Positions 1-64,000 are shown, counted from the first letter of the stretch. The stretch is 64,000 nt of DNA from Flavobacteriales bacterium (GCA_025451235.1 JANWKT010000008.1:434001-498000); one strand, 5' to 3'. The notes: generated by a model from the letters alone, not told the origin. Numbers and translations: made by a program.

Positions 1-403
1 CGTATTTTTTAAAATTATTCAGGATGGATTGCCAACCCGATCTTTGCATTTCTTCAGAATTTTGATTCTCCGGATCAAATACCTCGGTCACCTTGGTTGC
101 ATCTCCATTTTTTTCGAAGGATATATGCACTTGTCTCCCATCACTCATAGAGTAGGAAATTTTCTGCTGGTCAATTACTTCGTCATAGATCCCTTCAAAA
201 TCAAAACTCATTTTTCCATCCTTTGAAGCCATCGTTGCTTTGAATTTTCCCCCGGTTCTTGGATCATTCTCTGCCTTTGGACAATGCCAGTCGTCGGAGG
301 CAAAATTCCAATTCACAATATGCTCTGGCAAGGTCCAATAGTCCCAGGCTTTTTTCAGGTCGGCATTCACGTTTGTTTCAATGGTTATTTTTGATGTGCT
401 CAT
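1..403 (-). CDS. SRPBCC (AHSA1-like) domain protein, cut by the window edge
   Basis: Reading the minus strand from the ATG at 401-403 gives an open frame to the window edge (about 134 residues). It begins MSTSKITIETNVNADLKKAW and continues with W..PEHIVNWNFAS.DW and a later DPRTGGKF. This is the N-terminal layout of the START/SRPBCC 'activator of Hsp90 ATPase' group, small cytosolic proteins with a hydrophobic pocket. The C-terminus lies outside the window. A DUF1801 gene lies just upstream on the same strand, a pairing often seen in Bacteroidota. Family assignment is firm; the ligand is unknown. Confidence 0.8.
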   Translation of the reverse strand, partial: MSTSKITIETNVNADLKKAWDYWTLPEHIVNWNFASDDWHCPKAENDPRTGGKFKATMASKDGKMSFDFEGIYDEVIDQQKISYSMSDGRQVHISFEKNGDATKVTEVFDPENQNSEEMQRSGWQSILNNFKKY

Positions 404-490
404 ATAATAATTGTTCTATTTATCACTAAAGTGGGACTGCACAAAAATGCAGATTAAATATATAAAAAAATGATTTTTTTTCATCTTACC

Positions 491-886
491 TTACTTTAAT
501 CTTTCCAATTTCCCTTTTCGTTTTACTATGTTTTTATAATCCCATTGAATGTCATTTGATTTTTTAAGCCATCGTTTGAGATCTTTTGGGTTGATTTGAT
601 TGGACGAAGTATACATAACAGAAGCATCTTTGAATTTTCCACTTTTACCAGGGATAAGCAGTTCTTCTTCAAAACTCACACCACTCCAGAACATCAATTG
701 TATACCAGCTTTTAATTTGCCATAACCCACAATGGGGTTTCCATCCAGGAACCAAACTGGATGTGCATGCCAGATCTTGTTTTCTGCCTTGGGCAAATGC
801 CGGTTGATCTCCTGTGAAAGCAGATCGCAAATTTCTTTCTCCGCAGGTAACTGAGTGTCATTATATGCTTGAATATCGTTGTTCAT
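491..886 (-). CDS. DUF1801 domain protein
   Basis: 131 residues, no signal peptide. The chain has the DUF1801 (YdhG-like) pattern: an N-terminal helix with LLSQEINRHLPKAENKIWHA, then PVWFLDGNPIVGYGKLKAG, a central LMFWSG strand, and a C-terminal stretch with LKRWLKKS. The fold is known in this family but no biochemical role is established. It starts 11 nt after the stop of the secreted protein gene at 898-1347, so the two are probably cotranscribed. The SRPBCC gene follows downstream on the same strand. Confidence 0.75.
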   Translation of the reverse strand: MNNDIQAYNDTQLPAEKEICDLLSQEINRHLPKAENKIWHAHPVWFLDGNPIVGYGKLKAGIQLMFWSGVSFEEELLIPGKSGKFKDASVMYTSSNQINPKDLKRWLKKSNDIQWDYKNIVKRKGKLERLK

Positions 887-897
887 AGCATTAGGGA

Positions 898-1347
898 TTA
901 AATTTTAAGATCCTTAATACCCAGCTCAAAAAGGGTTCCAAACCCATTGTCCTGAATAACGGATATAGAAATATCGTCCCAGGCAATTTCAGCATTCTTT
1001 TTTTTCAATACCTTATTTTTAGAAAAGGTTAGTTTTATTTTTAAACCTCGAGACTTGGTCTTATAGAAGGAAATCAATGCCTCGCTATTGTTGAATGGAG
1101 TAGTTAAATGGGATCGAATTTCAAGATCGATTTTCCCGTTAACCAGTGGTGCTTCTATATAGGACCGTTTTGAATGTGCATTTCCCAATCCATGCAAATA
1201 GGCGATTGTGGGCAATTGAATGCTCACTATGTCCAATGAGTCGGATATAATGAGTCCACTATATTTAATGCGGTAAATTCCACAGGCTTGCCCATATGAC
1301 CAATGGGTATTCAGTGTTAATAGCAAAATAAGGAAGAGTTGTTTCAT
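898..1347 (-). CDS. Secreted protein of unknown function
   Basis: 149 residues with a clear signal peptide (MKQLFLILLLTLNTHWSYGQ, likely cut after GQA or nearby), so it is exported. The mature part is beta-rich and has one Cys shortly after the cleavage site. I recognise no domain. It is the first gene of a probable two-gene unit with the DUF1801 gene 11 nt downstream. Confidence 0.6.
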   Translation of the reverse strand: MKQLFLILLLTLNTHWSYGQACGIYRIKYSGLIISDSLDIVSIQLPTIAYLHGLGNAHSKRSYIEAPLVNGKIDLEIRSHLTTPFNNSEALISFYKTKSRGLKIKLTFSKNKVLKKKNAEIAWDDISISVIQDNGFGTLFELGIKDLKI

Positions 1348-1499
1348 TTTTTGCGTTTATAATAACCATTCAGCTAATTTAAACAAAAATTGATGAGTTA
1401 ATTACCAAAAAAACCATTCTCCACCTCATATCTTATGAATTTCATCGTGGGAATGGTATTCTTTGATTTTATTTCTTTCCATGGTAAACGATCTTGGGC

Positions 1500-2147
1500 C
1501 TATCCACCCTTCTCCGTTAGGTACTGTAATAATTGTGTTGCAGTGTTCAATGCAGGACTAGCTAACTCATCGCTGAACAGAACATCTATAGGAGCTTCTC
1601 CAAAATACAATCCGTCGGAAACCAGGAAAGTGATCCGGACATCTCCGGCTGTGGGGTGAGGTCGCCTGGGTTGATCCCAGGGACCGATCTGATGTATGAT
1701 ATTTTCACTCTTTACAAATAGATCTTGTACCAATTGGTTGGAGTTGGGGTCTTGGGTTTCCCATACCAGGATCTTTCCGGAATAATTGATATATCGGGCA
1801 GTACCATCCTTAAAAGCGGCCAATACATCCAGGCCCTCCTCCAGAGCCACTTCTACAATTACCGCCAGCAATTCTTTTTTTGCAGGTGTATGCCCGGCTG
1901 CGAGTTGTTGATTGCAGGCCAGTATTTTCATCCTAGACTCGGTGGAGTTATCATTTATGATCTTTTGAAGATCAGCTACTGTGCTTGTTGCTGAAAATAA
2001 AATGTCAAATGGATATGCATAAGGGGCCTGAGTATTGTTCTTGTACAAATCCATACTGTCACAAAAAAGTAGATGGTAGATCAAATTGGTTGAACTGTCT
2101 GTATAAGGACCAGTGGTTTCATTAAAGGTGTTTACTCCCATATTCAA
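1500..2147 (-). CDS. Conserved-looking cytosolic hypothetical protein
   Basis: 215 residues without a signal peptide or membrane segment. Visible blocks are PFDILFSATSTVADLQKII, LLAVIVEVALEEGLDVLAAF followed by DGTARYINYSGKILVWE, and a C-terminal PRRPHPTAGDVRITFLVSDG ... YFGEAPIDVLF. The even codon use and the well-formed alternation of strands and helices suggest a real folded enzyme-like or binding domain. I cannot name the family. It stands alone, with 207 nt upstream to the FISUMP gene holding no structure that I recognise. Confidence 0.6.
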   Translation of the reverse strand: MNMGVNTFNETTGPYTDSSTNLIYHLLFCDSMDLYKNNTQAPYAYPFDILFSATSTVADLQKIINDNSTESRMKILACNQQLAAGHTPAKKELLAVIVEVALEEGLDVLAAFKDGTARYINYSGKILVWETQDPNSNQLVQDLFVKSENIIHQIGPWDQPRRPHPTAGDVRITFLVSDGLYFGEAPIDVLFSDELASPALNTATQLLQYLTEKGG

Positions 2148-2354
2148 TTTGTTATTATTTTCTTGAGCTGTGGGAATAAATATCGGAATTTTATTTAATT
2201 TTTAAAACTACTTAGGTTTTAATTTTCGTTGGACCCGTGTTGCAGGAGACTCATGAATGAAATATATTAATTAACCTCCTAATGTTTGATTTTATGCATG
2301 TTCATTATTGTAAACAGGAAGTCATCTTAAAAATACCAACATCACGTACAAATC

Positions 2355-4070
2355 TCAGTCCTTTATGCACCGAATTGAGTACCCATTAGTTAGAGTATTA
2401 ATAAGGAAATCAAATCCTCCTAAAGTAGAAATAGCCAGTCTCATATCATAGGTAGCAGTACGAAAGTAAGCCCAGCTTCCCAACCATACGAAACTGCTTC
2501 CCCGGTAACCTCCAGGTAATGCAGAAAAACCGCTGGTATTTGTACCATTCCAAGGAGGGTTGTTAGCACTTGTTACTTTCATTTTATCACCAGCATCAGG
2601 TTGTAGATAGTTTATTAACGTCATAAATTCTGTTGTATCAGGAACATGCCAACCTGTCGGAGCTATATTACGACTATCTGTAACCGCATATGCATTATAT
2701 AATCTACCATAAACATTACCATTGCCAACATTGTTGCCATAATTGCAATATGCGCCGGCTGTTTGGTTTTGCCATAGAATGCTATCAACCACATTGGGTA
2801 TGGGGTCACCGTTTCGGTATTTTGTTACCTTTAAATTCTCAATCATCCAACACTGCGTACCAATTTGTACCGTTTGGTAAACATTTCCATCAATATCTGT
2901 AACAGTACCACATGGACTCGATGAACATGTGTATACAGTATCACTGTAATCTATAATGGAAGGGTAGTTCAGGGTATCATTCCATCCGAATATTTTCAAT
3001 TTAGCTTCAATTCCTGCACTTATACCAGCTTTTACAACACAACCGGGGGTTGGCAGAAGAGTGCCTATTGCTCGTATATAGATTTGAGAAATAATGTTAC
3101 CTGAATTGGAGGCTAAACCCCATAACCTAAAATCAATTCCTGGTTCTATATAAACTTTCAGGTCTGCGTTTCCATTCACCTCCCCATCGAAATTATCGGA
3201 CGGGGCAGTTTCTATGTATCCACTTTGCCATGATGCCCCGTTATATTCAATAAATGATGTACTGGTGCTTGAATGTGTATAACTTGCCACATAGTTTACG
3301 TTAATAGTACCTGTTGCACCAGCATTTAATCTAAGAACAGGGGTAATTACAATAGGGGTATATGGAATTGTAAATGAATTCAATTTCTTACTTTTAATTT
3401 CTCTTTCGTAATCAATATAATTCACATCAGCACCTATTGTCAGGTTAATATCCAGCTGAGATGTAAATGTTGCACCGATCTTAGCATGGTTAAGTTGAAA
3501 GTTTGAGATATCTACATCGAAAATTAAATCCGGATTAAAGGTTGCTTCTCCATTCAGCCGTATTTGATCTGTGGTAGTATTTAGATTACCATCGGCATCT
3601 TTAATAAGAACGTTTGGAAAAGGTATATTGAAAGTAAGGTCATTGGTGCTTTTTGGAGTGTTTGTTTGATTTGAATATATGATTGAATCATCAGCCGAAA
3701 GATGATGGATATAATTTACATGTAACTCTTGAAAGGCCTCCATCAATGTTACTCCCTCGGTTGTAAAATAGTATTTCCCATTAGCATTGTTAATCGCTGT
3801 TATTCTTCTTATATAACCCAATGGGGCATTTGTAACTATACCTGAAACCATTATATCTCCAACATTGAGATCATCAAGTTGCGATGAATTTCCATTAAAA
3901 ATAATTTCTGTTGCATAAACATGTTCTAATAGCATAGATGTATTATCATCAATCCATACAGTATTCGGGCCAAGCTTCAAACTTGGAGGATTAGGCTGTG
4001 GCTCTGGTTCACAAGAATAAAATGAAAGGCCAAGAGCCGAGATAAGAATGATGTAAACATATTTTTTCAT
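2355..4070 (-). CDS. Lipoprotein with C-terminal FISUMP domain
   Basis: 571 residues. The N-terminus MKKYVYIILISALGLSFYSC is a lipoprotein signal with lipobox LSFYSC, so the protein is membrane-anchored. Residues of about 385-571 match the Fibrobacter succinogenes major paralogous (FISUMP) domain: DIDGNVYQTVQIGTQCWMIE, then NLKVTKYRNGDPIPN, GRLYNAYAV, PTGWHVPDTTEF, GFSALPGGYR and a terminal YSIRCIKD. The middle 150-380 is beta-rich and of unknown type. FISUMP domains are extracellular and share the formylglycine-like C-lectin fold; the ligand is not known. Monocistronic as far as visible. Confidence 0.8.
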   Translation of the reverse strand: MKKYVYIILISALGLSFYSCEPEPQPNPPSLKLGPNTVWIDDNTSMLLEHVYATEIIFNGNSSQLDDLNVGDIMVSGIVTNAPLGYIRRITAINNANGKYYFTTEGVTLMEAFQELHVNYIHHLSADDSIIYSNQTNTPKSTNDLTFNIPFPNVLIKDADGNLNTTTDQIRLNGEATFNPDLIFDVDISNFQLNHAKIGATFTSQLDINLTIGADVNYIDYEREIKSKKLNSFTIPYTPIVITPVLRLNAGATGTINVNYVASYTHSSTSTSFIEYNGASWQSGYIETAPSDNFDGEVNGNADLKVYIEPGIDFRLWGLASNSGNIISQIYIRAIGTLLPTPGCVVKAGISAGIEAKLKIFGWNDTLNYPSIIDYSDTVYTCSSSPCGTVTDIDGNVYQTVQIGTQCWMIENLKVTKYRNGDPIPNVVDSILWQNQTAGAYCNYGNNVGNGNVYGRLYNAYAVTDSRNIAPTGWHVPDTTEFMTLINYLQPDAGDKMKVTSANNPPWNGTNTSGFSALPGGYRGSSFVWLGSWAYFRTATYDMRLAISTLGGFDFLINTLTNGYSIRCIKD

Positions 4071-4299
4071 TTATACCAAGGTTTTCGGTTTATATACATT
4101 AATTACCATACAGACCGACAAAATAATGCATTATAAAAATAGGTAAAATTTTTTTCACTTGGAAATCTACTTCACTAATTTCAGGCCACTCTCTGAAAAC
4201 ATAGGAGCTAGCGGAATGGCATCTTCCAATGTAGCCAGATTAAATATCGGTATTTTAATTTAGAAAATGTTATCTTTTTTTTTGTACTTGCCAACCCAT

Positions 4300-4415
4300 T
4301 TGGTTAACCTATATAGGTCCCAACTTTCGTCGGGATGACCCTGCTAACGGATTATTTTTACTCAATATTAATTCGTTAGCAGGGTCATCCCGGCGCAGGC
4401 CGGGACCCTAACCAA
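4300..4415. repeat. Long imperfect inverted repeat in a 414-nt gene-free stretch
   Basis: The gap 4071-4484 has no credible gene. It contains a stem whose core is a perfect 19-nt inverted repeat: 4331-4349 (cgggatgaccctgctaacg) against 4374-4392, with a 24-nt loop. The arms extend imperfectly outward (taggtccc at 4314-4321 against gggaccct near 4402-4409, and ttggtta 4300-4306 against taaccaa 4409-4415). Its flanking genes both lie on the minus strand. There is no T-run at either edge, so it looks more like a REP-type or MITE-like element than a simple terminator. Confidence 0.7.
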
Positions 4416-4484
4416 TTAGCCAGGAAATAGCAGTACAACAAAAAAAGAAACGATCTATCTAAAGCAACCGGGAGTCCCACAGCT

Positions 4485-4958
4485 TTACTGCATGCAATTA
4501 CATGAATCTGCCGAAGTAGTACAACCCCCGCCTAATGGTAGTTGTGTAAACGAATCTGTTTTGCCGGTAACATAGGCATAGCCATATTGTAAATATCTTA
4601 GATCTGCTCCTTCGAAATTGGCTCCATAGATATGGTTAAAGAACAATGCACTTGAATCGAACTTGCATCCACTGAAATTATAATCTTGTAAGATATTATA
4701 TCCAAATTCCTGGAAATTATCAATGGCTGCTGTATCGAGTAAATATACAAGGGTAATATTCGAAAGATCGGTACATTCTGCATTTCTGGTCGAACGGATC
4801 TCATTATAATCAACCGAATTCAAACCTTCTTCTCCATTGCATTTCTGACATTTACCAGTAGAGCTATTATAGGTGAATTTTCCGTTATCTGTACAGGTTG
4901 CTGTTTCGCAACTGTATAAGATAATACCCAGACCGAGCACTAAGATGAATTTTTTCAT
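4485..4958 (-). CDS. Small lipoprotein with short pentapeptide-like repeat
   Basis: 157 residues. MKKFILVLGLGIILYSC is a lipoprotein signal. The mature part has several Cys, including a CxxC (KCQKCNGEEG) in an EGF-like N-terminal stretch and a Cys-rich tail (GCTTSADSCNCMQ). Residues of about 93-125 show a pentapeptide-like run, FSGCKF ... ALFFNHIYGANFEGADLRYL, too short for a full right-handed quadrilateral helix. Probably a small surface protein; function unknown. Confidence 0.6.
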   Translation of the reverse strand: MKKFILVLGLGIILYSCETATCTDNGKFTYNSSTGKCQKCNGEEGLNSVDYNEIRSTRNAECTDLSNITLVYLLDTAAIDNFQEFGYNILQDYNFSGCKFDSSALFFNHIYGANFEGADLRYLQYGYAYVTGKTDSFTQLPLGGGCTTSADSCNCMQ

Positions 4959-5130
4959 ATCACTTGTTTTAATCGTTTCTAATAATAGGATGAACGCAAA
5001 GTAAACGACTTTGTTGGTGAGTTCAGATGTAGATTATTGCCCAAAGTTTGGATGCGATGAGAAATTCGAAAAACCAGATGTATTATCCGGCTGTTTGGTT
5101 GGAAGAAAAGATGATCAGAATGATTTTACC

Positions 5131-6387
5131 TTAGGTTTGCGGCATGGCATCCGCATATTTTTCCTTGTCGTACAATCCTTCTTTTAATTTATGCGCCACA
5201 TCAGCAAATGCCTTGATGGTATATTCCACATCTTCCATGGTATGCGATGCGGTGGGTATCAATCGTAATATAATAGTCCCTTTCGGGATCACCGGATACA
5301 ATACTACTGAACAGAAGATCCCATGTTTTTCACGGATATCATATACCACTTGTGAAGCTTCTTGTGGATTTCCGCTTAGGATCACCGGCGTTACAGGTGA
5401 AGTGGTATTCCCAATATTCAATCCTACCTTTCTTAATCCGGTTTGTAATGCATCCACTATTTTCCAAAGGTTTTCTTTTAATTCGGGACGGGTACGCATC
5501 AATTCCAACCTTTTTAATCCTCCAATCACCAATGGCATCGGCAATGATTTTGCGAAGATCTGTGAACGGGTATTGTAACGTAAAAAATTCATCACTTCAG
5601 GTTCTCCTGCTACAAATGCTCCAATGCTTGCAAATGATTTGGCGAAAGTTCCGAAATATACATCTATATCTTTTTGCACTCCTTGTTCTTGTCCGGTACC
5701 ACCTAAATGATGTCCCATGGTACCTATACCATGTGCATCATCTACCAATAAACGGAATTTATATTTCTTCTTTAATTCAGCGATCCCTTTTAAATTTCCC
5801 TGGGCTCCACTCATACCGAATACTCCCTCCGTTACCACTAAAATCCCCCCTCCGGTTTGGTCGGCCACGTGAACTGCATGCTGCAATTGTTTTTCGAGAC
5901 TTTCCATATCATTGTGCTTGTATACGAAACGCTTTCCACTATGTAAACGTGCACCATCCACCAGGCAAGCATGTGATTCGGCATCATACACCAATACATC
6001 ATGACGGCCCAACAAGGCATCCAATACCGACATAATGCCCTGATATCCATAATTCAATAACATTCCCGCCGGTTTTTCTACAAATGTGGCCAATTCCTGC
6101 TCCAATTGCTCATGGTAATTGGATTCACCGGTCATCATGCGGGCACCCATGGGATACGACATTCCCCAATCCCTGGTGGCTTCGGTATCCGCTTTACGGA
6201 CCTCCGGATGGTTGGCCAATCCCAGATAATTGTTCAGACTCCAAACCAATACTTCTCTTCCTCTGAATTTCATTTTAGGTCCAAGCTCTCCTTCTAATTT
6301 GGGGAAAGCATAATATCCATGCGCTACCTTGGCATACTGACCCAATGGTCCAGGATTTTTCAAAATTTTATCAAAAACATCTCCCAT
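5131..6387 (-). CDS. Alpha-oxoamine synthase, serine palmitoyltransferase type
   Basis: 418 residues from the ATG at 6385-6387. It is a PLP fold-type I enzyme that condenses an acyl thioester with an amino acid; in Bacteroidota this subgroup makes the 3-keto sphinganine (or a sulfonolipid analogue) backbone. Visible features: NNYLGLANHPEV, the GARMMTGE turn, VDDAHGIGTMG (Asp216/217, His219) and the PLP lysine in FGTFAKSF (Lys250). The frame is open 26 codons further upstream, but a perfect TAAATTTG promoter element at 6436-6443 lies inside that extension, and homologues start at MG..D.I.., so I chose the internal start. No other sphingolipid gene lies beside it. Serine versus cysteate or glycine as substrate cannot be read from sequence. 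Confidence 0.85.
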   Translation of the reverse strand: MGDVFDKILKNPGPLGQYAKVAHGYYAFPKLEGELGPKMKFRGREVLVWSLNNYLGLANHPEVRKADTEATRDWGMSYPMGARMMTGESNYHEQLEQELATFVEKPAGMLLNYGYQGIMSVLDALLGRHDVLVYDAESHACLVDGARLHSGKRFVYKHNDMESLEKQLQHAVHVADQTGGGILVVTEGVFGMSGAQGNLKGIAELKKKYKFRLLVDDAHGIGTMGHHLGGTGQEQGVQKDIDVYFGTFAKSFASIGAFVAGEPEVMNFLRYNTRSQIFAKSLPMPLVIGGLKRLELMRTRPELKENLWKIVDALQTGLRKVGLNIGNTTSPVTPVILSGNPQEASQVVYDIREKHGIFCSVVLYPVIPKGTIILRLIPTASHTMEDVEYTIKAFADVAHKLKEGLYDKEKYADAMPQT

Positions 6388-6435
6388 AGTCAACTGGTTA
6401 TAATGATCTGTTATATAATTAATGCTAATTTTGCG

Positions 6436-6443
6436 CAAATTTA
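6436..6443 (-). promoter_or_regulatory. -7 promoter element of the oxoamine synthase gene
   Basis: TAAATTTG on the minus strand is a perfect TAnnTTTG. It lies 48 nt before the ATG at 6387 and predicts a leader of about 40 nt. It also excludes the upstream start at 6465. Confidence 0.55.
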
Positions 6444-6538
6444 GCAGTAAACGAACAATTTCCACGTTTTGAGCTAATGTTTAGTTAACAATTATAGTTC
6501 AAAACCTACGTTGTTAGGATGCTAAGTGTAAAAAAGGA

Positions 6539-7441
6539 ATGAAGAACAGTTGGATATATGGGATACTCAGTATCATGTTACTCACCTCTTGTAGTGAGTA
6601 TCAGAAGATATTGAAAAGCAGCGACCGTAAGCTGAAATATGAGTATGCCATGAAGATGTACGAAAAGAAGAAGTACTCTAAAGCCACCGCTGTTTTCGAG
6701 GAATTGTATACCACCAGCAGAGGGGACCCCAATGCCGAAAATATTCATTATTATTTTGCCAAAAGCTATTATGGGGCGGGTGATTACCTGCTTTCCAGCT
6801 ATTTTTTCGAGGATTTTGTGTATAAATATCCCAATAGCAATTATGTAGAGGATGCGGCCTATACCAATGCCATGTGTTATTATAGGGATTCTCCGGATAA
6901 TCCGCTGGACCAGACCAGTACGTATAAGGCCATTGCCCAGCTCCAATATTTTGTGGACCGTTATCCCCAAAGTGCCTTGGTGCAGGAGTGTAACAAGCGA
7001 ATAGACGAACTTCGCTTTAAGCTTGAGTCTAAAGCGTATAGGGTGGCTTTCCAATATTACCGGATGGAATATTATCAGGCCGCGGCCGTGGCGTTTACTT
7101 TGCTGCTTAAGGACTTTCCAGATACTGACCGTAGGGGAAAGTGCAGCTATTATGTGATCAAAAGCAGCTATATATTAGCTATCAATAGCATAAAATCGAA
7201 GAAGGAGGAGCGTTTGACCAACGTTTCGAAAAATTTTGATAAATTTGCCCCTGGAATCAAGGATGAGCAGGACCTGAAGGAAGTGACCAACCTGGCTGAA
7301 AAGTCAAAAATCATGCTGGCGGAATTGGTGAAGTTGAGAGAAGCGGCCGAAAAAGCTGCTCAGGAGGAGAAGGATGAAGACAAGATCAGGGAAGATAAGA
7401 AGAAGAATAAGAAAGTAAAAAAAGAAAAAGGGATTCAATAA
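6539..7441 (+). CDS. bamD: Outer membrane protein assembly factor BamD
   Basis: 300 residues. N-terminal lipoprotein signal MKNSWIYGILSIMLLTSC; the Cys would be acylated and the protein held on the periplasmic side of the outer membrane. Residues of about 25-230 are TPR-like helices (YEYAMKMYEKKKYSKATAVF, YYFAKSYYGAGDYLLSSYFF), as in BamD, the partner of BamA in outer-membrane beta-barrel insertion. The C-terminal 50 residues are charged (Lys/Glu), common in this phylum. First gene of the classic run bamD - omega - coaBC - DUF4835 - recN. Confidence 0.92.
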   Translation: MKNSWIYGILSIMLLTSCSEYQKILKSSDRKLKYEYAMKMYEKKKYSKATAVFEELYTTSRGDPNAENIHYYFAKSYYGAGDYLLSSYFFEDFVYKYPNSNYVEDAAYTNAMCYYRDSPDNPLDQTSTYKAIAQLQYFVDRYPQSALVQECNKRIDELRFKLESKAYRVAFQYYRMEYYQAAAVAFTLLLKDFPDTDRRGKCSYYVIKSSYILAINSIKSKKEERLTNVSKNFDKFAPGIKDEQDLKEVTNLAEKSKIMLAELVKLREAAEKAAQEEKDEDKIREDKKKNKKVKKEKGIQ

Positions 7442-7512
7442 CTGGAATAAATAAAAAGTGTCATGAACCAAGGTAAAGCCGGGTTCACAAACACATTAAA
7501 AGAAAACAAACT

Positions 7513-7854
7513 ATGAGTAATTATAAGAAAGTTAACGCAGAACTTACAACGATCACCAGGGATACAGCCAAACTGGAATTAAAGACCGGTAATTTATATG
7601 AAGCCATCTCTGTGATTGGCAAACGTGCTAACCAGGTGGCAGGAAGTATGAAAGAGGAGTTGACCGGAAAATTAGAAGAGTTTGGTTCACATTCTGATAG
7701 CCTGGAAGAGGTGTTTGAAAACCGCGAGCAGATCGAGATCTCAAGGCATTACGAAAAACTTCCTAAGCCGTCGGCCATTGCTTATGAAGAATTTATGACT
7801 GATCAACTCACCTTTATCGGTGGACCAGAACCAGTCGTAGAAAAAGAAAAATAA
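7513..7854 (+). CDS. rpoZ: RNA polymerase omega subunit, Bacteroidota type
   Basis: 113 residues, cytosolic. The central block GNLYEAISVIGKRANQVA corresponds to the conserved helix of omega that clamps the beta' C-terminus. The C-terminal tail ends in EEFMTDQLTF, typical of the longer omega of this phylum. Omega assists folding and assembly of beta'. The gene lies 71 nt after bamD and 28 nt before coaBC, in the standard order for the phylum, which supports the call even though the sequence is divergent from the proteobacterial form. Confidence 0.85.
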   Translation: MSNYKKVNAELTTITRDTAKLELKTGNLYEAISVIGKRANQVAGSMKEELTGKLEEFGSHSDSLEEVFENREQIEISRHYEKLPKPSAIAYEEFMTDQLTFIGGPEPVVEKEK

Positions 7855-7882
7855 TATTTCGGCGTTAAGCCCCCCTTCAATC

Positions 7883-9085
7883 ATGTTACAAGGCAAAAAA
7901 GTATTGGTAGGAATTTCTGGCGGTATTGCTGCCTATAAAATTCCATACCTGGTGCGTCTTTTAGTGAAGAACGGAGCCGAGGTAAAGGTGGTGATGACCC
8001 CTACTGCTGCTGATTTTGTAACTCCGCTTACTTTAGCTACGGTTTCTAAAAATCCAATTATAACCGATTTTTTTCATCCTGAAACCGGCGAATGGTATAA
8101 CCATGTGGAGCTGGGCTTATGGGCCGACCTGATGGTGATCGCTCCATTAACTGCGAATACCTTGGCCAAAATGGCGCATGGACAAGCCGATAATTTATTA
8201 ATGGCCACTTATATGTCGGCCAAATGCCCGGTTATGTTTGCACCGGCCATGGACCTGGATATGTATAAGCATCCTTCTACCAAGATCAATATCGACCGAC
8301 TCATTTCTTATGGAAATATTTTGATCCCTGCTACCAGTGGTGAATTGGCCAGTGGATTATCAGGCGAAGGAAGGTTGGAAGAACCTGAAAAAATATTCGA
8401 GCTTATCAAAGATTTTTTTTTTCAGGGAAATTCCCTCTCCGGTAAAAAAGTAATCGTAACAGCAGGTCCCACTTTCGAAGCTATCGATCCAGTTCGTTTT
8501 ATTGGAAATCATTCCAGTGGTAAAATGGGAATTGATATTGCCGATGAATTGGCCAACCGCGGAGCCGAAGTTGTATTGGTTTGCGGTCCTTCAGGTATTG
8601 CCAATAAAAATGGAAAAGTAAAAAGGATCAATGTTACTTCGTCGGACGAAATGTATACAGCCACTACCGAAGCATTTAAAAATGCCGATGCGGCCATTCT
8701 TGCTGCGGCGGTTGCAGATTATAAGCCCAAAGATGTATCTGATATCAAGATCAAAAAGAAATCGGATGATATGAATATTGAACTGGTGAAGACCCATGAT
8801 ATCCTCGCTGCTTTGGGAGAAAGTAAAAAAGGAGGGCAAATATTGGTGGGCTTTGCATTGGAAACCAACAATGAACTGGAAAATGCCAAGGAGAAACTAT
8901 TGCGTAAGAACCTGGATTTTATAGTTTTGAATTCATTGAAGCATCCGGGTGCCGGATTCAAACATTCCACCAATCAGATCACCATCGTACATAAGAACAA
9001 TAAAATCCAGGATTTTGAGTTAAAATCAAAAACCGAAGTGGCCAAGGATATTGTAGATACATTGGCCGAAAAACTCAAGGTATGA
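7883..9085 (+). CDS. coaBC: Bifunctional CoaBC (phosphopantothenoylcysteine synthetase/decarboxylase)
   Basis: 400 residues. The N-terminal half (1-180) is the flavin-dependent decarboxylase CoaC: VLVGISGGIAAYKIPYLVR, the FMN-site region TPTAADFVTPL and PAMDLDMY. The C-terminal half (about 185-400) is the CTP-dependent CoaB synthetase: VIVTAGPTFEAIDPVRFI, NHSSGKMG and AAVADYKP. It converts 4'-phosphopantothenate to 4'-phosphopantetheine in CoA synthesis. The stop overlaps the next start (ATG at 9082), so translation of the DUF4835 gene is probably coupled. Confidence 0.95.
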   Translation: MLQGKKVLVGISGGIAAYKIPYLVRLLVKNGAEVKVVMTPTAADFVTPLTLATVSKNPIITDFFHPETGEWYNHVELGLWADLMVIAPLTANTLAKMAHGQADNLLMATYMSAKCPVMFAPAMDLDMYKHPSTKINIDRLISYGNILIPATSGELASGLSGEGRLEEPEKIFELIKDFFFQGNSLSGKKVIVTAGPTFEAIDPVRFIGNHSSGKMGIDIADELANRGAEVVLVCGPSGIANKNGKVKRINVTSSDEMYTATTEAFKNADAAILAAAVADYKPKDVSDIKIKKKSDDMNIELVKTHDILAALGESKKGGQILVGFALETNNELENAKEKLLRKNLDFIVLNSLKHPGAGFKHSTNQITIVHKNNKIQDFELKSKTEVAKDIVDTLAEKLKV

Positions 9086-10011
9086 ATATGAAAAAAATAA
9101 TTTCCATCTCGTTGTTTTTCTTCGGCTTTATTGCTTTGGTAAGGTCGCAGGAGATCAAATGCAATGTTACCGTGAACAGCAACCAGATACCCCAGGTGGA
9201 GAAAGATATATTCGACGCCTTGCAAAAAGGGATTTTCGAATTTGTGAATAATACTGTATGGACCACGGATGTATTTGCTGACCATGAGAAGATCGAAGCA
9301 TCTATGTTCATCAATGTGACCGAGCAGGTAAAAGATGGACAGGGACAGGTAGTAGCTGACCAGTATAGAGGAACCATCACGGTACAATCCAGAAGAAGGG
9401 TGTACAACTCTACCTATGATTGCCAGTTAATGAATTACCAGGACAACAATTTTAGCTTTAGTTATATCCCCTTTCAGCAGTTCTATTATTCAGAAACTTC
9501 TTCCATGAGCAATCTTACAGCGGTGATCGCTTTTTATTGTTATATGATCATTGGGTTGGATTATGATTCATTTTCTCCGAATGGTGGGGATGTATATCTG
9601 AACAAAGCATTGAATATTGTGAACATGTCACAAAATTTACCTGAACCCGGATGGAAAGCAAGTGAGACTGCAAATAGGTATTATATGATCAATGATTATA
9701 TGAATCCGGCTTTTAAACCTTTAAGAGAATTGATGTACGATTACCATAGGTTGGGATATGATATATTTGCAACCGATCTGGAGGGTGGAAGAAAGGTGGT
9801 ATTTACATCCTTGAAAACCCTGGATAAAATATGGAGTCAACGTCCGAATGCATTTTTATTACAGGTATTTTTCAGTACCAAGAGAAATGAGATCATGGAT
9901 TTGTTGAAGGAGACCAAAGCGGCTGAGAAAGCAGAAGTGATCACCATCCTTAAAAAAGTGGATCCGTCTCAGGGATCTAAGTATGATGCTTTAGCGGGGG
10001 ATCCGCAGTAA
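9082..10011 (+). CDS. DUF4835 family protein (named PorD in some annotations)
   Basis: 309 residues with a signal peptide (MNMKKIISISLFFFGFIALVRSQ), so periplasmic or outer-membrane associated. Conserved family blocks include CNVTVNSNQIPQ, DQYRGTITVQSRRRVYNSTY, YYMINDYMNP and YHRLGYDIF. DUF4835 always travels with coaBC and recN in Bacteroidota; some databases label it T9SS protein PorD, but I cannot confirm a secretion role from sequence. It overlaps coaBC by 4 nt. A second Met two codons in (9088) is an equally possible start. Confidence 0.85.
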   Translation: MNMKKIISISLFFFGFIALVRSQEIKCNVTVNSNQIPQVEKDIFDALQKGIFEFVNNTVWTTDVFADHEKIEASMFINVTEQVKDGQGQVVADQYRGTITVQSRRRVYNSTYDCQLMNYQDNNFSFSYIPFQQFYYSETSSMSNLTAVIAFYCYMIIGLDYDSFSPNGGDVYLNKALNIVNMSQNLPEPGWKASETANRYYMINDYMNPAFKPLRELMYDYHRLGYDIFATDLEGGRKVVFTSLKTLDKIWSQRPNAFLLQVFFSTKRNEIMDLLKETKAAEKAEVITILKKVDPSQGSKYDALAGDPQ

Positions 10012-10191
10012 GACCCAGCGGTAGCGAAAAAAGAAGAAAAGCTGGGATAGCTGAAGAAATAAAAAAAGAAAAAGCACCTGAAGTGAGCTATCAAGGATTC
10101 ATGACAGATAAATTGTCAAGATCCCGTTCCAAGCCCCATATCTTGTTTGTAATTTTCCGTGACGGGTATTTATTCTTTTTTCCACCTTTCC

Positions 10192-10199
10192 TACATTTG
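10192..10199 (+). promoter_or_regulatory. -7 promoter element abutting the recN start
   Basis: TACATTTG, a perfect TAnnTTTG, ends 7 nt before the recN ATG at 10207. With initiation 4-7 nt after the motif, the mRNA would begin at or within a few bases of the start codon. I see no clear -33 TTTG at normal spacing. Confidence 0.5.
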
Positions 10200-10206
10200 T
10201 AAATAC

Positions 10207-11865
10207 ATGCTTCAAACCCTTTATATAAAAAATTATGCCCTGATTGATGAGACAAGGGTTGAATTGCATAATGGCTTTGTAACCATTACCGGCGAAACAG
10301 GTGCCGGTAAATCCATTTTATTGGGAGCTTTAGGATTGATCATAGGTAACCGGGCAGATACTACAGTCTTAAGAGACAAGGACAACAAATGTATTGTTGA
10401 AGTAGTATTTGATATTGCTCAACTATCGTTGCAGGATTTTTTTACCGAACATGAACTTGACTATGACGACCTTTGCATCGTTAGAAGAGAAATATTACCA
10501 GGAGGAAAATCCCGGGCTTTTGTAAATGATTCCCCAGTACAATTGAATATTTTAAAACTTTTAGGTGATCTCCTGGTAGATATCCACTCTCAGCATGAAA
10601 CGCTGCAGTTGAGAGATGAGAATTTCCAGGTTCAAACCCTCGATTTATTTGCTGATAACGCTGACCTATTGTTGAGATTCAAACAACTATTGAAAAGGCA
10701 TAGAGAAAATGAAAAAGAGCTCATTGACTTAAAAGAAAAGGAATCAAGGATAAGATCGGAGCATGAATTTGTTTCTTTTCAATACAAAGAAATGAACGAC
10801 GCCAACCTCCAGGAAGGTGAGCAGGAAAATCTGGAAACAGAATTGAATAGGGGAGAGCATGCAGAGGAAATAAAAACGGTGTTACATTCGACCATTCAGG
10901 AAATATCCGAAACCGAGGCTAATTTACTCAGCAGGGTCGTGGTGATAAAAAACTCCTTGCATAAATTGGGAACCTATGATCAAGGAATTGGAGAAGTCTC
11001 CGAAAGATTGGAACAACTGTATCAGGAGTTAAAGGATATATTATCCACCCTTGAAAATATAGCTGAAAGCACGGATTTTGATCCCCAGCGAAAATCGATG
11101 GTAGAAGAACGGCTGGATCTTATTTTTACTCTTCAGAAAAAACATAGGGCTACTTCTATTTCGGATCTATTGAAATTGATGGAGGAAATGGAATCCAGAC
11201 TTGTATTGGGTGCCAGTTTTGATGAGACCATTGCCCGGCTTGAAAAAGAAATCGAGGAAAGCAGGGCCCAGCTTTTTGAATTGGCTGGTGAGATCCATAA
11301 AAAGAGGGTGGCCGCTTCAGGTCCATTCGAAAAAGATGTGGTCAAGCTGTTAAAAGTATTGGGAATACCGGATGCTCAATTGAAATTATTGGTAGAGCCA
11401 TTAAAAGAATTAAATAAATATGGAGCCGACAGGGTGAAATATCTTTTTTCGGCCAATAAGGGAATGACTCCTGAAGATGTAAATAAGGTAGCCTCAGGGG
11501 GTGAGATCTCAAGACTCATGTTATCGATCAAGGCATTGCTCTCAAGTCGTAAAAATCAACCCACTATTATTTTTGATGAAATTGATGCCGGCGTTTCTGG
11601 AAATATTGCAGATAAACTGGGCCAGGTAATGCAAAAAATGGGAACCCATCAACAAGTAATTGCCATCACTCATTTACCCCAAATAGCCAGTAAAGGAAAC
11701 CTTCATATTAGGGTGGAGAAAACGGAGGTAAATAAAAAGGCAGTATCCACTTTACGACCCCTGGATGAGAACGAACGAATCCATGAATTGGCTGTTATGC
11801 TGAGTGGAGAAGCCATTACAGAAGAGGCCATCAAAAATGCCAAGGTACTATTGGGGGTTCAATAG
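10207..11865 (+). CDS. recN: DNA repair ATPase RecN
   Basis: 552 residues from the ATG at 10207; homologues begin ML.TLYIKNYALID, so the 16 codons open upstream are excluded, and they also carry the promoter. SMC-like architecture: Walker A GETGAGKS near residue 37, a coiled-coil middle (about 150-350, rich in Glu, Lys and Leu), then the signature ASGGEISRLML and Walker B TIIFDEIDAGVSG. RecN holds broken DNA ends together during double-strand break repair in the cytosol. It closes the bamD-to-recN block but has its own promoter. Confidence 0.95.
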   Translation: MLQTLYIKNYALIDETRVELHNGFVTITGETGAGKSILLGALGLIIGNRADTTVLRDKDNKCIVEVVFDIAQLSLQDFFTEHELDYDDLCIVRREILPGGKSRAFVNDSPVQLNILKLLGDLLVDIHSQHETLQLRDENFQVQTLDLFADNADLLLRFKQLLKRHRENEKELIDLKEKESRIRSEHEFVSFQYKEMNDANLQEGEQENLETELNRGEHAEEIKTVLHSTIQEISETEANLLSRVVVIKNSLHKLGTYDQGIGEVSERLEQLYQELKDILSTLENIAESTDFDPQRKSMVEERLDLIFTLQKKHRATSISDLLKLMEEMESRLVLGASFDETIARLEKEIEESRAQLFELAGEIHKKRVAASGPFEKDVVKLLKVLGIPDAQLKLLVEPLKELNKYGADRVKYLFSANKGMTPEDVNKVASGGEISRLMLSIKALLSSRKNQPTIIFDEIDAGVSGNIADKLGQVMQKMGTHQQVIAITHLPQIASKGNLHIRVEKTEVNKKAVSTLRPLDENERIHELAVMLSGEAITEEAIKNAKVLLGVQ

Positions 11866-11873
11866 TTCAAGAG

Positions 11874-11924
11874 GTTCAAAGTTTGGAACTTTGAGCTGCG
11901 AAGCGTTGAACTTTGAACTTTTAT
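11874..11924 (+). terminator. Stem-loop terminator after recN
   Basis: gttcaaagtt (11874-11883) pairs with aactttgaac (11909-11918), with TTTT following. It lies 9 nt after the recN stop. Confidence 0.65.
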
Positions 11925-11993
11925 AAGCAATAGCTTGCCGTAACCAAAAAATACTACTTTAGTACCCTTAAATAATGATAATCGATAACAATT

Positions 11994-12803
11994 ATGAGTC
12001 AATTATTAAAAGGGAAAATAGGGATCATTACCGGAGCATTGGACGAAAACTCCATTGCATGGAAGGTAGCCGAAAAAGTATATGAGCATGGTGGCAAATT
12101 TATACTGAGCAATGCGCCAGTGGCGATGCGGTTAGGTAAGATCAATGAGTTAGCAGCCAAATGTAATACTGAAGTAATAGCAGCCGATGCAACATTGGTA
12201 GAAGATTGGGAAAAACTGATCAACGAAACCACCTCCAAAATGGGGGGTAAGCTCGACTTTGTGTTACACTCCATTGGAATGTCTCCCAATGTTCGTAAAG
12301 GCAAACATTATACAGATCTTAATTATGATTGGTATGTAAAATCCCTCGATATTTCGGCCCTGTCTTTCCATAAGTTTTTGCAGACCGCCATGAAGCTGGA
12401 TGCTATGAATGAATGGGGGTCGGTGGTAGGACTTTCGTATATGGCGGCTCAACGGGTATTTCCTGATTATGGAGATATGGCAGATGCAAAAGCGGTATTG
12501 GAAAGTATAGCACGTGGTTTTGGATATCATTATGGAGTGGCTAAAAAGGTGCGTGTCAATACCATATCACAATCACCCACAAAAACTACTGCAGGAACTG
12601 GAGTGGGTGGATTCGATGTATTCTTTGATTATGCCGATAAGATGTCACCATTGGGGAATGCATCGGCGGAGGACTGCGCCAATTTTTGTGTGGCCCTTTT
12701 CAGCGATCTTACCCGGATGGTCACTATGCAGAATTTATACCATGATGGAGGTTTCAGCAGCACAGGGATCAGTGCAGGAGTAATTGAGCAGATCACGAAA
12801 TAA
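11994..12803 (+). CDS. fabI: Enoyl-ACP reductase FabI
   Basis: 269 residues, cytosolic. A short-chain dehydrogenase-fold enzyme that reduces trans-2-enoyl-ACP, the last step of each fatty acid elongation round. Seen: the FabI-type N-terminus GKIGIITGALDENSIAW in place of the classical GxxxGxG, the Y-x6-K catalytic pair in PDYGDMADAK (Tyr159, Lys166), and the tail YHDGGFSSTGIS. The length is normal. Single gene between two terminators. Confidence 0.95.
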   Translation: MSQLLKGKIGIITGALDENSIAWKVAEKVYEHGGKFILSNAPVAMRLGKINELAAKCNTEVIAADATLVEDWEKLINETTSKMGGKLDFVLHSIGMSPNVRKGKHYTDLNYDWYVKSLDISALSFHKFLQTAMKLDAMNEWGSVVGLSYMAAQRVFPDYGDMADAKAVLESIARGFGYHYGVAKKVRVNTISQSPTKTTAGTGVGGFDVFFDYADKMSPLGNASAEDCANFCVALFSDLTRMVTMQNLYHDGGFSSTGISAGVIEQITK

Positions 12804-12829
12804 ACATTCATTGCTAATATATTTACGTA

Positions 12830-12862
12830 AATGCCTCTGTCTTACAGGGGCATTGTGTTTTG
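12830..12862 (+). terminator. Rho-independent terminator after fabI
   Basis: aatgcctctgt (12830-12840) pairs with acaggggcatt (12844-12854) with one G-U pair and a 3-nt loop, followed by a T-rich tail. Confidence 0.7.
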
Positions 12863-13061
12863 TACGTTTCCCGGCTTTTCGAAGGAGTCATGTCTTTTTA
12901 AAAAGCAAATACCAAAAAGCAAAATAGGAGTTCTTCCAGATAGCTACCGGGACACTCATTTTTTGCCAGGTATTTCTAATTTTTAAAACCCCCGAGCTAT
13001 TTTCTTCAATCCGGCGTATTTTAAATGGATAGGGATAAAAATTAATTTTTTGTATAAAAAA

Positions 13062-13091
13062 TTTGTTTACATAAAAAAAGAATTAAATTAG
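13062..13091 (+). promoter_or_regulatory. Possible promoter of the 13120 gene
   Basis: TTTG at 13062-13065, an 18-nt spacer, then TAAATTAG at 13084-13091, which differs from TAnnTTTG at one position (A for T). Start would fall about 23 nt before the ATG. Confidence 0.35.
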
Positions 13092-13119
13092 TGCCATATT
13101 TAATTGATCACAATATTTG

Positions 13120-13569
13120 ATGGCAAATCATATCGAAGATTGGCTTCCTGAGTTAGCAAGGGAATGGAATACGAAATATGAAAAACTGGATGACGGAGTC
13201 ACCTGGGCAATAGACGTTCCTTTTAAGATGAAAGATGAAACTTTCCGATACCAATGGGTATATGTAAGTTATGGAGTAGGGGTGGCAAGAGGTCGTGATA
13301 TCTATGATGTTCGAAGCAAGGTAGGTGATTACTCCCCATTGGTAAATTTACATGGAATATTACAAGAAGCTAAGTATGGATACTATTCTGCAGTATGCAT
13401 CCGTGAGATCAAAAGAGAAGGTAATCCGATAGATGTAATGTATGTTCAGGCGGGTCCATTGGCCGATCACGTAACAACGTACGATCAGTTCAAATTCATC
13501 ATTGACGAGGTGGGAGGAAATGCAGACATCCTGGAAGAAAAGTTCTTCGGAGGAGTAGATAAAGCGTAA
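13120..13569 (+). CDS. Unknown 149-residue protein, paralogue of the next gene
   Basis: The ATG at 13120 is preferred over the TTG one codon upstream. The protein is cytosolic, with N-terminal helix HIEDWLPELAREWN, a beta-rich middle (LDDGVTWAIDVPFKM ... YQWVYVSYGV), helix GILQEAKYGYYSAVCIR and a final QFKFIIDEVGGNADILEEKFF. The same order of elements occurs in the next gene (GILQEAKYG/RILREAEYG; VGGNADILEEKFF/VAANADYIEKIFF), so the pair arose by duplication. The helix-strand-helix outline recalls the YbjN / type III chaperone-like fold, but that is a guess. Function unknown. Confidence 0.7.
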   Translation: MANHIEDWLPELAREWNTKYEKLDDGVTWAIDVPFKMKDETFRYQWVYVSYGVGVARGRDIYDVRSKVGDYSPLVNLHGILQEAKYGYYSAVCIREIKREGNPIDVMYVQAGPLADHVTTYDQFKFIIDEVGGNADILEEKFFGGVDKA

Positions 13570-13609
13570 TTAATTAATAATCAATAAATCCAAACAAACA
13601 TTCACGAGT

Positions 13610-14050
13610 ATGAAAAAAGTAAAGGAATTTGTAGATGAAGCAATTGCTAAGGGCTACAAGGTTGACGCATTAGATGGGGGTATCTATATGATGGACTACC
13701 CACTTGCATATCAGGATGGAAATCGCTTCCAAAGAGTCTATTTAAGAGATTGGTATGATGAAAAAAACAAGAAAGACACTTATTTTATCAATAGCTATAT
13801 CTCTGATTACACCCGTAACTTTGATTTGGAGCGTATCCTCAGAGAAGCAGAATATGGTCGCATGAGTATGGTCTGTTTAAAAAGAATTCCAGACGGACAA
13901 GGGGGAGAAAAAGAAGCCCTTTATACTCAAACAGCTATTCCTGTTCAGTATATCAACGGTGATTATAGCGAATTCATGGCGGCGGTTTTCGAGGTAGCAG
14001 CGAATGCTGACTATATTGAGAAGATCTTCTTCACCAATGATGTGAGCTAA
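13610..14050 (+). CDS. Unknown 146-residue protein, paralogue of the previous gene
   Basis: Starts MKKVKEFVDEAIAKGYKVDA, followed by LDGGIYMMDYPLAYQDGNRF and QRVYLRDWYDE, helix LERILREAEYGRMSMVCLKR and C-terminal FEVAANADYIEKIFF. No signal peptide or membrane segment. It lies 40 nt after its paralogue and shares the terminator at 14208-14246, so the two are probably one transcript. They have diverged strongly (clear motif-level but low overall identity), which suggests an old duplication and perhaps a heterodimer. Function unknown. Confidence 0.7.
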   Translation: MKKVKEFVDEAIAKGYKVDALDGGIYMMDYPLAYQDGNRFQRVYLRDWYDEKNKKDTYFINSYISDYTRNFDLERILREAEYGRMSMVCLKRIPDGQGGEKEALYTQTAIPVQYINGDYSEFMAAVFEVAANADYIEKIFFTNDVS

Positions 14051-14082
14051 TTAACTAATGAATGATGACACTTATAAAAGCA

Positions 14083-14353
14083 AAGAATTTCAAGGCGGAT
14101 AAGGCCGAAAAGCGGAGTTTATTTCGGTAAACGAGCATTTGAGGTTGAAATCCAACGCAGAAATTCGAAGATTTTATAAGTGGTATGAAAATATATCCGG
14201 CACATGTAAAAAGGGCGTCTTCAGCAATGGAGATGCCTTTTTTCTTTTTGCAGGTGTTTAAACGTTGAATTTCTGCGTTGGACTTCAGCATAAAAATGCT
14301 CACTTACTACAAATAAGCTCCGCTTTTTATGCTTCGTCCGCCTTGAAATTCTT
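14083..14353. repeat. Two inverted copies of an 84-87 nt element flanking a terminator
   Basis: 14083-14166 and 14267-14353 are inverted copies of one sequence. The minus strand of the second copy and the plus strand of the first share aagaatttcaaggcgga, aaaagcggag.ttattt, gagcattt and tccaacgcagaaattc. The right copy is bracketed by 14-nt inverted repeats (14250-14263 and 14355-14368, 13 of 14 matching, core gtttaaac) and contains internal stems (agcataaaaa against tttttatgct). A third partial copy lies at 14399-14435. No protein is credible here. The element is probably dispersed in the genome. Confidence 0.75.
14208..14246 (+). terminator. Terminator of the tandem paralogue operon
   Basis: aaaaagggcgtct pairs with agatgcctttttt with G-U pairs and a 10-nt loop. 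It ends in a T-run and sits in the loop of the larger inverted repeat. Confidence 0.65.
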
Positions 14354-14398
14354 AGTTTAAACACCCGCAAGCGTATCAGAGGAAGCAGGTTTCATATT

Positions 14399-14435
14399 TG
14401 AATTTCGGCGTTGGACTTCGGAATTCAAAATGCTT
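14399..14435 (+). repeat. Third, truncated copy of the 14.1-14.35 kb element
   Basis: tgaatttcggcgttggactt matches tgaatttctgcgttggactt of the right copy starting at 14266, and the match continues weakly to aaaatgct. Same orientation as the right copy. It lies in the 446-nt gene-free stretch before truA. Confidence 0.65.
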
Positions 14436-14482
14436 GTCGCCACTAATCCCTACTACGAAGCACCAATATCTAATCATTTTTT

Positions 14483-14490
14483 TACTTTTG
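14483..14490 (+). promoter_or_regulatory. -7 promoter element abutting the truA start
   Basis: TACTTTTG, a perfect TAnnTTTG, ends 6 nt before the truA ATG at 14497. It predicts a leaderless or nearly leaderless mRNA. Confidence 0.5.
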
Positions 14491-14496
14491 GGTCCT

Positions 14497-15252
14497 ATGC
14501 CCCGATACTTCTTAGAGATCTCCTATGATGGAACCGATTACCATGGCTGGCAAAACCAGCCCAATGGAATTTCGGTTCAGGAAGTGATAGAGGAAAAACT
14601 AGCCACGCTGTTTAAAGCCCCTGTTGAAATTACAGGATCAGGCAGAACAGATGCAGGGGTTCACGCCATGAGGCAATTTGCTCATTTTGATTGTACCGAA
14701 CTTCCATTTCCACAGGATGAATTAACCTATAAACTCAACCGGATCTTACCCATTGATATTAGCATCCGGGAAATTCACCCGGTGATCGAAACAGCCCATG
14801 CCCGTTTTGATGCAACGCTCAGGTCGTACCACTATCATATAAGTTATATAAAAGATCCCTTTCGCCATAAATACAGGTATACCTTATGGCAGCCACTTAA
14901 CCTGGGCGTTATGCAGGAAGCCGCCAAACTCCTCTTCAACTATGAGGATTTTGCTTCCTTTTGTAAATATCACCATGATGCCAAGACCACCTTATGTAAA
15001 ATACAAAAAGCCGAATGGGTTGAATCGCCTAACAATTTAAATTTTATCATTAGCTCCGATCGGTTTTTAAGAAATATGGTAAGGGCAATCGTGGGCACTA
15101 TGGTGGAATTAGGTAAAGGGCAGATCAGCCTGGATGATTTTCAACATATCATAGAAGCAAAAGATAGAAAGGCAGCCGGTTTTTCGTGTCCCGCCTCAGG
15201 ATTATTTTTAGCGGAGGTGCAGTACCCGGATTCGATTTGGTTGAAGGCTTGA
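14497..15252 (+). CDS. truA: tRNA pseudouridine(38-40) synthase TruA
   Basis: 251 residues from MPRYFLEISYDGTDYHGWQN, the universal TruA N-terminus. The 33 codons open upstream carry the repeat copy and the promoter and are not used. The catalytic Asp is in SGRTDAGVHA (Asp52). Further family blocks are FDATLRSYHYHI, DFASFCK and FLRNMVRAIVGT. It isomerises uridines in the anticodon arm of many tRNAs, in the cytosol. The spacing to the exporter gene (65 nt, own promoter) makes cotranscription optional. Confidence 0.95.
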   Translation: MPRYFLEISYDGTDYHGWQNQPNGISVQEVIEEKLATLFKAPVEITGSGRTDAGVHAMRQFAHFDCTELPFPQDELTYKLNRILPIDISIREIHPVIETAHARFDATLRSYHYHISYIKDPFRHKYRYTLWQPLNLGVMQEAAKLLFNYEDFASFCKYHHDAKTTLCKIQKAEWVESPNNLNFIISSDRFLRNMVRAIVGTMVELGKGQISLDDFQHIIEAKDRKAAGFSCPASGLFLAEVQYPDSIWLKA

Positions 15253-15305
15253 TTGAATCGAAGGGAGCCGCCCAAAAACTTTTTAATACTTTCATTCTAA
15301 AATCT

Positions 15306-15313
15306 TAAATTTG
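15306..15313 (+). promoter_or_regulatory. -7 promoter element abutting the exporter start
   Basis: TAAATTTG, a perfect TAnnTTTG, ends 4 nt before the GTG at 15318. Transcription would begin at about the GTG itself. Confidence 0.5.
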
Positions 15314-15317
15314 TATT

Positions 15318-17084
15318 GTGGCCTCTGCAACCGGTAAATCATTCGATATAGCCTTAATAAAAAGGTTGCTGAAATATACACGGCCTTACCGGCCCACTTT
15401 TAAGCTCACTATTTTTTTAACGGTTATATTGGCCGTGCTTGGACCCATCCGACCCATCCTGATCAGTTATACCGTCGATCATTTTATCATCATACCCAAA
15501 GTAAGAGAGCTCACCATTTTCTGTTTGATCCTGGTGGGTCTATTGGGTGTGGAAACCATTATACAATATTATCAATCCTATTATTCAGGATTTCTGGGCC
15601 AAAAAGTGGTGAAAGACCTGAGGCAACAACTCTATGTACATATCAGCAGGTTCAAATTAAAATATTACGACCGAACCCCTATTGGAACATTGGTTACCCG
15701 GGTGGTAAATGATATTGAAACCATTGCTGAAATTTTTTCCGAGGGCTTATTAAGTATATTGGGGGATCTGCTTAAACTGGTATTTGTGTTAATAGCCATG
15801 TTTGCTGTTAGCTGGCAACTGAGTATTGCCTGCCTGCTTCCTGTTCCTTTCTTATTGATTGCCACCAACCGTTTTCGCCATGGGATTGGTAAATCATTTA
15901 AAGAAGTGAGGAACGAGGTAGCCAATATGAATGCCTTTACCCAGGAAAGGATCACTGGCATGCATATGATCCAGGCATTTAACCGGGAAGAAATAGAACT
16001 GGAAAAATTCAAAGAGATCAATAAAAAACATCGAAATGCCCATATCAGGTCGGTATGGTACTACTCCGTTTTTTTTCCTATAGTTGAGATACTCTCAGCC
16101 TTATCCATTTCGTTAATGGTTTTTTGGGCATCCAGGGACATGATCGTGAATGCATTTTCTACCGCCACCCCAGGAATGATCATCGAATTCATTTTATTTA
16201 TCTATATGATGTATCGACCCATGCGCCAATTGGCCGATCGTTTTAATACTTTACAAATGGGAGTGGTGAGCAGCGAAAGGATCTTTAAGATCATTGATGC
16301 GGATGAATCGCTGGAGGACAAAGGGACAAAAACGGCAAATGCCATCAAAGGAAACATTGTCTTCGACCAGGTTGATTTTTCATATGTGGATAACGAACCT
16401 GTTCTCACTGAATTTAATTTGAACATTCGTGAAGGAGAAAAAATAGCAGTGGTGGGAGCCACGGGTTCAGGTAAGACTACGGTAGCCAATCTCATTAGCC
16501 GAATGTACGAGGTGAGCAATGGTCATATTTATATAGATGGTATTGAGATCCGGGATTTCAGTTTATCCGAATTACAAAAAAGTATAGGAATTGTTTTACA
16601 GGATGTATTTTTATTTTCGGACTCGGTAGTGAATAATATCACCTTAAAAAATGATAAGATCTCCTATGAGCAAGTGGTGGAGGCATCCAAAGCAGTGGGT
16701 GCACATGAATTTATTATGCAGTTACCTGGAGGGTATGAATACCAGATAGGAGAGAGAGGTACTCAATTATCCGTTGGACAAAGGCAGTTATTGAGCTTTA
16801 TCAGGGCCTATGTATACAACCCGAAAATCCTTATTCTGGATGAAGCTACTTCCTCCATTGATACCGAAAGCGAATTTTTGATCCAGAAGGCAACTGAAAA
16901 GATCACTGAAGGAAGAACATCCATCATGATAGCGCACCGCTTATCGACCATTAAAAAAGCAGATAAGATATTGGTCATGGAGAAAGGAAAAATTATTGAA
17001 ACCGGGACCCATGCCGAACTCGTTGATAAAAATGGAGTATATAAAAAGTTGTTTGAACTGCAATTTAGTAGAGATGGATCATAA
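15318..17084 (+). CDS. MsbA-like ABC exporter (fused permease and ATPase)
   Basis: 588 residues from a GTG start. There are six membrane helices in about 25-320 (first two in TIFLTVILAVLGPIRPILIS and LTIFCLILVGLLGVETII), then the nucleotide-binding domain with Walker A GATGSGKT, Q-loop LQDVFLF, signature LSVGQRQLL (Ser-Val-Gly-Gln in place of Ser-Gly-Gly-Gln), Walker B ILILDEATSSID and the switch His in IAHRLSTI. Half-transporter that would work as a homodimer in the inner membrane; the lipid or drug substrate cannot be told. I see no in-frame ATG nearby that keeps the N-terminal amphipathic segment, so the GTG is preferred. Confidence 0.9.
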   Translation: MASATGKSFDIALIKRLLKYTRPYRPTFKLTIFLTVILAVLGPIRPILISYTVDHFIIIPKVRELTIFCLILVGLLGVETIIQYYQSYYSGFLGQKVVKDLRQQLYVHISRFKLKYYDRTPIGTLVTRVVNDIETIAEIFSEGLLSILGDLLKLVFVLIAMFAVSWQLSIACLLPVPFLLIATNRFRHGIGKSFKEVRNEVANMNAFTQERITGMHMIQAFNREEIELEKFKEINKKHRNAHIRSVWYYSVFFPIVEILSALSISLMVFWASRDMIVNAFSTATPGMIIEFILFIYMMYRPMRQLADRFNTLQMGVVSSERIFKIIDADESLEDKGTKTANAIKGNIVFDQVDFSYVDNEPVLTEFNLNIREGEKIAVVGATGSGKTTVANLISRMYEVSNGHIYIDGIEIRDFSLSELQKSIGIVLQDVFLFSDSVVNNITLKNDKISYEQVVEASKAVGAHEFIMQLPGGYEYQIGERGTQLSVGQRQLLSFIRAYVYNPKILILDEATSSIDTESEFLIQKATEKITEGRTSIMIAHRLSTIKKADKILVMEKGKIIETGTHAELVDKNGVYKKLFELQFSRDGS

Positions 17085-17095
17085 TCCATCTCTAC
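17068..17095. terminator. Perfect 11-bp stem-loop spanning the exporter stop codon
   Basis: gtagagatgga (17068-17078) and tccatctctac (17085-17095) pair perfectly around a 6-nt loop that contains the TAA. There is no T-run after it, so it may protect the 3' end rather than terminate. Confidence 0.5.
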
Positions 17096-17138
17096 CCGTC
17101 CATATAAAAATTTCAGATACGGGTCTGCCTAAAAACTT

Positions 17139-17146
17139 TACCTTTA
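17139..17146 (+). promoter_or_regulatory. Near-match -7 element before the 17151 gene
   Basis: TACCTTTA (one mismatch to TAnnTTTG) ends 4 nt before the ATG at 17151, the same layout as for recN, truA and the exporter. Confidence 0.3.
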
Positions 17147-17150
17147 CCAC

Positions 17151-17879
17151 ATGTCAGCAACCAGCCAAAAAATAGGATCAGCATTGAAGACCTTTGCAAA
17201 AGTGGGTTGGGCGGTGACCGCTCAAATATTATTGTTTACGGCAGTGGGCATCGTACTCAATCTTATCCTCACCCCTTTTTTATGGTCTGAATTCAAAGCA
17301 TTGGTACCACAAGGTTCTAATCCTGGTGCCCGGGCAGGTGGACCCATCGTGATCCTTTTAGTGATCTGGTATTTTCTTCCCTCCACCTTGTTATTGCTTT
17401 TTTTCCTTTTGGTGATGCCTTTGATCTTCTTTTTCGTGGGCAAGAAACAAGGGATCAAGGCGGCAGTAAGTAAGATCATTCATGAAAAAGGGGACAATAT
17501 GGTTGGTTTCATCGTTTCAAAATTTACCGAAAGAATGGCCAATAACCCAGAGTGGAAAACAAGTGTCCAGAAAAACGGGATCGTAAAAACGGTGCGGAAT
17601 GTATTTCCGCGTTTTATAAAAACCTTGCAGGGCCTGCCGTGGATATTAAGACGGCCTATTAAGGTGGTTTTCGAAGGGATCGATTTTGCAGGTGCCGTTG
17701 AACAAGCTTATAAAACCCGGCCAGATACTCCCATTAATTCACCAGAAACCAACCAGCATATTACGGAGATCATTTCAAATAAACTAAAGGAGAAATTTCA
17801 ACCACCTAAGGGAAGGTTATTGTTGGTATTGGTTGGGATCAACATTCTATTGTTTGTGGCCGCGAAGATCTTTATCTGA
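17151..17879 (+). CDS. Integral membrane protein of unknown function
   Basis: 242 residues. There are membrane segments at about 20-45 (VTAQILLFTAVGIVLNLIL), a longer hydrophobic hairpin at about 65-105 (IVILLVIWYFLPSTLLLLFF and following) and one at the very C-terminus (LLLVLVGINILLFVAAKIF). The middle 110-215 is soluble and contains FPRFIKTLQGLPWILRRP. No family recognised. It lies between the exporter and the sensor kinase; 66 nt and 43 nt gaps make shared transcription possible but unproven. Confidence 0.65.
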   Translation: MSATSQKIGSALKTFAKVGWAVTAQILLFTAVGIVLNLILTPFLWSEFKALVPQGSNPGARAGGPIVILLVIWYFLPSTLLLLFFLLVMPLIFFFVGKKQGIKAAVSKIIHEKGDNMVGFIVSKFTERMANNPEWKTSVQKNGIVKTVRNVFPRFIKTLQGLPWILRRPIKVVFEGIDFAGAVEQAYKTRPDTPINSPETNQHITEIISNKLKEKFQPPKGRLLLVLVGINILLFVAAKIFI

Positions 17880-17922
17880 CCAATCGTTTTTTTTGTAAAT
17901 TTATATTGGTCATTCATCCAAC

Positions 17923-20922
17923 ATGCTCAAAAACCTATTATCTTTTGTTTTCATTCTGATCCTTCAGGCGAGCATTTTTGGGCAGAGCTATCATTTTGTG
18001 AACTATTCGGTGGAAGAAGGTTTGCCTCAATCCCAGATCTATTCTATATACCAGGATGAACACGGTTATGTGTGGTTGGGGACTTTTGGGGGTGGTTTGA
18101 GTCGTTACGATGGTATTGACTTTGTTAATTATCATGAAGAACAAGGTCTAAGCTGTAGCTTTGTAAGAGCCATCGTGCAAGTGGAAGGCGGTAATTTTCT
18201 GGTGGGTACAGATGAAGGTTTGTACATCATGATCAAAGGTAGATTCATGCGTTACGATTTTATCGGAGTAAATGGGAATGTTGCTGTGAGGACCATCATA
18301 ATAGATCAACAAAAAAATATATGGGTGGGAACCATTGGTGATGGATTGTTCCGTTATAAAGACGGTAATATCGAATTTTATACGGTCGATCAGGGTTTGC
18401 TAAGCAATAACATCAACTGTTTATATAATGATATCAATGGAAATATATGGGTGGGACATGACAATGGTTTTTCTATTATCAAGGATGGGAAAATAAAATC
18501 TTATAACAAAGCTGGAGAAAAACCATTTACCTCACTGAGGGCCATTACGGGTGATAAACATGGCCAGGTTTGGTTGGCATCCTATATATATGGAGTGGTC
18601 ACCTATGATGGAAAATCCTTCACCAAATTGAATGGACTTGCCAGCAATACCATTTACTCGGCCTATTGCGACGCAAAAGGAAATTTATGGTTTGGAACAG
18701 CCAAAGGACTCAATAAACTCCAGGGAGATTCGGTAAAAACAATTACGGTAGAAGAAGGGCTTTGTTCCAATACCATTGTTTCCATTTTAGAAGATACACA
18801 CCACAGTCTTTGGTTCGGTAGTTCCGGAGGAGGGATCAGTCGTTTTGATGATGAACGTTTCATCCATTTTCCCAAAAATGAAAAAATGGGGAAACTGGTA
18901 TATGATATTCAGCAAGACAAAGAAGGGCATATGTGGTTGGCTGCATCGAACGGTGGTGTAACCAAATTTGATGGCAAAGAGTTCAGGAATTTCAACGAAA
19001 AGGATGGTTTTACCTCTGTTATGATCAAATCGATCCTTTGTAAAGAAGATAGCAGTTGTTGGTTTGGCAGCAATGGGGCAGGAGCCTTTTTGTATGATGG
19101 TGAAACATTTGAACACTATACTTATAAGGATGGATTATGTGGTAGTTTTATTTCGGGGATCGATTCAGATATATATGGCAATATATGGTTTTCAAGTCTT
19201 GACAAAGGAGTCGGTTTTTATAAAGAGAGAAATAAAACTTTCTACCGCTATACAAAAGCAGATGGACTTGCTTCGGATCGGGTGAATGCCCTTTGTTGTG
19301 CAGAGAATGGTGATATATGGGTAGGAACATCTAACGGGGTCAACCGGATCCGGTTTTCTGAAGAGGACAGTACTTCCATCACCATTTCAACCATCAATCA
19401 ATCCAATGGCTTAACCGGGAACAATATTAATTCACTTGTATGTAGAAACAATTTAGTTTATATAGGGACCTCCGGTGGAGGGATCAATATATTGGATCAA
19501 AACAACCGGGTGATCTCATGGAAAAAGAAACAAGGTCTGGGTTCCAATATTATTTATTCGCTGGTTTTTGATGAGAACGGAAACCTATGGTCAGGATCAG
19601 AAAAAGGGATTGATAAGATCGTCATCAAAAACGAAAGAATTGAAAGTGTAGTGCACTTCGGAAAAGCTGACGGGTTTGTTGGTGTGGAGAACACGATGAA
19701 TTCCTCCTGTATGGATAGTGCCGGAAACTTATGGTTTGGGACCATCAACGGTGCTAATATGTACAACCCTGATTTTGATCAAAGTGATACATCCACATCC
19801 AAGATACAACTTACATCGGTTCATCTTTTATTCGACAGAATTGAAGATACGGAATACGGAGAGAATATTTCTTCCTTCGAGGAATTGTCCGGAAACTTAA
19901 TACTCCCTTATTATAAAAATCATTTGAGTTTTAATTTTATTGCGATCAATTTCAAGAATCCGGATGCCATGAAGTACAAATGGAAACTTGAAGGGGAAGA
20001 CAATGATTGGTCACCCGAGTTAAGCAGGAGGGAAGTTACCTATTCCAGTCTTCCTCCGGGGAAATACACTTTTTTTGTAAAAGCTTGTAATGAAAATGGT
20101 ATATGGACCTCCCAGCCAGCCTCCTTTTCTTTTACGATCACTCCTCCTTATTGGACATCCACCTGGTTTATTGTATTGATGGGTACGCTAATCGTGTCGG
20201 CTCTTTTCATTATTGTTTATACCACCATCACCAGGGTGAAAACAAAGAACAAGACCACCAGAGAACGGCTGGAAATGAGTAAGAGCATCCTTGAATTACA
20301 ACAGGCTACTTCGAGATTGCAAATGAACCCACATTTTATTTTTAACTCTTTAAATTCGATCCAGGGCTATATTGCTACTAACAATACTACAGATGCGAAA
20401 TGGTATCTTTCGAAGTTTGCAAAACTCATGCGACTCATTCTTGACAACGCAAGAGAAGAGTTTATTCCATTAAGAGATGAGATCTATATCCTCGAGAACT
20501 ATCTTATCCTCGAAAGAATGAGGGTGAATGAAAAGTTCGATTTTACCCTGGATATTGATGAATCCATTGATACCGAGGCGGTGGAGATACCACCAATGAT
20601 CCTGCAGCCCTTTGTGGAAAATGCTGTGCTTCATGGTTTCCGACATAAAGAAGGCAAAGGTCTCCTGGCCATTGTTTTTACCTTGAAAGATGATATATTG
20701 ACATGTGAAATAACGGATAATGGTATTGGAAGGCAAGCGGCCTCTGAACGAAAAAACAAATCTGCAGCCGGACATAAATCTTCAGCCATCACTATTACGG
20801 AGGAACGCTTGAAAAAACTATCGAAAGAATCGCAAAAGGAATCGGGCATCAGAATTATTGATCTGAAAGATGCGGAAGGTAATGGCAGTGGAACCAAGGT
20901 GATCATTCAAATACCCATTTAA
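17923..20922 (+). CDS. Sensor histidine kinase with periplasmic two-component propeller (LytS-type kinase)
   Basis: 999 residues. Signal peptide (about 1-20), then roughly 620 residues of Reg_prop blades (repeated IWVG...GLFRY, LWFGT..GL.K), a Y_Y_Y Ig-like domain (YKWKLEGEDNDWSPE ... LPPGKYTFFVKA) and one membrane helix (WFIVLMGTLIVSALFIIVY). The cytosolic kinase is of the His_kinase (LytS/YehU) class: phosphoacceptor His804 in MNPHFIFNSLNSIQ, N-box PFVENAVLHG, G-box ITDNGIGRQ. In polysaccharide-sensing Bacteroidota kinases the propeller binds the ligand. No SusCD genes or glycan-degradation locus lies nearby. The stop is 9 nt before the response regulator ATG; the two form one operon. Confidence 0.92.
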   Translation: MLKNLLSFVFILILQASIFGQSYHFVNYSVEEGLPQSQIYSIYQDEHGYVWLGTFGGGLSRYDGIDFVNYHEEQGLSCSFVRAIVQVEGGNFLVGTDEGLYIMIKGRFMRYDFIGVNGNVAVRTIIIDQQKNIWVGTIGDGLFRYKDGNIEFYTVDQGLLSNNINCLYNDINGNIWVGHDNGFSIIKDGKIKSYNKAGEKPFTSLRAITGDKHGQVWLASYIYGVVTYDGKSFTKLNGLASNTIYSAYCDAKGNLWFGTAKGLNKLQGDSVKTITVEEGLCSNTIVSILEDTHHSLWFGSSGGGISRFDDERFIHFPKNEKMGKLVYDIQQDKEGHMWLAASNGGVTKFDGKEFRNFNEKDGFTSVMIKSILCKEDSSCWFGSNGAGAFLYDGETFEHYTYKDGLCGSFISGIDSDIYGNIWFSSLDKGVGFYKERNKTFYRYTKADGLASDRVNALCCAENGDIWVGTSNGVNRIRFSEEDSTSITISTINQSNGLTGNNINSLVCRNNLVYIGTSGGGINILDQNNRVISWKKKQGLGSNIIYSLVFDENGNLWSGSEKGIDKIVIKNERIESVVHFGKADGFVGVENTMNSSCMDSAGNLWFGTINGANMYNPDFDQSDTSTSKIQLTSVHLLFDRIEDTEYGENISSFEELSGNLILPYYKNHLSFNFIAINFKNPDAMKYKWKLEGEDNDWSPELSRREVTYSSLPPGKYTFFVKACNENGIWTSQPASFSFTITPPYWTSTWFIVLMGTLIVSALFIIVYTTITRVKTKNKTTRERLEMSKSILELQQATSRLQMNPHFIFNSLNSIQGYIATNNTTDAKWYLSKFAKLMRLILDNAREEFIPLRDEIYILENYLILERMRVNEKFDFTLDIDESIDTEAVEIPPMILQPFVENAVLHGFRHKEGKGLLAIVFTLKDDILTCEITDNGIGRQAASERKNKSAAGHKSSAITITEERLKKLSKESQKESGIRIIDLKDAEGNGSGTKVIIQIPI

Positions 20923-20931
20923 ACACATACT

Positions 20932-21678
20932 ATGATAAGAGTTGTACTTATTGACGATATTAAAAACTCAAGGGTTACCCTGGCCGACGACCTGAAAACC
21001 TATTGTCCCGAGGTGCATATACTTGGGGAAGCCGATAGCGTTAAATCAGGCATAGAGCTGATTAAAACAGCCAAACCTGATATTGTATTTCTTGACATTG
21101 AGCTAACGGATGGCACCGGTTTTGATATCCTAGATGGTTTTGATAAAGTTGAATTCAAGATCATTTTTATAACCGGACTGGATTCCTATGGGATCAAAGC
21201 TATTAAATTCAGTGCTTTGGATTACTTATTAAAACCGGTAGATCCGGAAGAACTGGTAAATGCTATTGATAAGTATAAGGAAAACGAAAGGCAGCATGAC
21301 CTGAAGGCCAATGTAGATTATCTACTGGAAAATATCAACAGCATCAAACCAAAATTTAAACGTATCGCATTAAGTAGTGCATCTAAAGTGAATATGGTGA
21401 ATATTGATGATATTATTAGATGTGAAGCACAAAGCAATTATACTTTATTTTATTTATCAGGAGGAGAGCAGATCCTGGTTACCAAAAGCTTGAAGGAGTA
21501 CGAAAACCTTTTGGAGGAGTATTCGTTTATGCGGGTTCATCATGCACACCTCATCAATCTCAATTACTTAAAAGAGTATATCAAAACAGACGGAGGTTAT
21601 GCCATCATGACCGATCGTTCTAACGTGCCTGTTTCCGTCCGCAAAAGAGATCATCTTTTAAAGGAATTAGGCCTTTAG
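20932..21678 (+). CDS. LytTR-family response regulator
   Basis: 248 residues. Receiver domain 1-120 with acidic pocket Asp8/Asp9, phosphoacceptor Asp55 (IVFLDIELTDGTGF), Thr in FITGLDSYG and Lys in LLKPVDPEEL. A linker leads to a LytTR DNA-binding domain at about 145-245 (IALSSASKVNMVNIDDIIRC, FMRVHHAHLINLNYLKEY, VPVSVRKRDHLL). LytTR proteins bind direct repeats spaced about two helical turns, and three such repeats lie 75-120 nt downstream of this gene. Partner of the kinase immediately upstream. Confidence 0.93.
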   Translation: MIRVVLIDDIKNSRVTLADDLKTYCPEVHILGEADSVKSGIELIKTAKPDIVFLDIELTDGTGFDILDGFDKVEFKIIFITGLDSYGIKAIKFSALDYLLKPVDPEELVNAIDKYKENERQHDLKANVDYLLENINSIKPKFKRIALSSASKVNMVNIDDIIRCEAQSNYTLFYLSGGEQILVTKSLKEYENLLEEYSFMRVHHAHLINLNYLKEYIKTDGGYAIMTDRSNVPVSVRKRDHLLKELGL

Positions 21679-21752
21679 TCTAATGTGTTGATTTTAAATA
21701 ACTTAATTTTCTATTATCCTGAGTCTAACCCAATCGGGTGAGGACTGGTTTT

Positions 21753-21801
21753 CACTTACAGGCTAGTTTCTACACTTACACGAAAAATCCCCACACTTAA
21801 T
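21753..21801 (-). promoter_or_regulatory. Three phased LytTR-like direct repeats upstream of the VIT/vWA gene
   Basis: CACTTA occurs at 21753, 21773 and 21794, periods of 20 and 21 nt. Read on the minus strand the units are TAAGTGAAA, TAAGTGTAG and TAAGTGTGG. The last two match the published LytTR half-site [TA][AC][CA]GTTN[AG][TG] at eight of nine positions. They lie about 80-130 nt before the ATG at 21884 and directly after a LytTR regulator gene, so they are the natural operator of that regulator. Confidence 0.6.
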
Positions 21802-21883
21802 TGAATGCCCCCTATTGTCGCCTCAGGCCGGCATAATTTTACCCTAGATTTTAAATAAAAACATAATTAATAATTGTACAACC

Positions 21884-24289
21884 ATGAAAACAACCTCAAA
21901 AACCAGTAGCCTTTTATTCATGATCACCTTCATTAGTATATGGGCTGTTTCCTGTGAATCTAAAAAATCAGCGGCTAACCAAAACAACAACAACCATCCT
22001 ACCAACGATAAGAAGGTAGAGTTGCAAAGCACCCAGGTCACCAATTCGAATAACAATAACAATTCGGTGCCGAACAATGTATATGCATCAGTGGATGACC
22101 TGGCTCCGGCAGAAAAAACCTTGTCACCCTATTTCATTGTATTGAGTGATGATCCATCTCATGAACAACTGCCTTTAAAAAGTACCTCCGCCAATGTAAA
22201 CATTGCTGGGGTAATTGCGGATGTGGAAATTACCCAAGTGTATAAAAATACTGGTACCGGTATTCTGGAGGCAATTTATACTTTTCCTGCTTCCAGTCGT
22301 GCCGCGGTATATTCCATGGAAATGTACATAGGAAAAAGAAAAATTGTGGCTACCATTAAAGAAAAGCAACAGGCCCGGATAGATTATGAGCAAGCCCAGG
22401 AAAATGGTAACCGCGCTGCATTGCTTGAAGAAAGCAGACCCAATGTATTTCAAATGAATGTGGCGAATATTAGCCCGGGCGATGAAATAAAAGTTTGCCT
22501 TAAATACACAGAGCTGCTTGTACCTGAAGAAGGAACTTATCAATTTGTTTATCCAACAGTAGTAGGTCCTCGTTATTCCAGCAAAACTGAGCATGGTGGA
22601 ACCCATTCGGATGAATATGTAGAAACTCCTTATTTACATGAAGGAGAACTTCCAACTTATGATTTCGATATTCAGGCACATATTGCAGCTGGTATGGATA
22701 TTAAAGATGTAACCTGTACTACCCATAAAGTAAAAACCTCATTTCCGGAAACTAAAACGGCGAATGTTAGGCTTGACTCAGCAGAAAGAAGATCGGGGAA
22801 CAAAGATTTTGTTTTGGAATATAAATTAGCCGGAAATAAAATTGAAACCGGCCTTTTATTATATGAACATGGGGATGAAAAATTCTTCCTGATGATGGTA
22901 CAACCTCCGAAGGCCATCAAACCACAGGATATTCCTCCAAGGGAATATGTATTCATTATGGATGTTTCGGGCTCCATGAGTGGATGGCCGTTGGAGGTAT
23001 CCAAAAAACTATTACGTAACCTGATCACCAATCTAAGACCTACCGATAAATTCAATGTAACCATTTTTGCATCTGCCCCTGAACTCATGTCTCCCATTTC
23101 ATTGGATGCCAATACAGACAATATCAACAAAGCCATGACTTTTATTGATCAGCAAACCGCCAATGGTGGAACTGAATTACTTCCTGGTTTGAAAAAATCA
23201 TTTGCATTGCCACGTGAATCAGCATCACTTTCCCGTTCATTTGTAGTATTGACCGATGGATACGTAGATGTTGAAAAAGAGTGTTTTTCGTTGATCAGAG
23301 GCAATCTTAACAATGCCAACTTGTTCGCTGTAGGGATCGGTGGTTCGGTGAATCATTACCTCATAGAGGGAATGGCCCATGCGGGAATGGGAGAACCCTT
23401 GATCGTAATGGACGAGAAAAATTCAGATCAGCAATGTGAAAGATTCCGTCAATATATTTCCTCACCGGTTTTAACTCAGGTAAAAAGAGATTTTGGCACA
23501 TTCCAGGCTTATGATATTGAACCACTCACCAGTGCTGATGTATTAGCCGAAAGACCTGTCATCATTTTTGGTAAATATAAAGGAGAAGCCAAAGGAACCA
23601 TTAAGATCTCCGGATATAATGGGATCAATAAATATACCACCTCGTTTGATGTATCCTCGGTGAAAGCAGATTCAAAAAATATGGCGTTGCGCTATCTATG
23701 GGCCCGTGAAAGAATAAAATTTTTAGAAGAGGACAATGCGTATAGTTTTAGTGAATACCTGGTTGATTCAGCCAAAGTAAAAGAGGTGACCAAGTTGGGA
23801 TTGAAATATAACTTACTAACAGCCCATACCTCCTTTGTTGCTATCGATAAAACGGAAGTAATTGATCAAAATGGTAAAAAAACATTGGTACAGCAGGTAT
23901 TGCCTTTACCTGAGAATGTATCCAACTATGCCATTGGTGCCGATTTCGGAATTGATGAGGAAACTGCCGAGTACAATATGGAAGAATTCTCGATATATAG
24001 TGAAATTATTCTTTCTCCAGCACCAGTTGAACCTCAGAATAAAGTAGTGATTGCGAACCTTGAGAATAAATTAGGCAAGCTGGTGAATGCGGCCCTGGCA
24101 TCTGTTGACTTGATGGGTTGTGATTCAATAACAGTTACTGTTGATGGGTATGGAGTAGTGAAGAAAGTATCTGTTTGTGGTGATGTGATCTCGTCCAGTT
24201 CAAAATACGATATTGAACAACTCTTTTTCACCTATAATTTTTCTTTCCCTTCACTTAACCAGGAATGGTGTTTCATCATTAAATTCTAA
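21884..24289 (+). CDS. VIT and vWA domain lipoprotein
   Basis: 801 residues. Lipoprotein signal with lipobox AVSC (Cys24), then an Asn-rich linker (30-65). The VIT domain occupies about 95-225 (VEITQVYKNTGTGILEAIYT, AVYSMEMYIGKRKIVATI, FQMNVANISPGDEIKV). The vWA domain spans about 354-530 with an intact MIDAS D-x-S-x-S (Asp360, Ser362, Ser364 in FIMDVSGSMSG), so it should bind metal and a ligand. The C-terminal 270 residues are unassigned. This is the bacterial counterpart of the inter-alpha-trypsin inhibitor heavy chain architecture, on the cell surface or in the periplasm. The next gene begins 5 nt later. Phased LytTR-like repeats lie upstream. Confidence 0.88.
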   Translation: MKTTSKTSSLLFMITFISIWAVSCESKKSAANQNNNNHPTNDKKVELQSTQVTNSNNNNNSVPNNVYASVDDLAPAEKTLSPYFIVLSDDPSHEQLPLKSTSANVNIAGVIADVEITQVYKNTGTGILEAIYTFPASSRAAVYSMEMYIGKRKIVATIKEKQQARIDYEQAQENGNRAALLEESRPNVFQMNVANISPGDEIKVCLKYTELLVPEEGTYQFVYPTVVGPRYSSKTEHGGTHSDEYVETPYLHEGELPTYDFDIQAHIAAGMDIKDVTCTTHKVKTSFPETKTANVRLDSAERRSGNKDFVLEYKLAGNKIETGLLLYEHGDEKFFLMMVQPPKAIKPQDIPPREYVFIMDVSGSMSGWPLEVSKKLLRNLITNLRPTDKFNVTIFASAPELMSPISLDANTDNINKAMTFIDQQTANGGTELLPGLKKSFALPRESASLSRSFVVLTDGYVDVEKECFSLIRGNLNNANLFAVGIGGSVNHYLIEGMAHAGMGEPLIVMDEKNSDQQCERFRQYISSPVLTQVKRDFGTFQAYDIEPLTSADVLAERPVIIFGKYKGEAKGTIKISGYNGINKYTTSFDVSSVKADSKNMALRYLWARERIKFLEEDNAYSFSEYLVDSAKVKEVTKLGLKYNLLTAHTSFVAIDKTEVIDQNGKKTLVQQVLPLPENVSNYAIGADFGIDEETAEYNMEEFSIYSEIILSPAPVEPQNKVVIANLENKLGKLVNAALASVDLMGCDSITVTVDGYGVVKKVSVCGDVISSSSKYDIEQLFFTYNFSFPSLNQEWCFIIKF

Positions 24290-24294
24290 GCATC

Positions 24295-25464
24295 ATGAAA
24301 GCCAAGCAAATTTATTTGTTGTTATCGTTGTTAGTTTTGACTACTGTTCCTTTCATTGTTTCAGCGAGCCAGTATAGATGGAAGAGCAAGGAGCAATCGA
24401 AGTTGGTAGACAACCAGAAGCAGAATAGGATGTTTACGATACAGGATACAGGCAGGCAAAGCATCACTTTCATTCTGGGGGATGACGAAAAAGGTGCTAA
24501 ACCTTATTACTCTCTTGCCTTTGATTATTACCGGACGGATAAATTTGCCCGTACAGAAAACATCAACAATACATGCAGATCATTGTCGGAAGTGAGGGAT
24601 TATTTGAGAGATAACCCTCCCGGCAATGGCCGGCCCTGGGGTTTGATCCACCTGGTATCACATGGTAACGAATGGTATGGATTAAGTGTACCTGTGGAAC
24701 CGGGGTCTAAACGTTCAAGTACCGATAGATTGGATGAATTTGTGAATGAAGGGAAATTTGAATCCTTATCAGATCAACTTATTGACGACTCCACCGAAAT
24801 ATTTCTTCATGGTTGTGGGCTAGGAAACGATCAGGAGTTACTCCAGGTCGTTTCTAAGGCCTTTGGCGGAAAAGGAAAACGCCCCCTGGTAACTGCATCG
24901 AAATTGAAGGAATATTATTTTTCTATGGGCCATCCCAATCAGCAAAAAAGGATCCAACTGTATTATGCTCAAACCTGGAAAATATACTACCAATTTAAGA
25001 GCAGACCCGACAATGAAACGTTGAAGCAGGAATTTGCTCAACGGTATCCGGAGGAAAAAGTGGATTGGGAAGAGGCGTTGAAATACACCAATCCAGCCGT
25101 TCCCAGCGATGTATTCCATTATGAGGTGAACATTCCAGTTTATTATACGGTGAAATATGCTTCAAAGGATAGTTTACCCGACCTGTCTTCGGATGAAAAG
25201 AAATTGAAGTTCATTAAATCTCAAAAGAAATTTGCAGGCTTGATCGGGAAATCAAAGATCCCATTTGAAAAATTTACATGGACCACCAAGCGAATTTATG
25301 TTACCGATGATAAAAACAAAAAACAACCGGCGATCAGTATTACCGGGTGGTGTACCGTTTTATGTGTGGTAAAGCCATTGATCATGGAAAATCAGAACTC
25401 AGGTTGGACCTCTAGGCCCTATTACCCGGCAAAAACGGATACAACCTATTTTGGAATAAGTTAA
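24295..25464 (+). CDS. Secreted protein with clan CD peptidase-like (CHAT/DUF4347-like) His and Cys
   Basis: 389 residues with a signal peptide (about 1-25). The segment 55-205 shows a hydrophobic strand ending in His-Gly (GLIHLVSHGNEW, His123) and, 51 residues later, a strand ending in Cys (STEIFLHGCGLGND, Cys174), then a helix and LVTAS. This strand-His-Gly / strand-Cys order is the active-site layout of caspase-like clan CD folds, including CHAT and DUF4347. Residues 215-389 are of unknown fold. It lies 5 nt after the VIT/vWA gene, so the two proteins probably act together outside the cytosol. Peptidase activity is inference; a binding-only or other role remains possible. Confidence 0.6.
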   Translation: MKAKQIYLLLSLLVLTTVPFIVSASQYRWKSKEQSKLVDNQKQNRMFTIQDTGRQSITFILGDDEKGAKPYYSLAFDYYRTDKFARTENINNTCRSLSEVRDYLRDNPPGNGRPWGLIHLVSHGNEWYGLSVPVEPGSKRSSTDRLDEFVNEGKFESLSDQLIDDSTEIFLHGCGLGNDQELLQVVSKAFGGKGKRPLVTASKLKEYYFSMGHPNQQKRIQLYYAQTWKIYYQFKSRPDNETLKQEFAQRYPEEKVDWEEALKYTNPAVPSDVFHYEVNIPVYYTVKYASKDSLPDLSSDEKKLKFIKSQKKFAGLIGKSKIPFEKFTWTTKRIYVTDDKNKKQPAISITGWCTVLCVVKPLIMENQNSGWTSRPYYPAKTDTTYFGIS

Positions 25465-25477
25465 AAGTTGGCTTTTC

Positions 25478-25538
25478 GTTGCTGGTTATTGGTTGTTGGC
25501 TTACATAAGGGCTTACCAAACAACCAATAACCAACAAC
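25478..25538. terminator. Long stem-loop between convergent genes
   Basis: gttgctggttattggttgtt (25478-25497) pairs with aacaaccaataaccaacaac (25519-25538), 19 of 20 positions. The 21-nt loop contains ggctta twice. It lies between convergent stops at 25464 and 25538 and may serve both. Confidence 0.6.
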
Positions 25539-25849
25539 TACCGAATGATTTGTTCTTTACCTACTTCAAATTCATTTATACCCTCTTCGCTGGAAATATC
25601 ATAGGGAATTTTGGTGGAAACCTTGTACCATTTTCCTCCGTCCATTTCCTCCATCATTTCTCCGGTAAAAGTAATTTCAACGGGATAAATGGATGTTTCG
25701 TTATAATGGGTGTCTGCTCCGCAAATAACTGGGACCTTTTCCACAAAGGTATGGAGCATCCCATGACGGTCTACTAATTCGCACCGCAGGAATCCCGGTT
25801 GCCAATCAATATATTCAACTGCGTTTACACGGAGAAATACTTTGGACAT
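25538..25849 (-). CDS. Small cytosolic protein of unknown function
   Basis: 103 residues, no signal. It begins MSKVFLRVNAVEYIDWQPGF, followed by LRCELVDRHGMLHTFVEKVP and CGADTHY; the rest is acidic and beta-rich (GEMMEEMDGGKWYKVST). This looks like a single small beta-barrel domain. I do not recognise the family. It precedes no operon partner in the same direction within 30 nt except the T9SS protein downstream. Confidence 0.55.
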   Translation of the reverse strand: MSKVFLRVNAVEYIDWQPGFLRCELVDRHGMLHTFVEKVPVICGADTHYNETSIYPVEITFTGEMMEEMDGGKWYKVSTKIPYDISSEEGINEFEVGKEQIIR

Positions 25850-25879
25850 AGTGAATGGATCATGCCGTAAAGATAATTT

Positions 25880-27436
25880 CTATTTATTTAGGATTACCCT
25901 ATTTGTTGAAATTCCTTGCTCATTTCTTATTTGCACACAATACATTCCATTGGCCAGTTGGTCCAATAAAACGAATTCACCAGGATGAATATGGGTTGAA
26001 AGTACCCTTCTACCATTTATATCAAAAACCGAAATAGCTGATTCTATTTCTACCGGAATATTCAGGACCCCTGAAGTTGGATTGGGATAGACTTGCCAAA
26101 AATCCTCCTCCAGGATTTCATCCACACCAACCGTGCTGCATAAGGTGGTAATCATACCACCATGCGATGAAAAGGGTGTGGGATTTGAAATAATAGTGGT
26201 AGTATTATTGAGTGTAAATGGTGCATTGCTAACAGTGGGCACAACGTTTGAGTCGGAAATAGAAACCGTAACCATGTTGCATGGACTGAATCCCAAGCTA
26301 TCTGTTCGAACTGCATAATAGTCCCAGCCACCGGCCCCAACCTCGTTGGAGAGTCCACCTAACATAAAGCCATGATCCACCATTTCAACCACAGCCCGTG
26401 AATTATCCAATTCATTTCCTCCGTATAAATGCGACCAAATGATTCCGCCGCCTACATCCATTTTGAGCAGAAATGCATGGTGCCCGCCGGAACCAGTGAT
26501 TTGACCCTGTCCTGTAACCACATATTGATCATCTTGTGTTTGAATAATTTCATATGCCCAAACGAGATATGGGTCGCCACATCTTTTTGACCAAACCGGA
26601 TTTCCCAAGGCATCCGTTTTCATCATAAAAACTGAACCATAGCTTGGGCCAAAGGAATGTGTTTCTCCAACTACGATGTATCCGTCATCAGGAGTTTGTA
26701 TTACTGAACTTCCAGCATCACTATTGACCCCACCATATACTTTTGACCATTGTATATTGGCATTGGAGTCTGTCTTAATCAGAAATATATCGTCTTGACC
26801 GACCCCAAAACTATTGGTATATCCGGTAATGATATAACCATTGTCACTGGTTTCCTTGATGTCTAAAGGTGCATCATATCCTGGAGCAACAATAGTTTTT
26901 GTCCATATAGTATCTCCCCATGCATTTATTTTCACCATATAAGTGTCGAAACTTGTACCTCCTCCAAATGAACTGCTGGTTCCCATCAACAAAAAACCAT
27001 TACCTCCAACAGGAATAATATCTAAAAATTCATCATTGATCAACCCTCCGTATGTTTTTGACCACATCACCTGTTCACCGGTATCGAGCTTAATAATAAA
27101 TGCATCAGCATCCCCGGCCCCGAAACTATATGTTTTTCCAATGACCATCATCCCACCGTCATTCGCCTGATGTGCATTTAAACCATATTCGCCTTGGCCA
27201 CCTCCCAGAACTTTGGTCCACATGGTGTCTCCATCCGCATCAATTTTCACCACGTATATATTTCCAGGACCAAAGCTATTGGTATTACCAACGAACATAA
27301 AGTTTTTGTCGAAAGTGCCTCTCAGGGTCCAACAAAACTCCAGACCTGTACCCCCATAATCTTTTTGAAAGGTCTGACTGTACGTATTAAAAGCCAGCGA
27401 TAGAAACATTCCTGCTAAACATATTTTTATTTTCAT
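25880..27436 (-). CDS. T9SS cargo protein with 'YGG..D' propeller-like repeats
   Basis: 518 residues from MKIKICLAGMFLSLAFNTYS; seven further codons are open upstream. Signal peptide, then about seven repeats of 50-60 residues with W.KVYGG...D and DDGYIVVGET.SFG patterns and FLIK.D..GN..W.K, probably a beta-propeller. The C-terminal 75 residues are a type A sorting domain (VYPNPTSGVLNIPVEIESAI ... GMYCVQIRNEQG). The protein should cross the outer membrane by T9SS. It has the same architecture as the gene at 28839, and the two likely arose by duplication. Ligand unknown. Confidence 0.85.
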   Translation of the reverse strand: MKIKICLAGMFLSLAFNTYSQTFQKDYGGTGLEFCWTLRGTFDKNFMFVGNTNSFGPGNIYVVKIDADGDTMWTKVLGGGQGEYGLNAHQANDGGMMVIGKTYSFGAGDADAFIIKLDTGEQVMWSKTYGGLINDEFLDIIPVGGNGFLLMGTSSSFGGGTSFDTYMVKINAWGDTIWTKTIVAPGYDAPLDIKETSDNGYIITGYTNSFGVGQDDIFLIKTDSNANIQWSKVYGGVNSDAGSSVIQTPDDGYIVVGETHSFGPSYGSVFMMKTDALGNPVWSKRCGDPYLVWAYEIIQTQDDQYVVTGQGQITGSGGHHAFLLKMDVGGGIIWSHLYGGNELDNSRAVVEMVDHGFMLGGLSNEVGAGGWDYYAVRTDSLGFSPCNMVTVSISDSNVVPTVSNAPFTLNNTTTIISNPTPFSSHGGMITTLCSTVGVDEILEEDFWQVYPNPTSGVLNIPVEIESAISVFDINGRRVLSTHIHPGEFVLLDQLANGMYCVQIRNEQGISTNRVILNK

Positions 27437-27483
27437 CGCTGGCTTTTTAATAAACATATAAACTTCAGTTTGAATATACGCGA

Positions 27484-28707
27484 TTATTTGTTGACGATCA
27501 CCCTGCCGGCCGAAACTCCTTTTGCATTTTTCACCATGATCACATACATTCCATTGGATAATTGACCTAAGGATAAAATCTGACCAGGTGTGAGAATGGT
27601 TGATAGCACCATTTTTCCATTCATATCAAGGACGGAGATATCCGAAACTAATTCAATAGGAAGATTGAGAAAATCGGAAGTTGGGTTAGGATAAATACCT
27701 TGCAATGCTGTTACAACTGTTTCATCAATAGCTAAAGGTTGATTCCGCTTTACCACCTTACCTCCTTCGCCTAGAGCAAATAACGTATTTCCTCCTCTGT
27801 GAAATCTTTTCAAGGCGAAATTCGATGTATAATCGAGGGTTGATGTGGATCCATTTACTTTTAAAATGGTAGAAGTAGCTCCTGTTTGATTTGTAATATA
27901 TCCTTCCGTGCCGTTGGTCATGAATACATCTGTATAAGCGAATGCGGTGGTTGTATCCGTATGTATAGTATCCCAACTGGTTCCACCATTCGTTGTTCTA
28001 ACAAAATAATTATCATATACAGGGAACCCTTTTGTAAATACTGCGAAACCGAGATTGCCATTTAAAAAATGTGTTCCACTGAATGTAGAATAATCCGAAC
28101 CAAATATGCGTTCCTGGAAAGTTCCTATGCCATCTCGTCGTATCACAGATCCCCTATAGGCGAATGTACCGTCCCAACCCGTGAAAATAATGGTATCGGC
28201 CCCCACATGTTCTTTATCATTGGCTGAAGAGTACCCACCCATTGGAAGTGGTGTCCAGTTTTGGCCACCGTTGGTAGTATGATATACGATGCTAAATATA
28301 CCGGTAACAAAACCATTGGAAGCATCCGTGAATCTCATCATATTATATACATCACCAGCTGGCAGGGTGTCGGAGATCCATGAATTACCTCCATTGAAGG
28401 TAGTTTTAAGCATGGTGATCGCTCCGCTGTCAACCAACACAAAACCGGTATCCGCTGATATAAATTCTATATCAATAGCACCTACACCAGGATTGATGAT
28501 CACACTATCCCAACTTGATCCTCCGTTAGTGGTTTTGAAGATCATGGGATAACCATCGGCCATTACATACCCCAGGTTGTCATTTACAAAGGATCCCTTG
28601 GCCAATGCATATGGATAAGGGATACTTATATCTGTCCATTGTGCCTGAACTGAATTTACGCATAATAAAATAGGTAGAAGGAGGGAAAGGAAACGTGATT
28701 TTTTCAT
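27484..28707 (-). CDS. T9SS cargo protein with Ycf48/BNR-like repeats
   Basis: 407 residues. Signal peptide (1-22), then a propeller built of BNR-like units: IFKTTNGGSSWDSV, LKTTFNGGNSW, YHTTNGGQNWTPL, VRTTNGGTSWDTI, with the intervening LGYV/TGFV/NGFV strands typical of Ycf48 and photosynthesis-assembly-like propellers. The C-terminal sorting domain (IYPNPTSDFLNLPIELVSDI ... GMYVIMVKNAKG) is close in sequence to that of the neighbouring 25880 gene. Exported to the surface by T9SS. Role unknown. Confidence 0.85.
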   Translation of the reverse strand: MKKSRFLSLLLPILLCVNSVQAQWTDISIPYPYALAKGSFVNDNLGYVMADGYPMIFKTTNGGSSWDSVIINPGVGAIDIEFISADTGFVLVDSGAITMLKTTFNGGNSWISDTLPAGDVYNMMRFTDASNGFVTGIFSIVYHTTNGGQNWTPLPMGGYSSANDKEHVGADTIIFTGWDGTFAYRGSVIRRDGIGTFQERIFGSDYSTFSGTHFLNGNLGFAVFTKGFPVYDNYFVRTTNGGTSWDTIHTDTTTAFAYTDVFMTNGTEGYITNQTGATSTILKVNGSTSTLDYTSNFALKRFHRGGNTLFALGEGGKVVKRNQPLAIDETVVTALQGIYPNPTSDFLNLPIELVSDISVLDMNGKMVLSTILTPGQILSLGQLSNGMYVIMVKNAKGVSAGRVIVNK

Positions 28708-28838
28708 AACTTGAGTTTTAATTATAGTACAATGATACGTTGCAACTGTCTATTTGGTCATGTACTATTTTTCCCGAAGTATGCAAAAACAGGATTAAAT
28801 GTTATTCTGTTGTTAATGCTATGATTTACGAAGCTCAA

Positions 28839-30416
28839 CTACTGCGCAATGAGCTTTCCGGCAGCCATACGCATTCCTTTTTGATTAATGGAATAATAGT
28901 AGATCCCGGAAGGAAGATGGTTCCTTTTGATCTCTATGCTGGTCGTAAATATGTTGGTTATCCTTTGAACTTCCCGCCCATGAATATCGATTATTCTTAA
29001 TTCAGCATTTTCGAATTCTTCACCTGATTGTATTTCTATACTTAATGAATGTATAAAAGGATTTGGATATAGATTTAATTTGATCTCAGGTTGTGGATCA
29101 GCTTCCAATCCCATGGTAGTACAAAGGGTGGATACAGATCCTCCATATTGAATACCTGGATTAATATTGATGATATCACCTCCTCCTGCCATCAGGGTTG
29201 CCGTATTCGATGAAACGAACAGCTGACTATTTTCTGTTGTGGCAAAATCAATCCCATTACAACCGCTGTTACCCATACTATCTGTTTTTACCATATATAT
29301 ATCCCCATTGCCTGCCCCGAAATTTGCAGAACCTCGAATGGTAACATATCCTCCATCGTTTGCCTGAATAACATCCCAAGCCCAATCATTATTAGCTCCA
29401 CCAAATGATTTCGACCAATTCACCATTCCTGCACTATCTGTTTTTATTAAATATATATCCCCTCCATTAGAGCTGGTGAGTCCACTTAAAATAAATCCTC
29501 CATCATTTGTTTGTTTTACAGCATAAACTCTTTCAGCACCAGCTGTTCCATAAGCCTTGCTCCAAAGTACCGTACCATTGATATCTATCTTTACCAATAA
29601 GGCATCATGACCACCTGCTCCAAAACTACCTGTATAACCACCCATCATATATCCTCCATCAGAAGTTTCAATAATTGAATTGGCACGATCATATCCGGCT
29701 CCTCCTATAGATTTTGTCCATTGTATATGACCCAGGTTATTTGTTTTTACCAGATAGATATCCGTTGCTGTACCAAAACTAGAAGTATATCCAGCTGCGA
29801 TATACCCTCCATCAGATGTTTGTTGCAGTGATGACCCATATTCCAATCCGATAGCACCACCATAAGTATGGGTCCATGTTGTATCTCCATTGCTATTGGT
29901 TTTGATCAGATAAAGATCTCCTCCACCTGCACCATAACTTAAAGTTACACCGCAAATAATATATCCTCCGTCTGTTGTTTGCCGAACATTATATGCATCA
30001 TTGATATTTGAACCACCGATCGCTTTACTCCAGGAGAGATTGCCTGTAGCGTCGAACTTATTTATAAAGATCAATTCGTTATTAGCTCCATAACTGAATG
30101 TACCGCCTGCTACAATATATCCACCATCCGTAGTTTGTTGAACTGCGTTAGCCCAGTCGCTGAGTGAATCACCCAATACCCTGGTCCACAAGGTATCGCC
30201 ATTGACATCAGTTTTGATCAGGTATAGGTTTACACTATCTGCCGTAAGTGTATGAATTTGTCCGGCGATGATATATCCGCCATCCGTTGTTTGTCGGATC
30301 GCTTTTCCGTCATCTGATTTGGTGCTACCGTAAGTTTTTTGGAAGGTAAGTTGTTGGGCGTAATTTGTAATCGTGCATGAGATTAAGAAGGTAAGAATGA
30401 TTAGTCTTACTTTCAT
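28839..30416 (-). CDS. T9SS cargo protein with 'DGGYI..G' propeller-like repeats
   Basis: 525 residues. Signal peptide (about 1-20), then at least seven units with IRQTTDGGYIIAGQ, LYLIKTD.NGDT.W and SYGAG, near-identical in rhythm to the 25880 protein. The sorting tail (LYPNPFIHSLSIEIQSGEEF ... GIYYYSINQKG) differs from the other two cargo proteins of the cluster, so the tails were not homogenised. The gene is divergent from the GH18 gene, with an inverted repeat at 30497-30590 in between. Confidence 0.85.
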   Translation of the reverse strand: MKVRLIILTFLISCTITNYAQQLTFQKTYGSTKSDDGKAIRQTTDGGYIIAGQIHTLTADSVNLYLIKTDVNGDTLWTRVLGDSLSDWANAVQQTTDGGYIVAGGTFSYGANNELIFINKFDATGNLSWSKAIGGSNINDAYNVRQTTDGGYIICGVTLSYGAGGGDLYLIKTNSNGDTTWTHTYGGAIGLEYGSSLQQTSDGGYIAAGYTSSFGTATDIYLVKTNNLGHIQWTKSIGGAGYDRANSIIETSDGGYMMGGYTGSFGAGGHDALLVKIDINGTVLWSKAYGTAGAERVYAVKQTNDGGFILSGLTSSNGGDIYLIKTDSAGMVNWSKSFGGANNDWAWDVIQANDGGYVTIRGSANFGAGNGDIYMVKTDSMGNSGCNGIDFATTENSQLFVSSNTATLMAGGGDIININPGIQYGGSVSTLCTTMGLEADPQPEIKLNLYPNPFIHSLSIEIQSGEEFENAELRIIDIHGREVQRITNIFTTSIEIKRNHLPSGIYYYSINQKGMRMAAGKLIAQ

Positions 30417-30496
30417 AGTTGGTATTTAAATCTAAGACTGAAGATCGATTGAAATGGTTGCATTTGCTTTTTTTGGACCTGGATAAGAGTGGTATC

Positions 30497-30590
30497 CTTT
30501 TTATCTCCATCGAAGTACGAATCTTGCCTGAAGCGGTTCGTAGTTCGTAAGTTCGTATGGTTTTATTCGTACTTCGGTGGAGATAAAAAG
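30497..30590. repeat. 26-nt-arm inverted repeat between divergent genes
   Basis: 30497-30522 and 30565-30590 are inverted copies (25 of 26 positions, the odd one a possible G-U). The loop holds repeated gttcgta units. The flanking genes are divergent (stop-free side on both), so this is not an ordinary terminator. The 298-nt gap has no gene. Confidence 0.7.
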
Positions 30591-30714
30591 AGATAGCAGA
30601 ATAGGCACCCCAAACATAACCTGCACTAAATAATCGATTTAGATAATTTCAATCTTCGGGGTGACTGTTTTTTGCCCTATCTTATGTATATTCGTAAGCG
30701 TATTTTATAGAGCC

Positions 30715-33700
30715 ATGCGAATAGTTTCTCTTCTGATCACATTCTTATTTTTTTCCGTCTTATCTGCTCAGACCTCTGATTCTATACATCAAAGAAAGGT
30801 CACCACGTTTGATTTTAGCCAGCCAATCAAAATCAACCTGGGAACTGGAATAGGTGATAAGCTCAAGTTGGATTCTTTGTTGAACCAATTGCCCTATATC
30901 GATACAAAGACAAAAAGCACCATCACTGTAAATCCTGAGCTAGGCAAGTTATTAGAAACCGAGTATGCACCCATTACACAGGATGATCGAATCATTTTTT
31001 ATTCTCCAAGAAGAAAAGGCGAGGTGTACGATGAATCCACGTATTCTTCTATCCCCAAGAAAGGTTGGAGCGAACCTACCCGTTTTGGGTATAGAAATAT
31101 TTATGATGCAGAGCTGGATGTTGAAATTGATTCCACAAAAAAATCGTTCATGCAGGAGCAAAGTGAATACTATGCTGCGCAAAATACAACAGCTGAAGAG
31201 TATTATGATCTCAATATTCCCGCGGAGATGGACCATTCAGATCGAAGTACCTGCAACCTGAACCGAATGGTATTTGGATGGCATCCTTATTGGCAAAATG
31301 GATTGGAAGCAAATTATGATTGGGACCTCATCAGCGATTTTTGTTATTTCTCTTATGATGTGGATCCGAATACAGGAAATGCCTCTTCTACCCATAGCTG
31401 GGCAACCATTAATTCGGTAGATACAGCTTTGGCCAGAGGATTAAATGTACATTTATGTGTTACTTTATTCAGTGGACATGCTACTTTTTTTGGAAATCCA
31501 ACAGCCCAAACCACTTTGATTAATAACTTGATCAATGCAGTGAGCAGCCGTGGAGCCCATGGCATCAATATTGATTTTGAAGGTTTGCCTGCTTCGCAAG
31601 CCGCCAACTTTACCAATTTCATGATCGATTTATGCACTGCGGCGCATACTTTTGATCCGAATATGAAAATCTCCATCTGTCTTTATTCTGTTGACTGGAG
31701 CAATGTCTTTAATGAACCCGTTCTTGCTCAATACGTGGATTTCTTTACCATTATGGGATATGATTATTATTATAGTGGAAGTTCACAGGCGGGACCTACT
31801 GATCCTTTATATGGTTTCTCTACAGGCTACGATCGTTCCTTGTCACGATCCATTACCTATTATTTAGATGCGGGTATACCGGCCGATCAATTGGTATTGG
31901 GCTTACCTTATTATGGAAAAGAATGGGAAACCACTTCGAATACTATTCCCGCCAGTACTACCGGAAACTTTACCTATTCGAGGACCTATAATTATGTAAA
32001 GAACAATGCTTCCGGTTTTTATACCAACCCAGTATACAATGTTCGTTCAGTATCTAAAGATTATATTTTTCAGAATGCAGGAACCTGGCGTCAATGCTGG
32101 CTGAGCGAAGGGTATGAAATGGAAGAAAGGTACGACTTTATCAATACCCGTGATCTGTTGGGGATTGCGATATGGGCTCTGGGTTATGATGACGGTTACA
32201 CGGAAATGTGGGAAGCCATCGAAAATAAATTGACAGATTGTGAAGTAGTGGCCTGCACAGATACCATTTACGACGGTGGCGGACCTGAAATGGACTATTA
32301 CGACAATGAAAGTTATACCTATACCATTAGCCCTGATTGGGCAACGTCCGTTTCTCTCAACTTTTTATCTTTTGTTACCGAACAAGGCTATGATACCTTG
32401 TTCATCTATGATGGGGCTAATACTTTAGCGCCATTGATAGGGGCCTATACAGGTACCAACTCTCCTGGTACCGTTAATTCATCCGGACCTAGTCTTACCC
32501 TGCGCTTTAAATCGGACGTTAGCACAAGAGAAGAAGGATGGATGGCGATATGGACCTGTTCACAGGATAATATTCCCCCTGTTACCGATATTCAAGACCC
32601 GGGTAACTGGATCGTAGACGACGAGAATATTAGCTTTATCGATTCTGATAATATCAATGTTCAATATTCATTCTGGAATGTGGCTGATCTCAATAATGGC
32701 CACTGGCATTCGAATATTGCAGAAGGATTTTGTATGGATGAGTTTACCGAACTCAGTACTGACTGGATAAATATGACGGGTACCTGGGGTTTAAATGCTG
32801 GAACTGTTCTTCAATCAGACGATGCCAACGCCAATACCAATTTATATATCAATGTCAATCAGAATAATTTCGATGAGTATTTCTATGCCTGGAGGGCAAG
32901 AACAGGTGGGTCTGGCGCTAATAGAAGATCAGGTTTACATATTATGTGTGATGATCCTACTTTAGCTAATAGAGGTAATTCCTATTTTGTATGGTTCAGG
33001 GTAGATCAATCACAACTTCAATTTTATGAGGTAACCAATGATGTTTTTTCTTTGATGCATACCATCAGTCTAACCACTTTACCTAATACCTGGTACGATT
33101 ATCGGGTATTGTACAATAGAACCACTGGAAGGATAGACGTATATGTGGATGGGAATCATATTGGTTATTGGCAGGACCCTAGTCCACTCACTATTGGCAA
33201 TGCTATTTCATTCAGATCCGGCAATGCAACTTATGAGGTGGAAGATATTGTGGTGTATAGAAGTAGGTTGACCAATGAAATGGTTACTGCGGGTACCATG
33301 AGCTCCATGTTGCGTTATGAGAATCCTTCCCCACTTACACCCGCGGGATGTGTTCGTTCCACTGTAGTGGATGATCTTTATTTATTAGGTGATGATACGT
33401 TATACCGCAATGTTGATTTTACTCCTCCGGTGAATGTTGCTATACCCACCGAGGAAGCATTAGACATGGATACTATCCTAAATCTAGCGTCCTTCCTTGA
33501 ATATGCCAATGTATATACAGATCCGAACTCCGGAGTAAATCATGCTCAATATGGGTTGGGTTCGGCTCCTGATCTGGATGATGTGATCGCCTTTGGAAAT
33601 TTACCTGCTGGAGATAGCATATTAGTGAGTACTTCCGGATTGACTTCAGGACAATATTATTATTTCAACCTCTATGCGGTTAACGAAGCTGGGCTGGTTT

Positions 33701-33978
33701 CGGATACCATTTCAAGCGATGGGTTCTTATATATCAATACTGCCGGAACGGGGGAAGCCGAAAGCGAAATTTCTTTTTATCCTAATCCTACTTCCTCTTT
33801 TATCGTGATCAATGTTATCGAGGATACGGAGGTCCAACTGGTGGATGCCAATGGCAAAGTGGTATTGAGCCGCTTTATTCCTGCCGGGACCAATGTGCTG
33901 GATGTTCAGGAAATAGCTGCTGGTTATTATTTCTTATCTTTGGGAGATAAGAAGTTTAAAATATGTATCGTAAAATAA
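30715..33978 (+). CDS. GH18-type glycoside hydrolase with CUB-like domain and T9SS tail
   Basis: 1087 residues from the ATG at 30715 (signal MRIVSLLITFLFFSVLSAQ); an upstream GTG at 30661 is rejected because it would bury the signal. About 185-510 is a GH18 TIM barrel: FGWHPYW, FSYDVDP, HGINIDFEGLP with catalytic Glu289 and Asp287, then FFTIMGYDYYY. The first Asp of the classical DGxDxDxE is His here. About 515-625 is CUB-like (YDTLFIYDGAN, GWMAIWTC). About 670-880 looks like a LamG/concanavalin-type domain, followed by a fibronectin-like stretch and a type A sorting tail (FYPNPTSSFIVINVIE). A chitinase-like activity is likely but not certain. It overlaps the next gene by 16 nt. Confidence 0.87.
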   Translation: MRIVSLLITFLFFSVLSAQTSDSIHQRKVTTFDFSQPIKINLGTGIGDKLKLDSLLNQLPYIDTKTKSTITVNPELGKLLETEYAPITQDDRIIFYSPRRKGEVYDESTYSSIPKKGWSEPTRFGYRNIYDAELDVEIDSTKKSFMQEQSEYYAAQNTTAEEYYDLNIPAEMDHSDRSTCNLNRMVFGWHPYWQNGLEANYDWDLISDFCYFSYDVDPNTGNASSTHSWATINSVDTALARGLNVHLCVTLFSGHATFFGNPTAQTTLINNLINAVSSRGAHGINIDFEGLPASQAANFTNFMIDLCTAAHTFDPNMKISICLYSVDWSNVFNEPVLAQYVDFFTIMGYDYYYSGSSQAGPTDPLYGFSTGYDRSLSRSITYYLDAGIPADQLVLGLPYYGKEWETTSNTIPASTTGNFTYSRTYNYVKNNASGFYTNPVYNVRSVSKDYIFQNAGTWRQCWLSEGYEMEERYDFINTRDLLGIAIWALGYDDGYTEMWEAIENKLTDCEVVACTDTIYDGGGPEMDYYDNESYTYTISPDWATSVSLNFLSFVTEQGYDTLFIYDGANTLAPLIGAYTGTNSPGTVNSSGPSLTLRFKSDVSTREEGWMAIWTCSQDNIPPVTDIQDPGNWIVDDENISFIDSDNINVQYSFWNVADLNNGHWHSNIAEGFCMDEFTELSTDWINMTGTWGLNAGTVLQSDDANANTNLYINVNQNNFDEYFYAWRARTGGSGANRRSGLHIMCDDPTLANRGNSYFVWFRVDQSQLQFYEVTNDVFSLMHTISLTTLPNTWYDYRVLYNRTTGRIDVYVDGNHIGYWQDPSPLTIGNAISFRSGNATYEVEDIVVYRSRLTNEMVTAGTMSSMLRYENPSPLTPAGCVRSTVVDDLYLLGDDTLYRNVDFTPPVNVAIPTEEALDMDTILNLASFLEYANVYTDPNSGVNHAQYGLGSAPDLDDVIAFGNLPAGDSILVSTSGLTSGQYYYFNLYAVNEAGLVSDTISSDGFLYINTAGTGEAESEISFYPNPTSSFIVINVIEDTEVQLVDANGKVVLSRFIPAGTNVLDVQEIAAGYYFLSLGDKKFKICIVK

Positions 33979-34970
33979 CAGGGGCTTTTTTTCTGGTTCT
34001 GCTTGCATGCTCTTGTAAAACTTCTGACCTCTATTTTTCTCATCCATACGAGACGATTACCACTTTGCCCGGACCTGAAGATATGGTACTGGATACGATT
34101 GGTGCCGAAAAACAGATCATCATTGCTTGTGCTTCCAGGAGAAAAAATGAAAACTTCGTAGCGGGGATCCAAACATATAATATAGTTGTTGGTTCAACCA
34201 TTTCGGATCTGCCCATCAAGGGTTTACCTGATTCCATTCGCTTCAACCCACATGGCATTGACCTGGGAATCTATCGGGGTAAAAAAATACTCTGGGTGAT
34301 CAATCATGAGGATGATAAGAAACGTCAATCTATATTGAGGTTCAACATAGAACCTGACAGACTTGTGTATGACACCTTATTTTTAAGCGAAAATATTATT
34401 TCTCCGAATGATATCTGCGATGGAGGCAATGGGAGTTTTTATTTTACAAATGATGCCGGTTCAAGGAATAGTGGTCTGGCAGTTTTGTTGAAGATGAAGA
34501 CAGGTAGTATAGTTTATTATAATGGAAAAGGGAATTACCAGGTATTCAATAAAAAGTTTGCTTATCCCAATGGGATCATCAAGTTCAAAGACCAACTGTT
34601 TTTTTCTACTTCCCGGCAGAATAAAATATTTTCCATTCAACTACATGCAGATGGTTCGATGATCAATGATTCGGTAAGTTTGATCACCAAAGGAACGAGT
34701 TGGGATAATTTTTCGGTGAACGGAAATCATTTAATATGCACCTCTCATTCAAAACCTATTAAATTTTTAAGACATAGGAACCACGAAAAAAACGAATCTC
34801 CTTTTCAGGTTTACAGCATTAATCCCATTACAAAAACCAAAGGCATTGTTTATCATACCGATGGAGAATCTATCAGCGCAGGTTCGACGGCCATTTATTA
34901 TAAAGGTGATCTATACATATGCCAGGTCTTTGATCCTTATATTTTAAAAGTGAATCTGCATCATTATTAA
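33963..34970 (+). CDS. Paraoxonase/SMP-30-like beta-propeller lipoprotein
   Basis: 335 residues. Lipoprotein signal MYRKITGAFFLVLLACSC. Propeller motifs match the arylesterase/strictosidine synthase group: FNPHGIDLG, LSENIISPNDICDG, FYFTNDAG and KFAYPNGIIKFKDQ; the Asn-Asp pairs are the usual calcium ligands of that active site. A calcium-dependent lactonase or esterase facing the periplasm or surface is likely. It overlaps the GH18 gene by 16 nt and its TAA shares a base with the ATG of the Smr gene, so the three genes form an operon. Confidence 0.75.
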   Translation: MYRKITGAFFLVLLACSCKTSDLYFSHPYETITTLPGPEDMVLDTIGAEKQIIIACASRRKNENFVAGIQTYNIVVGSTISDLPIKGLPDSIRFNPHGIDLGIYRGKKILWVINHEDDKKRQSILRFNIEPDRLVYDTLFLSENIISPNDICDGGNGSFYFTNDAGSRNSGLAVLLKMKTGSIVYYNGKGNYQVFNKKFAYPNGIIKFKDQLFFSTSRQNKIFSIQLHADGSMINDSVSLITKGTSWDNFSVNGNHLICTSHSKPIKFLRHRNHEKNESPFQVYSINPITKTKGIVYHTDGESISAGSTAIYYKGDLYICQVFDPYILKVNLHHY

Positions 34971-35590
34971 TGGAGCGTTCTATTGAAATAGGTGATTATG
35001 TAGGGATCCTGGAAGGGACTGAAAAAGGCTTTGTGACCCGCATCGAAAAGAACAAGGCCTGGATAGAGACCGATGATGGATTTGAGATCACCAGCTTATT
35101 GACCAAGTTGGTAAAATATCCTTCCAAGAAAAAACCAAAGTCCATCAACCCAGATAAACCAGGACCTAAAAAGGAAGTGAAGGATGAATTTCCTGAAAGT
35201 AAAAAACCGGTAATAAAAAAAGTGAAGGACAAGGATTTTAGAATTCATCCTGCGTTGATTGGAGAAGGAAAGAAGATAACCTCAAAAAAGCATGAGGACA
35301 AAGTTTGGGAAGTGGACCTTCATATCGAAGAGATCATAGATCATTATAAACACCTAACCAATGGTGAGATCGTTGACATCCAATTAAAACATGCCCGGTC
35401 GGTGATCGACAAGGCCAGAATTCATAAGATTGGCAAGGTTGTATTTATTCACGGTAAAGGAAAAGGAACATTGAGACAGGAGTTGTTGAATCTTTTATCG
35501 GGTTATACCTTTCTTGAGTTTTATGATGCTTCTTTTAAAGAATATGGAGGAGGAGCAACAGAGGTACGTATTTTTGTAAGTAAAGTCTAG
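34970..35590 (+). CDS. Smr domain protein
   Basis: 206 residues, cytosolic. The N-terminal 60 residues form a small beta-barrel-like segment (IGDYVGILEGTEKGFVTRI), a Lys/Pro-rich linker follows (60-110), then the Smr domain at about 118-206: VWEVDLHIEEIIDHYKHL, VVFIHGKGKGTLRQEL and a C-terminal GATEVRIF. Smr domains are endonucleases related to the C-terminus of MutS2; this phylum's stand-alone form is often annotated DUF2027. Nucleic-acid substrate unknown. Its start overlaps the previous stop by 1 nt. Confidence 0.85.
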   Translation: MERSIEIGDYVGILEGTEKGFVTRIEKNKAWIETDDGFEITSLLTKLVKYPSKKKPKSINPDKPGPKKEVKDEFPESKKPVIKKVKDKDFRIHPALIGEGKKITSKKHEDKVWEVDLHIEEIIDHYKHLTNGEIVDIQLKHARSVIDKARIHKIGKVVFIHGKGKGTLRQELLNLLSGYTFLEFYDASFKEYGGGATEVRIFVSKV

Positions 35591-35594
35591 CTGG

Positions 35595-35618
35595 CCGTTA
35601 ACCGTTAACGGATAACGG
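35595..35618. terminator. Palindromic bidirectional terminator
   Basis: ccgtta (35595-35600) through taacgg (35613-35618) folds on itself around the perfect palindrome ccgttaacgg with a single A-A mismatch. It lies between convergent stops at 35590 and 35630. Confidence 0.5.
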
Positions 35619-35629
35619 ATAAACCTCCA

Positions 35630-36664
35630 TCAGACCAGCCGTTTAAGAAAAGGTATTTTGCTTAAGGCAAAAGTAACCAGGGTGCAAGCGATCAAAATAA
35701 AAACGGGGAGGAATAGATATTGATACGTTTTATAAGTGGCTATAAATGAATTTCCCATATTGTTCACAATGAAAGTATGGATCCAGCTGGCCAATAATAC
35801 ATGCATGGCATAGATACCCAATGAGTATTTCCCTAAACTGGCCAGCGGTTTCCACTCCAAGGGCTTGAAAGAATTTTTTGCAACAAGGAATACACCTACA
35901 CCTAAAAGAAAAGTAGAGAATACATAATCTACTCTTTGTCTTAATTTGATCTCACCTAAATACCATATTTCCCCAAAATGCAACGCATAACCTACGATTA
36001 AGATCAACAACGCCGGAATAAGAGTAATTCGAATAGGTTTTATGCTGAACATAACTCCCAATGAGAATGGAAGAGCCGAAAAGAAGATCAGGTTATTGGT
36101 ATTGAATTTAGGTGGCAACCCAAAAGTTTCCACTGGAATACCTATGCTTGATTTTACGTAAGCTTTTGTTAATGCTCCAATAATATAAAGTATGAAAGAG
36201 ATCACCACCATTAAATAAACCCTTTTGGTCCGGAATAAAAGGAAATAGGCTGTGGTTAAGGCCAAGCTAAAAAAGAACCAAAGATGCTGGCTCCATCCTT
36301 TGAATGCTATATAATCCCATCGTTGATCGATCACGGAATGTAATTTAGTATTGTAGGCTTTCCAGAAGCCCCGGATATAAATTTCGCCGGTGGGAGGATT
36401 GATAAAATAGATCAATTGCCAGGCAATATAGAGGAAAAGAAGTTTTTTTATATAATTCCAATAAACAATGGGCTTGTCATTGGTCTTTAATTTTTCTGCA
36501 AGAAAATATCCGCTTACTACAAAAAAGAAGGGAACAGCAAATCTGGCTATTTGGTTAACAATTAAGGTAAGGTCTTTGTCTTTCGAATAGAAATAATGAA
36601 TACAGATCACTGCAAACGCTGCAATAAATCGTGCAGATTCAATAGCCCCTATCCTTTTTCCCAT
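35630..36664 (-). CDS. Acyltransferase 3 family membrane protein
   Basis: 344 residues with about ten membrane helices. N-terminal signature ESARFIAAFAVICIHYFYSK (catalytic-type His in CIHYF), then FAVPFFFVVSGYFLAEK. This is the OafA/YrhL (AT3) fold that O-acetylates or otherwise acylates extracytoplasmic glycans. The glycan is not known. It starts 15 nt after the AqpZ stop, in one transcript. Confidence 0.85.
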   Translation of the reverse strand: MGKRIGAIESARFIAAFAVICIHYFYSKDKDLTLIVNQIARFAVPFFFVVSGYFLAEKLKTNDKPIVYWNYIKKLLFLYIAWQLIYFINPPTGEIYIRGFWKAYNTKLHSVIDQRWDYIAFKGWSQHLWFFFSLALTTAYFLLFRTKRVYLMVVISFILYIIGALTKAYVKSSIGIPVETFGLPPKFNTNNLIFFSALPFSLGVMFSIKPIRITLIPALLILIVGYALHFGEIWYLGEIKLRQRVDYVFSTFLLGVGVFLVAKNSFKPLEWKPLASLGKYSLGIYAMHVLLASWIHTFIVNNMGNSFIATYKTYQYLFLPVFILIACTLVTFALSKIPFLKRLV

Positions 36665-36679
36665 ATTGGATGAGGAGAA

Positions 36680-37375
36680 TTATTTTTTCTCAGGAGCCAT
36701 CCATCTATATACCAATCCTGCCAATATAGCTCCTACAATAGGTGCGGCCCAGAATAACCATAGCTGGTTCCATGCCCAATCACCTACAAACAATGCCTGG
36801 CTGGTGCTCCGTGCAGGATTTACCGAAGTGTTGGTGATAGGGATGCTGATCAAATGGATCAATGTCAAAGCCAATCCAATGGCCAATCCACCGAATCCTT
36901 TGGCTGCATTTGAATGGGTAGCTCCTAAAATAACGATCAGGAAAAAGAAAGTAAGAACTACTTCTGCAACCAGAGCAGCAACTAAACTATATTGTCCTGG
37001 AGAATGTTCGCCATATCCATTGGCAGCAAAACCACCTAATTCAAAACCTTCTTTTCCACTGGCTATCACATATAAGATACCAGCTCCTGCAATCGCCCCG
37101 AATATTTGTGCAATTACATAAGCCAATATATGTTTACCTGGAAAGCGGCCACCCATCCAGAGTCCAATCGTAACTGCCGGATTAAAATGTCCACCCGAAA
37201 TATGTCCAACCGCATAAGCCATGCTTAAAACCGTTAGACCAAAAGCGATGGAAACTCCAATGAAGCCGATCCCAAGATCTGGATAAGCTGCTGCCAATAC
37301 AGCGCTTCCACAACCTCCGAATACAAGCCAAAGAGTTCCTAAAAATTCTGCCGCAAGTTTATTAGTTAGTTTCAT
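36680..37375 (-). CDS. aqpZ: Aquaporin Z
   Basis: 231 residues, six membrane helices and two half-helices with both NPA boxes (HFNPAVTIG and SVNPARS). The narrow-pore positions follow AqpZ: His and Thr in [19 protein letters not shown] and the Arg after the second NPA, so water rather than glycerol selectivity is expected. Inner membrane. First gene of a two-gene unit with the acyltransferase. Near-match promoter TATATTTA lies shortly upstream. Confidence 0.92.
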
Positions 37376-37418
37376 GATATGGGTGTTTATTGATTAGTAT
37401 AAATATAGCAATTTTTAC

Positions 37419-37844
37419 TTATCCAACATGCTCCCTTAATCCCACTTTATAAGCTAGTTGCATATATTTTTTAAAAACACCGTTGATATCTTTAGAATCA
37501 TAGATCCTGAAATGATGCACATACCAACGATTGTTGAGATTGTTTATTTTGTAAAATATAGAAGGGTCATCTTTTTTTTCTACCAATACCAAATGTCCGT
37601 CTATAAAATCCGGTCCTAATTTATTAATGGAAGCAAATCTCATCAATACAAGCAACGCGACCCTGGTTTTTACAGGATGGATTTCATATTCCCCAATGGT
37701 TTTATATTCCTCCAGGAAATGATAGAACAATTCTTTGGCTCTTTCTGTTTTACCGGCTAAAAACCCTTCCATGCTATATTGACCACAAGAATGGGATTGG
37801 TTCTTATTGTAAAATTTTTGATGACAATCTGGGCAGATCCACAT
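37419..37844 (-). CDS. DUF5655 domain protein
   Basis: 141 residues. N-terminal zinc-ribbon-like start MWICPDCHQKFYNKNQSHSC (two Cys pairs, His), then the DUF5655 body with EEYKTIGEYEIHPVKTRVAL and a final FRIYDSKDI. Cytosolic, function unknown. Last gene of the operon 40091 to 37419; the gap to the gene before it is only 5 nt. Confidence 0.75.
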   Translation of the reverse strand: MWICPDCHQKFYNKNQSHSCGQYSMEGFLAGKTERAKELFYHFLEEYKTIGEYEIHPVKTRVALLVLMRFASINKLGPDFIDGHLVLVEKKDDPSIFYKINNLNNRWYVHHFRIYDSKDINGVFKKYMQLAYKVGLREHVG

Positions 37845-37849
37845 GGAGA

Positions 37850-38473
37850 TTATTTATCAATGATCAGGTATTCGGTTCGGCCGGTTACCCTGATCCATTT
37901 AACAATACCATATTCCTTTGAGATCCAAACCTGCCCTCGATAAGTGGTCTCTGGCCATATATCGGTATGATCGATCAAAAGGCAATTGATTTTCTTGGAA
38001 TAAGTGGGGATCTCAACATCCGCCATTTTAAATCCGGATAACAAGGTTGTTCGATCGCCAACCTTGATTCGGACAGTATCATTCGGTTGTACCATGGCAG
38101 GTACGGTATTCACAAAATCCTTTAATGTTAATTCGGATAATTCATAGGTAAAGAAAAAATCTGCCAGCTTTATCTGGGTCTTTTGGAACAGCAGCGCAGA
38201 AAAAAGGAAGTGATTGGGTCCTGCGGACATTGTGTCACCGTTATCCTGAAGATAATAGAATTTAAGATTGTTTACGTCAACTGTTTTATATTGATATTGT
38301 TTCTTATCAAAGATGGTATCTCCTTTTCTAACAAAAAAGCAATCATAGTTAAAAACTTTGTTTTCAATGGGGCGTAAAAAATCCATGAGGTTGATTTGAG
38401 CAAATCCTGAGGAAAAAGAGAGGAAACAAACTATGGTCAGCAGGATCTTATATATAATGTAGCCACTTTTCAT
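37850..38473 (-). CDS. Secreted protein of unknown function
   Basis: 207 residues. Signal peptide ending SFSSGFAQ. The mature part is all-beta with a late IWPETTYRGQVWISKEYGIVK, reminiscent of periplasmic proteins that carry outer-membrane lipids or of DUF3108-type barrels, but no clear match is visible. Fourth gene of the five-gene minus-strand operon, 11 nt after the hydrolase gene. Confidence 0.6.
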   Translation of the reverse strand: MKSGYIIYKILLTIVCFLSFSSGFAQINLMDFLRPIENKVFNYDCFFVRKGDTIFDKKQYQYKTVDVNNLKFYYLQDNGDTMSAGPNHFLFSALLFQKTQIKLADFFFTYELSELTLKDFVNTVPAMVQPNDTVRIKVGDRTTLLSGFKMADVEIPTYSKKINCLLIDHTDIWPETTYRGQVWISKEYGIVKWIRVTGRTEYLIIDK

Positions 38474-38484
38474 TCGAAACAGAA

Positions 38485-39282
38485 CTATTTAAATTGTTCC
38501 AGGAATTTTTTTATTGCTTCCCAATATTCCTCATTCCCTTCCTGCTTTTTCCACAATGCCCTTGATCCATGTTTGCCTTCCCCTTTTGGCAAGAAGGAAA
38601 CTTTATCTTTGGCCGGGATCACCTCAAATACTCCTTTCCAATCCGATTCTTCGTTTTTTGCAGAAGTAATAAAAACCGGGCAGTTAATAGTTTTTGAATG
38701 TTCCGTTACCGTTTTTCCATTGATCGTAAAATATTCACCCGGAGAAAAAGAAACAATCCCATCTATATCTCCCGGGTTTTCCGAACCCAATACCAATACC
38801 AGGGCAGAGGAATAGGAGCTTCCCCAGGCAAGGATAGTGGTTGGATGGTAGGTAGTTTTTACATAGTTCAAGGTAGTTTGAAGATCAGGATATGCATTTT
38901 CGTATTCAGTACCTTTTCTCTTCTTCACCGCATCTGCATAGGTGGAATTTTTCACATCATTGATCTCTTCGCCTGAACGTTGATCAACCGCAATACAATT
39001 GAAACCCAATTTATTGAGCTCAGGAGCGATCTCCAGGTATTCACCCCGGCTCCAACCTGCCTGGTGAAAAAGCATGATAAACGGAGCGGTGCTGTCTTTG
39101 ATCAAATACAGATCTGCTTTCATGGTGAGATCATCGGTGGTTTTTATGTCCACCGTCATCATGGTGTCAGCTCTGCCAGATTGAACTTGGGGTTCGGTTT
39201 TTATTTTTTTATCAGCATTACCTGAACAACTTAGTTGTAGTCCAAGAATAATAAAAGCGGATAGTATAGGAGTTAGTTTCAT
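38485..39282 (-). CDS. Alpha/beta hydrolase lipoprotein
   Basis: 265 residues. Lipoprotein signal MKLTPILSAFIILGLQLSC. Dienelactone-hydrolase-like body: PFIMLFHQAGWSRGEYLEIA with the oxyanion region, the nucleophile elbow in ILAWGSSYSSALVL (G-x-S-x-S), an Asp region near NCPVFITSAKNEES and a late His in KGEGKHGSRALW. It starts 2 nt before nothing but the MORN gene stop (39285), so translation may be coupled. Substrate unknown; membrane-anchored outside the cytosol. Confidence 0.8.
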   Translation of the reverse strand: MKLTPILSAFIILGLQLSCSGNADKKIKTEPQVQSGRADTMMTVDIKTTDDLTMKADLYLIKDSTAPFIMLFHQAGWSRGEYLEIAPELNKLGFNCIAVDQRSGEEINDVKNSTYADAVKKRKGTEYENAYPDLQTTLNYVKTTYHPTTILAWGSSYSSALVLVLGSENPGDIDGIVSFSPGEYFTINGKTVTEHSKTINCPVFITSAKNEESDWKGVFEVIPAKDKVSFLPKGEGKHGSRALWKKQEGNEEYWEAIKKFLEQFK

Positions 39283-39284
39283 AG

Positions 39285-40091
39285 TTATTCTATTTTTTTG
39301 ACGGTTTCTTTCATTTTTCCTTCCTGATAGGTGGTTTCTTGCAGAAGCTCTCCGTCAATAGCATATTCTTTCCAGGTTCCATCAAATTTATCCTCCGAAA
39401 AATTCCCTTCTATCATTTTTACTCCGGTTGAATAATAATAAATACACGGACCTTCCAGCAAACCTTCTGCAAAAGTGAGGGTCCTTAATAAAGCCCCATT
39501 TGGCCGGTAAACATGTAACATGCCCGTCCCATTTTTGAAAGTTCCTGGTTTGAGTTTTTTCCCATCTATAGAATACAATTTTTTTACATTCCATAGTTTT
39601 TGCTCCAGGTATTCCAGCTCCGACAGGGGAGCTCCCTTATCGTAGGTTGCAACGGTTGATGGAGGTTTGCCCGGCACATCATAATAATGGTTGACCGGAC
39701 CGCTGATCTTTGTTTTTGATAAGGTGTACCATGCAAGAACATAGCCCGAAATATGATGGAGTACATAATTTCCTTGTAAGAAATCATCCCAGGCATAACC
39801 TCCTCCCAATTTATGGCCGGCGGAATCCTCTATATGAAAAAGTTGTTTGCCAAGCAGGTCACATGGAACATGGTCCGGTAAAAAAATATTCTGGTCCCAA
39901 TCGCAGCTTTGATAAGTGGAAGTGGCAAATTTGGGATGGATAACCACCGGATAAATATTTTCGAGGCTATCGTTTACAATTACTTTCCGGAGACTATCAT
40001 TATAGATCTTAGGTTCAGGAAAAATATATGACTGGGAAAATCCTTTGATTGAAATGAAAAGAAAAAGAATGAAAAAAAGACTTCTATTCAT
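39285..40091 (-). CDS. Secreted MORN-variant (YwqK-like) repeat protein
   Basis: 268 residues. Signal peptide MNRSLFFILFLFISIKGFSQ. The C-terminal 90 residues hold MORN-variant units: GTGMLHVYRPNGALLRTLTF, LLEGPCIYYYSTGVKMIEG, FDGTWKEYAIDGELLQETTY. The N-terminal 150 residues resemble the start of TonB-associated Bacteroidota proteins but lack a TonB C-terminus. First gene of the operon running down to 37419, with a perfect promoter element 17 nt upstream. Confidence 0.7.
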   Translation of the reverse strand: MNRSLFFILFLFISIKGFSQSYIFPEPKIYNDSLRKVIVNDSLENIYPVVIHPKFATSTYQSCDWDQNIFLPDHVPCDLLGKQLFHIEDSAGHKLGGGYAWDDFLQGNYVLHHISGYVLAWYTLSKTKISGPVNHYYDVPGKPPSTVATYDKGAPLSELEYLEQKLWNVKKLYSIDGKKLKPGTFKNGTGMLHVYRPNGALLRTLTFAEGLLEGPCIYYYSTGVKMIEGNFSEDKFDGTWKEYAIDGELLQETTYQEGKMKETVKKIE

Positions 40092-40108
40092 CCGTTTTGG
40101 TATTTAAT

Positions 40109-40140
40109 CAAATATACAATAAATAGCTTTGAATGCTGCA
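40109..40140 (-). promoter_or_regulatory. Promoter of the five-gene operon starting at 40091
   Basis: TATATTTG (40109-40116, minus strand) is a perfect TAnnTTTG, 17 nt before the ATG. A TTG lies 22 nt further upstream, a plausible -33 element. Confidence 0.55.
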
Positions 40141-40146
40141 ACTCAA

Positions 40147-40563
40147 CTAAATATTCTGCTGATGTTCCTTTAATGATTCCTGGTGTTTTTCGATCGCATG
40201 TGGATCATATTTGAAGAAAAAATTAAGCCATCCCAAGCGGGAAGCTCTGAAAAGAGCAGGAGTTAAGATTAAAATGGTACCGATAATAACGGTGGCATAC
40301 AATTCAAAATTCTTAAAGAATGGGATCCAAGGCGACATGGCCACAGATATGGTAACGGCAATGGCCACCCCCAATGCATAACTCACATAGCCTGCACCAA
40401 AATAAAATCCAGGCTCAGGGAGAAAATCCTGTCCACATTTATCGCAACGCCTGTTCATTTTTCCTATATGCTTCAGATTATAAGGGTTCCTATAAATAAA
40501 TACCCTGCCTTCGTTACATTTTGGACAAGTTCCTGTAAATACACTATATAATTTACCTTTCAT
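40147..40563 (-). CDS. DUF983 membrane protein
   Basis: 138 residues from the ATG at 40563; a TTG four codons upstream is less likely because the promoter overlaps it. N-terminal zinc-ribbon (CPKCNEGRVF ... CDKCGQDF, four Cys) followed by two membrane helices (FGAGYVSYALGVAIAVTISV and ATVIIGTILILTPALFRA). DUF983 proteins are widespread inner-membrane proteins without assigned function. Single gene between glyA and the MORN operon. Confidence 0.8.
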   Translation of the reverse strand: MKGKLYSVFTGTCPKCNEGRVFIYRNPYNLKHIGKMNRRCDKCGQDFLPEPGFYFGAGYVSYALGVAIAVTISVAMSPWIPFFKNFELYATVIIGTILILTPALFRASRLGWLNFFFKYDPHAIEKHQESLKEHQQNI

Positions 40564-40572
40564 ATTTGAACA

Positions 40573-40580
40573 CAAAGATA
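40573..40580 (-). promoter_or_regulatory. -7 promoter element of the DUF983 gene
   Basis: TATCTTTG, a perfect TAnnTTTG, ends 9 nt before the ATG at 40563. Leader of only a few bases. Confidence 0.5.
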
Positions 40581-40619
40581 ATACAGAAATAAGCGGTAAA
40601 AACTAACCTAGATCATTTT

Positions 40620-41894
40620 TTACCAGGCAAATAAAGGAAGGCCCTTCATCATCGCATGTACCTTTTCACCAACCCCCTCCATGGTAGTTTCATTTGCATG
40701 GTCCATCAATACCTCATCGATCAAAGCTACAATGGTATCCATTTGGTCTTCTTTAAGCCCGCGGCTGGTAATGGCCGGTGAACCAATGCGGATACCAGAA
40801 GTTACGAAAGGGGATTTATCATCAAAAGGCACCATGTTCTTATTCACGGTGATATGGGCAGCATTCAATGCATTTTCAGCCGCCTTTCCTGTTACATCTT
40901 TATTTCGTAAATCTATTAGCATTAAATGATTATCTGTTCCACCGGAAATAATATTATATCCTCTGCTTACAAAAGCTTTGGCCAGGGCTTGCGCATTTTT
41001 TATGACTTGCTGGGTATAGGTTTTATATGAATCCTGTAGATCTTCGTAAAAAGCGACTGCTTTAGAGGCAATCACGTGTTCCAACGGTCCACCTTGGGTG
41101 CCTGGGAAAACAGCTCCGTCCAATACGGCACTCATCATCTTCAATTCTCCTTTCGGAGTGGTATGTCCCATTGGATTTTCAAAATCCTGGCCCATCATGA
41201 TCACTCCTCCTCTTGGTCCTCGAAGGGTTTTATGCGTAGTGCTGGTAACAATATGACAATGTGGAAGTGGATCATTTAAATGACCTTTGGCGATTAAACC
41301 AGCCGGATGAGAAATATCTGCTAATAGAAGTGCGCCAACACTATCTGCCACTTCTCTTAATTTTTTATAATCCCAGTCTCTGCTATAAGAGGAGGCCCCG
41401 CAAATAATGAGCTTAGGCTTTTCTTTGGTAGCTATGTCGGCTATTTTATTAAAATCAATTCTACCGGTTTCTTTTTCTACTCCATAAAAGAAAGGTTGGT
41501 ATAATTTACCGGAGAAATTTACTGGCGATCCATGGGTGAGGTGACCTCCATGAGATAGATCAAACCCCAGGATCTTATCACCTGGATTGATGCATCCCAG
41601 CATAACAGCTGCATTGGCCTGGGCACCACTATGTGGTTGAACATTGGCCCATGCTGCCCCGAACAATTGTTTTAACCGGTCAATGGCCAATTGCTCCACC
41701 TCATCCACCACTTCACAGCCTCCGTAATACCTTCTTTTGGGGTAGCCTTCCGCATACTTATTGGTAAGTACCGAGCCCATGGCCTGCATCACCTGTTCGC
41801 TGACGAAATTTTCGGATGCAATTAATTCGATGCCATTGGTCTGGCGTTCTCTTTCCTGCTGAATAAGATCAAAAATAACGGGGTCTTTGGCCAT
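40620..41894 (-). CDS. glyA: Serine hydroxymethyltransferase
   Basis: 424 residues, cytosolic. A PLP fold-type I enzyme interconverting serine and glycine with tetrahydrofolate. Seen: [15 protein letters not shown], the folate-site region [27 protein letters not shown] and the PLP lysine in [13 protein letters not shown] (Lys222). Normal length. It stands alone with its own promoter at 41914. Confidence 0.96.
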
Positions 41895-41913
41895 AGATGT
41901 AGATTTAATAGTA

Positions 41914-41921
41914 CAAAAATA
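41914..41921 (-). promoter_or_regulatory. -7 promoter element of glyA
   Basis: TATTTTTG, a perfect TAnnTTTG, ends 19 nt before the glyA ATG at 41894. Confidence 0.5.
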
Positions 41922-41985
41922 ATATTCCTGATGGTTGCCACAATTTTAATTGTCTTCAAAGTTTAGCAAATGTGGTTTAGTGGTA

Positions 41986-42016
41986 AAACAAAAAAGGGAG
42001 CCAATAGCTCCCTTTT
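41986..42016 (-). terminator. Terminator of the tandem lipoprotein genes
   Basis: aaaagggagc (41992-42001) pairs with gctccctttt (42007-42016) around a 5-nt loop. On the minus strand it is followed by a T-run, 26 nt after the stop of the 42042 gene. Confidence 0.75.
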
Positions 42017-42041
42017 CTTATGATCTCTAAACAAGATTCAA

Positions 42042-42539
42042 TTATTTTACAATGATAATATTGAATTTATCTGCGAAAGAACCTTGAGCTTTCTCAGTTT
42101 CGTCAAATAATTTTTCTCTTTCATCATCCAAGACAGGGATCAAAGCTTCTGCTCTTTGTTCTCCTTCTACTGTCATTTCTTCAGCACGGATAATGTTGAT
42201 GAACTCTTTCAACTCTTTATTAGCGATATTGTTCATATGAGTAAGATATTTAATACCCGCATCTCTGAATGTACTGTCTTTTTTAAATGGTTGAAGGTTG
42301 TTCAATTTAGCCAAACCATTTTTTGAACGGCTAGCCAATGTATCAGCTTTGGTGATAGCACCTTGCTGATCTTCTTCTTCAATTGCATCGGTCCAAGCTT
42401 GATCCACATCGTCAATGATATCAACGATATAATCATTATATTTTACTGGATCTGTAAATTTCAGACGTTTATCTTTAGCTCCACATGAAACTAAAAAAGT
42501 TACAATTGCAAGGGTGAGCACAATACTTACTTTCTTCAT
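42042..42539 (-). CDS. Lipoprotein, third member of a tandem paralogue set
   Basis: 165 residues from MKKVSIVLTLAIVTFLVSC (lipobox); the 14 codons open upstream carry no better start. The mature protein is helical: KLKFTDPVKYNDYIVDIIDD, a middle LNNLQPFKKDSTFRDAGIKY, and a final FADKFNIIIVK. The YND(Y/F)I, (K/G)D(S/T)L(F/Y)R and final F-x-x-x(x)-N blocks are shared with the two genes upstream, so this is a local family of acidic helical surface lipoproteins. Function unknown; the pattern recalls a group annotated in Leptospira and Bacteroidota as surface proteins, but I cannot confirm that. Confidence 0.7.
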   Translation of the reverse strand: MKKVSIVLTLAIVTFLVSCGAKDKRLKFTDPVKYNDYIVDIIDDVDQAWTDAIEEEDQQGAITKADTLASRSKNGLAKLNNLQPFKKDSTFRDAGIKYLTHMNNIANKELKEFINIIRAEEMTVEGEQRAEALIPVLDDEREKLFDETEKAQGSFADKFNIIIVK

Positions 42540-42646
42540 AGATATTTTTTTTGAATTAGATTGGCAGCGAAAATATGACAAAAAACCGGAAAAAAAATAT
42601 TTTCCAAGTATTATTTAAGAACTATTGAGTAAATGAGCAGTTTAGC

Positions 42647-43150
42647 TTATTGACTGTTGTTCTTTACAAAGCTAAGTTGGGCTGACTTCAATTGAAGGAT
42701 GTAGCTATCCTTGTCGGCCCCAATTTGGTTGCCAATTGCGGTAAACCTGAAATACAGAGAATCAGATACATCTTCCATGAGGCCGATCTGGATGGCCTCC
42801 CTAAACTCATTCCTGGCCATTTCATTCATATAGCAGAAATAACGTGCTGCGGCAGCCCTGTAAAGGGTATCTCCCTTAAAATCAGCTAGTTTATGCATAT
42901 TTTTACAGGAAGTGTCAGAGGCCTGGACCAAAGAATCCAATTGCTTGTAAACCAATGCACTATCATCCATAGAAGTGAGTGCTGCGTTCCATAGCCGGTT
43001 TACCTCTTCAAAATGCCGGTTGATATAGTTGTTGTATCCATCTGCAGTTTTAAAATAGGTTTTATCCGGATCTTTCTTTCCCGCTGAACCACAGGAAAAA
43101 ATGAAGCCAGCTAGCAGCCCAATGGCATTTATTCTATTTAATGACCACAT
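42647..43150 (-). CDS. Lipoprotein, second member of a tandem paralogue set
   Basis: 167 residues from MWSLNRINAIGLLAGFIFSC (lipobox at SC); the ATG at 43150 is preferred to the in-frame start five codons earlier. The family blocks are DPDKTYFKTADGYNNYINRH, MHKLADFKGDTLYRAAAARY and a C-terminal AQLSFVKNNSQ. It overlaps the stop of its upstream paralogue by 17 nt, so the two are translationally coupled. The terminal N(V/I)I(I/V)K of the other two members is lost here. Confidence 0.65.
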   Translation of the reverse strand: MWSLNRINAIGLLAGFIFSCGSAGKKDPDKTYFKTADGYNNYINRHFEEVNRLWNAALTSMDDSALVYKQLDSLVQASDTSCKNMHKLADFKGDTLYRAAAARYFCYMNEMARNEFREAIQIGLMEDVSDSLYFRFTAIGNQIGADKDSYILQLKSAQLSFVKNNSQ

Positions 43151-43649
43151 TGAATTTCTTTGCAAATTTTTCCTGGGCAGCGATCAGGGCATCGTTTTTC
43201 TCCTTTTCCTGAATGGTATAGCTTTGGCTCAGTGTATGGATCTGTTCAACATCTGCATCCGTAATGGCAGAATCTTTGGCGGCAATTTCAATGATCTCCT
43301 TCAGTTCATGTTCGCAGGCATAATTAATATACCTAAACAGTTCCAGGGCACTAAACCTGAAGAGCGTGTCTTCTTTATAGTCAGCCAACCTGGCAACAGA
43401 AGCCTCTGCCAATTGGGTCCGTTTGCAAAGGGATTCCCTGTAAAATACCATGCTATCCGTATTCCCTTTATTAATGGCTTCCGCCAAATCATCAAAGGAG
43501 GCCATCACTTCCTTTTGTTCTAATACAATAAAATCATTGTATTCCGAAGGTTTATCGAAATAGGTTTTATTAGGATCCCGTTTGGGTTTGCACTGTACAA
43601 GACTGATCCCAATAAGGACGAAAACTATAATAACCGGACATCTTTTCAT
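43134..43649 (-). CDS. Lipoprotein-like protein, first member of a tandem paralogue set
   Basis: 171 residues. N-terminus MKRCPVIIVFVLIGISLVQC ends in a lipobox-like ISLVQC. Family blocks: DPNKTYFDKPSEYNDFIVLE, VARLADYKEDTLFRFSALEL and a final FAKKFNVVIK. Helical and acidic. It overlaps the next paralogue by 17 nt and has its own promoter, so all three probably start here. Function unknown. Confidence 0.7.
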   Translation of the reverse strand: MKRCPVIIVFVLIGISLVQCKPKRDPNKTYFDKPSEYNDFIVLEQKEVMASFDDLAEAINKGNTDSMVFYRESLCKRTQLAEASVARLADYKEDTLFRFSALELFRYINYACEHELKEIIEIAAKDSAITDADVEQIHTLSQSYTIQEKEKNDALIAAQEKFAKKFNVVIK

Positions 43650-43670
43650 GAAATTCTAGTTGTGTAATTA

Positions 43671-43678
43671 CAAAGATA
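43671..43678 (-). promoter_or_regulatory. -7 promoter element of the tandem lipoprotein operon
   Basis: TATCTTTG, a perfect TAnnTTTG, ends 21 nt before the ATG at 43649. Confidence 0.5.
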
Positions 43679-43714
43679 GATTTTTTTTGGGCGGCTAATC
43701 TGGTGTTCCGCTAA

Positions 43715-43824
43715 ATCTTTTGTTGTTGCCACCTGATCTTATTGTTTTTCGTTAGATTTTCCCACGACATATGTCGTGGGATATCCTAACGATTGTAAAC
43801 CATTCATGGCAACAACAAAAGGAT
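43715..43824. repeat. Nested triple inverted repeat between divergent genes
   Basis: Three stems share one centre. Outer: 43715-43731 (atcttttgttgttgcca) against 43807-43824 with one bulged base. Middle: cgttag (43750-43755) against ctaacg (43786-43791). Inner: a perfect 20-nt palindrome cccacgacatatgtcgtggg (43761-43780). It sits between the promoters of two divergent units, so it is not an ordinary terminator. The 269-nt gap has no gene. Confidence 0.75.
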
Positions 43825-43891
43825 ACCGCTGCACCCCAGGCCGCTTGGGGATGTAATTGCAAAGTTTTTAGCCTTAATAATCAATTTTATC

Positions 43892-43899
43892 TACTTTTG
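43892..43899 (+). promoter_or_regulatory. -7 promoter element of hisS
   Basis: TACTTTTG, a perfect TAnnTTTG, ends 19 nt before the hisS ATG at 43919. Confidence 0.5.
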
Positions 43900-43918
43900 A
43901 TACTTCTTTACAACCAAT

Positions 43919-45292
43919 ATGTCTAAAGAAAAACCATCAGCCCCCCAAGGCATGCGTGATTTCGGACCGGATGAAATGGTCCGCCGGAATTATATTTTTA
44001 ATACCATCCGCAAGGTGTACGAAAAATATGGTTATGTGCAGATAGAAACTCCTGCCATGGAGAAACTCGAAACATTAACAGGGAAATATGGAGAAGAAGG
44101 GGATAGGCTTATTTTTAAAGTGCTAAACAGTGGAGATTATTTGAAAGACCTGAAAGAAGCGAATGCAGCTGAATGGGATTCGAAAAAAGCCACCCGGTAC
44201 TTAAGCGAAAAAGCGCTTAAATATGACCTCACCGTTCCTTTTGCACGTTTCGTAGTTCAATATCATCATCAATTAAAATTTCCGTTCAAGCGATATCAGA
44301 TCCAACCTGTGTGGAGAGCCGATCGCCCCCAAAAAGGAAGATACCGAGAATTTTATCAATGCGATGCAGATGTGATCGGTTCCGATTCATTGATCAATGA
44401 AATTGAATTTGTACAGATCTATAATGAAGTATTGAATAACCTCCGGCTAAAACCTTATGTGATCAAGATCAACCATAGAAAGATCTTATCAGGTTTTGCA
44501 GAAGTAATCGGTGGGCAAGCCCAACTCATTGCTTTTACCGTTGCATTAGATAAGTTGGATAAGATCGGTAAGGAAAAAGTATTGGAAGAACTCCGGACCA
44601 AAGGATTTACCGAGGAACAATTAAATAAAGTAAATTCCATATTGGATATTGGCGGAAGCACCCAGGAGAAACTTAGTTTCCTAAAAAAATATTTCGAAAA
44701 CAACGAAACAGGTCTGAAAGGTGTGGCTGAAATTGAAAAAGTATTTACTGTTTCGCAAGAGTTGGGAATTCAAAACGGAGAACTGGAATTAGACCTTACC
44801 CTGGCCCGTGGATTGGATTATTATACGGGTTGCATATTCGAAGCGAAGATCATAGATTCAGGAATGGGAAGCATTTCCGGGGGAGGCAGGTATGATGACC
44901 TTACGGGTATTTTCGGCATGCCCGGAATTTCAGGAGTAGGGATCTCCTTTGGAGCGGATCGGATCTACGATATTTTGCTGGCACAAAATTTATTCCCTGA
45001 TTTCAACGAAAATAAAATTCAGTTCCTGTTTTTAAATTTCGGGGATGAAGAGGCACTTACCTCTTTAAAATTGGTCCATGAGTTAAGAAAAAATGATATC
45101 CGGGCTGCGTTGTATCCTGACCCTGCCAAGATCAAAAAACAAATGGGCTATGCCAACGATATAGGGGTAACGAATGTTTGTACAATTGGATCAGAAGAGA
45201 TAAAAAATGGAATGATAGGAATTAAAAATATGGAAACCGGAGAACAGCAGAGTTTATCAATGAATGATTTTAAATCGAAATATTTATCATGA
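43919..45292 (+). CDS. hisS: Histidyl-tRNA synthetase
   Basis: 457 residues, class II aminoacyl-tRNA synthetase. N-terminal QGMRDFGPDEMVRRNYIF, motif 2 region QIQPVWRADRPQKGRYREFY, the histidine-A signature ARGLDYYTGCIFE and the motif 3 region GVGISFGADRIYDIL, then the C-terminal anticodon-binding fold. Cytosolic. The TGA overlaps the hutH ATG by 4 nt, so histidine activation and histidine breakdown are translated from one mRNA, which is unusual. Confidence 0.94.
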   Translation: MSKEKPSAPQGMRDFGPDEMVRRNYIFNTIRKVYEKYGYVQIETPAMEKLETLTGKYGEEGDRLIFKVLNSGDYLKDLKEANAAEWDSKKATRYLSEKALKYDLTVPFARFVVQYHHQLKFPFKRYQIQPVWRADRPQKGRYREFYQCDADVIGSDSLINEIEFVQIYNEVLNNLRLKPYVIKINHRKILSGFAEVIGGQAQLIAFTVALDKLDKIGKEKVLEELRTKGFTEEQLNKVNSILDIGGSTQEKLSFLKKYFENNETGLKGVAEIEKVFTVSQELGIQNGELELDLTLARGLDYYTGCIFEAKIIDSGMGSISGGGRYDDLTGIFGMPGISGVGISFGADRIYDILLAQNLFPDFNENKIQFLFLNFGDEEALTSLKLVHELRKNDIRAALYPDPAKIKKQMGYANDIGVTNVCTIGSEEIKNGMIGIKNMETGEQQSLSMNDFKSKYLS

Positions 45293-46782
45293 GTAAAGTA
45301 AGCATAGATACATCTCATCCCATTTCTTTAAAAGATGTCGGAACGATTTTAAATGCCCAAAGTTTTGAAATTTCCTCCTCCGCCAGATCCAATATTGAAA
45401 ATTGCCGGACTTTTTTAGAAGACAAGATCAAAAAAGCAAAAGATCCCATTTATGGTATCAATACAGGTTTTGGGGCCTTATACAATACTAGCATCAAGGA
45501 TTCAGACCTCGAAAAATTACAAGAAAACCTGGTCATGTCTCATGCTTGCGGAATGGGTGAAGAGGTACCCTTGCATATTGTTAAACTCATGCTCTACTTA
45601 AAAGCACGGGGACTTAGCTATGGACTTTCAGGTGTGCAAACGGCCACCGTTGAAAGGTTGGTCGAATTTTTAAACCATGCCATTTATCCGGTAGTTTATC
45701 AATTGGGCTCCTTGGGAGCTTCGGGTGACCTGGCTCCGCTGGCGCATTTGTCATTACCCATGTTAGGCAAAGGCGAGATCATTTTTAAAGGAGAAAAATT
45801 CGATGCTGGTAAAATCCAGGAAATGTTTTCCTTATCACCGCTGAAATTTAAAGCGAAGGAAGGATTGGCCTTGCTAAATGGAACTCAGTTCATGAGTGCT
45901 TATGCCATTTATTCTTTGTATAAATGCAAACAGCTTTTTGACTCTTCACTGCTCATCTCAGCATTATCGTTAGAGGCATTTGATGGAAGACCAGAACCTT
46001 TTGATGAAAAAATCCAGCTTGCTCGGCCTCACGCCGGCCAACAATATGTGGCTGCTAAAATGCGGGAATATTTCAACGGTTCCGAATTGATCAACCGACC
46101 CAAGACCCATGTACAGGATCCTTATTCATTCCGTTGTATTCCACAAGTAATGGGAGCCCATTATGATGCTTTGCAACATATTGAAAAAATATTTACTACC
46201 GAAATAAATTCAGTTACCGATAACCCAACCATATTTTCAAATGAAGATGAGATCATTAGTGGAGGTAACTTCCATGGACAGCCGCTGGCGATTAACCTCG
46301 ACTATTTATCCATTGTTGCAGCTGAAATGGCTTCTATTTCGGAAAGAAGGATTTACCAATTGATCAATGGAAATCGTGACCTTCCTAATTTTTTAGCGGT
46401 AGATCCAGGACTGAATTCAGGGTTCATGATTGCCCAATATGCAGCTGCATCTATTGTGAGCCAAAACAAACAGTTATGTATGCCGGCTTCTGTTGATACC
46501 ATTGATAGCAGTAAAGGGCAGGAAGATCATGTAAGCATGGGGGCCAATGCAGCTACCAAGTGTTATAAGATAGTGAATAACCTAAAGATGGTATTGGCGA
46601 TTGAATTATTTACGGCAGCGCAGGCTATGGAGTTTAGGAGACCTTCCAAATCGTCGCCTGCCATCGAGGGCTTGGTACATGATTTCAGAGAGTTCGTACC
46701 TTTTATAAAACAGGATGTTTATATGCATGAGCATATGGCAAAAGCAAAAACTTTTCTTCAAAACTATTTTGTAAAATGCTAA
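45289..46782 (+). CDS. hutH: Histidine ammonia-lyase
   Basis: 497 residues. It deaminates histidine to urocanate. The MIO cofactor forms from Ala144-Ser145-Gly146 in QLGSLGASGDLAPLAHL; the N-terminal YGINTGFG (catalytic Tyr) and GNFHGQP are present. The rest of the hut pathway (hutU, hutI) is not in the window. It overlaps hisS by 4 nt and the next gene by 7 nt. A related aromatic ammonia-lyase cannot be fully excluded, but His-type residues around SSH.CG agree with HutH. Confidence 0.9.
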   Translation: MSKVSIDTSHPISLKDVGTILNAQSFEISSSARSNIENCRTFLEDKIKKAKDPIYGINTGFGALYNTSIKDSDLEKLQENLVMSHACGMGEEVPLHIVKLMLYLKARGLSYGLSGVQTATVERLVEFLNHAIYPVVYQLGSLGASGDLAPLAHLSLPMLGKGEIIFKGEKFDAGKIQEMFSLSPLKFKAKEGLALLNGTQFMSAYAIYSLYKCKQLFDSSLLISALSLEAFDGRPEPFDEKIQLARPHAGQQYVAAKMREYFNGSELINRPKTHVQDPYSFRCIPQVMGAHYDALQHIEKIFTTEINSVTDNPTIFSNEDEIISGGNFHGQPLAINLDYLSIVAAEMASISERRIYQLINGNRDLPNFLAVDPGLNSGFMIAQYAAASIVSQNKQLCMPASVDTIDSSKGQEDHVSMGANAATKCYKIVNNLKMVLAIELFTAAQAMEFRRPSKSSPAIEGLVHDFREFVPFIKQDVYMHEHMAKAKTFLQNYFVKC

Positions 46783-47414
46783 GCCGGGCCCGTATCATTT
46801 TACTCACCTTTCTTTTTGTATACACTTGCACTTCCATTTATCCCTGTAATTGCGAAACTTCCCTTCCAAAGATTTCAAGAGAGGAAACAGAAACCTATAC
46901 TTTGATCTTTACCGGCTACGTAAAAAAGTTGTATGTGGTAGAAAAGGAGTCAGGTAAAGAATTTTTTGCAGAGTTTGTGGTGAGCCAACCTTTCAAGGGT
47001 TTGGTCCCCAGAGATATCAAGATCGCTTATGATGGAATCACTTCCTGCCAGATGAGGTTCTTACCTGGAGATGAATGGCTACTCTATGTAAAAAAAGATT
47101 CGGTGAATAAAAAATGGTGGGTCAACTACTGCGAAAGAAGCAGGAGATATGCAGAACCTGGCGAAGAAGATGAATATACGGTTTACAGTGGGATGACTTT
47201 AGACGAGGAATTGAGATTCCTGGGAAAGAACTATGCTTCCGGCCAGATAGTAGGGGAGGATACCCTTACTATGATAGAGGAAGAAAATAAAATTGTGATC
47301 GATTCACGCAGGGATGTGCATTATGGAACTCCCAGAGAAAAGATCATCCTGCTCATCTGCTCCCTGGCAGCTATGATCATTATTTATTGGATCATTAAGA
47401 GATTTGTGAAGTAG
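46776..47414 (+). CDS. Secreted TIMP/netrin-like domain protein with C-terminal membrane helix
   Basis: 212 residues. Signal peptide (about 1-20), then CNC right after it (YPCNCET), as in TIMP-fold domains, followed by LIFTGYVKKL, FVVSQPFKGL, ITSCQMRF, GDEWLLYVKK and WWVNYCERS (two further Cys). One helix at the C-terminus (IILLICSLAAMIIIYWIIK) anchors it. The NTR/TIMP fold is known for protein-protein contact; bacterial members are uncharacterised. It overlaps hutH by 7 nt, so the three genes are coupled although no functional link is obvious. Confidence 0.65.
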   Translation: MLSRARIILLTFLFVYTCTSIYPCNCETSLPKISREETETYTLIFTGYVKKLYVVEKESGKEFFAEFVVSQPFKGLVPRDIKIAYDGITSCQMRFLPGDEWLLYVKKDSVNKKWWVNYCERSRRYAEPGEEDEYTVYSGMTLDEELRFLGKNYASGQIVGEDTLTMIEEENKIVIDSRRDVHYGTPREKIILLICSLAAMIIIYWIIKRFVK

Positions 47415-47430
47415 GTTTAACATGCAACCT

Positions 47431-48579
47431 TCAGTTTATTTTTTGCCAGGCATGGATGAGTTGACCTTCATCAAGACTCGATAAGTTTTTATGAGTTAAA
47501 AAATCCGTAGAATACAACGCCATTTCCCATTTATTATTTCGGAGGAACACTACCAATATTGCGTCAGGAAAAGCTTGATATACATGCATTTTATGAGTTT
47601 CCAATTTTTGAACAACTTCCAGTTCCTTATTAAATATCAGGATTGAATCTTCCATTTCCAGGGTAAAATGATCGTCATCTGTCCAATTCGTACCAAAATT
47701 GATAAAATCAATGTACTTTTTCTTAATTGTAGACGAAGTGTGCAAAATAAAACCTTTGTCTGTTTTAAAATCACTGAATGTTTCTACCATATACCCTTTT
47801 CTATAACTTGAATAGCCACCGATCTTTTGATTTTTATATGGCCCTAGTTTTATGGTTCGAATCTTTTCCGGTTTGCTATCTTCGGGACTTAGTTTCCATA
47901 TAGTTAATGTATCATTGGTAGAGAATAAAAACGTCAGCTGATCGTTTTCTAATTGATAGTCGACACTGCCGCTATATTCTTTGGGTCCCAATATCGTATC
48001 CGTAATATTTGAATCAAGGTTAATTGATAACAACGATTTTGTAGAATAATCATCCCAGTAGATGATGTTTTTTTGTTCAAAGAAATACCACGAGGCAACA
48101 GATTCAGTGAATGAAATTACTTCCCGGAACTTTTTCTTAGCTACATCGTATTCCACCAATTTGCAGAAGTTGAATATTCCTTCCATTTCGTCAATGTTTT
48201 CAATGCATAAATAAACCTTAGATAGGTCATTCTTAAATTGAACAGAGTAATGGGCCCCAGAGGCATTATATTTGGTTGTACTTATCAACCCATCAAATTT
48301 GCCGATATTAATATCGAATAAAGGAACAGGAATTTCATCTTTACTACCTAATTTCATGAACGAAACAATACGCTTGTTGGGGTCGATATCATAATTGCTT
48401 AAAACCATCACGATATCTTTATGTTCCCATAAACCCAGTTTAGTGTCAGCGCCTGGTGCAACGGTAGAAGTATCCTTAATATCAGAATTATTCGAGGTGA
48501 TTTCTGCTTGTTTCTTTTTACCACAACTCAACAGAAAACCGACCATTAATAGAAAATATAAATATATTTTGATCTTCAT
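47431..48579 (-). CDS. Lipoprotein, probable beta-propeller
   Basis: 382 residues. Lipoprotein signal MKIKIYLYFLLMVGFLLSC. The mature protein is all-beta with recurring strands and a propeller rhythm (LSKVYLCIENIDEMEG, KNIIYWDDYSTKSLLSI, LTFLFSTNDTLTIWKL, SILIFNKELEVVQKL). No recognised motif for catalysis. Convergent with the preceding operon, 16 nt away. Confidence 0.6.
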   Translation of the reverse strand: MKIKIYLYFLLMVGFLLSCGKKKQAEITSNNSDIKDTSTVAPGADTKLGLWEHKDIVMVLSNYDIDPNKRIVSFMKLGSKDEIPVPLFDINIGKFDGLISTTKYNASGAHYSVQFKNDLSKVYLCIENIDEMEGIFNFCKLVEYDVAKKKFREVISFTESVASWYFFEQKNIIYWDDYSTKSLLSINLDSNITDTILGPKEYSGSVDYQLENDQLTFLFSTNDTLTIWKLSPEDSKPEKIRTIKLGPYKNQKIGGYSSYRKGYMVETFSDFKTDKGFILHTSSTIKKKYIDFINFGTNWTDDDHFTLEMEDSILIFNKELEVVQKLETHKMHVYQAFPDAILVVFLRNNKWEMALYSTDFLTHKNLSSLDEGQLIHAWQKIN

Positions 48580-48608
48580 CGGTTATGAAAGTACTTAAAA
48601 AATAGGAA

Positions 48609-49019
48609 TTAGTCCTTCCGATAATGCAAATAGTAAGCTACGAACAAGATTCCCAACCCTACATCATTGAAACTGGCTACAAGCAATAACCAGGTCCCGA
48701 ATCCCATAAAATAGGAGTATACCCAGAGAATAACCGCAGCTAGTTTTCCCATTCCTCCGATGAGAATATATAACCTGTTTTTTACAGGATCCTTCATACT
48801 CCATATATATCCGAATCCCATGATCAAAATAAAAATGAACATGAGGGTTACAATGGATAACATCGCTGGTGAAGCATATACCTCATCGGGAATATCCTTA
48901 TAGAAAAGGTAAAGAAAATAGTTAGGGAAAAATGAAAAGAAAATACCTGCCATGATGTTTACCATCCCAGCAATTCCCAGCAAGTGCCTGAATAATTTTG
49001 ATTCAATGATCTTTTTCAT
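48609..49019 (-). CDS. Small four-helix membrane protein
   Basis: 136 residues with four hydrophobic helices (LGIAGMVNIMAGIFFSFFP, MLSIVTLMFIFILIMGFGYI, LYILIGGMGKLAAVILWVYS, LVASFNDVGLGILFVAYYL). No known family is obvious. Last gene of the rsfS-ftsH-cdsA-psd unit; its ATG overlaps the psd stop by 4 nt, so translation is coupled and a link to envelope lipids is possible. Confidence 0.65.
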   Translation of the reverse strand: MKKIIESKLFRHLLGIAGMVNIMAGIFFSFFPNYFLYLFYKDIPDEVYASPAMLSIVTLMFIFILIMGFGYIWSMKDPVKNRLYILIGGMGKLAAVILWVYSYFMGFGTWLLLVASFNDVGLGILFVAYYLHYRKD

Positions 49020-49669
49020 AGGTCGGCTAATATATCTATTGATCCGGTAACTTTTTGGTTGAGCTTTACTTTTATTTTTGCATCCAATGGTAAAAATACA
49101 TCCACCCTTGATCCGAATTTAATAAATCCCATTTCATGCCCCTGCTTCGCTACCATGTTCACCTTTGCATAATAACATATTTTACGGGCCAAAATACCTG
49201 CGATCTGTCGGACCAGAATTCTTTTTCCATCTCTTCTTTTCACTACTACCGTGCTTCTTTCATTTTCAGTGGAAGATTTAGGATGCCAGGCTACTAAATA
49301 TTTTCCGGGATGATATTGTACATATTCCACCACTCCATTGATGGGGAACCAGTTGATATGCACGTTTACCGGACTCATAAAAATAGAAAGCTGGATGACT
49401 TCGGTTTTTAAGAATTCAGGCTCAAATACTTTTTCGATCACCACTACCTTTCCATCGCATGGGGCAATCACTTTATTTTCATCCAAAGTGGGTTTTCGTA
49501 AAGGCTTGCGAAAGAACTGGAGGAAAACGACCAGAAAAAAAAGAAAAAAGGCAGATACTAAAAAGGTAGGCCAGGTATAGTCGAAAAAGAATACCATGGC
49601 AATCGTAGATCCGGCCCATAGGATCAATGATACCAGGATATAGGTCATTCCTTCGTGGTGTAGTTTCAT
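49016..49669 (-). CDS. psd: Phosphatidylserine decarboxylase
   Basis: 217 residues, the short type of Bacteroidota. N-terminal hydrophobic helices (10-55), then the PSD fold with APCDGKVVVIEKVFE, LSIFMSPVNVHINWFPINGV, PKSSTENERS and the self-cleavage region MGFIKFGSRVDVF, whose Gly-Ser gives the pyruvoyl group. It converts phosphatidylserine to phosphatidylethanolamine in the membrane. It overlaps cdsA by 4 nt, so two steps of phospholipid synthesis are coupled; a pssA gene is not in the window. Confidence 0.92.
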   Translation of the reverse strand: MKLHHEGMTYILVSLILWAGSTIAMVFFFDYTWPTFLVSAFFLFFLVVFLQFFRKPLRKPTLDENKVIAPCDGKVVVIEKVFEPEFLKTEVIQLSIFMSPVNVHINWFPINGVVEYVQYHPGKYLVAWHPKSSTENERSTVVVKRRDGKRILVRQIAGILARKICYYAKVNMVAKQGHEMGFIKFGSRVDVFLPLDAKIKVKLNQKVTGSIDILADL

Positions 49670-50508
49670 ATTAGTATTAACAGTTTATGATAGACATAAA
49701 AAACAGGAGCAGTTAAAAATACGGAATCAAAACGATCCAATATTCCGCCATGTCCCGGTAATATTTTTCCAGAGTCTTTTATCCCCGCCTGACGTTTCAA
49801 CAAGGATTCGCTTAAATCGCTGGGAATTGAAAATAGGGTAATAAGGAAGGCCATCAACATAAATTGAAATTCATTCATGCCGGAAAAGTAAGGAAATGGA
49901 TAGATATAGTGGATGTATATAAATGCCAGAATAAGTGTGGTAAGAATTCCACCAATGCTTCCTTCAATGGTTTTTCCCTGGCTTATCTTTGGGGAGAGTT
50001 TATGTTTACCGAGGAGTTTTCCCCATACATAAGCAAAGGAATCATTTATCCATATAAAAAGAAAATAAGCCAGGATCAGCTCTGGGAGATAACGGTCCTC
50101 ATTTCCAAAGGATGTGGCTAATAAGAGGATAAATGGAAAGACCACATAAAAAAAACCGGTGAGTGTAAATGCAATATTGCGAAAGGGTTGCTCTTTTCCT
50201 CTGAACAATTCACCGATGCAAACAATAACGGGGATGAGGAATAGCAAAGCCAGCCAAAGTTCCGGAATATGGAGGTATACAACCAAAACCGCCAATATAT
50301 ATGATCCTAATCCAATGAACCGAAGCACCCACCCATGTGGTTGAGCGATGAACGAAGAAACTTTTATGTATTCGTGACAGGCAAGAATGGAAATGATTCC
50401 CATGAGGACCATGAATGATTCGAACGACCAAAGGATCGAACCAATCATGATGACCAAAAATAAAATTCCTGTGATGATCCTTTGCCAGAAGTTGCTGATG
50501 GAGGCCAT
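49666..50508 (-). CDS. cdsA: Phosphatidate cytidylyltransferase
   Basis: 280 residues, about eight membrane helices. The CDS signature is present near the C-terminus: SLLKRQAGIKDSGKILPGHGG followed by LDRFDS. It makes CDP-diacylglycerol from CTP and phosphatidic acid. The operon order ftsH-cdsA-psd is usual in the phylum. It lies 17 nt after ftsH. Confidence 0.93.
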   Translation of the reverse strand: MASISNFWQRIITGILFLVIMIGSILWSFESFMVLMGIISILACHEYIKVSSFIAQPHGWVLRFIGLGSYILAVLVVYLHIPELWLALLFLIPVIVCIGELFRGKEQPFRNIAFTLTGFFYVVFPFILLLATSFGNEDRYLPELILAYFLFIWINDSFAYVWGKLLGKHKLSPKISQGKTIEGSIGGILTTLILAFIYIHYIYPFPYFSGMNEFQFMLMAFLITLFSIPSDLSESLLKRQAGIKDSGKILPGHGGILDRFDSVFLTAPVFYVYHKLLILI

Positions 50509-50525
50509 GTGACAAAGGTAGATTT

Positions 50526-52565
50526 TTAATTGACCGGTGGAGGATTGAGCTGATCCTTATTTTCATGATCATTCCTTCCACTCTCGGTTTCCTTCACCCT
50601 TACTACATCTTTTCCCTCATCCCATGAACGCATACCGAAGATCTCCTCCAGGTCTTCCCTGTACAGGATCTCTTTTTCTAATAATTTCTGGGCCAGTATT
50701 TCGAGGTTGGCTTTGTTTTCCTGCAATACTTTTTTGGTACGGACATAACATTCGTCAATCATTTTCTTTACTTCTTCATCAATGATCTCAGCTGTTTTTT
50801 CACTATAAGGCTTATTGAAGGTATAGTCGGATTGACCGGAAGAATCATAGAAACTTATATTCCCGATTTTATCGTTTAATCCATAAATGGTGACCATAGC
50901 ATAGGCCTGCTTGGTTACTTTTTCCAGATCGCTTAAAGCTCCTGTACTTACTTTACCGAACATAATATCTTCCGCAGCACGTCCACCCAGAGCAGCACAT
51001 ATTTCATCGATCATTTGTTCTTTGGTAGTGATCTGTCTTTCCTCTGGCATGTACCAGGCGGCACCTAAGGATTGTCCACGTGGAATAATGGTAACTTTTA
51101 CCAAAGGACTTGCATATTCCAGCAGCCAACTAACGGTTGCATGACCGGCTTCATGGAAAGCAATGGTTTTTTTCTCTTTCGGAGCAATCACCTTGTTACG
51201 TTTTTCCAATCCACCAATTACACGATCTATAGCATCATTAAAATCCTGACGATCGATCACCTGTTTATTTCTTCTGGCAGCGATCAAAGCTGATTCGTTG
51301 CATACATTGGCAATATCTGCACCACTAAACCCTGGTGTTTGACGGGCCAATTGATCCACATCAACATCGGTAGAAAGTTTCTTCAATGGTTTCATATGCA
51401 CCTTAAAGATCTCTTTTCTACCTGCCAGGTCTGGAAGGTCTACAAATATCTGTCTATCGAAACGACCTGGACGCAACAATGCTTTATCTAAAATATCGGC
51501 TCTGTTGGTAGCGGCAATTACAATTACACCTGTATTGGTTTCAAATCCATCCATTTCAGTAAGCATCTGGTTCAGGGTGCTTTCTCTTTCATCATTGGCG
51601 CCTTGGGCCACTGACCTTCCACGGGCTCTTCCAATAGCATCCACCTCATCTATAAAAATAATGGCAGGGGCTTTTTCTTTGGCCTGTTTGAACAGATCTC
51701 TTACGCGGGATGCTCCAACCCCTACGAACATTTCTACGAAATCAGAACCCGACATAGAGAAGAAGGGAACCTTTGCTTCACCGGCAATGGCTTTTGCCAA
51801 TAAGGTTTTTCCTGTACCTGGAGGGCCTATCAACAAGGCTCCTTTCGGGATCTTAGCTCCCAGGTCGGTATATTTTTTTGGAGTTTTCAGGAAATCCACA
51901 ATTTCTTTCAATTCTTGTTTAGCTTCATCCAAACCAGCTACGCTGTCAAAATTGATCGAAACATTGGATTCTGCATCAAACATTTTGGCTTTGGCCTTTC
52001 CAATATTGAAGATCTGGCCGCCACCGCCACCACCGCCCATCCGGCGCATGATGAATATCCATACCAGGATCAATATACCTAGTGGAAGCACCCACATGAG
52101 CACATCCCTCAATATATTCTGCCGGTCCTCATATTTTACTTCAGGCAATACAACAGGATTGGAGAATCTCTTGGGATTCGTGGTATCGGCCTTGATCTTT
52201 TCTAGTTTGTTCTCAAATTGAGTAGGAGACCCAATATTTTCGATCAAATAATGTGGACCTTTATTTACGCCACCAAAAGATCCTTTAGCCACCTCCGGGA
52301 AATTCTTTAATGAATCCACGTTAATATAAAGCTCTGCTGATTTGCTGTTGACCAATACTATTTTGTCGACATTATTGCTTTGGATAAGATTTTTAAGCTC
52401 TTGTTCTTCCTTGAGCTTTTTTACTCCTCCGCTAAAAGTGCTGAAAAGTTGGATACCAATTAAAACAATCGCTATAAGGGCATAGATCCAATATAGATTG
52501 AACCCGAATTTGGGTTTCTTAGGGGCACCGGGTTTGTTATTATTATTAGGGATATTGCTTGCCAT
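50526..52565 (-). CDS. ftsH: ATP-dependent zinc metalloprotease FtsH
   Basis: 679 residues. Membrane helices near 21-42 and 158-178 flank a periplasmic domain; a poly-Gly stretch follows. AAA+ domain: Walker A GPPGTGKT, Walker [12 protein letters not shown], pore FVEMFVGVG and [23 protein letters not shown]. The zinc site is HEAGH, with EEIF near the C-terminus. It degrades membrane and misfolded proteins in the inner membrane. Second gene of the unit that starts at rsfS. Confidence 0.96.
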
Positions 52566-52596
52566 CTTTTTTTAAAAGTTATCTAATGTAAGAAAA

Positions 52597-52971
52597 TTAT
52601 GTGGTTGCCGGCTCATGGTATTTTACTTTTGCATCGGCCCAAAGCTCCTCCAGGCCATAAAACTCACGAACCTCGGGAAGGAATATATGTACAACTACAT
52701 CTACAAAGTCAACAAGGATCCATTCTTTGTTTTCAAGACCTTCTATATGCCAGGGTTTTTCTTTTGCAGCTTTATAGGCTTCTTCCACCACTGAATCAGC
52801 CAGGGAATCTACCTGGGTGGTCGAACTGCCGCTACAAATGATAAACATTCCGGTAACAGCATTGGGGATATGAGTAAGATCCATGGATTTAATATCGAAC
52901 CCTTTTTTCTCTTCCAGCCCTTTTATGATAGAATTAATTAATTTTGAGCTTGGTTTTGTTTTTTTAGCCAT
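52597..52971 (-). CDS. rsfS: Ribosome silencing factor RsfS
   Basis: 124 residues. DUF143 fold: IVEGL-like N-terminus IIKGLEEKKGFDIKSMDL, NAVTGMFIICSGSSTTQVDS and the late EWILVDFVDVVVHIF followed by REFYGLEELWADA. It blocks 30S-50S joining by binding L14. Cytosolic. First gene of the operon with ftsH, 31 nt apart. Confidence 0.93.
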   Translation of the reverse strand: MAKKTKPSSKLINSIIKGLEEKKGFDIKSMDLTHIPNAVTGMFIICSGSSTTQVDSLADSVVEEAYKAAKEKPWHIEGLENKEWILVDFVDVVVHIFLPEVREFYGLEELWADAKVKYHEPATT

Positions 52972-52995
52972 TCAAATTACCTACTATTATCAATA

Positions 52996-53003
52996 CAAAT
53001 TTA
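52996..53003 (-). promoter_or_regulatory. -7 promoter element of the rsfS-ftsH-cdsA-psd unit
   Basis: TAAATTTG, a perfect TAnnTTTG, ends 24 nt before the rsfS ATG at 52971. Confidence 0.5.
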
Positions 53004-53022
53004 TAATTTCTTTTGGTTGCAA

Positions 53023-53775
53023 ATGCACGTATTACCTATAATTGGAAATAATATAATCAAATTAGATGCCGTAAGCTCTACTAACACCTATGCAACCACC
53101 CTGTTAAAAAACCAAAAAGTGCATGAAGGCCTTATCATTCAAGCGATTCATCAAACTGAAGGCAGGGGGCAAATGGGGACAAATTGGCATAGCCTTCCTG
53201 GTGAGTCTCTGACATTTAGTGTCATTCTTGCGCCATCCTTTCTGAAAGCGGATCGACAATTTTACCTCAACATGGCTATTTCCCTTGGTGTGTTTGAATA
53301 TCTTACCGTTAAAGGGATCCAGGGCGGTTTGATCAAATGGCCAAATGATATTATTGTGCAACGTAAAAAACTTGCAGGAATACTTATCGAGAATTCAATC
53401 AAAGGAAAAAACATCCAGCACTCTGTTATTGGAATTGGTCTGAACGTGAACACCGTTGCGGATAACCTGCCAGCCTTTGCCACCTCTTTGCATGCTGAAA
53501 CAGGTAGGTTCTATGATCTGGATGCCGAGATACACGAACTCACCCAATTGCTGGATAAATATTATATGTTTTTAAGATTAGAAAAACTCCTCAAGCTAAA
53601 AGAGGAGTATATGAAGCATCTTTTAGGGCATCATCATTCGATCATACTCAGGAAAAATGAGATCGATTTTGAAGCAACGGTGATGGATATTCAGGATTCC
53701 GGGAAAATTGTTTTGCAAAAGAAAAACGGAGAAAAAATGATCGCCGGATTTAAAGAATTTGAGTGGACCTATTAA
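53023..53775 (+). CDS. birA: Biotin-protein ligase (no DNA-binding domain)
   Basis: 250 residues from the ATG at 53023; a TTG two codons upstream is unlikely. Biotin-binding loop GRGQMGTNWHSLPGESLTFS, catalytic KWPNDIIVQRKKLAGILIE and GIGLNVNT. No N-terminal helix-turn-helix, so a monofunctional ligase that attaches biotin to acetyl-CoA carboxylase and similar carriers. Divergent from rsfS. Confidence 0.93.
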   Translation: MHVLPIIGNNIIKLDAVSSTNTYATTLLKNQKVHEGLIIQAIHQTEGRGQMGTNWHSLPGESLTFSVILAPSFLKADRQFYLNMAISLGVFEYLTVKGIQGGLIKWPNDIIVQRKKLAGILIENSIKGKNIQHSVIGIGLNVNTVADNLPAFATSLHAETGRFYDLDAEIHELTQLLDKYYMFLRLEKLLKLKEEYMKHLLGHHHSIILRKNEIDFEATVMDIQDSGKIVLQKKNGEKMIAGFKEFEWTY

Positions 53776-53782
53776 ATTCAAG

Positions 53783-53833
53783 ATTTAAAGTTCAAGATTC
53801 AAAATTCAAAATTTTGAATCTTGAACTTTAAAT
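53783..53833. terminator. Perfect 23-bp stem-loop between convergent genes
   Basis: 53783-53805 and 53811-53833 are perfect inverted copies with a 5-nt loop (core agttcaagattcaaaat). It lies between birA (ends 53775) and the SRPBCC gene (ends 53828), overlapping the latter's stop. Probably terminates both. Confidence 0.65.
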
Positions 53834-54232
53834 TTCGAATTTCTTCTGAACCTGTTTGGTGAGGTAACCAAAAAATTGCCCCATTGGTTTTTCGATCATC
53901 ATTTTCATAAATGCGTTGATTTCCGCTTCGAAGATCATTCCACACCTGCAATGAGCTTCATCAATGGTTTCAATGCTTACGAGGAGGTCGAAATCAAAAG
54001 GACCGCTACCTTTTATTTTGATGGTATCATTCGCCAGCCTTTCTACAATTTCCATTTGGATCTTAGGGACCATAGATACCTGTAGAGAACATTTATCCAA
54101 ATCCGATTCCCAATTGGTCACCGACTCAGGCATCATTTCCTGATAGTTATTAAAATCAGCGAGGTATGCAAAAACCTTGTCCTGGGGGGCTTTTATATCT
54201 CTTTTTTCAACTTCAATTTTTGTAGCACTCAT
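53828..54232 (-). CDS. SRPBCC-fold protein
   Basis: 134 residues, cytosolic. KIEVEKRDIKAPQDKVFAYL, FNNYQEMMPESVTNWES, GPFDFDLLVSIE and a C-terminal helix FMKMMIEKPMGQFFGYL give the START-like helix-grip layout. The ligand is unknown. It follows pyrE by 9 nt and is cotranscribed with it, a constant neighbour in related genomes as far as I recall; a role in nucleotide metabolism is only inferred from that. Confidence 0.75.
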   Translation of the reverse strand: MSATKIEVEKRDIKAPQDKVFAYLADFNNYQEMMPESVTNWESDLDKCSLQVSMVPKIQMEIVERLANDTIKIKGSGPFDFDLLVSIETIDEAHCRCGMIFEAEINAFMKMMIEKPMGQFFGYLTKQVQKKFEI

Positions 54233-54241
54233 ACCTCTTCA

Positions 54242-54883
54242 TTATTTGCCCCATTTGGATGGGTTTAATCTCCAACTCATTAATGTTTCCAAATGAGCAT
54301 CACCTATGTAATTCAATTCAATCGCTTTTTTGATCAGGCATTCATAATCGCATAAACTAACCAGACTTATTTTGTTTTTCACAAATAGCTCTTCGGTTTG
54401 TTTGAAGCCATAATCGAAAATCGCCAGCATATGTTTTACCTCACAACCTTCACTCCTTAATGCTTCCACTGCTGCCAAGCTGCTTTTTCCGGTTGATACC
54501 AGGTCTTCCACCACCACAATTCCACTGGTGCTAACCAATTGGCCCTCGATCTGATTTCCAAGTCCATGTTTTTTAGATTCAGGTCTCACATAAACAAAAG
54601 GGACCCCAAGCTCCTGGGCTACTAAAACTCCATGAGCAATACCTCCGGTGGCCACCCCGGCAACTGTTCCGGGTGTACCAATGTTGGATTTCACCACTTC
54701 CACAAATTGCTGGCGGATATAATTCCTAATACTTGGATGCGATAAAGTTACCCTGTTATCACAATAAATAGGGGATAGCCAACCGCTGGCCCACGTATAG
54801 GGTTTGGCAGGATCTAATTTTATTGCTTTTATTTGTAAAAGAAATTCTGCTACTTTTAGAGCAACATCTTCATTATAAATCAT
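54242..54883 (-). CDS. pyrE: Orotate phosphoribosyltransferase
   Basis: 213 residues, cytosolic. The PRPP-binding motif is VVVEDLVSTGKSS; other conserved blocks are YTWASGWLSPIYCDNR, GVATGGIAHGVLVAQ and FVYVRPESKKHGLGNQIEG (mobile loop). It adds ribose phosphate to orotate in UMP synthesis. First gene of a pair with the SRPBCC gene. Its start is 8 nt from the divergent Nudix start. Confidence 0.95.
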   Translation of the reverse strand: MIYNEDVALKVAEFLLQIKAIKLDPAKPYTWASGWLSPIYCDNRVTLSHPSIRNYIRQQFVEVVKSNIGTPGTVAGVATGGIAHGVLVAQELGVPFVYVRPESKKHGLGNQIEGQLVSTSGIVVVEDLVSTGKSSLAAVEALRSEGCEVKHMLAIFDYGFKQTEELFVKNKISLVSLCDYECLIKKAIELNYIGDAHLETLMSWRLNPSKWGK

Positions 54884-54888
54884 GGGGA

Positions 54889-54896
54889 CAAATGTA
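54889..54896 (-). promoter_or_regulatory. -7 promoter element of pyrE, overlapping the Nudix start codon
   Basis: TACATTTG on the minus strand, a perfect TAnnTTTG, ends 5 nt before the pyrE ATG at 54883. Its bases include the ATG (54892-54894) of the divergent Nudix gene. Confidence 0.5.
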
Positions 54897-55515
54897 TAAA
54901 GTTTTTATTAAAGCTAACTTGTTGTATATCTCACATTCACCTTTGAAGCATCAAAAAGGCTTCAGAAAGGTTAATAATATTGAATTTGTGAATGATGATA
55001 TTTTTACCAACATCATACCCCTGCTTGAAGAAGCTCAGGAAGAACCCATTTGTTATTGTTTATATGGCCCTGACCCCGTTTTGATCTGGAGGAGGTATAG
55101 AAAGCAATATAAACTGATCATAGCCGGCGGTGGGTTGGTGAGGAATAAGAAAGGCAGGATACTTTTTATATTCAGGAATGGAAGATGGGATCTGCCTAAA
55201 GGAAAGGCAGAAACCAATGAATTGATCGAAGAAACCGCCATCAGGGAGGTAAAGGAAGAATGTGGACTGGATAATCTAAAGATACTTGACCATATCATGG
55301 ATACCTATCATACGTATGATATAAAAGAATCACGAAAACTCAAGAAAACGAGCTGGTTCAAAATGTATTCTGAAGACAAGGAATTGATACCCCAACTGGA
55401 AGAAGGAATCACCAAGATCAAATGGGTGAAGGAAGAGAAGTTAGACAAGATTTTCGAGAATACTTATCCAGGTATTTTAGCCGTGCTGGAAGCGGAAAAA
55501 ATCAAGAAGAATTGA
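54892..55515 (+). CDS. Nudix hydrolase
   Basis: 207 residues from MYKVFIKANLLYI at 54892; the 23 codons open upstream lie inside pyrE. N-terminal 75 residues are a separate small domain (FVNDDIFTNIIPLLEE). The Nudix box is complete: GKAETNELIEETAIREVKEE followed by CGL, with GGGLVRNKKGRILFIFRNGR before it. It hydrolyses a nucleoside diphosphate linked to another group; the substrate cannot be told. Divergent from pyrE with start codons 8 nt apart. Confidence 0.88.
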   Translation: MYKVFIKANLLYISHSPLKHQKGFRKVNNIEFVNDDIFTNIIPLLEEAQEEPICYCLYGPDPVLIWRRYRKQYKLIIAGGGLVRNKKGRILFIFRNGRWDLPKGKAETNELIEETAIREVKEECGLDNLKILDHIMDTYHTYDIKESRKLKKTSWFKMYSEDKELIPQLEEGITKIKWVKEEKLDKIFENTYPGILAVLEAEKIKKN

Positions 55516-55589
55516 ATCGTTTATTGGGATTACTTAGTGATCCCAGACTGGGGGGCTGATCAAAGAAATTTAATCATTGAAACTGATTT

Positions 55590-55649
55590 TTTTAGTTTCT
55601 CCACCCTTTTGCTCGAGCAAGCTCGACAAAAGGGTGGAGAAACTAAAAA
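55590..55649. repeat. 22-bp stem-loop near tRNA-Ser
   Basis: 55590-55611 pairs perfectly with 55626-55647 (core tagtttctccacccttttg). A second small stem (cgagc aa gctcg) fills the loop. It lies between the Nudix stop and the tRNA terminator; no T-run follows in the plus direction. Confidence 0.6.
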
Positions 55650-55669
55650 GTCCAACTCTCGTTGGACTT
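55645..55669 (-). terminator. Rho-independent terminator of tRNA-Ser
   Basis: On the minus strand aagtccaac, loop gaga, gttggactt, then TTTT. It lies 10 nt after the tRNA 3' end. Confidence 0.8.
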
Positions 55670-55678
55670 AAATTTCTT

Positions 55679-55767
<89 letters not shown>

Positions 55768-55772
55768 GGGGG

Positions 55773-55802
55773 CAAAAGTACTATTTTTTTTCAAATCTCA
55801 AA
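55773..55802 (-). promoter_or_regulatory. tRNA-Ser promoter directly at the mature 5' end
   Basis: TTTG (55799-55802), an 18-nt spacer, then TACTTTTG (55773-55780), both perfect matches to the Bacteroidota -33 and -7 elements. Only 5 nt separate the motif from the tRNA 5' G at 55767. Confidence 0.7.
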
Positions 55803-56003
55803 TAAATCGTTTGCTTCCGGGCGTTACCCGGCTTCCCTCCCGATGGCTATCCGGAAACTATCGGGACATAAATAGTCCTGGGTCATTCGCTTTTTTTGCA
55901 AACCATTGGAGGAGCTTGCGGTAGGCGCCGCTCTGCAACGCTGGCAAAAATATCGATCATTTTGCCAGGAGCTGCTTATTTCCATCCGACGCCGGGCAAT
56001 AAA

Positions 56004-57146
56004 CTAATGATCTCCTTTGTCGAAATGGCTGAATAATTTTTTTCCGGAGTATAGATCAAATATCTGGAGGTATCTACCATAAGCTTCATTTCCTTCCAGG
56101 ATCACCTTATCCTTGTAGATGCTTGGGTATATATAGTTATAGTACTTGGAATGGCCAACATTCAATTGCTCCACATCGGCCACCCACTCCATTTTTTCTT
56201 TTTCCAGGTTATAACAAAACAAACTTGATCCTGTACTATTGAAATGACAGCTGGCAATGACTAACAATTTCCCAATAATAATTCCTTTACAACTTCCTCT
56301 TACGTTTTCTGAAGGGATGCTGTATTGCTTTTCTGTATTAGTCATATGTAAGACCAATTCTTTTTCCCGCCAGCTGAACAAGCCTGCAGCTTTTCCATTG
56401 CCTGACTGGTCGATCGCATAACCATTACTGATAAAATGGTATTCCTGAATGGAATGATCCTGGAGATCAAAAGTTAATACACCGGTTTTATTGGGATCCA
56501 CTTCCTGGTTAACATAGAATATCAATTGGTTTCCCAGATAATAATCAAGGTTTCGATACATCTCATAGTTATGTGTATTGCCCTCCACCGTGATCCAATC
56601 ATCCTTAATAATAGTTTTGCGGGTTTTTCCGCCCAGCTCATTATATCTGCTGATCGTATATCCTCCTTCTTCGCATGGATTGATATGGTTCACCCCGGTC
56701 TCATCCAATATCAAAAAATCTCCCGAATGAAATTGGCTGATATCGGTACAAGCAGACTTAATAATGTAGGAAGCAGTGGGTTTGGTGATCTTCAGATCGT
56801 TTTTTTCAAGGATTTCAAACTTCGTTCCTTTATATTCAGTAGTTCTCACGGATTGATAATCCATGAACTGGTATTTATATTTGGAGCATTTTTTAAAACT
56901 ATAAGCCGGAGTTCCATTTATATCCACCCATTTTAAACTTTCCAGATCAAGGAACTCGCTACTACCCTGATAGAAATACAGGCTATTAGTTGAATCGCAA
57001 GCATCCCATTTACCTGGTGAGTTTTTATCTGGCAGTTGATTTGCAGAGGATATATTCCGATGACCAGGTGAAATGGAGGAAAGGATAAGTAAAGCAGATA
57101 TTCCTGAAATAAGTTTGAGTGCAGGCATGTGGTATAGATAATTCAT
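56004..57146 (-). CDS. Secreted protein, probable beta-propeller
   Basis: 380 residues from the ATG at 57146; a TTG four codons upstream and an ATG at 57128 are alternatives. Signal-like N-terminus (MPALKLISGISALLILSSIS). All-beta body with a late propeller-like run (LVLHMTNTEKQYSIPSENVR, SSLFCYNLEKEKMEWVADVE, YLQIFDLYSGKKLF). This resembles PQQ or WD-like propellers without catalytic signature. Function unknown. Confidence 0.6.
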   Translation of the reverse strand: MNYLYHMPALKLISGISALLILSSISPGHRNISSANQLPDKNSPGKWDACDSTNSLYFYQGSSEFLDLESLKWVDINGTPAYSFKKCSKYKYQFMDYQSVRTTEYKGTKFEILEKNDLKITKPTASYIIKSACTDISQFHSGDFLILDETGVNHINPCEEGGYTISRYNELGGKTRKTIIKDDWITVEGNTHNYEMYRNLDYYLGNQLIFYVNQEVDPNKTGVLTFDLQDHSIQEYHFISNGYAIDQSGNGKAAGLFSWREKELVLHMTNTEKQYSIPSENVRGSCKGIIIGKLLVIASCHFNSTGSSLFCYNLEKEKMEWVADVEQLNVGHSKYYNYIYPSIYKDKVILEGNEAYGRYLQIFDLYSGKKLFSHFDKGDH

Positions 57147-57210
57147 TACAATATACAACCGATTTTTGAATTGGTTCAGAAGGTTGTAAAACCTAAGCCG
57201 CCCAACAAAC

Positions 57211-59292
57211 TTAGTTTAGGATAATTCTCTTCGTAACCTTACCGGTATTGGTTTGCAAAGTAAGATTATATACACCTCTGCTCAGATGATTCAGGTCCAA
57301 TTGAACAGTTTGGCTGGATACGGCTTTGTATTCATTGGTGAATACCACTCTGCCCAATCCATCTGTAATGAAAAGATTTACATTTTCAGTTTGGATCAAT
57401 CCCATAAACACATTCACAATATCTGTTGCAGGGTTCGGGAAAATATTGATGGCCACTGTACTTCCATTTTCCTCTATGGCAATGGGTGGAACCACCACAC
57501 ATCCATTGGCAATAAAAGTATTCGATGCCTCGTAATTTTCGTTTACAATATCTATGATGTTATCAATACAGATTACAGAATCGGTAATAGCACTCCAATA
57601 GATCCTGCACAAAGCATCAGGAGCCGAATTGGTATTGATGAGCATACCTTGATAAGAAATACCGATCACTTCCTGACCCGAAGCTGCATAGCTCGGAGTA
57701 ATATTATATTCCAATGGGCTTACCAGATTGGTTACCGATTGGATATTGATCCCACTCATTTCGAACTGATAAGCTACGGTCTTATAGTTTGGATTTTTAA
57801 TGGCAATATCCAGGTAATGGTTCCAAAAATCCACATATTGAATAGAAAGGGTTACCGAATCGATGATGTTATCGATCCCAAATGGGAAATCACAGGGGTC
57901 GTTTAAATTTTGCGGGCCATTTAAAATACAATTGTTGATCAATGCTGCATCGAAAACTGTCCATTCTCCATCCGCATTCATATCGTTGCAGGTGACCTCG
58001 TTGAGGGTATTATCTACCAATTGGTCTACATATAAAACAGCATCAGGTTGTGTTAAGGTGGTATCCTGGTTTACATCGCCACGGACAGCAGTTCCATCAC
58101 AGTTTCCTTCGCAATCGATTTCTGCAGTTCCAAATGGTTGGCCCAAACAATCATAAATGATCGGACAATTGGCTACCAGACCAAAATTAGGAACACCCAA
58201 TCCATCTCTTGTAAAATGGATACAGGCATGGGCTGCATTGTTGTCATACGTTTCTTCCACCCTTCCTAAATAATCGGGCGAATGGTCCCAGTTTACACGA
58301 ACTACCAATTGATAAAATCCGGTATCCACATCCGTTAGATCCACAAACTGACAATCCAATCCAGCACTATAAATATCTCCGCATCCGCTGGTAATTCCCA
58401 TGTCACCACAACCATACTGGGCAGAACCTCCTCCACTACATTCAAGATCCAATACACAGAATCCGTTCTTATAACCAATAGGGATCTGGTTACCCAAATT
58501 GTCGTACAAAGCATAGAAAGCATATCCTTCATAATGCCAATGTCCATGGCAATTGTTGTTGGAGAATTGAGGATTGCTTAAGCTCGGAACCCCAATATAA
58601 TAATCCTGGGCACCTATATTTTTGATCCAGGTGGTAAATCGGAGTACATCTCTTAAACCATATCCGTTCAAACAACCTTCATCTACCCGGCAATCATTGG
58701 CAGCAGCCGTTTCTGTATCGAAATACAAACTGTTGGTAATTTCCGATTCAACCACCGTCAGGTCAGGACCTGTACAATTGGTATCAGGCCAATAAATACA
58801 GGAGCCGTCGTTGCTGGTTGCATTTGGGTTATAGTTACAGGCTGCAGGATCTGTGCAACCAAATATGGTCCCTTGGTTGCTCATGTTCCATGTAATAGCC
58901 TCCCCCAGGCAATCCCCAAAATAATCCCCTATGCGTATATAATAGGTACTGTCTTGCATTAATCCAACGTTTAAACTGGATTGGTAAGCACAATAATCAT
59001 CATTATACTGAATGGTACCCTGGTTATCTTCTCCCCAAACAAGCCCCATGCAATGGTCATAAATATAGATCTTGGTATCACAAGTGGCCAGGCTACAAGT
59101 TTTAAACGTGTGCAATCCTCCGGTATCACAGGTAAAGATGTACCAGGTATCATTGGCTGGTGTAAGTGGAGTTGTATATGTTCCCGTACCCGTGATGGTA
59201 ATGGGAGTTGAACAACTGGTTCCGGGCTGCGACCAGGTATTGATAGAAGAAATGAAAAGGAGGGTAAGAAGGGGTAGTAATAATCTTTTCAT
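57211..59292 (-). CDS. T9SS-secreted lysyl oxidase-domain protein
   Basis: 693 residues. Signal peptide (1-21), a PPC-like domain (25-140), a Cys-rich CTDPAACNYNPNATSNDGSC unit, then a lysyl oxidase domain (about 175-363). The copper ligands are His249, His251 and His253 in CHGHWHYEGYAFYAL. The residues that form the LTQ cofactor in human LOX (Lys320, Tyr355) align with Lys275 (IGYKNGFCVLD) and Tyr308 (DIYSAGLDCQFVDLTDV). A dockerin-like pair follows (GDVNQDTTLTQPDA, NDMNADGEWTVFDA), then a type A sorting tail (IFPNPATDIVNVFMG). A surface copper amine oxidase is predicted. Confidence 0.87.
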   Translation of the reverse strand: MKRLLLPLLTLLFISSINTWSQPGTSCSTPITITGTGTYTTPLTPANDTWYIFTCDTGGLHTFKTCSLATCDTKIYIYDHCMGLVWGEDNQGTIQYNDDYCAYQSSLNVGLMQDSTYYIRIGDYFGDCLGEAITWNMSNQGTIFGCTDPAACNYNPNATSNDGSCIYWPDTNCTGPDLTVVESEITNSLYFDTETAAANDCRVDEGCLNGYGLRDVLRFTTWIKNIGAQDYYIGVPSLSNPQFSNNNCHGHWHYEGYAFYALYDNLGNQIPIGYKNGFCVLDLECSGGGSAQYGCGDMGITSGCGDIYSAGLDCQFVDLTDVDTGFYQLVVRVNWDHSPDYLGRVEETYDNNAAHACIHFTRDGLGVPNFGLVANCPIIYDCLGQPFGTAEIDCEGNCDGTAVRGDVNQDTTLTQPDAVLYVDQLVDNTLNEVTCNDMNADGEWTVFDAALINNCILNGPQNLNDPCDFPFGIDNIIDSVTLSIQYVDFWNHYLDIAIKNPNYKTVAYQFEMSGINIQSVTNLVSPLEYNITPSYAASGQEVIGISYQGMLINTNSAPDALCRIYWSAITDSVICIDNIIDIVNENYEASNTFIANGCVVVPPIAIEENGSTVAINIFPNPATDIVNVFMGLIQTENVNLFITDGLGRVVFTNEYKAVSSQTVQLDLNHLSRGVYNLTLQTNTGKVTKRIILN

Positions 59293-59357
59293 AGTGGATC
59301 GTTTGTTTATTCTATTAAAAGTAGGTTGTTTTTTCGACTTAGCAAGATATTTCGGTG

Positions 59358-59365
59358 TATTTTTG
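59358..59365 (+). promoter_or_regulatory. -7 promoter element of the ABC-F gene
   Basis: TATTTTTG, a perfect TAnnTTTG, ends 16 nt before the ATG at 59382 and overlaps the longer open frame that starts at 59355, which supports the internal start. Confidence 0.5.
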
Positions 59366-59381
59366 TTTCTTTTTTATAAGC

Positions 59382-61283
59382 ATGAACTATTTACTCGTTG
59401 AAAATGTTAGTAAATCCTTTGGCATTAAAGAAGTTCTGAGGAATCTAACTTTTGGTATTGAAAAAGGACAGAAGGTGGCGTTGGTTGCCAGGAACGGAAC
59501 GGGTAAAACCACTTTGTTAAAGATCATTTCTGGAAAAGACTCAGCGAATGAAGGAAAAGTGGTGATGCGCAATGGTATTAGACTTGGGTTTCTGGAGCAA
59601 GATCCTGTTTTTGATCCGAATCACACCGTTTGGGAATCCATCTTTCAGAAATCAAACAATATCAGCGAAACCATTCATGATTATGAAACGGCCTTAAAGG
59701 CCTTTGATCAAAACAAAAGCCAGGCCAACGAAGATCGGTTATCCAATGCTATGCAGCAAATGGATCTACACAGAGCCTGGGATGTGGAGGTAAGGGTGAA
59801 CCAGATCCTCGGAAAACTAAAGATCTACGATACTGAGCAGAATGTAAAGGAATTATCCGGAGGGCAGCTAAAAAGAGTAGCGTTGGCTGCAGTGTTGATC
59901 GATGAACCCGATATGGTGATCATGGATGAGCCCACCAATCACCTGGATATCGAAATGATCGAATGGCTGGAAGATTATTTATCAGCCAGCAATATGACTT
60001 TGTTAATGGTTACACACGACCGGTATTTTTTAGATAATGTTTGCACGGATGTTTATGAATTGGATAATCAGAAAATTTACCAATACAAAGGAGATTATAG
60101 TTATTTCTTAGAGAAAAAATCGGAAAGAGAGGCTGCTTCACAAAGTGAGGTAGATAAAGCAAGGAATTTATATTCCCGGGAATTAGAATGGATCCGCAAA
60201 CAGCCCAAGGCTCGGACCACTAAATCAAAAAGTAGGGTAGATGCTTTTGATGATATTAAGGAAAAGGCATTTAGTTTAAAAAAGAAAAAAGAAATAGAGA
60301 TCAATATGCGAATGAAGCATATGGGAAATAAGATTTTAGAACTGATCAATGTTTCTAAATCATACGGTGACAAAAAACTCATTGAGAAATTTACTTATTC
60401 ATTTCGAAAAGGAGAAAGGATTGGTATTGTTGGTCATAATGGGACAGGTAAATCCACCTTATTAAATATGATCACCGGTAAGATCCCGGTGGATGCTGGA
60501 AAAGTAGTGGTAGGTGATACCATAGAATTTGGGAATTATAACCAGGAAGGAATTGCATTGAAAGAGGATAAACGGGTGATTGAAGTGATCAAGGATATCG
60601 CAGAAGTAATTGATGTGGATAAAAGCTCCAGGGTAACTGCCTCTCAAATGTTACAGCGGTTTGATTTTTCGCCCGACATGCAATACAACTTCGTAAGTAA
60701 GCTAAGCGGAGGTGAAAAAAGAAGATTGTATTTATTAACGGTATTATTGGGAAATCCTAATTTTCTTATCCTCGATGAGCCAACCAACGATTTAGACATT
60801 GTAACTTTGAATAAATTGGAGGAATATCTGGAGAATTTTCCAGGATGTATCATCATCGTTAGCCATGACAGGTATTTTATGGACAAGATCGTTGATCAGA
60901 TCTTTGTATTTGAAGGTGATGGAAAAGTAACTGTATTTGCTGGGAACTATACCCAGTTCCGATTGAAGAAAGAAATAGAGGACCTGGAAAATAAAAATAT
61001 CCTTCGGCAGGCGGTGGATAATAAAAAAATAGAGGATGCCAATAAAACGGAAGTTGACCAACAGAAAAAAGTCAAGTTATCATACAAAGAAAGGCTCGAA
61101 TTTGAGCAATTGGAAAAAGATCTGCCTTTACTTGAGGAAGAAAAGACGGTTTTGAATGAGAAGTTACATTCCTCTCTCGATCATCTAGAATTATTGAAAA
61201 TTACGGAAAGGCTGGGAGAAGTAATGCAACTCATCGATACTAAAACGGATAGGTGGTTACAGTTGAGTGAATTTCAAGGTTGA
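59382..61283 (+). CDS. ABC-F family ATPase
   Basis: 633 residues from MNYLLVENVSKSFGIKEVLR; the GTG nine codons upstream is rejected because the promoter overlaps it. Two ABC domains without membrane segments: first Walker A ARNGTGKT, signature LSGGQLKR, Walker B VIMDEPTNHLD; second GHNGTGKS, LSGGEKRR, ILDEPTNDLD. The linker between them includes YSYFLEKKSEREAASQSE and a basic stretch, and the C-terminus is a coiled-coil. ABC-F proteins act on the ribosome. Whether this is an Uup-type or antibiotic-protection type cannot be told. Confidence 0.92.
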   Translation: MNYLLVENVSKSFGIKEVLRNLTFGIEKGQKVALVARNGTGKTTLLKIISGKDSANEGKVVMRNGIRLGFLEQDPVFDPNHTVWESIFQKSNNISETIHDYETALKAFDQNKSQANEDRLSNAMQQMDLHRAWDVEVRVNQILGKLKIYDTEQNVKELSGGQLKRVALAAVLIDEPDMVIMDEPTNHLDIEMIEWLEDYLSASNMTLLMVTHDRYFLDNVCTDVYELDNQKIYQYKGDYSYFLEKKSEREAASQSEVDKARNLYSRELEWIRKQPKARTTKSKSRVDAFDDIKEKAFSLKKKKEIEINMRMKHMGNKILELINVSKSYGDKKLIEKFTYSFRKGERIGIVGHNGTGKSTLLNMITGKIPVDAGKVVVGDTIEFGNYNQEGIALKEDKRVIEVIKDIAEVIDVDKSSRVTASQMLQRFDFSPDMQYNFVSKLSGGEKRRLYLLTVLLGNPNFLILDEPTNDLDIVTLNKLEEYLENFPGCIIIVSHDRYFMDKIVDQIFVFEGDGKVTVFAGNYTQFRLKKEIEDLENKNILRQAVDNKKIEDANKTEVDQQKKVKLSYKERLEFEQLEKDLPLLEEEKTVLNEKLHSSLDHLELLKITERLGEVMQLIDTKTDRWLQLSEFQG

Positions 61284-61388
61284 ACCTGCTGCATTGATTG
61301 GCTTGTAGTATCCAAAAATCTTTTTATCTTAACATGGATTTTAACACGCATTGGATGGGTTTGGTCTGCTTTTTGAATTGGAATAAAC

Positions 61389-62036
61389 ATGAAACCTGAA
61401 AAAAAAATAATTATTTCTGTTTTACTGGCTGTATACAATACCGAGTTTCCTTTGGTAAAAAGAGCCATTGATTCAGTTCTTCATCAGGATTTTCAGGAAT
61501 TTGAGTTGATCGTAATAGACGATGGAAGCCATCAGATCCTTCAAAATCAACTCACCGAATACATCAAGCAATACGAGGATAAGATCGTTTATATACGTCA
61601 TAAAAACTGTGGGCAGTCGAAGTCAATCAACCGGGGTATCAAGAATTGCGCCGGAGAATACATAGCGATCATTGATGCAGATGATGAATATAAACCCAAC
61701 CATTTATCGGCTTGTCTTCAGGAAATGAAAGCCTACGATTTGATTTCGTCGTATACAGAAACCATTGTGGATAAACCGGAGGATTTTTATGTTCCGGATA
61801 AATACGATACCACCCAAAGTGTGCATGTTGACGATTGTATCCTTTTTGCCACCTTATTTGGGAAAAAAGAAGTGTTTACTGCCTTCAAATTCAGGAATAC
61901 CTATGCGGCAGATTCTATTTTTTACGATACCGCCTCCTTACATTTTCAGGTAAAAAAACTCAACCTGAAAACCTATATCTATTACAGGAATATTCCCAAC
62001 AGCATTTGTGAGCAAATGAAAAAAGGGAGTGCCTAA
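61389..62036 (+). CDS. Family 2 glycosyltransferase
   Basis: 215 residues, short for the family. GT-A fold: ISVLLAVYNTEFPLVKRAID, SVLHQDFQEFELIVIDDGS, RGIKNCAGEYIAIIDADDE (DxD-type metal site). The C-terminal acceptor region is small, and no membrane segment is seen. Sugar and acceptor unknown. Convergent with the S9 peptidase, 8 nt away. Confidence 0.88.
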   Translation: MKPEKKIIISVLLAVYNTEFPLVKRAIDSVLHQDFQEFELIVIDDGSHQILQNQLTEYIKQYEDKIVYIRHKNCGQSKSINRGIKNCAGEYIAIIDADDEYKPNHLSACLQEMKAYDLISSYTETIVDKPEDFYVPDKYDTTQSVHVDDCILFATLFGKKEVFTAFKFRNTYAADSIFYDTASLHFQVKKLNLKTYIYYRNIPNSICEQMKKGSA

Positions 62037-62044
62037 CCGATTTT

Positions 62045-63982
62045 TTAGTTCAGTAGAAATTGTTTAATGAATTCAGTGCTGGTATAAAACTGAAAGTCCT
62101 GGTTATTCTTTTTTCTGAATCCATGTCCCTCATCTTTGGCCATCAGGAACCATACTTTCCCTCCGTTTTTTATGATCCTGTCTTTCATTTGGGTAGCTTC
62201 TGTATAAGGAACTCTTGGATCATTACCACCTTGTACGATGAGCAAAGGTTTTTTAATTTCATCTACATGGTTTAAAGGGGCTATTTTTTCAAAGAAAGCC
62301 GCCATATCTACATCTCTTTCATCCCCATATTCTACCCTTCTCAGGTCCCGACGATAGGCTTCTGTATTTTTCATGAAAGTGTTGAAATTAGATATTCCCA
62401 CTACATCGATGGCACAGCGGATACGATCGCTGTATCGAAAGGAAACGGCCAGCGACATATAACCACCATAACTTCCGCCGGTTACCATGATCCTGTCTGT
62501 ATCCAATTCTTTTTGCTCTTTGATCCAATCTAACAAAGCCCCTATATCTTTTACTGAATCTTCCCGCTTCATACCATTATCAGCATCCAAAAAAGTTTTT
62601 CCGTAACCCGAAGACCCCCTTACATTGGGGAAAATAATAGATATACCTAGTTCATTCGTATAATAATTCCATCGTCCTTGGAACTGTGGCAACGACTGGG
62701 CTTCAGGCCCACCGTGGATGCTGATGATCACCGGGCGCTTTCCTGTGAATTTAGAAGATGCTTTATACAAATAACCTGAGATCATTTGTCCATCGAAAGA
62801 CTTCCAGGTGATCAGTTCCGGCTCCTGAAAAGTAGATACATCCATCCCTCCTAATTCGCTTTCGGTCCACCGAATTATTTTTTGACTTTTTAGATCATAC
62901 TCGAAAATATCAGACGGTGTTTTATAGTCATTAAAAGCAAACGCAAGCGATTGACCATTGTTATGCCATTCCAATCCACCGATCACTCCTTTGGGAACAT
63001 TGGCGAGTTCTTTATAAGTATTTGTTTTTGTGGAGAGGATATACATTTTTGAATATCCATTTTCATTGGCCAGAAAAACTAATTGGGATCCATCTTTGCT
63101 CAAAGCAGCTCCGCCTACATTCCATGGAATAGGAGTGGAGATGTAATTGATCTTTTTGGTTGACATTTCATAATATGCCAGCCGGTTGAATTCACTGTCT
63201 TTATTGGTAATGATATAGATCCCTTTGCCATCTTGTGAATAGGTAACAGCGTGGTAAGTGGTCCTTTCATCCACTTCGGGTAATATCCTGGTCTTGGTGC
63301 CGTATTTCATGTCCACCTCATATATCCTGGATTCATTGGCCGAAATTCCTTCCGCGATCAATACTTTTTTATCATCTGGTGACCATGCACTTACCGACCA
63401 TCCCCCACCAGAATTTTCTGAGATTATTTTATCTGTGGAGGGATCCAATGGATTCATTTGGTAAATATCTCTGTCCTGCCCGTTCCTTTTAGTAGAAGTA
63501 TATAAAATAAGATCTCCTTGGTGGTTCCAGTTGATCCCGCCGTTTTGCGATTTCTTTCCATCTGTTAACAGGGTAACTTTGTTGGTAGCCAAATCGAAAC
63601 GGTAAATTTGTGAGAACTCATTTCCTCCAATATCTTTGGTGAACAAAAAATAATCTCCTTTGTTGGGTTCAAAGCTACCGCTGCCTACAGGCTCCTCAAA
63701 AAAAGTGATCTGCTGGCGGTCGCCCCCCGGCATTTTTACATAATGGACCTGGTTACTATTGGCAAATCGGGTAAGGATCAGCATCTCTTTTCTCACCGGA
63801 TGCCAGGCAACAAAGTTGGCAAATCGGGATTCGGTATAATTTTTAAGATCGTTGATATAGGAGGAAGAAAGGGCTGGAATATTTTCAACCACTAAATTAT
63901 CCGCTATCGGTATAGTAGCCGCTTGACCGTATATATTAAACGATAAAGACAGCATGAGGAATAGAATGCAAATATGTTTCAT
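62045..63982 (-). CDS. S9 family peptidase (prolyl oligopeptidase type)
   Basis: 645 residues. Signal peptide (MKHICILFLMLSLSFNIYGQ). A seven-bladed WD40-like propeller (about 40-370, YRFDLATNKVTLLTDG, IYEVDMKYGTKTRI) precedes the alpha/beta hydrolase domain with the triad Ser504 (TGGSYGGYMS), Asp588 (GGNDPRVP) and His620 (KDEGHGF). It cleaves small peptides in the periplasm or outside; the acyl-aminoacyl or dipeptidyl specificity cannot be told. The upstream region lies beyond the window. Confidence 0.92.
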   Translation of the reverse strand: MKHICILFLMLSLSFNIYGQAATIPIADNLVVENIPALSSSYINDLKNYTESRFANFVAWHPVRKEMLILTRFANSNQVHYVKMPGGDRQQITFFEEPVGSGSFEPNKGDYFLFTKDIGGNEFSQIYRFDLATNKVTLLTDGKKSQNGGINWNHQGDLILYTSTKRNGQDRDIYQMNPLDPSTDKIISENSGGGWSVSAWSPDDKKVLIAEGISANESRIYEVDMKYGTKTRILPEVDERTTYHAVTYSQDGKGIYIITNKDSEFNRLAYYEMSTKKINYISTPIPWNVGGAALSKDGSQLVFLANENGYSKMYILSTKTNTYKELANVPKGVIGGLEWHNNGQSLAFAFNDYKTPSDIFEYDLKSQKIIRWTESELGGMDVSTFQEPELITWKSFDGQMISGYLYKASSKFTGKRPVIISIHGGPEAQSLPQFQGRWNYYTNELGISIIFPNVRGSSGYGKTFLDADNGMKREDSVKDIGALLDWIKEQKELDTDRIMVTGGSYGGYMSLAVSFRYSDRIRCAIDVVGISNFNTFMKNTEAYRRDLRRVEYGDERDVDMAAFFEKIAPLNHVDEIKKPLLIVQGGNDPRVPYTEATQMKDRIIKNGGKVWFLMAKDEGHGFRKKNNQDFQFYTSTEFIKQFLLN

Positions 63983-64000
63983 CCGTTTTTTTATTTGATC

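Follow-up and report, generated by a model that had tools for sequence, protein, structure and literature searches.

The window analysed here is a 64,000-nt stretch of Flavobacteriales bacterium DNA (GCA_025451235.1, JANWKT010000008.1:434001-498000), in which four neighbouring genes and the sequence elements between them were characterised (Table 1). A first-pass annotation of the window had proposed four open reading frames in one orientation with particular spacings. These coordinates and gaps were confirmed exactly, with all four genes on the plus strand: 9 nt separate the kinase from the regulator, 205 nt the regulator from the VIT/vWA gene, and 5 nt the VIT/vWA gene from the gene for the His/Cys protein (HC). 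The kinase contains eight Reg_prop stretches, which make up a periplasmic two-component-regulator propeller, together with Y_Y_Y, a transmembrane segment and His_kinase/HATPase domains (Pfam). A His_kinase (PF06580) sensor and a regulator combining Response_reg and LytTR are thus encoded by adjacent genes, as in a LytTR two-component system (Pfam). The VIT/vWA protein had also been described as a lipoprotein. Whilst it is a putative lipoprotein in the window genome, this does not extend to the family: in most relatives the N-terminus resembles an ordinary signal peptide. No confident Pfam or NCBIfam match was found for HC, the product of the fourth gene. A PADLOC search of the module gave no defence match except one weak one, on the receiver part of the regulator.

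Table 1. Genes, predicted regulatory elements and key residues of the four-gene locus, in window coordinates.
Feature	Position	Strand	Basis
Sensor histidine kinase	17923..20922	+	999 aa; Pfam PF07494 1e-48, PF07495 9e-18, PF06580 4e-20
LytTR response regulator	20932..21678	+	248 aa; Response_reg 5e-16, LytTR 3e-16
Predicted operator half-site 1, TCACTTACAG	21752..21761	+	Direct reading; same triplet in L037, L038
Predicted operator half-site 2, ACACTTACAC	21772..21781	+	Direct reading; same triplet in L037, L038
Predicted operator half-site 3, ACACTTAATT	21793..21802	+	Direct reading; its end lies precisely 31 nt upstream of the -7 element
Predicted Bacteroidota sigma-A -7 element, TAATTTTA (consensus TAnnTTTG)	21834..21841	+	Offset 31 from half-site 3
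Exported VIT/vWA protein, putative lipoprotein in the window genome	21884..24289	+	801 aa; VIT 2e-33, VWA_3 8e-17
MIDAS motif D-x-S-x-S (D360, S362, S364) of the vWA domain	22961..22975	+	Invariant in the module VIT/vWA alignment
HC, exported clan CD-like cysteine peptidase candidate	24295..25464	+	389 aa; conserved His/Cys, AlphaFold2 pLDDT 89, structural comparison
Predicted catalytic His123 of HC	24661..24663	+	Conserved in the HC alignment
Predicted catalytic Cys174 of HC	24814..24816	+	Conserved in the HC alignment

In HC, a histidine and then a cysteine each follow a hydrophobic strand, which is the arrangement expected of clan CD. When the AlphaFold2 model of HC was compared with known structures using VIA-align, the top ranks were taken by MARTX cysteine protease domains, CHAT, gingipain, caspases and GPI transamidase (Z <=8.2). 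Clan CD structures fill the first eight rows, at modest scores (Z 8.2-6.5), with unrelated folds appearing from Z 6.5 on, and identity to the solved clan CD members listed does not exceed 17%. Foldseek alone returned nothing for the model at E<=0.001. Weak matches to DUF4347 (PF14252) were found in 17 of 37 members of the HC family (best E 9.6e-6), and the window HC was not matched. The conserved His/Cys pair that had been suggested for this protein is borne out by alignment, and the clan CD-like fold that had been suggested agrees with the prediction. The fold is predicted to be of the caspase/CHAT-like clan CD type, and HC may have proteolytic or transpeptidase activity.

HC was not found in the 59 nearest related genomes searched, and conservation was therefore sought in more distant genomes. 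Clear homologues, at ~30% identity, were present in 3 of 395 genomes of the class, and their flanks hold the same genes except at one locus (L008), which is without VIT/vWA. A single HC sequence searched against genome contigs gave no matches; with a four-member alignment as the query, 43 loci were found. These came from Flavobacteriaceae, Saprospiraceae/Lewinellaceae, Bacteroidetes/Bacteroidales MAGs and one genome labelled Chlorobiota, and within the Saprospiraceae HC was present in 22 of the 80 genera searched. The VIT/vWA and HC genes are almost always neighbours in the gene maps (gap <=130 nt in 30 loci), and at three loci (L052, L064, L090) they are naturally fused into one open reading frame. 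In a structural model of the L052 fusion the linker is disordered and no interface was seen.

With nine VIT/vWA loci from class genomes without HC as a control set, 27 of the 43 VIT-HC loci open to assessment proved to have a kinase and/or regulator close by, against 0/9 of the controls (Fisher p 6e-4). The VIT/vWA and HC genes are thus not usually found apart from the kinase and regulator. Four of the nine control loci lie beside ECF sigma-like genes (two of them profile-confirmed), and two (L185, L186) beside an exosortase N that scores above its curated cut-off. Seven of the 16 VIT-HC loci without an adjacent two-component system belong to Kordia. A closer look at two Kordia genomes (L130, L144) places a kinase-regulator pair elsewhere in the genome, behind the same operator as described below, in an operon that further contains an SH3 protein gene and a second HC copy, which is catalytically dead. 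The four families had been predicted to form a recurrent module and to co-occur in the order kinase, regulator, VIT/vWA, HC. Their recurrence across families and the fusions bear out the module, and the co-occurrence stands; the order does not, the commonest being VIT/vWA, HC, kinase, regulator. The window order is shared by L038 and probably by L037, which lies at a contig start. The recurrence of the module is therefore real and not that of a chance neighbourhood.

Moreover, the state of the predicted catalytic dyad follows the presence of VIT/vWA. His123 and Cys174 are both intact in 49/49 HC copies adjoining a VIT/vWA gene, and both are lost in 10 of the 13 VIT-less copies with enough flank to judge (Fisher p 3e-9, a value that is overstated since related sequences were counted separately). 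Loss of the dyad is visible in at least three lineages. Ten assemblies in which every HC copy is degenerate were searched genome-wide, and no VIT/vWA of the module family was found in any of them; G762 and G846, both among the ten, appear to be one and the same genome. Two of the three VIT-less loci with an intact HC have a VIT/vWA gene elsewhere in the genome (G732, G834), in one case behind the same operator. The remaining exception is Gelidibacter, in two genomes of which HC is intact and VIT/vWA was not detected by genome search. Mainly because the dyad tracks VIT/vWA in this way, we think that the activity of HC either has the VIT/vWA protein as its target or is gated by it.

Scans for triple repeats in single upstream regions gave mostly chance matches until a shared pair, ACGAATWCTA-N11-ACGAATWCTA, was recognised. 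Some 35 of 48 loci have this pair in front of VIT/vWA. Sites with <=2 mismatches occur in 39 of 54 module-bearing genomes, typically one to five in each, and sites with <=1 mismatch in only 3 of 395 class genomes, two of the three being HC-bearing. One of these three sites is in another HC-bearing genome and one (L189) adjoins a propeller-kinase/LytTR pair of the module type. The third, in the window genome (C14:216579-216630), falls inside an EnvC-like open reading frame; it is probably a chance match and was rejected as an operator. The -7 element of Bacteroidota sigma-A promoters has the consensus TAnnTTTG (PMC9723704). Of 82 strong sites, 37 have this motif starting precisely 31 nt beyond the operator, whereas the other offsets average 0.09; the shorter TAnnTT is found at offset 31 in 52 of the 82. 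The relatives thus possess a specific operator in a fixed register with the promoter. The repeats might have been missing from relatives with the same gene order, but they are not, and Kordia, whose kinase-regulator pair lies elsewhere in the genome, has retained the operator as well. Its direct repeats, ~21 nt apart and upstream of the promoter, are predicted to be the binding site of the LytTR regulator. A defined, testable operator (ACGAATWCTA repeats in fixed register) is now available for a LytTR regulator of propeller kinases, which are very abundant in Bacteroidota and little understood.

Direct reading of the window upstream of VIT/vWA reveals CACTTA at 21753, 21773 and 21794, at spacings of 20 and 21 nt. 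The triple ACTTA-N15/16-ACTTA-N15/16-ACTTA has one occurrence in the whole 4.28-Mb window genome, at this locus. Taken from the window alone the triplet is unconvincing, as a generic triple-repeat scan gave p ~0.05 and a different triple scored highest. At the equivalent place in L037 and L038, TACACTTAT-like repeats are found in three copies at ~21-nt spacing, the third repeat being 31 nt from the -7 element in L037 and 30 nt in L038. The window regulator falls in a clade with the regulators of these two loci (support 99/95), and regulator clade agrees with operator type. On account of the L037/L038 triplets, the 31-nt register and the regulator clade, the window repeats are best read as a clade-specific form of the ACGAATWCTA operator. 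The first-pass view of them as an operator-like element is accordingly supported, with a distance to the -7 element equal to that of the relatives' operator.

The operator precedes further genes in relatives, namely those for SH3_3 proteins, the PSP1-GldH-PBP1A cluster, CreD in two Flavobacteriaceae and, in Kordia, an alpha-2-macroglobulin (A2M) lipoprotein with a bait region. These envelope-related members of the regulon were seen in relatives only, the strict operator of the window genome standing solely before the module operon. Because the regulon genes have envelope and peptidoglycan functions, the simplest interpretation is an envelope response, and the data suggest this as the role of the module. 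The first-pass annotation had proposed an adhesion domain turned on by an external cue; the regulon of the relatives lends this no support, and the results speak neither for nor against adhesion. The signal to the kinase would then presumably come from the envelope.

Several known systems share part of this gene content. The dedicated sortase system of marine proteobacteria (TIGR03784/03785/03787/03788) comprises a VIT/vWA protein with its own kinase, regulator and dedicated sortase. The module shares with it the broad VIT/vWA family (TIGR03788 is the best model), a kinase and regulator of its own and a dedicated cysteine enzyme. However, the window VIT/vWA protein is without a C-terminal LPXTG signal and the enzyme of the module is clan CD-like, not a sortase. 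The window VIT/vWA protein scores 400.6 bits against TIGR03788, under the curated cut-off of 551.65. TIGR03785, TIGR03787 and TIGR03784 gave no match to the kinase or HC at E<=0.1 and were not among the 25 best models for the regulator. With VIT/vWA under the cut-off and the kinase and regulator uncalled by the sortase-system models, the window module is therefore not a member of that system. By analogy, its mode of action may resemble that of the sortase system, a clan CD enzyme standing in for the sortase. The exosortase N (XrtN) system (TIGR04476/TIGR04477) is likewise found in Bacteroidota and places VIT/vWA beside one dedicated cysteine enzyme, as in L185 and L186. However, its VIT proteins carry a C-terminal XrtN signal and it has no two-component system, whereas HC is predicted to be a soluble clan CD protein; TIGR04477 and TIGR04476 matched neither the window VIT/vWA protein nor HC.

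The conserved His...Cys and the predicted fold are common to HC and the clan CD enzymes of the DUF4347, MARTX cysteine protease (C80), CHAT and caspase groups, but the window HC has no confident family assignment. In vWA-MoxR ternary conflict systems a vWA domain is combined with a caspase-like enzyme. The module differs in having exported proteins, control by a LytTR two-component system and no MoxR ATPase, a Pfam search of the four genes and of 17151-17879 finding no MoxR domain; the paper on such systems with CASPASE/VMAP does not mention VIT or LytTR (eLife 2020, PMC7159879). The whole VIT-vWA architecture of inter-alpha-trypsin inhibitor heavy chains (6fpy) is matched by the L052 fusion model (Foldseek E 2e-34), but the module is bacterial, has a cysteine enzyme as partner and lacks bikunin. 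Literature searches, which covered few subscription journals, turned up no description of the four-gene set, and the module appears to be a cell-envelope response system of Bacteroidota that has yet to be described.

The reading that we favour, and consider fairly probable, is that of a self-contained two-component regulon in which HC is dedicated to the VIT/vWA protein, its likely substrate, in envelope maintenance or defence. The propeller kinase would sense a periplasmic or envelope condition and then phosphorylate the LytTR regulator, which would bind the phased direct repeats, 20-21 nt apart, immediately upstream of the -7 element. Once bound, the regulator would switch on transcription of VIT/vWA, and of HC along with it, and both products would be exported. 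HC would be a clan CD cysteine peptidase, possibly a transpeptidase, with the metal-binding (MIDAS) VIT/vWA protein as its partner; we infer that this protein is also the substrate. Its processing or attachment would belong to a response that maintains or defends the cell envelope. A bolder version is possible but rather doubtful as a whole: the clan CD enzyme would join sortase and exosortase N as a third type of cysteine transpeptidase or maturase dedicated to VIT/vWA, independent of the other two, covalently processing or attaching a protein resembling inter-alpha-trypsin inhibitor heavy chains to the envelope, under an envelope-stress two-component system and regulon of its own.

Should HC instead be the effector, the VIT/vWA protein would be its regulator or receptor, and binding of metal or ligand would control cleavage of other envelope or foreign proteins. 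The fusions and the shared operon are consistent with such an arrangement, as is the presence of A2M, a protease trap, in the Kordia regulon. Clan CD folds are often ligand-gated, which also agrees with it, and the correlation between dyad and VIT/vWA fits equally well. We nevertheless judge it unlikely, as VIT/vWA proteins of the same family are elsewhere paired with an enzyme that processes the C-terminus (exosortase N), and this favours VIT/vWA as substrate. It is more improbable still that HC is mainly a component of the sensor pathway, either a ligand-binding pseudo-peptidase or an adaptor of the propeller kinase, with peptidase activity secondary. Degenerate HC copies do retain the operator and adjoin a kinase and regulator (L008, L071-L073 and the second HC of Kordia L130/L144). 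However, the His/Cys pair is kept without exception beside VIT/vWA, and activity therefore matters at those loci. A chance neighbourhood of common Bacteroidota genes, to which the abundance of propeller kinase/LytTR pairs in Bacteroidota and the absence of HC from the 59 related genomes might point, has a negligible likelihood, being already refuted by the recurrence across families, the fusions, the specificity of the operator and the promoter register.

Operator copies were also found at loci beyond the VIT/vWA genes. In class genome G332, a Band_7-domain lipoprotein gene (L189) adjoins a propeller-kinase/LytTR pair, and HC, the clan CD-like cysteine peptidase candidate, is absent. The combination of a triple operator and this pair without HC argues that the operator tracks the regulator family. 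In Kordia, the second HC is probably a pseudo-enzyme of the signalling branch: an SH3 protein and the propeller kinase are encoded in the same operator-driven operon (L130, L144). For the Kordia alpha-2-macroglobulin, the promoter register suggests that the second ATG (MRNTT...) is the true start.

Coordinates of features in the window and at loci in other genomes
Feature	Location	Strand	Remarks
Triple operator and Band_7-domain lipoprotein gene, G332	L189 5215-6419		operator 5' of the gene
Region with ACACTTA repeat pair	L188 1-3143		LytTR regulator gene on one side, legume-lectin-domain protein gene on the other
Second HC copy, Kordia	L130 5526-6575; L144 5056-6105		His/Cys replaced (K/S)
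Alpha-2-macroglobulin lipoprotein, Kordia	L131 1519-7095; also L143, L147, L148		same operator upstream
VIT/vWA gene, exosortase N directly 3'	L185 6659-9957; L186 6730-10046		TIGR04476 above cut-off
Membrane protein	window 17151-17879		directly 5' of kinase gene
Three secreted proteins, C-terminal PNPT-type sequences	window 25880-30416	-	immediately 3' of module

VIT/vWA genes without HC have other neighbours. At L185 and L186 the VIT protein carries an XrtN signal at its C-terminus. ECF sigma factor-like genes adjoin the VIT/vWA genes at L178-L181, their identity being profile-confirmed at L178 and L179. The VIT protein at L178 has a TonB C-terminal domain at its end.

Among the modules closest to that of the window is L037 (JAUVIG010000062.1), whose record title reads Chlorobiota. 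This mismatch between title and module possibly reflects a binning error, a labelling error or transfer. Within the window, the membrane protein 5' of the kinase gene has no Pfam or NCBIfam match and no sign of its belonging to the module was seen. The PNPT-type C-termini of the secreted proteins resemble type IX secretion sorting domains.
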